Positions 1-17,707 of a stretch of DNA of 17,707 nucleotides are shown one piece after another. Origin of the DNA: a bacterium. Its GTDB lineage: Bacteria; Verrucomicrobiota; Verrucomicrobiia; Limisphaerales; J093. The notes beneath the pieces are model-generated. The model searched no databases. It was not told the origin of the DNA and worked only from the letters and a program-made list of their open reading frames with translations. Every line of letters starts with the position of its first letter. Position 1 is the stretch's first letter. Both the position numbers and the translations under genes were made by a program. The DNA lies in the NCBI GenBank assembly GCA_021784265.1, contig JAJXTA010000004.1:1-17707 (forward strand). The letters are read 5' to 3'.

Positions 1-556
1 GGGCAAAAAACCGCGTGAGCGTGTGGTGCCCGTAATCGGTGCCGCCCAAGACCAGCCGCTGGAGCTTGGGCCCCACCACCGGGACGATGCTCAAGATGTT
101 GGTGGCCACCCGGGTCGCCCAAAACCCCTTCTGGTCCCAGGGCAACAGATAGCCGGTGAGCGAGAGTGCCAGGACCAGGTTCAACAGGCCCAGGCCAAAC
201 CAGAAGTTGATCTCCCGCGGGGCCTTGTAGGCGCCATCGATGATCACCTGCATCAGGTGCAACAGCAGCAGCACGTTCATCACCGCGGCCGTGTAATGAT
301 GGATGCCCCGGAGCAGCCAGCCCCCGGTCACGTCGTACTGGATCGAAAAGACGCTCTCCCACGCCGACAGCGAGCTGGGGCTGTAGCCCATCCACAAAAA
401 CAGCCCCGTCAGCACTTGCACCGCAAAACAGAACACCAGCGTGCTCCCCCAGACGTAACGCCACCGCGCCCCGCCCGGGATATTCTCGAACAACGCCTCG
501 TGCGCCAACCGGCGATAGCCGGTGCGGTGCTCCAGCCAGTCACCCCAGGCGCTCAT
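1..556 (-). CDS. Cytochrome b (b6-like), N-terminal 185 residues, cut by window edge
   Basis: This is the membrane subunit of a quinol-oxidising bc complex, which passes electrons from quinol to the Rieske protein and across the membrane through two b hemes. Visible helices lie around residues 36-56, 85-105 and 118-138. His86 and His100 are 14 residues apart in the second helix (GIHHYTAAVMNVLLLLH), the spacing of the first pair of heme ligands. The segment GYLLPWDQKGFWATRV (135-150) matches the b6-type GYLLPWDQ motif. The sequence stops at TLTRFFA, just before the second heme-ligand pair expected in the family, so the gene continues beyond base 1. The start codon at 556 overlaps the Rieske stop by four bases (ATGA), which implies translational coupling. 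Family identity is clear; whether it is the short b6 form or a full-length b cannot be decided here. Confidence 0.93.
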   Translation of the reverse strand, partial: MSAWGDWLEHRTGYRRLAHEALFENIPGGARWRYVWGSTLVFCFAVQVLTGLFLWMGYSPSSLSAWESVFSIQYDVTGGWLLRGIHHYTAAVMNVLLLLHLMQVIIDGAYKAPREINFWFGLGLLNLVLALSLTGYLLPWDQKGFWATRVATNILSIVPVVGPKLQRLVLGGTDYGHHTLTRFFA

Positions 557-1104
557 GTCAGGGGAATCCGCCGCGCCGTCCCGGCCCGGAAGTTCTGAAA
601 CCGGACCCAGATTTCCGTGCCGTTGCGGAGTTCGACGGCCAGCTCGTCCAGGCCGCGGGGCGCTGGACTGCGGGTGTCCTGGATCCGCCCCTCGAGGTCG
701 AACGTGCTGTTATGACAAGGGCAGAGGTACCCGTGGCGGGCGGCCACATAATCCACGAAGCAGCCGGCGTGCGGGCAGATGACGTTGAAGGCCCGCAGGG
801 GGGTGTCCGCCGTCCGCCGCAGATAGACCGCCCCCACTGGCACCGCCGGAAACTTGTTCCACGCATCCGTATGGCTGGCGATGACCGGGAACTTGCGCGG
901 CACACCGTCCGGCGGCACGGCACTGAGGGAAGCGACCCGGATGAAGCCGGTGAACTGGCCTCCGTGCCGCCGCAACGGGTCCAGCAGCACCGCCAGGCCG
1001 GCTCCGGCGGGCGCCGCCCCCGCCAGCGCCCCGAGGACGACCGCGAGGCATTCCTTCAAGAAACCACGGCGTTTGGGCTGAGGGGGAACGGGAGCGGCGG
1101 CCAT
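553..1104 (-). CDS. Rieske [2Fe-2S] protein of the bc complex
   Basis: The protein (183 residues) is the high-potential iron-sulfur subunit that takes electrons from quinol and hands them to a c-type cytochrome. Both Rieske boxes are intact: C110-P-H112-A-G-C115 and C128-P-C130-H131. They supply the two Cys and two His cluster ligands and the C115-C130 disulfide. The N terminus has twin arginines (KRRGFLK, residues 11-17) followed by a hydrophobic stretch at 19-41, fitting a Tat-exported, membrane-anchored protein. SPAPRGLDEL (146-155) corresponds to the usual GPAPRPL proline loop. It is the first gene of the visible operon and its stop overlaps the cytochrome b start. No clear Shine-Dalgarno sequence precedes the ATG. 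The 253 bases to the divergent gene at 1358 hold no element I can assign firmly. Confidence 0.95.
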   Translation of the reverse strand: MAAAPVPPQPKRRGFLKECLAVVLGALAGAAPAGAGLAVLLDPLRRHGGQFTGFIRVASLSAVPPDGVPRKFPVIASHTDAWNKFPAVPVGAVYLRRTADTPLRAFNVICPHAGCFVDYVAARHGYLCPCHNSTFDLEGRIQDTRSPAPRGLDELAVELRNGTEIWVRFQNFRAGTARRIPLT

Positions 1105-1357
1105 GCGTCAACCGTCCGTAGGACGCTCGAACCACCGGCGCGGTTCCCGCCCGGGGGCCGGGGAACGTTCTCCGCCCGCGCCCGCTCGCGGCCAGCCGGC
1201 GGCGCCCCGCCGCGGGCGGCAGGGACGGACGGGGAGGGTTAGGCCATCGCCAAGTTTTGTCACAGTGGTCGCCAAAAATAGTGCATGCCTCGGAAAAGGC
1301 AATAGGGAACCCCTTTTTTGCGTGCGTTTCTCCGCCCGCGGGCCTAGAGTCCGGCTG

Positions 1358-2731
1358 ATGCTGATCTGGTTGCTTATCCTGGTGATTTTTGCGGTGGTCG
1401 GCGCGACGAGCTACTACAAGGGCGCGATCCGCTCCCTGGTCTCGCTCGTGGGCCTGTGCTTGGCGTTGTTCCTGAGCCTGCCGCTGGCCCCAACCCTGCG
1501 GCCGCTGGTGCCGAAGATGGGCATGACGAATCCGGCCTGGACTTGGCTGCTGCCGCCCGCCGTGGTCTTCCTGCTCTTCGTCCTCATCTTCGAAGGGGCC
1601 GCGTTCTTCCTCCATTACCGCGTGGCGCGGTATTTTAAGCATCACCAAGACGACGTGGCGCGCCTGAAGTGGCAGCGGCTCAATCAACGTCTCGGTCTCG
1701 GTGTGGGGCTGGTGGCCGCCGCGCTCTATTCTATTCTGGTGGGGTTGCTCATCTACATCTTTGGTTACCCGGCCGTCCAGGTGACCACCGACGACAGCCC
1801 GTTGAGCCTGCGCCTGTTGAGCAGCGCCCGCCGGGAGCTGGCCGAAGCGGGCCTGGACCGCACCCTCTCAGCCATGGACCCGATGCCGGGCAACTTCTAC
1901 TCCGCGACCGACGTGTTGGCCCTGATCTACAACAACAGCGCCGCGCTGTCCGAGCGTCTGAACAACTATCCGCCCTTCCTTTCGCTGGGCCAGCGGCAGG
2001 AGTTCCAGGACATCGCCACCGACACCGATTTGTTGAACATGCTCCAGACCCGGGCCATGGCCCTTGACATCTTCAACCACCCGAAGATCCAGGTCCTGAT
2101 GTTGAACCAGGAGATCCGCCAGCAGTTGGAGCAGATCGATCTGAAGGACCTCTACAACTACCTCCTCACCGGCAAGTCCGCCAAATACGACGAGGAGAAA
2201 ATCCTCGGGCGCTGGCGGATTGATCCCTCGGCGACCTTGATCCTGGAGAAGAAGAAAAACCCGGACATGTCGGCGGGTGAGATGAACCGCCTCAAGCGCT
2301 TGATCACCATCTTCCTGCCGAAGGTGTCGATGATGGCCACCCCGGACAACCAAGTCGTGATGAAGATGGAACTGACCGATGAGGCCAAGGCCTTGCTGCA
2401 GGCGGCGCAAAACGCCGTGCAGGCGGCCGCCCAGGCGGCGGCGGGCCAGACCCCCGGCGCGCCCCCGCCCGGAATGAGTTCGGCCATGATGCGCCGTTAC
2501 GGTCTGATCCGGAGCAACCCCCCGCCCGGCGGCGGCGCCCAACCCGCGACCCCCCGCCCGGTGGCCCTCCCGGTGGATTACAATGGGCAAGGCACTTGGA
2601 GCCACGACGACAGCAGCTACAAGCTCACCGTCAAAGACGATAAAGGCCGGGATCACCCCGGGCGAGCGGTGGCCGAAGACGACCGGTTGGTCGTGACCTC
2701 GCAGGGCCATTCCCTGGTCTTCGTCCGCTGA
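1358..2731 (+). CDS. CvpA-family membrane protein with extended C-terminal region
   Basis: I chose the ATG at 1358 because the protein then opens directly with a membrane helix; the in-frame stretch upstream is Arg/Pro-rich and looks non-coding. The product is 457 residues with four predicted membrane segments near 2-18, 25-48, 62-86 and 113-137. The segment YYKGAIRSLVSLVGLCLALFL resembles the conserved N-terminal motif of CvpA (colicin V production) proteins. Ordinary CvpA proteins end at about 160-180 residues; here about 300 residues follow. They hold a helical region (150-280), a stretch starting GRWRIDPS (284-291), an Ala/Pro/Gly-rich linker (about 345-405) and a short beta-like end starting GQGTWSHDDSSYKL (410-423). 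Family function is poorly defined (linked to envelope integrity and biofilm in other bacteria). The stop lies three bases from the stop of the convergent gene. Confidence 0.85.
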   Translation: MLIWLLILVIFAVVGATSYYKGAIRSLVSLVGLCLALFLSLPLAPTLRPLVPKMGMTNPAWTWLLPPAVVFLLFVLIFEGAAFFLHYRVARYFKHHQDDVARLKWQRLNQRLGLGVGLVAAALYSILVGLLIYIFGYPAVQVTTDDSPLSLRLLSSARRELAEAGLDRTLSAMDPMPGNFYSATDVLALIYNNSAALSERLNNYPPFLSLGQRQEFQDIATDTDLLNMLQTRAMALDIFNHPKIQVLMLNQEIRQQLEQIDLKDLYNYLLTGKSAKYDEEKILGRWRIDPSATLILEKKKNPDMSAGEMNRLKRLITIFLPKVSMMATPDNQVVMKMELTDEAKALLQAAQNAVQAAAQAAAGQTPGAPPPGMSSAMMRRYGLIRSNPPPGGGAQPATPRPVALPVDYNGQGTWSHDDSSYKLTVKDDKGRDHPGRAVAEDDRLVVTSQGHSLVFVR

Positions 2732-2734
2732 GCC

Positions 2735-3637
2735 TTACGGGGGGCCCGGGGCGGGGCCGGGGGCGGGGGTGAGTTTCGCCCGGGCTTCGTCGATCTGCCG
2801 CTGGATGGCGGCGGGGTTGGGGGAGATCTTCTTGAGGAGGGTGAGGTACTGGACCGCCTCGGCCCAATCGCCCTGCTTCTCGTCCACCAGGACCAAGTGG
2901 CCGAGGAGCTCGCGATAGGTGTAGAGGTCCGGCTCGGCGTTCCCATCCTGTTGCCGATGCCACTTGCGCAGCGCCAGCGCGTAGAGATTGTGGGCGCGCA
3001 CCGGGTCGTGCCGGTTCTCCTCGTCGATCCGACCCAACGCCAGCAAGATCTCATAGCTGTCAGGATTGGCCCGCCAGCCTTCGTGCAACAACTGGGCCGC
3101 CAACTCCGGCCGCCCCAGCCGAGTGCGGAGCCAGAAGGCGGCCACCGTGTAGCTCTCGACGCGGTGGGGGTCCAACCAGGTCGAGAGCCGCAGCCAGGGC
3201 AGGATCTCCCGCGCCTCGCTCTTCTGTTCGAGGTGGGTGTGGCGGGAAGGGAAGAAGTTCCGGCTAAAGCGGTCCAGCCAATCCTTGGGGGAGCCCAAGA
3301 AGCCGTAGTCCTCTCCCGGCGACCACTGGGTCGTCCGCGCTTCGGCTTCCGGCGGTCGGGGTGTCCGGGCCGCCTCGCTCTCCTCGCTCATGTGGAGTTC
3401 CTTCTCGACGATTTGGTTGTCGAAAATGGTGGGGTAGAAGCCGCTGTGGAAATAGGCGTCGGCCTTGAAGAAGAACTGGGCGGCGAACAGGCGGCGGCTT
3501 TCGCCCAAGAGGGTCGCCAGCAGGCCCCCGTCGCCCGTGCGCGAGCCGCCCCAGGCCAGGTAGTGTGGCTGGAGCCACGTCGCCAAACTCACGCAGACGG
3601 TCAGGAGGAACACCAGCACTAGGTAGGGGGAGGGCAT
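2735..3637 (-). CDS. Membrane-anchored TPR-like helical-repeat protein, third gene of the ABC operon
   Basis: This 300-residue protein starts with a membrane helix at 4-22 and has a linker rich in charged residues and proline (about 84-110). Residues 145-285 form helix pairs typical of tetratricopeptide repeats, for example RPELAAQLLHEGWRANPDSY (176-195), PVRAHNLYALALRKW and GDWAEAVQYLTLLKKISPNP (256-275). The tail (290-300) is Pro/Gly/Ala-rich. The start codon lies three bases after the stop of the ABC permease, so it belongs to the same transcript. By position it may be an accessory or scaffold subunit of the transporter, but no catalytic motif is visible and no function can be assigned. 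The repeat call is from helix pattern only, not from a profile match. Confidence 0.8.
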   Translation of the reverse strand: MPSPYLVLVFLLTVCVSLATWLQPHYLAWGGSRTGDGGLLATLLGESRRLFAAQFFFKADAYFHSGFYPTIFDNQIVEKELHMSEESEAARTPRPPEAEARTTQWSPGEDYGFLGSPKDWLDRFSRNFFPSRHTHLEQKSEAREILPWLRLSTWLDPHRVESYTVAAFWLRTRLGRPELAAQLLHEGWRANPDSYEILLALGRIDEENRHDPVRAHNLYALALRKWHRQQDGNAEPDLYTYRELLGHLVLVDEKQGDWAEAVQYLTLLKKISPNPAAIQRQIDEARAKLTPAPGPAPGPP

Positions 3638-3640
3638 GGC

Positions 3641-4417
3641 TCAGACCAGCGGGCGCCGCCGGAAACTCAGCCAGGCCACGAGTAAGAAGACCCAGGTGTA
3701 GGCGAGGGCGTAGAGCGTGGCGGCCGCCCAGGCCCACCAGGCAATCGGCGCCCAGTCATGCACGAGCAAGTCGCGCAGGTCGAACAGCTCCAGGTGGGGC
3801 AGGGCAAAGTAGAGGGCGTAAACCAGGGTCTGCGCCGGCTCGGGCAAGGTCAAGGCCACCGTGTTCAGGTGCCGCCCCACCAGCAGAATCGCGCTGGCGA
3901 CCAGGAAGACGATGGTGGCGTTCGAGGAGGGCGCGGCGAACACCAGTGACCCGGCCAGGCTCATCGCCACCACGATCGCCAGCATGCACCACTGGAGCCA
4001 CAGGGCTTGGAAGTAGTTGGTCAGCGGCCAGGCGTGTTCCCGCGTGGCGCTCACCACCCCAAAGAACAGATAAAACACCACCAGCGCCACGCCGCACGCC
4101 AGCCAGCAGCCGAGGAACTTCCCCACCACCACTTCCCCCCGGCTCACGGGCTTGGCCAGCAAGGGAAGGATGGTCCGTTGCTCCCGCTCGGCGGGGAGCT
4201 GCCGGGCGGTGGCCGTGATGGCGATGACCAGCGTCGAAACCCAGATCAAGAGCAGGCAGAGCTCCTTCAGGTACCGCGCGATCCGGTCGTCATGAAAAAA
4301 CGTTACCGACCCCATCAGCAGCGTGATCAGCGCCGTGAGGACGAACAGGACATAGAAATCCTTGCGCCGGTACAGCTCCTTGACGACGACCGTGGCGATC
4401 GGCCAGACCGCGTTCAT
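3641..4417 (-). CDS. ABC-2 type transporter permease
   Basis: The protein (258 residues) is the membrane half of an ABC transporter of the ABC-2/NosY-like type. It opens with the cytoplasmic KELYRRKDFYVLFVL element and has about six membrane segments near 21-39, 50-70, 100-122, 141-161, 166-182 and 229-251. The cytoplasmic loop LPAEREQRTILPLLAKPVSR (74-93) is a hallmark of this family, where it contacts the ATPase. The start codon overlaps the stop of the upstream ATPase by four bases (ATGA), and the helical-repeat gene follows after three bases. The substrate is not evident from the sequence. One ATPase with one permease suggests a homodimeric half-and-half arrangement. Confidence 0.92.
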   Translation of the reverse strand: MNAVWPIATVVVKELYRRKDFYVLFVLTALITLLMGSVTFFHDDRIARYLKELCLLLIWVSTLVIAITATARQLPAEREQRTILPLLAKPVSRGEVVVGKFLGCWLACGVALVVFYLFFGVVSATREHAWPLTNYFQALWLQWCMLAIVVAMSLAGSLVFAAPSSNATIVFLVASAILLVGRHLNTVALTLPEPAQTLVYALYFALPHLELFDLRDLLVHDWAPIAWWAWAAATLYALAYTWVFLLVAWLSFRRRPLV

Positions 4418-5172
4418 GCCGGGGTGGGGGTGGGCGGATAACCGATCATGCGCAAAAAGACCTGCTCCAGGCTGGCTTGGTGCTCCCGCACCAGCGCGGC
4501 GACCGGGCCCACGACCTTAAGCTGGCCCTGATGCAAAATCGCCACCCGGTCGCAGGCCGTCTCGACCTCGCCCAGCTCGTGCGAGGAAAAGAACACGGTC
4601 TTGCCCTCGCCCCGCAAACGGTCGATGATCTCCCGCACCTTCATCCGGCCCAGGGGATCGAGCCCGCTGGTCGGCTCGTCGAGAATCAGGAGGTCGGGAT
4701 TGTTGATCAGCGCCTGGGCGAGGCCGACCCGTTGTTGCATCCCCTTCGAGTAGGTCTTGATCGGCCGCCGGCGCGCGGACTCCAACTCGACCAGTTTTAG
4801 GATCGCATCGATCCGCCGCTCCGCCTCGCCGCGCGCCAGCCGGAACAGCCGGGCATAGAAGCGGAGCAGCTCCTCGGCGCTGAGGAACTTGTAATAATAG
4901 GTGAGTTCAGGCAAATACCCCAGCCGCTGCCGGGCGGTCGGCTCGCGCACGTCCACGCCGAAGAGCTGGGCGGAGCCGCGGGTCGGTTGCACAAAACCGA
5001 GCAAGACCTGGATGGTCGTGGTCTTGCCCGCCCCGTTTGGACCCAGGAAGCCGAAGACCTCCCCCGCGTTCACGCGCAGACTCAGGTCCGCCAATGCCAC
5101 CGTGACGCCCTGCCCCAACTCCCGGTTCCGATACTCCACCCGCAGGTTGTCGATGTTCAGGATCGGGTCCAT
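4414..5172 (-). CDS. ABC transporter ATP-binding protein
   Basis: This 252-residue ATPase powers the permease encoded next to it. Walker A is GPNGAGKT (44-51), the Q-loop lies near PEL (88-90), the signature is YSKGMQQR (141-148), Walker B is LLILDE (161-166) followed by the D-loop SGLD, and the switch histidine is H198 in FFSSHELGE. These are all the residues needed for ATP binding and hydrolysis. The frame stays open upstream to 5367, but that stretch is Arg/Ala/Gly-rich and unlike the family; MDPILNIDNLRVEY at 5172 is the expected N terminus. No strong Shine-Dalgarno sequence precedes it. It is the first gene of a three-gene operon, divergent from the oxidoreductase at 5406. It resembles the ATPases of ABC-2 exporters (CcmA/NosF-like). 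Confidence 0.94.
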   Translation of the reverse strand: MDPILNIDNLRVEYRNRELGQGVTVALADLSLRVNAGEVFGFLGPNGAGKTTTIQVLLGFVQPTRGSAQLFGVDVREPTARQRLGYLPELTYYYKFLSAEELLRFYARLFRLARGEAERRIDAILKLVELESARRRPIKTYSKGMQQRVGLAQALINNPDLLILDEPTSGLDPLGRMKVREIIDRLRGEGKTVFFSSHELGEVETACDRVAILHQGQLKVVGPVAALVREHQASLEQVFLRMIGYPPTPTPA

Positions 5173-5405
5173 CAAGCGCTGCTCGGCATCAAAGCGGCGG
5201 CGGCGGGGGGGCGTCAATGCCGAATCTGAACTTCCCGCGCGCGCCTTGGGCCCAGCGCCCGGCTCGCGCTGAGCCGCGGACCGGCGGCGCCCTCGGGGAC
5301 CTCCTTGGAGCATCCTCAGTGCCAGCCCCGACACCCGGCGGGGGTGCGGCCAGAAAACGGTGTTCAACCCGACTCGGTTCTGGCTAAATCCTCGCCCGAC
5401 AGCCT

Positions 5406-6494
5406 ATGACCAAGACCAAAGTTGCCCTGCTTGGGGCGGGGTTCATCGCCGACATCCACCTCGAGTCCTATCACCGTTTTGTCCCCGACGCGGAGGTGGT
5501 GGCGGTGTACGCGCGGCGGCCCGAGCGGGCGCAGAGCTTCGCCCAGCGCCACGGGGTTGCCCGCTGGTTTAGCGACTGGGAACGGGCCATCACCGATTCC
5601 GGCTGCGACGTGGTGGACGTCTGCTTGCCCAATTTCCTCCATGCCCGCGCCGTGCGGGCCGCCGCCCAGGCCGGCAAGCATGTCATTGTCGAAAAGCCGC
5701 TCTGCCTCACCCTCGAGGAGGCCGACGAGATGGTCGCGGTCTGCCAGTCCCATCGGCGCAAGCTGATGTATGCCGAGGAACTCTGCTTCGCCCCGAAATA
5801 TGAACGTGTCCGAAAGTTGGCGGGGGAAGGGGCCTTCGGCCAGCTTTATCAGCTCAAGCAGGCCGAGAAACACTCCGGCCCCCACAGTGACTGGTTCTAC
5901 GACATTAACCAGTCCGGCGGCGGCGTGTTGATGGACATGGGCTGCCACGCCCTGGCCTGGTTCCGTTGGATGCTGGGCGGCCAGCCCAAACCAGTCTCGG
6001 TGTACGCCCACATGAACACCGTCTTCCACCACGGGCGGACCCAGGGCGAAGATAACTCGGTGGTCATCGTCGAGTTCGAAGGCGGGGTGGTGGGGATCGC
6101 CGAGAACAGTTGGGCCAAGCACGGCGGCATGGAGGATAGCGCCGAGGTTTACGGCACGGGCGGGGTCTGCTACGCCGACCTCTTCCAGGGTAACGCGGCC
6201 CTTACCTACAGCGAAAAGGGCTATGGCTACGCCATGGAAAAGGCCGGCTCAACCCGGGGATGGACCTTCACCATCTTTGAAGAGGCCTTCAACCAGGGGT
6301 ATCCGCAAGAACTCAAGCATTTCATCGACTGCGTCCGGAACGACCAACCACCCCTGGTCACTGGGGCGGACGGGCGCGCCGTCCTCGAGCTCCTTTACGC
6401 CGCTTATGCCTCCGCCGGCCGGGGGCAGAAGGTGAAATGCCCCTTCACCGCCAAGGTGGCCAAACCGATCGACCTCTGGCTCAAACCCGCGTGA
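5406..6494 (+). CDS. Gfo/Idh/MocA family NAD(P)-dependent oxidoreductase
   Basis: The 362-residue protein has an N-terminal Rossmann fold with ALLGAGFIADIHL (7-19) for dinucleotide binding, the family motif EKP (96-98, in HVIVEKPLCLT) with the conserved lysine K97, and the C-terminal domain segment GGGVLMDMGCHALAW (171-185), where H181 is the usual catalytic-site histidine. Members oxidise or reduce sugars, inositols and related polyols; the exact substrate cannot be read from the sequence. There is no signal peptide, so it should act in the cytoplasm. A weak promoter candidate lies just upstream (TTCAAC at 5363, TAAATC at 5385, spacer 16) but would give a leader of only about nine bases. It converges on the aldo/keto reductase with ten bases between stops. 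Confidence 0.94.
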   Translation: MTKTKVALLGAGFIADIHLESYHRFVPDAEVVAVYARRPERAQSFAQRHGVARWFSDWERAITDSGCDVVDVCLPNFLHARAVRAAAQAGKHVIVEKPLCLTLEEADEMVAVCQSHRRKLMYAEELCFAPKYERVRKLAGEGAFGQLYQLKQAEKHSGPHSDWFYDINQSGGGVLMDMGCHALAWFRWMLGGQPKPVSVYAHMNTVFHHGRTQGEDNSVVIVEFEGGVVGIAENSWAKHGGMEDSAEVYGTGGVCYADLFQGNAALTYSEKGYGYAMEKAGSTRGWTFTIFEEAFNQGYPQELKHFIDCVRNDQPPLVTGADGRAVLELLYAAYASAGRGQKVKCPFTAKVAKPIDLWLKPA

Positions 6495-6504
6495 ACGAGG
6501 CGGT

Positions 6505-7491
<987 letters not shown>

Positions 7492-7606
7492 GCGTGATGC
7501 CTCTGTTGGGGCCGCTGCGTTCGAGCGACTTGGTCCAGGATGCCACGGACGAGCCCGATGGGCAAGCCAGGAGCTTGAACGACGAGCGCCTCGCGCCCGG
7601 TGCCTT

Positions 7607-7639
7607 GCCGGGGGGGCGCCGCAGGCGGCTGACCCCGGC
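7607..7639. repeat. GC-rich stem-loop between two minus-strand genes
   Basis: GCCGGGG (7607-7613) pairs perfectly with CCCCGGC (7633-7639), and inside it GCCGC (7618-7622) pairs with GCGGC (7625-7629). It lies about 47 bases past the stop of the secreted-protein gene and about 115 bases before the start of the aldo/keto reductase. It could slow or end transcription leaving the former, but there is no T-run, so it is not a standard intrinsic terminator. Confidence 0.35.
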
Positions 7640-7685
7640 CGACGAGAAGTTCGAAACCCGCTGGGGAGGTGGCGAGGGCCGGACG

Positions 7686-8495
7686 TTAGAACTTGCGCTT
7701 GTCCGTGGCCGCGCGGGACAGGGGCAGCAATGCCAGCAAGCTGGCCGCTAGGAGACCGGCGGTCGTGCTGGCGTCGGGCACAGGCTGACCTGAGTTGGGC
7801 ACCCGTTCACTGGTGTTGGGGGAAGAGAAAGCCAGCACCACGTCGTGCGCGGCGATGTAGTTCAGCAGCGTTGAGTCGGACGCGGCGGTGGAAAGGGTCA
7901 GGTGGAACTGGACGGTGTCTTGGACGGCCTGTACTCCGCCCGCGTCGCCCAATTTGCTGATAGCGCCGTAATTCGGGCCCTGAACCGACTTCGTCCCGGT
8001 AAAGTCTTGGCCGCTGGGAGAAACCATGCCCTGCACCGTCCCGATGCCGACCGTGCCGCTGAAAGAACCCAGGTCCTTCGCCGGCTCACTGAAACCCCAC
8101 TGCTTGCTTAGGTCGGTCCCGGCGCCGCCCGCGAAGTTGACGCCGGTTGATCCGTTGGCGATCTCCACGCTGCCGCCGGTAACCGCGACCCCCGTGGGGA
8201 GGTCAAAGCCGAAACCGGAAAGGATCGCCCCGCTGCCCGCCGGCGCCGCGCCCGCCGCCGAAGTGTTCTGAACCAGCACCGTCAACGTGGTCCCCGAAAC
8301 CGTCATGTTGAGGGTGCCCGAGAGCAGCGCCGGATTGGAGATGTTGCCTGACCCAGACTGGTAAGCCACGATGTCGTAAGGGATCAACGTGGCGCGGGCC
8401 GCCCAGGTCAACCCCAGCGCGGCAACCACCACACTGAGCCACACCCCCCGCGACAGGGTCGAGGGACTCAGATTCAATTCGGGTCTCGCGTTCAT
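7686..8495 (-). CDS. Secreted VPD-CTERM (exosortase-type) protein A
   Basis: A 269-residue exported protein. Residues 1-35 form a signal peptide with a hydrophobic core at 17-31 and a likely cleavage site after ARA (35). The mature part is rich in Gly, Ser, Thr and Val with a beta-sheet pattern, as in surface proteins of this class, and includes [15 protein letters not shown] (91-105), common in PEP-CTERM-type proteins. The C terminus is a tripartite sorting signal: VPDAST (239-244), a hydrophobic helix (245-260) and a basic end (R261, K266-R-K). This resembles VPDSG-CTERM tails processed by a dedicated exosortase in Verrucomicrobia, but Ala replaces the usual Ser/Gly after VPD. No catalytic motif is seen. 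A sigma-54 promoter and two repeated sites lie upstream. Confidence 0.88.
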
Positions 8496-8575
8496 GACGC
8501 CGGTTTCGTTTTTTCTCGGTGCAACGGGCAGCGGACCAAGGCGGCTACCCTGCCGTGATGCTCATGGTCACCATC

Positions 8576-8592
8576 AGCATTAATTGTGCCTG
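8576..8592 (-). promoter_or_regulatory. Sigma-54 promoter of VPD-CTERM gene A
   Basis: On the minus strand the sequence CAGGCACAATTAATGCT has the GG-N10-GC core (GG at 8590-8589, GC at 8578-8577). It matches most of the RpoN consensus YTGGCACGRNNNTTGCW. It places transcription start near 8565, giving a leader of about 70 bases before the ATG at 8495. The nearest enhancer-like site lies about 120 bases upstream. An inverted repeat (TTAATT at 8580-8585, AATTAA at 8593-8598) overlaps the promoter. Confidence 0.68.
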
Positions 8593-8710
8593 AATTAACA
8601 GGCAACCGCGCGTTGCCGCACGCGTCTTTGTAAACCACTGATCCAAAACAGCTTGGGAAATGACGGGGCCGTGCCGGGAAACCGAGCCGTGCTACGTTCG
8701 AGGGACGAGA

Positions 8711-8727
8711 TGTAAAGAACACCGACA
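8711..8727. promoter_or_regulatory. Enhancer-like site A1, TGTAAAGAACACCGACA
   Basis: This 17-base site fits TGTAA-N-GA-N4-CGAC-R, which occurs four times in the window, all in the same orientation and all upstream of the two VPD-CTERM genes. Its ends (TGT and ACA) are complementary. It lies 121 bases upstream of the -24 element of promoter A, a normal distance for an RpoN activator site. The similarity to A2 continues past the core into a CTCCCG stretch. Confidence 0.62.
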
Positions 8728-8810
8728 CCCCTCCCGGGCCCCTCACCGGGCGCCATGCGACAAGTCGTTGATTGCCAATGATATGGAATCTGTGAGAGAC
8801 CCCCGGATGA

Positions 8811-8827
8811 TGTAACGAAACCCGACA
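8811..8827. promoter_or_regulatory. Enhancer-like site A2, TGTAACGAAACCCGACA
   Basis: This is the second copy of the shared site upstream of VPD-CTERM gene A, exactly 100 bases beyond A1 and in the same orientation. It matches A1 at 14 of 17 positions. A weaker look-alike, TGTGAGAGACCCCCGGA, begins 20 bases before it at 8791. Confidence 0.58.
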
Positions 8828-8842
8828 CTGCCTCCCGTCCAT

Positions 8843-8856
8843 CTTATCATTATAAG
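8843..8856. repeat. AT-rich inverted repeat beyond site A2
   Basis: CTTAT (8843-8847) and ATAAG (8852-8856) are perfect inverted arms around a four-base centre. It lies 16 bases beyond A2. Gene B has a similar AT-rich inverted repeat next to its distal site. Confidence 0.35.
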
Positions 8857-9052
8857 GAGCTAGGAATCACCTCTGATGAACACTTACCTCCATAATCAGG
8901 TTGCCTCACCCATCCCGCCCCGGCCCTAATCCTGGACCGCGACCGGCCTGCTTGCCGGCAGGCAGATCTCCGTTCGCAGCGGGGGTTTTATCGTGTGAGG
9001 TCGCGTGTCTTCCGGTGGCAGGTCGGGTGGGGAGTCCTTCGCCCGCCGGGGG

Positions 9053-9085
9053 AAAAGCCGGACCGCGACCAGTTCCCGGTCGCGG
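9053..9085 (-). terminator. Possible terminator hairpin downstream of VPD-CTERM gene B
   Basis: CCGCGACC (9063-9070) and GGTCGCGG (9078-9085) form a perfect eight-base-pair stem around a seven-base loop. Read on the minus strand, the stem is followed after six bases by TTTT (9056-9053). It lies about 165 bases beyond the stop of gene B. The gap before the short T-run makes it an imperfect terminator. Confidence 0.35.
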
Positions 9086-9249
9086 CGGCGGTCTGGTGGT
9101 GGGCGCCCGGAGCTTCCTGGCCGGTCAGTTCTCCTGGCCCGGCTGTGGAGGGGGGAGCGTGGAGCGGCCGACAGCCGTGCCGCCCCCTGCGCAGTGGCAG
9201 CTCCTGGAGCCGGCGAGCCCTGGCCCGCCCATCCTGCCCGCCCCCGACC

Positions 9250-9960
9250 TCATGGGTGTTGGAAGCGCCGTCGCGACTCGAACACGAGGAGGATGCCCAG
9301 CAGTGTCAACTGGATGCCGGCGGTGCGGTCGGGCACGCCTGTGGGCGGGTTGTCGCTGACGTGCGAGCTCAGGCCATTGGGGCCGATCCCCTGGATGAAG
9401 GCGCTGGTATCGGCCACCAGTCCGCCCTTGCTGGTGCTGGCGGAGAGGAAGTCCACAGCCTGCAAATTGTTCCCGGCATTGGAAAGCTGAACGGTCAGCG
9501 TGTCCGAGCCATCGAAGCGTTTCGAGTCCGATCCCCCGGGACCAGTCGGAGAGCCCGCGCTCGTGGAGAAGGCGAAACTGACATCAAATCGGAGGGGACC
9601 GCTCTTGGTGGATGCCGGCATCTGAACGGTCGGCAAGGTAAACAGGCCGGACCGGCTGACCAGAGTGTACTTCAGGCCGCTGAGGAGGGCGTTGTCGTCG
9701 AGGTTAAACCACCACGCCGATACGAATTCCCCGGAGGGCATGCCGAGGGCGGTGAGGGTCAGATCCACCTTCCCGCTGCCGACGTCCGTGAACGTGGCGG
9801 AGAGCCACGGGGCCGTGCCGGGAGGCGTCGCGCCGGTATAGACCTGGTCGTAGTTGTAGGTGTAGGTGTTGGCGATCACCCGAGCGCCTGTCGTTGCCAA
9901 CCCGAGCAGTCCCACCACGAGCAGGGCTCGCACCCCTCGAAGCATTTGGTGCTGGATCAT
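9250..9960 (-). CDS. Secreted VPD-CTERM (exosortase-type) protein B
   Basis: A 236-residue exported protein from the ATG at 9960; a TTG two codons earlier is possible but less likely. A signal peptide covers about 1-30, with a hydrophobic core at 12-25. The mature domain contains PWLSATFTDVGSGKVDLTLT (51-70) followed closely by FVSAWWFNLDDN (79-90). This segment pattern recurs in many PEP-CTERM proteins of Verrucomicrobia and Proteobacteria. The C-terminal signal is VPDRTAG (209-215), a hydrophobic stretch (216-227) and the basic end SRRRF (229-233). The residues after VPD differ from the usual S-G/G-S. No enzymatic motif is visible, so a surface or matrix role is inferred from the class only. 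It shares promoter layout with gene A but little sequence outside the tail. Confidence 0.86.
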   Translation of the reverse strand: MIQHQMLRGVRALLVVGLLGLATTGARVIANTYTYNYDQVYTGATPPGTAPWLSATFTDVGSGKVDLTLTALGMPSGEFVSAWWFNLDDNALLSGLKYTLVSRSGLFTLPTVQMPASTKSGPLRFDVSFAFSTSAGSPTGPGGSDSKRFDGSDTLTVQLSNAGNNLQAVDFLSASTSKGGLVADTSAFIQGIGPNGLSSHVSDNPPTGVPDRTAGIQLTLLGILLVFESRRRFQHP

Positions 9961-10028
9961 GGGCAAAAAGGGTTAAACGTTGACTCGCGCCGCTTGTTCA
10001 TGTGCCTCAAAACAAACGGTACATGCTG

Positions 10029-10111
10029 CCAATTAGGTTATAAGAGCAGACGCCGTGCCAGCAACGTCCCGCAGCGGGCATCGGGCGGCTGATATGCCTA
10101 TAACCTGTTGG
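10029..10111. repeat. Inverted repeat flanking the sigma-54 promoter of gene B
   Basis: CCAATTAGGTTATA (10029-10042) and TATAACCTGTTGG (10099-10111) are inverted copies: eight bases match exactly, and after a one- or two-base difference four more match. The arms enclose the -24/-12 element, and the first covers the expected transcription start. CCTGTT (10104-10109) also pairs with AACAGG (10117-10122). Confidence 0.45.
10045..10061 (-). promoter_or_regulatory. Sigma-54 promoter of VPD-CTERM gene B
   Basis: On the minus strand CTGGCACGGCGTCTGCT matches the RpoN consensus YTGGCACGRNNNTTGCW at all but one defined position, with the GG-N10-GC core at 10059-10058 and 10047-10046. Expected transcription start is near 10034, giving a leader of about 75 bases. 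Distances to the start codon and to the upstream site nearly equal those of gene A. Confidence 0.8.
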
Positions 10112-10181
10112 ACATAAACAGGCAAGGCATCCACCAACGCGATGCTTCCCGACCCGGGCTCACCGCCCATGGGCCGAAAAC

Positions 10182-10198
10182 TGTAAGGACCCCCGACG
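10182..10198. promoter_or_regulatory. Enhancer-like site B1, TGTAAGGACCCCCGACG
   Basis: This copy of the shared TGTAA-N-GA-N4-CGAC-R site lies 123 bases upstream of the -24 element of promoter B, against 121 for A1 and promoter A. It matches A1 at 12 of 17 positions. Confidence 0.58.
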
Positions 10199-10261
10199 CA
10201 TTTCAGACCGCTTTACTCCCGCGCGGACTAAGTTGGGCGACCCAAGTACCTGACTATTAGA

Positions 10262-10291
10262 GTTATACAGTTAACACTCGACTGTGATAAC
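10262..10291. repeat. AT-rich inverted repeat next to site B2
   Basis: GTTATACAGT (10262-10271) is inverted as ACTGT-G-ATAAC (10281-10291), ten base pairs with one bulged G around a nine-base centre. It ends three bases before site B2, so it may belong to the same regulatory element. Confidence 0.45.
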
Positions 10292-10294
10292 CAT

Positions 10295-10311
10295 TGTAAA
10301 GAAATACGACG
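10295..10311. promoter_or_regulatory. Enhancer-like site B2, TGTAAAGAAATACGACG
   Basis: This is the fourth copy of the shared site, 113 bases beyond B1 in the same orientation. It keeps TGTAAAGAA and CGAC but has A where the others have C just before CGAC. No other gene start lies near enough to be its obvious target. Confidence 0.52.
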
Positions 10312-10464
10312 CCGCTCTTCCCGGCTGGCTTTCACATGCAGGCTGTTGACTGCCAACGGAATACGCCAGGGTCTGGGCGCCCTCCACCCCGGCTGTCCCC
10401 GGCTTGCCTGGCAGCCGCCACACCCCAGGCAACACCACCTGCTCCGCAACCTCCAGGCCCGGTA

Positions 10465-10923
10465 TTAGTGATGTCGGGCTACCACCTGCTGGGTTTCCGC
10501 CAGCCAACGGAACTCCTGCTTGTCGATGGTCAGGACTCGCGGAAGGAACTCCACCACATGGCCGAAGAGTTCGAGGGTCACCGTGCCCGGCAGGAAGGTG
10601 GTGTCCAAGAACAGCACCCGCCCGAACGGGACTTTCCGTTGGGTGGGCTGGCTAAAGGCCAGCGTCTGGGGCGCCGGCATCGGCGGGACGGTTTCACCGG
10701 CGAACACCAGGGAATAGTGGACGACTCCGAGCCGGGGTTGTGCGACGGTGACGGACGGCACGCCATTGGATTGGGTGGCAAACGTGACCAGCCACGGCCC
10801 GCGTCGAACCCTGTAGCGCTCCAGTCCGTTGAAGAAGAGGACATAGAAGCCAAGCGCCAGGAGGAACGCCAGTCCCACGTGCCGTACCAGACCGTCCCGC
10901 GAAGAGAGGTCGCTCCGGTCCAT
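10465..10923 (-). CDS. Hypothetical single-pass membrane protein
   Basis: I do not recognise this 152-residue protein. From the ATG at 10923 it has a short polar N terminus, one membrane helix (14-33) and a soluble part of about 120 residues with a beta-rich pattern (WLVTFAT, PSVTVAQPRLGVVHYSLVF, VTLELFGHVVEFLPRVL). The frame is open further upstream to 11229, but that part is Arg/Pro-rich and would run into the divergent addB start. GGGAG about 15 bases upstream is too far for a good ribosome site. The helix orientation would put the soluble part outside the cytoplasm. Third-position base use and protein-like composition support it as a real gene. It diverges from addB and lies upstream of VPD-CTERM gene B. 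Confidence 0.68.
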   Translation of the reverse strand: MDRSDLSSRDGLVRHVGLAFLLALGFYVLFFNGLERYRVRRGPWLVTFATQSNGVPSVTVAQPRLGVVHYSLVFAGETVPPMPAPQTLAFSQPTQRKVPFGRVLFLDTTFLPGTVTLELFGHVVEFLPRVLTIDKQEFRWLAETQQVVARHH

Positions 10924-11071
10924 CACCGTCGCGGCGGTGTCTCCCGGTGCTGAAAAGCCAGCGGGTTGCGCATCCCGCGACGGTGCCCAAGCGCCGCGGG
11001 CCTGTAAACGCCAAACGCCGCGGATACACCCCGTCGCGCGCGCCGCCCCCGGGCCAACTGGGGCGCGGCGA

Positions 11072-11081
11072 ACGTTAACGT
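11072..11081. repeat. Ten-base perfect palindrome in the addB divergent region
   Basis: ACGTTAACGT is fully self-complementary and lies in an AT-richer pocket (11070-11095) between two divergent genes. It might be an operator, but a single ten-base palindrome is weak evidence. Confidence 0.25.
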
Positions 11082-11141
11082 GTTTATGAATTGGGGCACT
11101 TAGGCTTGGCGGCCAACGGGCTTTGGGATTAGCTCGGCGGT

Positions 11142-14100
11142 GTGCGAGTGCGCTTTCTTCTCGGGCGGGCCGGCGCGGGCAAGACCTATCGCTGCTTGGA
11201 GGATATCCGGGGCGCGTTACGGCAGGCACCCGAGGGCCCGCCGCTGATTCTGCTGGCGCCCAAGCAGGCGACCTTCCAGCTCGAACGGCAGTTGCTGGCC
11301 GACCTCGAACTCCCCGGCTACGTGCGGCTCGAGATCCTCTCCTTCGAGCGGTTGGCCGAGTTCGTCCTCGCCCGGGCGCACGTCCCGGCGCCGCGCTTGC
11401 TCAACGAGGAGGGCCGGTTGATGGCGTTGCGCGCCCTGCTGGGGCGGGAACGCGACCGGTTGCGGCTCTTCCGGGCCACGGCGCGACTGCCCGGGTTCGC
11501 CCGGCAGCTCAGCAGCCTGCTCCGGGAGCTCCAGCAACACCAGTTCTCACCCGCGCGCCTGGAGCAACTACGCGCCCGGCTCCCACCAGCGTCCGCGTTG
11601 AGCGACAAACTCCACGATTTGGCGTGGGTGCTCCGCTCGTACCAGGCCTGGCTCGCCGCCCATCGGCTCGAGGACGCGGAGCGGCTGCTGGACTTGGCGG
11701 CTCAGACCCTCGCCCACCCAACCCAGGTCGCTCCCTCCCTTGACGCGAACCGCCTTCCCCTCCCGGACCCGTGCTTCGGCGGCGTGTGGCTCGATGGGTT
11801 TGCCGAAATGACGCCGCAGGAGGTCGGGCTGCTGGCGGCGTTGGTTCCGCGTTGCGCCGAAGCGACGCTTGCCTTTTGTCTCGCCGCTGAGCCTGGACAA
11901 AAGGACGACTGGCTCTCGACCTGGTCGTCGGTGAGCCGCACGTGCCGCCGGGTTCGGGACCAGCTTCAAGCGATGCCCGGCGTGGAGTTGAGCCTCGAGG
12001 TCCTGGGGCGCTCGGAGGGCCGGCATCGGTTCACGGCCAGCCCGGTGCTGGCGCACTTGGAAGCCCACTGGGATGCGCCACTGGCCTTTGTCCCAACACC
12101 CCCGCGGCCCGAGGTGCCAGGGGCGGCCGCTCCGCCGCCAACCCCGGGGGAAGCCGCACCCGATGACCTGCCGGTGCGGCTGGTCAATTGCGCCGACCCG
12201 GAGGCGGAGGCCGTTCGCGCCGCCCGCGAAATCCTCCGCTTCGTCCGGGATCAGCGGGGGCGATTCCGTGATACGGCGGTCTTGGTCCGCTCGCTCGACG
12301 TGTACCATGCGGTACTGCGGCGGGTCTTCACGCGTTACGGCATCCCGTTTTTTCTCGACCGGCGCGAGTCAGCCGCCCATCACCCGCTGGCGGAGTTGAC
12401 GCGCTATGCCTTGCGCACCGTCGCCTTTGCCTGGGCCCGGGAAGACTGGTTCGGGGCGCTCAAGACCGGCCTCAGCGGGGCCGACGAGGAGGCGGTGGAT
12501 CGGTTGGAGAATGAGGCGTTAGCGCGCGGCTGGTCGGGCAAGGCTTGGCTGGGAGAACTGTCGGTCGCCGACAACCCCGCCCTGGGCGCCTGGGTGGAGG
12601 CGCAGCGGCGGCAACTGGTGCTGCCCTTTCAGGCATTGGCCGACGGCTGGGCGGCGGAGGCTGGCCGGCCCACCGGGCGGCGCTTGGCGGCGGGGTTGCG
12701 CGCCCTCTGGCAACGACTCCAGGTCGAACGCCGGCTTGCGGCTTGGGCCGAGACTGACACCCCGGCCGCTGCCACCCACCTGACGGTCTGGGAATTGATG
12801 AACCAGTGGGTGGATAACCTCGAGTTGGCGTTTCAGGACGAACCGTTGTCGCTGGTCGAGTGGCTGCCGATCGTCGAGACCGGCTTGAGCAACCTGACCG
12901 TGGGGGCGATACCGCCGGCGTTGGACCAGGTCCTGTTGGGGGCCATTGACCGTTCCCGTAATCCCGACCTCCGGTTGGTCGTGGTGCTGGGCCTGAACGA
13001 GTCCGTGTTCCCGGCCAGCCCGCCGGCCGGCGACCTCCTCACGGAAGCGGAGCGGGAGACCCTCGCCGAGCTCGGGGTGGAGTTGGCGCCGGACCGGCGC
13101 GCGCGGGTCGGGCGCGAGCGGTTCTACGGCTACATCGCTTGCACCCGGGCCCGGCACCGCTTGGTCCTCACCTGCGCCCGGCGCGACCTGGCCGATCAGC
13201 CGCTCAACCTCTCCCCTTTTGTTGATCGTCTCCAACGGCTCCTCCCGGGCTTGGTGATCGAGGCCGAGCCTGCCCAGCGCGATTGGACAGAGGCGGAGCA
13301 TGCGTGCGAGCTGCTGGCGCCCTACTGGCGGAGTCAACTTTCACCCCGGCCTTCTAGCGCGGCCGCTGGCTCGCCGTGGGAGCGGCTGGCCGGGTGTGTG
13401 GGCTTGGGTTCGGAGCTGCCGCCGCCGCCGCACCCCGCGCCCGCGGGGCGGCTCGCCCCATTCCTGGCGGAGGCGCTCTACGGCCCGGCTCTCCTTCACA
13501 CTTCCGTCAGTCGCCTCGAACAGTTCGCCGCCTGTCCCTTCAAGTTCTTTGTCGCCTCCGGCCTCCGCGCCGAGGAGCGCCAGCGGTTCGAGGTCGATGC
13601 CCGCCGCCGCGGCAGTTTCCAGCACGAGGTCCTCTCCCGTTTCCACGCGGCGGTCCGCGCCGAAGGCCGACAATGGCGGGACTTGGCCCCCGCCGAGGCG
13701 CGGGCGCGCATCGCGCGATTGGCGGAGGAGGTCGCGGGCCAGTTTGGTGCCGGTCTTTTTCTGGCCGACGACCAGAGTGCCTTTACGGCACAGAGCCTGG
13801 GGGTGGCCCTCCAAGACTTCGTCGAGACCGTGATCGGCTGGATGCAAACGGCGTACCAATTCGAGCCCGCGGCGGTCGAGCTCCCCTTTGGCGGCCAGGC
13901 GGGCTTGTTGCCCGCGTGGGAATTGGACCTGGACGGCCGCCACCGCATGGCCTTCCGCGGGATCATCGATCGTGTCGATCTGGCGCCCGACCCGGCCACG
14001 GGCGGCGCCTTCTGCGTCGTGGTCGATTACAAGTCAAGCTCCCGGCTGGTGGACCCGCTGCTGCTGGAGCACGGCATTCAGCTTCAGTTGCCCGCCTACT

Positions 14101-14618
14101 TGGCGGTGCTGCGGCAAGTGCGCGACCCGCGTCCTGTCCTGGGCGTCGAGCGGCTGGTGCCCGCCGGGGTTTTCTACGTGAATCTGCGGGGCAAATGTGA
14201 ACGGGGCGCTCACCGCGGCGAAGTTCTGGGACCGGGCGCCCAAGGGCGCCGGGCGGCCTATCAGCACCGGGGCCGGTTCGACACCCGGGTGTTGGCGCTA
14301 CTGGACCGGCTCGCCGCCACCGGTGATCGCAGCGGCCAGTTTAGCTATCCTGTGGGTGGCCGGCCTCACAAATCCTACCGCGATCCGATGCCTTCCGCGG
14401 CGTTCAGCGCTCTCTTGGACCACGTCGAGCAGTTGCTCCGCCGCCTGGGCCGCGACATCTTCCAAGGGATCACCACCGTGGACCCTTATCTCAAGGGGGC
14501 CACCGAGTTGGCGTGTGACAAGTGCGACTTCCGCTCCATCTGCCGTATCGATCCCTGGACTCACCCCTATCGCCGATTGCGGCCGGCAGCAGCCACCGTC
14601 GCCGACCAAGCCCGCTGA
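11142..14618 (+). CDS. addB: AddB, helicase-like/nuclease subunit of the AddAB double-strand break repair enzyme
   Basis: The 1158-residue product is the B subunit of AddAB, which with AddA resects double-strand DNA ends for RecA-dependent repair and recognises Chi. It starts with a nucleotide-binding motif, GRAGAGKT (8-15), followed by LLAPKQATFQLERQL typical of AddB. The C-terminal RecB-family nuclease has FRGIIDRVDL followed by VVVDYKSS, with D962 and K964 as catalytic residues. Four cysteines, C798 (ACPFKFF) and C1125, C1128, C1134 (CDKCDFRSIC), reproduce the spacing of the [4Fe-4S] cluster in Bacillus subtilis AddB (801, 1121, 1124, 1130). Length also matches the family. Translation probably starts at GTG 11142; GTG 11148 is an alternative. 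The next gene is convergent, so addA is not in an operon with it here. Confidence 0.93.
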   Translation: MRVRFLLGRAGAGKTYRCLEDIRGALRQAPEGPPLILLAPKQATFQLERQLLADLELPGYVRLEILSFERLAEFVLARAHVPAPRLLNEEGRLMALRALLGRERDRLRLFRATARLPGFARQLSSLLRELQQHQFSPARLEQLRARLPPASALSDKLHDLAWVLRSYQAWLAAHRLEDAERLLDLAAQTLAHPTQVAPSLDANRLPLPDPCFGGVWLDGFAEMTPQEVGLLAALVPRCAEATLAFCLAAEPGQKDDWLSTWSSVSRTCRRVRDQLQAMPGVELSLEVLGRSEGRHRFTASPVLAHLEAHWDAPLAFVPTPPRPEVPGAAAPPPTPGEAAPDDLPVRLVNCADPEAEAVRAAREILRFVRDQRGRFRDTAVLVRSLDVYHAVLRRVFTRYGIPFFLDRRESAAHHPLAELTRYALRTVAFAWAREDWFGALKTGLSGADEEAVDRLENEALARGWSGKAWLGELSVADNPALGAWVEAQRRQLVLPFQALADGWAAEAGRPTGRRLAAGLRALWQRLQVERRLAAWAETDTPAAATHLTVWELMNQWVDNLELAFQDEPLSLVEWLPIVETGLSNLTVGAIPPALDQVLLGAIDRSRNPDLRLVVVLGLNESVFPASPPAGDLLTEAERETLAELGVELAPDRRARVGRERFYGYIACTRARHRLVLTCARRDLADQPLNLSPFVDRLQRLLPGLVIEAEPAQRDWTEAEHACELLAPYWRSQLSPRPSSAAAGSPWERLAGCVGLGSELPPPPHPAPAGRLAPFLAEALYGPALLHTSVSRLEQFAACPFKFFVASGLRAEERQRFEVDARRRGSFQHEVLSRFHAAVRAEGRQWRDLAPAEARARIARLAEEVAGQFGAGLFLADDQSAFTAQSLGVALQDFVETVIGWMQTAYQFEPAAVELPFGGQAGLLPAWELDLDGRHRMAFRGIIDRVDLAPDPATGGAFCVVVDYKSSSRLVDPLLLEHGIQLQLPAYLAVLRQVRDPRPVLGVERLVPAGVFYVNLRGKCERGAHRGEVLGPGAQGRRAAYQHRGRFDTRVLALLDRLAATGDRSGQFSYPVGGRPHKSYRDPMPSAAFSALLDHVEQLLRRLGRDIFQGITTVDPYLKGATELACDKCDFRSICRIDPWTHPYRRLRPAAATVADQAR

Positions 14619-14647
14619 ACTGCCCGGGGGGGGCGGTCTGGCGGCGA

Positions 14648-15151
14648 TCAGTTGCCCGAGACGTGGAATTGGACCGGCTGAAGCCCGCTCGGGTAGAGCG
14701 CAATACCCGGGGTGAAAATGCCGCGCGGGGCGCGGGAGCTGACGACCGGGTTCATGCTCGAGGCCTCGGCCATGTCGCCGGATTGGCCGAGCGGTTGGTG
14801 GGCCAGATCGATCGGCAAGGGCGCCACGGGCAACGGGCTGGCCATCACCCAGTGCTGGGCCGCCGAGCCGCTGGCCGCCGGCGCACCCTGTTCGGCGTAA
14901 TTGGCCAAACTCAAACCCAGAAAATAGACCGCCACCACCGCCACGCCGAAAGCGCCGACCAAGGCCGGCTGCAACCCGAAGCCGGTCTGCCACCGCACCC
15001 ACCACGGTTGCTGGGCGGTGGCTTCCAGGGCGATCAAGCGGGCCATCACGCGCTCGGGGAAGTCCTCGAAAAAGCCTGGCGGCGGCTGTTCATGCCGCTT
15101 AAAGGCCAGCAGCTTCTCAAGATCGTCGAACTCTTCCGGAGCCAAGCGCAT
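14648..15151 (-). CDS. Putative anti-sigma partner, single-pass membrane protein
   Basis: A 167-residue protein whose start lies three bases after the stop of the ECF sigma factor. The cytoplasmic N terminus (1-60) is charged and helical (FDDLEKLLAFKRHEQPPPGF, 8-27), followed by one membrane helix at 61-81 and a low-complexity outer part rich in Pro, Ala and Ser. This layout fits a membrane anti-sigma factor that holds the sigma factor until a signal arrives. The HxxxCxxC zinc motif of ZAS anti-sigma factors is absent, and there is no obvious sequence match to RseA, so the role is inferred from gene order and topology. It converges on addB with 29 bases between stops. Confidence 0.78.
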   Translation of the reverse strand: MRLAPEEFDDLEKLLAFKRHEQPPPGFFEDFPERVMARLIALEATAQQPWWVRWQTGFGLQPALVGAFGVAVVAVYFLGLSLANYAEQGAPAASGSAAQHWVMASPLPVAPLPIDLAHQPLGQSGDMAEASSMNPVVSSRAPRGIFTPGIALYPSGLQPVQFHVSGN

Positions 15152-15154
15152 TAC

Positions 15155-15775
15155 CTATTTCAAAAAATCGGACAAATGGGCCTGCAACTGTTGGCGCGCG
15201 TAAAACAACCGCGAGCGGACGGTGCCGACGTTGCAATTCATGATCTTGCCGATCTCGTCGTGCGGCAGGCCCTGAATGTCATGCAACGTAACAACCATTC
15301 TATGCTCTTCCGACAGCTTCCGCAGGGCCACGTTCAATCTCTCCTGGAGCTCGGCCAGGTTGATCTCGCGGCGGGGGGTTTTGTCCGAAATGAGGGCAAG
15401 CAAGCCGGGGTCATGTTCGGCATTGGTGTCCAAATCGTTCAGGCTCAGGTGAATGCGATTCTTGCGTTGCTTGAGGAAGTTAATCGTCTTGTTCACCGCG
15501 ATCCGATAAACCCAGGTGAAGAAGCTCGAGTCGCCTTTGAACGAGCGGAGGGCCTGGTAGGCCTTGATGAAGGTCTCTTGCGCCAGATCGTTGGCATCCT
15601 CATGGTTGGCGGTCATGTGATAGACCGTCGAGTAGATGCGCTCCTGGTAGCGACGGACCAACTGATCGTAGGCCTCCAGCTCCCCCTTTTGGGCGCGGGC
15701 GACCAGGAGGGGGTCGTCGGAAGGCGGTTTGGTCTCCGGCACCGGCGGTGGTTTTGGGTTCAGCGTGGCAATCAT
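15155..15775 (-). CDS. ECF-type RNA polymerase sigma factor
   Basis: A 206-residue RpoE-like sigma factor. Region 2 spans about 21-101 and contains YQERIYSTVYHMTANHEDAN and DLAQETFIKAYQAL (63-76), the DxAQExF signature, then FFTWVYRIAVN (85-95) for promoter melting. Region 4 (about 141-196) carries HRMVVTLHDIQGLPHDEIGK and the recognition helix NVGTVRSRLFYARQQL (182-197). Between them lies a linker at about 105-140. The first 20 residues are Pro-rich and precede the conserved part. It starts 14 bases after the polyprenyl synthase stop and is followed by a membrane protein that probably controls it. Region 1 is lacking, as in all ECF sigmas. The target promoters are unknown. Confidence 0.93.
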   Translation of the reverse strand: MIATLNPKPPPVPETKPPSDDPLLVARAQKGELEAYDQLVRRYQERIYSTVYHMTANHEDANDLAQETFIKAYQALRSFKGDSSFFTWVYRIAVNKTINFLKQRKNRIHLSLNDLDTNAEHDPGLLALISDKTPRREINLAELQERLNVALRKLSEEHRMVVTLHDIQGLPHDEIGKIMNCNVGTVRSRLFYARQQLQAHLSDFLK

Positions 15776-15789
15776 GGACGGCGCGGCCT

Positions 15790-16842
15790 TTAGGCACTAA
15801 CCCCGAGTTTGTCGGTTTGTTGCGCCAGGAACCCCGCCAGCGCGGTGAGGGCACCGCGCCCGTCGCTTGCCGGCAGGACCGTCAGCGCCCGGGCCGCATC
15901 GCCGCAAAACCCGTGGATCACCTGACTGGATTCCTCCCGCGCCTCGAATTGGTCCAAGAGGGCGAGCAGCCGCGGCAACTGGCCGACCTTCCAATGCGCC
16001 ACCATACGTTCGATCTCCCCGCGGGTTGGGGCATCCGCCCGCTCGAGGGCGACGATCAGCGGGAGCGTGAGCTTTCCGCTGGTCAGGTCCGTCCCCAGCG
16101 ATTTACCGGCCATGTCCTCGCTGCCGAACACGTCCAGACAATCGTCGTACACCTGATAAGCGGTGCCCAGGGCCATGCCGTAGCCGCGCAGCGCTGCCCG
16201 CTCGTTTGCCGTCGAGCCGCTGAGCCACGCCCCCAGCTCGCACGAGAGGGCAAACAGCTCCGCCGTCTTCATCTTCAGCACCCGAAAGTACTCGCCGCGG
16301 CTGAGCTGGAACTGCCGTTGTCGTTGGGTTTGAAGAATTTCTCCCGAACAGACGGTTTTGGTCGCGCTGGCCACCGCTCGGCAGATGTCCGGGGTGGGGA
16401 AACTGGCGGCCAGTTGCAGGGCGTGGGCGAACAAGCAGTCGCCCACCAAAACCGAGATCGTGTTGCCGCAATGCGCGGCCAGTGTCGGGCGTCGGCGCCG
16501 GATTTGCGCCTCGTCCATGACATCATCGTGGACCAGGGTGGCCAGGTGGACGATCTCGATGATCGTGGCGACCTTGACCAAGTTATCGTTCACACCGCCC
16601 GTGGATTCCGCGCTGAGGGCCACTAAGGCCGGGCGCAACTGTTTGCCCTGGTTCGTCAGCGCGTAGCGCGCGTAGGCGGCGATTTCCGGCTCGAACTCCT
16701 CGACCTGTTCGGCCAGACGCTCCGCCACCGCCCGCAGGAACGGTTCAACCGGTTCCACCACCTGTCGCCAGGACGGCACCGGTTCCAACGGCAGCACAGG
16801 AACAGCCGCGGCACCCACGGCTTTAGACTCGGCAGCCAGCAT
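15790..16842 (-). CDS. Long-chain polyprenyl diphosphate synthase (trans, class I)
   Basis: The 350-residue enzyme adds isopentenyl diphosphate units to an allylic diphosphate to make the side chain of menaquinone or ubiquinone. GKQLRP (66-71) binds isopentenyl diphosphate. The first aspartate-rich motif is DDVMD (106-110) and the second is DDCLD (233-237), each with all acidic residues needed for magnesium. The residue five before the first motif is small (A101), with T102 next to it, which in this family allows long products (octaprenyl-type rather than geranyl or farnesyl). It resembles IspB/HepT. The N-terminal 25 residues are extra and variable. It heads a transcript with the sigma factor and its partner. 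A -35/-10 pair lies very close to the start codon. Confidence 0.93.
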   Translation of the reverse strand: MLAAESKAVGAAAVPVLPLEPVPSWRQVVEPVEPFLRAVAERLAEQVEEFEPEIAAYARYALTNQGKQLRPALVALSAESTGGVNDNLVKVATIIEIVHLATLVHDDVMDEAQIRRRRPTLAAHCGNTISVLVGDCLFAHALQLAASFPTPDICRAVASATKTVCSGEILQTQRQRQFQLSRGEYFRVLKMKTAELFALSCELGAWLSGSTANERAALRGYGMALGTAYQVYDDCLDVFGSEDMAGKSLGTDLTSGKLTLPLIVALERADAPTRGEIERMVAHWKVGQLPRLLALLDQFEAREESSQVIHGFCGDAARALTVLPASDGRGALTALAGFLAQQTDKLGVSA

Positions 16843-16850
16843 GATGGGTT

Positions 16851-16879
16851 AGCTTAGGATTTGGCGCGGGCCAAGTCAA
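16851..16879 (-). promoter_or_regulatory. Possible sigma-70 promoter of the polyprenyl synthase operon
   Basis: On the minus strand TTGACT (16879-16874) and TAAGCT (16856-16851) are 17 bases apart. The -35 is good and the -10 is poor. Transcription would begin only about two bases before the ATG at 16842, which would make a leaderless message. Confidence 0.3.
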
Positions 16880-16937
16880 ACCGTTAAACAAGACTGATCG
16901 GCGAGGCGCGGGCGGGGGTTCTGGGGCAAGGAAGGGC

Positions 16938-16965
16938 TTGACAGACACACTTTGTAGTGCAAAGT
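16938..16965 (+). promoter_or_regulatory. -35 element followed by palindromic operator
   Basis: A perfect TTGACA (16938-16943) is followed by ACTTTGTAGTGCAAAGT (16949-16965), an inverted repeat with six-base perfect arms and one more pair inside. It sits between the -35 and the start codon at 16972, where a bound repressor would block transcription. No good -10 is visible after it. The winged-helix regulator encoded at 17613 is the natural candidate for binding. Confidence 0.5.
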
Positions 16966-16971
16966 TACCCC

Positions 16972-17616
16972 ATGCATCCTGAATGGGCGGCTGAAAACCT
17001 GCAGGTGATCCGAACCTTGATGGAGCGCTCCGCGATTTACCGGCGCGCCCTGACCCCGATGATGCTCCTGACGGGTGCCGTGGGAGCGGCCGCCGCCCTC
17101 GTGGGCGCCGGGCTGAACATCGACTCCCCGCAGGGGTTCTTGTGCTATTGGCTGGCCGTCAGCCTTGCCCCCCTGGTCGGCTGCTTTGTCCTGGTGCGCC
17201 GTCAGGCCCTGAAGGAGGCCGAACCGTTGTGGTCGCCTCCAGCGCGCCGAGTGGCGCAAGCGGTTTTGCCCCCGCTGGTGGCGGGGATGGTCGTCAGTTG
17301 CACCTTGCTGGTGCGCACCGGCCAGGGCGCGGATTTTCTCGGCCTAGGCCGGAAGATTGCCCTGAGCTGGGTGCCGGTCGGCTGGGTCATCCTCTACGGC
17401 TGTGCCATCCACGCGGCCGGGTTCTTCATGCCGCGTGGGATCAAGCTCTTCGGCTGGCTGTTCATCGCCGGCGGGTGTGGGGCCTTCGTCTTGAACCTGC
17501 CCGACGGCACGCAGGCGGCGCAGGCTCACGGTTTGATGGGGTTCTTCTTCGGCCTGCTCCACTTGGCCTACGGGGTTTACCTCTATTTCACCGAGAAGCA
17601 ACCCGATGCGGCGTGA
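16972..17616 (+). CDS. Six-helix membrane protein coupled to a regulator
   Basis: I place the start at ATG 16972 (214 residues); a GTG at 16957 would lie inside the operator palindrome. The N-terminal 25 residues (MHPEWAAENLQVIRTLMERS) are amphipathic and cytoplasmic. Six hydrophobic segments follow near 28-49, 57-75, 97-115, 129-151, 157-175 and 185-206. I do not recognise a transport or enzyme motif. Its TGA overlaps the GTG start of a winged-helix regulator (GTGA), so the two are translated together; similar membrane protein/regulator pairs occur in related phyla. Its role may be sensing or responding to a membrane signal, but this is a guess from the pairing. Confidence 0.85.
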   Translation: MHPEWAAENLQVIRTLMERSAIYRRALTPMMLLTGAVGAAAALVGAGLNIDSPQGFLCYWLAVSLAPLVGCFVLVRRQALKEAEPLWSPPARRVAQAVLPPLVAGMVVSCTLLVRTGQGADFLGLGRKIALSWVPVGWVILYGCAIHAAGFFMPRGIKLFGWLFIAGGCGAFVLNLPDGTQAAQAHGLMGFFFGLLHLAYGVYLYFTEKQPDAA

Positions 17617-17707
17617 ACCCAGAACCTTATCTCCAGCTCGACCGGGTGATCCACGAGAAGGGCCGGCTGCCGATCCTCTCCCTCTTGGCCGCCTCGCCGG
17701 AGCTCTC
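17613..17707 (+). CDS. Winged-helix transcriptional regulator, N-terminal fragment
   Basis: Only 31 codons lie in the window, starting with GTG overlapping the upstream stop. The text PYLQLDRVIHEKGRLPILSL followed by LAASPEL is the first helix and turn of the PF13601-like winged-helix family (MarR/ArsR-type single-domain regulators), where LSFTELRD-type sequence usually follows. The DNA-recognition helix is outside the window. It may bind the palindrome at 16949-16965 and control its own operon; this is inference. Confidence 0.72.
   Translation, partial: MNPEPYLQLDRVIHEKGRLPILSLLAASPEL

Follow-up and report, generated by a model that had tools for sequence, protein, structure and literature searches.

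A predicted PrsK-PrsR/sigma-54 regulon of VPD-type exosortase cargo genes in an uncultured verrucomicrobium

Two neighbouring genes of an uncultured verrucomicrobium very probably belong to a PrsK-PrsR/sigma-54 regulon whose cargo is VPD-type and whose sites lie farther from the promoter than in Proteobacteria (about 120 versus 63 nt), a reading to which we assign a probability of roughly 0.87. Both genes, their promoters and their upstream boxes lie on the minus strand of the window, the 17,707-nt stretch of DNA analysed here. The boxes, the promoters, their coupling to tail genes, the genes for PrsK, PrsR, RpoN and exosortases, and the phylogenetic co-occurrence of these elements were all demonstrated at the level of sequence. 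In the proposed mechanism, the membrane kinase PrsK would phosphorylate PrsR, an NtrC-type response regulator, which would bind 17-nt boxes that lie in pairs above the promoter, at distances of about 120 and 220-235 nt. Box-bound PrsR would reach the -24/-12 element, with its RpoN-RNA polymerase, by looping and would drive ATP-dependent open-complex formation, leading to transcription of exosortase cargo with VPD tails; the products of both genes would be exported as such cargo.

Proposed cargo genes, promoters and boxes of the window

Gene 1 (7686..8495, minus strand) encodes a secreted protein of 269 aa with a C-terminal VPD tail, proposed to be exosortase cargo. It was assigned to the XDD4 family by model NF045504 with 54.7 bits, above the cut-off of 40. 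Its sorting tail fits the VPDSG model weakly, near the cut-off, and is the weaker point of the assignment: against a TIGR03778 cut-off of 22, the protein gave 17.7 bits and a search of the genome 22.1, and PF18205 gave 19.1 bits (cut-off 25). Gene 2 (9250..9960, minus strand) encodes a secreted protein of about 236 aa ending in VPDRTAGIQLTLLGILLVFESRRRFQHP, likewise proposed as cargo from a tail read by eye; it was matched neither by NF045504 nor by any other of the NCBIfam and Pfam models, TIGR03778 included. The sorting tails, detected weakly by model in gene 1 and by eye only in gene 2, are of the VPD and not of the PEP class.

As claimed in the original prediction, both genes have sigma-54-type promoters of the form GG-N10-GC on the minus strand, AGGCACAATTAATGC within 8576..8592 for gene 1 (AGGCAC-N6-TGC) and TGGCACGGCGTCTGC within 10045..10061 for gene 2 (TGGCACG-N5-TGC). 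The distance from the GC to the start codon is 81 nt for gene 1 (ATG 8495) and about 85 nt for gene 2 (ATG 9960). The two 17-base sites claimed above each gene were also recovered, all four as PrsR-type boxes on the minus strand. Upstream of gene 1, the proximal box TGTCGGTGTTCTTTACA (8711..8727) lies 120 nt from the GG and the distal box TGTCGGGTTTCGTTACA (8811..8827) 100 nt above the proximal one. For gene 2 the corresponding distances are 122 nt for CGTCGGGGGTCCTTACA (10182..10198) and 113 nt for CGTCGTATTTCTTTACA (10295..10311). The spacings given originally, 82/86, 121/123 and 100/113, differ from ours by at most one base, which reflects the counting convention.

The box consensus is tGTCGG-N6-TTACA; TTACA is present in all four window boxes and TTTACA in two, and the best copies add an outer TGT...ACA symmetry. 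A scan of the window with up to two mismatches gave 6 matches, 4 of them exact, against 2.16 expected, and 6 or more were reached in 7 of 200 shuffles. The 25 best-scored upstream 7-mers were mostly pieces or edges of the box, with AGCAGAA and ATGAAAA/TATGAAA as exceptions. An AACAGGCA-like stretch occurring in both upstream regions was considered as a further shared element and rejected as rare (3 of 92 regions).

The near-identical layout of two neighbouring genes might also have arisen by duplication of a segment, with a copied upstream region and a likeness due to common descent rather than to a regulon. We regard this as very improbable, since outside the sites and the promoter the upstream regions look unrelated (by reading, not alignment) and the spacing of the box pair differs (100 versus 113). 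Duplication is further disfavoured by the return of the layout at unlinked loci, on contigs C309, C623 and C440 of this genome and also in further families within the order.

The box in this genome, in relatives and in Proteobacteria

A genome scan for the site before tail genes, as suggested in the original prediction, bore out the expected pattern. The 4.33-Mb genome contains six matches to the exact 17-nt site and none to the reversed pattern, and all six sit above sigma-54-like promoters. The genes downstream number four, and all carry exosortase-type tails, of which three are VPD. The combination of site and promoter at 80-140 nt occurred in 4 instances. Two near matches on C440 form a further pair, above a VPDAASS gene, and all five promoters recovered in this genome have their boxes in pairs.

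When one mismatch was allowed, the signal in the same genome was swamped (26 matches versus 16 reversed), and over 97 genomes the exact bare site gave 109 matches versus 133 reversed (rows summed); the bare site was rejected as a genome-wide marker. Such counts would speak for chance: GG-N10-GC arises easily in GC-rich DNA, and the 17-mers would be coincidental. Chance is nevertheless the least credible of the alternatives that we considered: it is contradicted by the combination of site and promoter at 80-140 nt, with 20 instances versus 1 reversed in the 97 genomes, and by the recovery of the dyad described below above tail genes that were picked without using it, and it also sits badly with the exact sites of this genome (6 versus 0). 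The box is usable as a marker with the promoter attached or upstream of tail genes. Among PrsR genomes, 10 of 30 had site plus promoter, as against 5 of the remaining 67 (P 0.002); by reading, a tail gene lies downstream in 16 of the 20 instances (12 of 16 outside this genome).

There were 112 VPDSG genes, of which 101 were testable and 86 belong to PrsR genomes. Above VPDSG-CTERM genes, GTCG-N7-TTACA was the top dyad in a count in which the letters were free, the form (4-mer, gap 3-8, 5-mer) having been chosen with the site already known. It preceded 41 of the 86 genes of PrsR genomes (reversed 1) and was seen in 21 of 27 PrsR-positive genomes. The exact dyad is absent upstream of the other 45 of these 86 genes and of a VPDSG gene on C121 of this genome; the regulon would therefore cover part of the class. 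The predicted regulon readable from DNA is thus present as a sequence pattern, with the site before tail genes here and before VPDSG genes in relatives. The same dyad also ranked first at proteobacterial PEP-CTERM genes (11 of 30 loci, the set being 30 loci among 98 matches), followed by a sigma-54-like dyad; the site is not confined to this genome.

The gap between box and promoter in relatives had a median of 118 nt over 37 genes, with 32 of the 37 gaps at 99-134 nt. Nine proteobacterial gaps had a median of 95 nt, a value biased because the six genomes behind it had been selected for a gap of 103-133 nt, and the published 62.8 nt (see below) is the better yardstick.

A scan run without a reversed control gave 52 named site-plus-promoter loci, 22 of which had no tail by the rule used, and 15 of 50 genomes had no PrsR over the cut-off. 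The rule overlooked tails with long extensions (L110, L143), and 6 tail-less loci were marked as near an edge; with all rows kept, the association of tail and PrsR had P 0.03 (both 25, tail only 5, PrsR only 12, neither 10).

PrsK, PrsR, RpoN and exosortases

The sigma-54 activator of PrsR type that had been looked for was found outside the window, on contig C306, where PrsR (TIGR02915) scored 606 bits (cut-off 502.6). It adjoins PrsK (TIGR02916), which scored 392 bits (cut-off 300) with its 5' end cut by the contig end. RpoN, whose absence would have counted against the claim, is encoded in this genome (419.6 bits). Of the 'parallel activator circuit' originally proposed, the activator circuit for exosortase substrates is supported at sequence level; the circuit is not merely parallel, its components being PrsK and PrsR by curated model. 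Two exosortases scored 131 and 113 bits (cut-off 105.55). An exosortase fragment, cut by the end of contig C156, was fitted best by XrtC; the match spans 156 model positions, and its 108.9 bits fall short of the cut-off of 300. For PrsT (TIGR02917), a candidate 204-aa contig-end fragment of this genome gave 35.6 bits (cut-off 312.2), and relative G079 has a PrsT with 443.5 bits on the prsKR contig.

VPDSG genes were present in 27 of 30 PrsR genomes versus 9 of 67 others (P 3.5e-13, 97 genomes). The PrsR-positive genomes are 30 distinct ones, from 31 matches over the cut-off with G047 represented twice; the first look of this search scored at most 15 candidates per genome. A recognition-helix core, [ST]RPT[LF]Y, was shared by all 28 PrsR loci compared at the C-terminus, 12 verrucomicrobial (two identical) and 16 proteobacterial, and was absent from the two NtrC-like paralogues compared. 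These 28 of 43 loci were selected without the HTH core, and the PrsR tree took 30 of the 43, the remaining 13 being without an open frame meeting a pattern that included this core.

It could be argued that another NtrC-family activator reads the box in Verrucomicrobiota and that PrsK/PrsR only travels with the exosortase system. Proteins of this kind are plentiful, with at least 15 matches in this genome, and in one genome of 97% completeness, G041, sites precede VPDSG genes but neither PrsR nor PrsK exceeds the cut-off. We nonetheless consider another activator improbable, as the dyad is identical in Proteobacteria, the recognition-helix core is common to both phyla and the co-occurrence of PrsR and VPDSG genes is strong. 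Furthermore, three other PrsR-negative genomes with sites keep PrsK, in full in G011 and G039 and in part in G010, which points to assembly gaps.

Relation to known systems

The closest known counterpart of the proposed PrsK-PrsR regulon is the PEP-CTERM-box regulon of Haft 2006 (PMC1569441), whose motif 1, assigned to PrsR, is a 17-nt site that ends in TTTACA and is sometimes repeated. Compared with the text description rather than the published logo, the verrucomicrobial box fits this motif. Shared features are a repeatable 17-nt site ending in TTTACA above the -24(GG)/-12(GC) promoter of cargo genes, and PrsR and PrsK, identified by curated models and adjacent to each other. The host, however, is a member of the Verrucomicrobiota, whereas among the species studied in that work the box was found in Proteobacteria only, and the cargo tails are VPD/VPDSG instead of PEP. 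The boxes here are always paired (five promoters), and the gap of 120-122 nt lies outside the published proteobacterial spacer of 62.8 +- 10.6 nt (range 32-92). As these figures are descriptive of the proteobacterial set, we treat the longer gap as a variant.

The VPDSG-CTERM/XrtC system (TIGR03778, TIGR04151) is approached by the weak tail match of gene 1 and by the C156 fragment, which fits XrtC best; it differs in that this fragment stays under the XrtC cut-off and the gene 2 tail matches no model. For DVUA0057 of Desulfovibrio vulgaris (PMC3333781), the available part of the paper reports in vitro enrichment of five predicted PEP-CTERM targets by DAP-chip. This regulator resembles the present case as a sigma-54-type response regulator with predicted exosortase-type cargo targets, but it is deltaproteobacterial, its cargo is PEP-type and, in that part of the paper, its binding motif is not validated. 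The available part of a study on Aquincola (PMC9850573) describes an RpoN1-dependent PEP-CTERM promoter with a mapped start.

This genome carries the switch sequence known from proteobacterial PEP-CTERM genes together with a matching regulator, and a single control system therefore appears to govern such surface proteins in phyla far apart. The same box, kinase-regulator pair and coupling in Verrucomicrobiota with another tail class would mean that different phyla have kept a common way of controlling exosortase cargo. Whether PrsR and its box form an ancient cis-code for exosortase cargo, predating the split of Proteobacteria and Verrucomicrobiota or exchanged only in deep time, we judge to be evenly balanced; under such a code, site and recognition helix would have been fixed while the tail (PEP versus VPDSG), the exosortase class and the enhancer spacing diverged. 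If it holds, the box would find cargo missed by tail models, gene 2 being one example. The box offers a DNA-only listing of cargo in uncultured genomes, and the signal sensed by PrsK becomes approachable through comparison of phyla. Finally, the genes marked by the box include one on C309 for a tail-only peptide of 53 aa, which would be a further case of cargo of this kind.

Promoter and box layout in the window and its genome

Gene 1 (7686-8495) and gene 2 (9250-9960), both on the minus strand, encode secreted proteins, and each is preceded by two 17-nt boxes and by a promoter of the GG-N10-GC form. The gap between box and promoter is 120 nt for gene 1 and 122 nt for gene 2, and the two boxes of a pair are 100 and 113 nt apart, respectively. 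These values and the coordinates agree, within one base of counting convention, with the original observation that the two genes share one sigma-54 promoter and box layout, which is thereby confirmed. With 54.7 bits against a cut-off of 40, the gene 1 product is a member of XDD4, a family of exosortase-dependent proteins, its VPDSG tail being borderline by model, and gene 2, which matched none of the models searched, has a VPD-hydrophobic-RRR tail as read by eye. Also by eye, and unrelated to the boxes, the minus strand at 14648-15775 carries a frame for an ECF-type sigma factor (15155-15775) and, after it, one for a likely anti-sigma factor (14648-15151).

In the whole genome (4.33 Mb, 870 contigs, 75.6% complete) the exact site GTCG-N4-TC-N-TTACA occurs six times, against none for its reversal, which is more than chance; four of the six are the window sites. 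The remaining two, on contigs C309 and C623, are likewise each followed by a GG-N10-GC promoter and accompanied by a second copy with one mismatch, 112 and 92 nt farther up; the genes behind them encode a 53-aa peptide ending in PAPETLDASAVYPLMGLVGLTFLFLKRRK and a 264-aa protein ending in VPDVSGSLGLLGLGAGALVGLRRRLKV, respectively. A fifth pair, on C440, precedes a VPDAASS gene with the promoter CGGCAC-N6-TGC; neither copy is the exact pattern, and they show 0 and 1 mismatch to GTCGG-N4-C-N-TTACA. The VPDSG gene on C121 is a counter-example, as no site precedes it, and that on C31 starts at the contig end, outside the testable set. Sites with one mismatch number 26 versus 16 for the control, so that isolated weak sites carry no meaning. 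On C309 the 53-aa frame (L001:1153-1315, minus strand), which consists of hardly anything beyond a signal peptide and a PAPE-hydrophobic-RRK tail behind the paired box and a sigma-54-like promoter, is possibly a tail-only cargo peptide. Divergent from the same paired-box region is a fragment of a PrsT-like TPR protein (L001:1978-2591, plus strand; 35.6 bits, cut-off 312.2).

Contig C306 encodes PrsR, at 606 bits against a cut-off of 502.6. The PrsK kinase is encoded directly upstream of the PrsR gene in the same orientation and is truncated by the contig end (392 bits to TIGR02916, cut-off 300). RpoN is also encoded (419.6 bits, cut-off 277.35). Two of four exosortase-like matches exceed their cut-off, and one of the four is a contig-end fragment nearest to the VPDSG-specific XrtC.

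Box, PrsR and VPDSG genes among relatives

The relative set comprised 97 genomes: the genome itself, 13 members of the same family and 83 from the order. As a bare exact pattern the site was not enriched over the 97 genomes (109 versus 133 reversed, rows summed), a plainly negative control, whereas 20 matches in 15 genomes, versus 1 reversed, were obtained when a promoter was required 80-140 nt downstream. By reading, a tail gene follows in 16 of these 20, and in 12 of the 16 matches outside the own genome; the four without one are in G017, G070, G071 and G079. Such matches occur in 10 of 30 PrsR genomes versus 5 of 67 others (P 0.002).

PrsR scores split cleanly, with 31 matches over cut-off in 30 genomes; a contig-cut match in G070 reached 501 bits, and the other matches listed below it at most 438. 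PrsK exceeded its cut-off in 32 genomes, including, by row comparison, 29 of the 30 with PrsR, the thirtieth (G031) having a partial match. G047 exceeds the PrsR cut-off at two places (C421, C480) and the PrsK cut-off at one. VPDSG genes were found in 36 genomes altogether. They occur in 27 of the 30 PrsR genomes versus 9 of the 67 others, at a Fisher P of 3.5e-13 that is inflated by shared ancestry. This co-occurrence applies to another phylum the kind of phylogenetic profiling that first led to the proposal of PrsR. Seven genomes (G002, G021, G031, G034, G055, G072 and G079) have a VPDSG gene no more than about 10 kb from prsR.

VPDSG genes chosen without the motif gave the same element. All 112 VPDSG matches were taken, the window genes being outside this set; 11 were untestable, and the other 101, with 200 nt or more upstream, were retained. 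When every 4-mer, gap of 3-8 and 5-mer was counted, the commonest dyad in PrsR genomes was GTCG-N7-TTACA, before 41 of 86 genes in 21 of 27 genomes (reversed 1). GTCGG-N4-C-N-TTACA at up to one mismatch preceded 46 of the 86 (reversed 0, other strand 3), and a further 7-mer count recovered mostly pieces of the box. Gaps between box and promoter were 99-134 nt in 32 of 37 cases, and of 17 pair spacings 8 were 78-94 and 5 were 110-112 nt.

In PrsR-negative genomes the dyad preceded 6 of 15 VPDSG genes (reversed 1), in G010, G011, G039 and G041. Because PrsK is over cut-off in G011 and G039 and partial in G010, PrsR was probably lost through assembly in these three. In G041 (97% complete; loci L196-L200, L213, L302 and L345) neither PrsK nor PrsR exceeds its cut-off and boxes precede two VPDSG genes, which may reflect either an assembly gap or a different activator.

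Relation to the proteobacterial PEP-CTERM box

Haft et al. 2006 (PMC1569441) describe in their text a 17-nt motif 1 with the 3' end TTTACA, repeated in some cases, which sits 62.8 ± 10.6 nt (32-92) above the sigma-54 motif, precedes 99 of 167 proteobacterial PEP-CTERM genes and is common only to Proteobacteria among the species studied. Judged by length, 3' end, position, promoter partner and dyad result rather than by the full motif, the box appears to be motif 1. The system described here differs in its host outside Proteobacteria, its VPD-type cargo and its longer box-promoter spacing. The predicted activator regulon for exosortase substrates is sharpened as well as supported: the sequence data support a PrsK-PrsR box regulon with these three features. 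By analogy with the NtrC family, from which all steps past DNA and gene content are drawn, PrsK would respond to a signal and phosphorylate PrsR, and PrsR at the box pair, located 120 and 220-235 nt upstream of the promoter, would activate RpoN polymerase, presumably via looping. The five PEP-CTERM targets predicted for DVUA0057, a sigma-54-type response regulator of Desulfovibrio vulgaris, were reportedly enriched with it in vitro (PMC3333781). In Aquincola, a PEP-CTERM promoter with a mapped start is described as RpoN1-dependent (PMC9850573). A term search of the main text of a 2025 sigma-54 regulon survey (PMC12316311) returned neither exosortase nor PEP-CTERM, and the titles and abstract beginnings listed for open-licence papers held no report of the box or PrsR in Verrucomicrobiota.

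In six proteobacterial genomes, each picked for at least one box match and thus not a random sample, 30 of 98 PEP-CTERM matches entered the dyad count. GTCG-N7-TTACA ranked top (11/30), level with TGTC-N8-TTACA, which belongs to the same site; of the dyads unrelated to it, GGCA-N7-TGCTT (7/30), the sigma-54 promoter, came first. The box, at one mismatch, preceded 10 of the 30 (reversed 0).

Across genome_contigs, at one genome per species (84,980 species), a scan for the box 103 to 133 nt above the promoter, run without reversed control, yielded 52 loci, spread over Verrucomicrobiota, Proteobacteria, Acidobacteriota and further groups. A tail gene, by our own rule of proline, hydrophobic stretch and basic end, stood behind 30 of the 52 versus 11 of 153 box-less promoter-like words in the retrieved loci. 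PrsR exceeded cut-off in 35 of 50 genomes tested, L121 and L135 being omitted because, judged by title, their genomes were already represented; five loci (G105, G116, G118, G128 and G132) have box, promoter and tail but no PrsR match above cut-off. The regulon seems to extend to Acidobacteriota. The Acidobacteriota MAG USST_maxbin.036 has PrsR at 566.6 bits and, at L107 and L121, two almost identical regions with box and promoter before genes with a VPDGGATLTLLGFALVGVGMLRR tail. At L126, in the Akkermansiaceae MAG Tobar13m-G56, a gene with a VPDGGMTLALLG tail accompanies box and promoter, and the assembly yielded no PrsR match above cut-off.

A PrsR tree of 30 rows, of which two are identical, has a strongly supported branch (100/98) that sets the 12 verrucomicrobial rows apart on one side. 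This makes recent transfer into the order improbable; an older transfer may have occurred and is compatible with the tree, whose root is not fixed. The recognition helix [ST]RPT[LF]Y was present in all 28 PrsR C-termini examined (of 43 loci), from Verrucomicrobiota and Proteobacteria, and two NtrC-like paralogues differ there (SRRTLH in G041, NRTDFY in L159).
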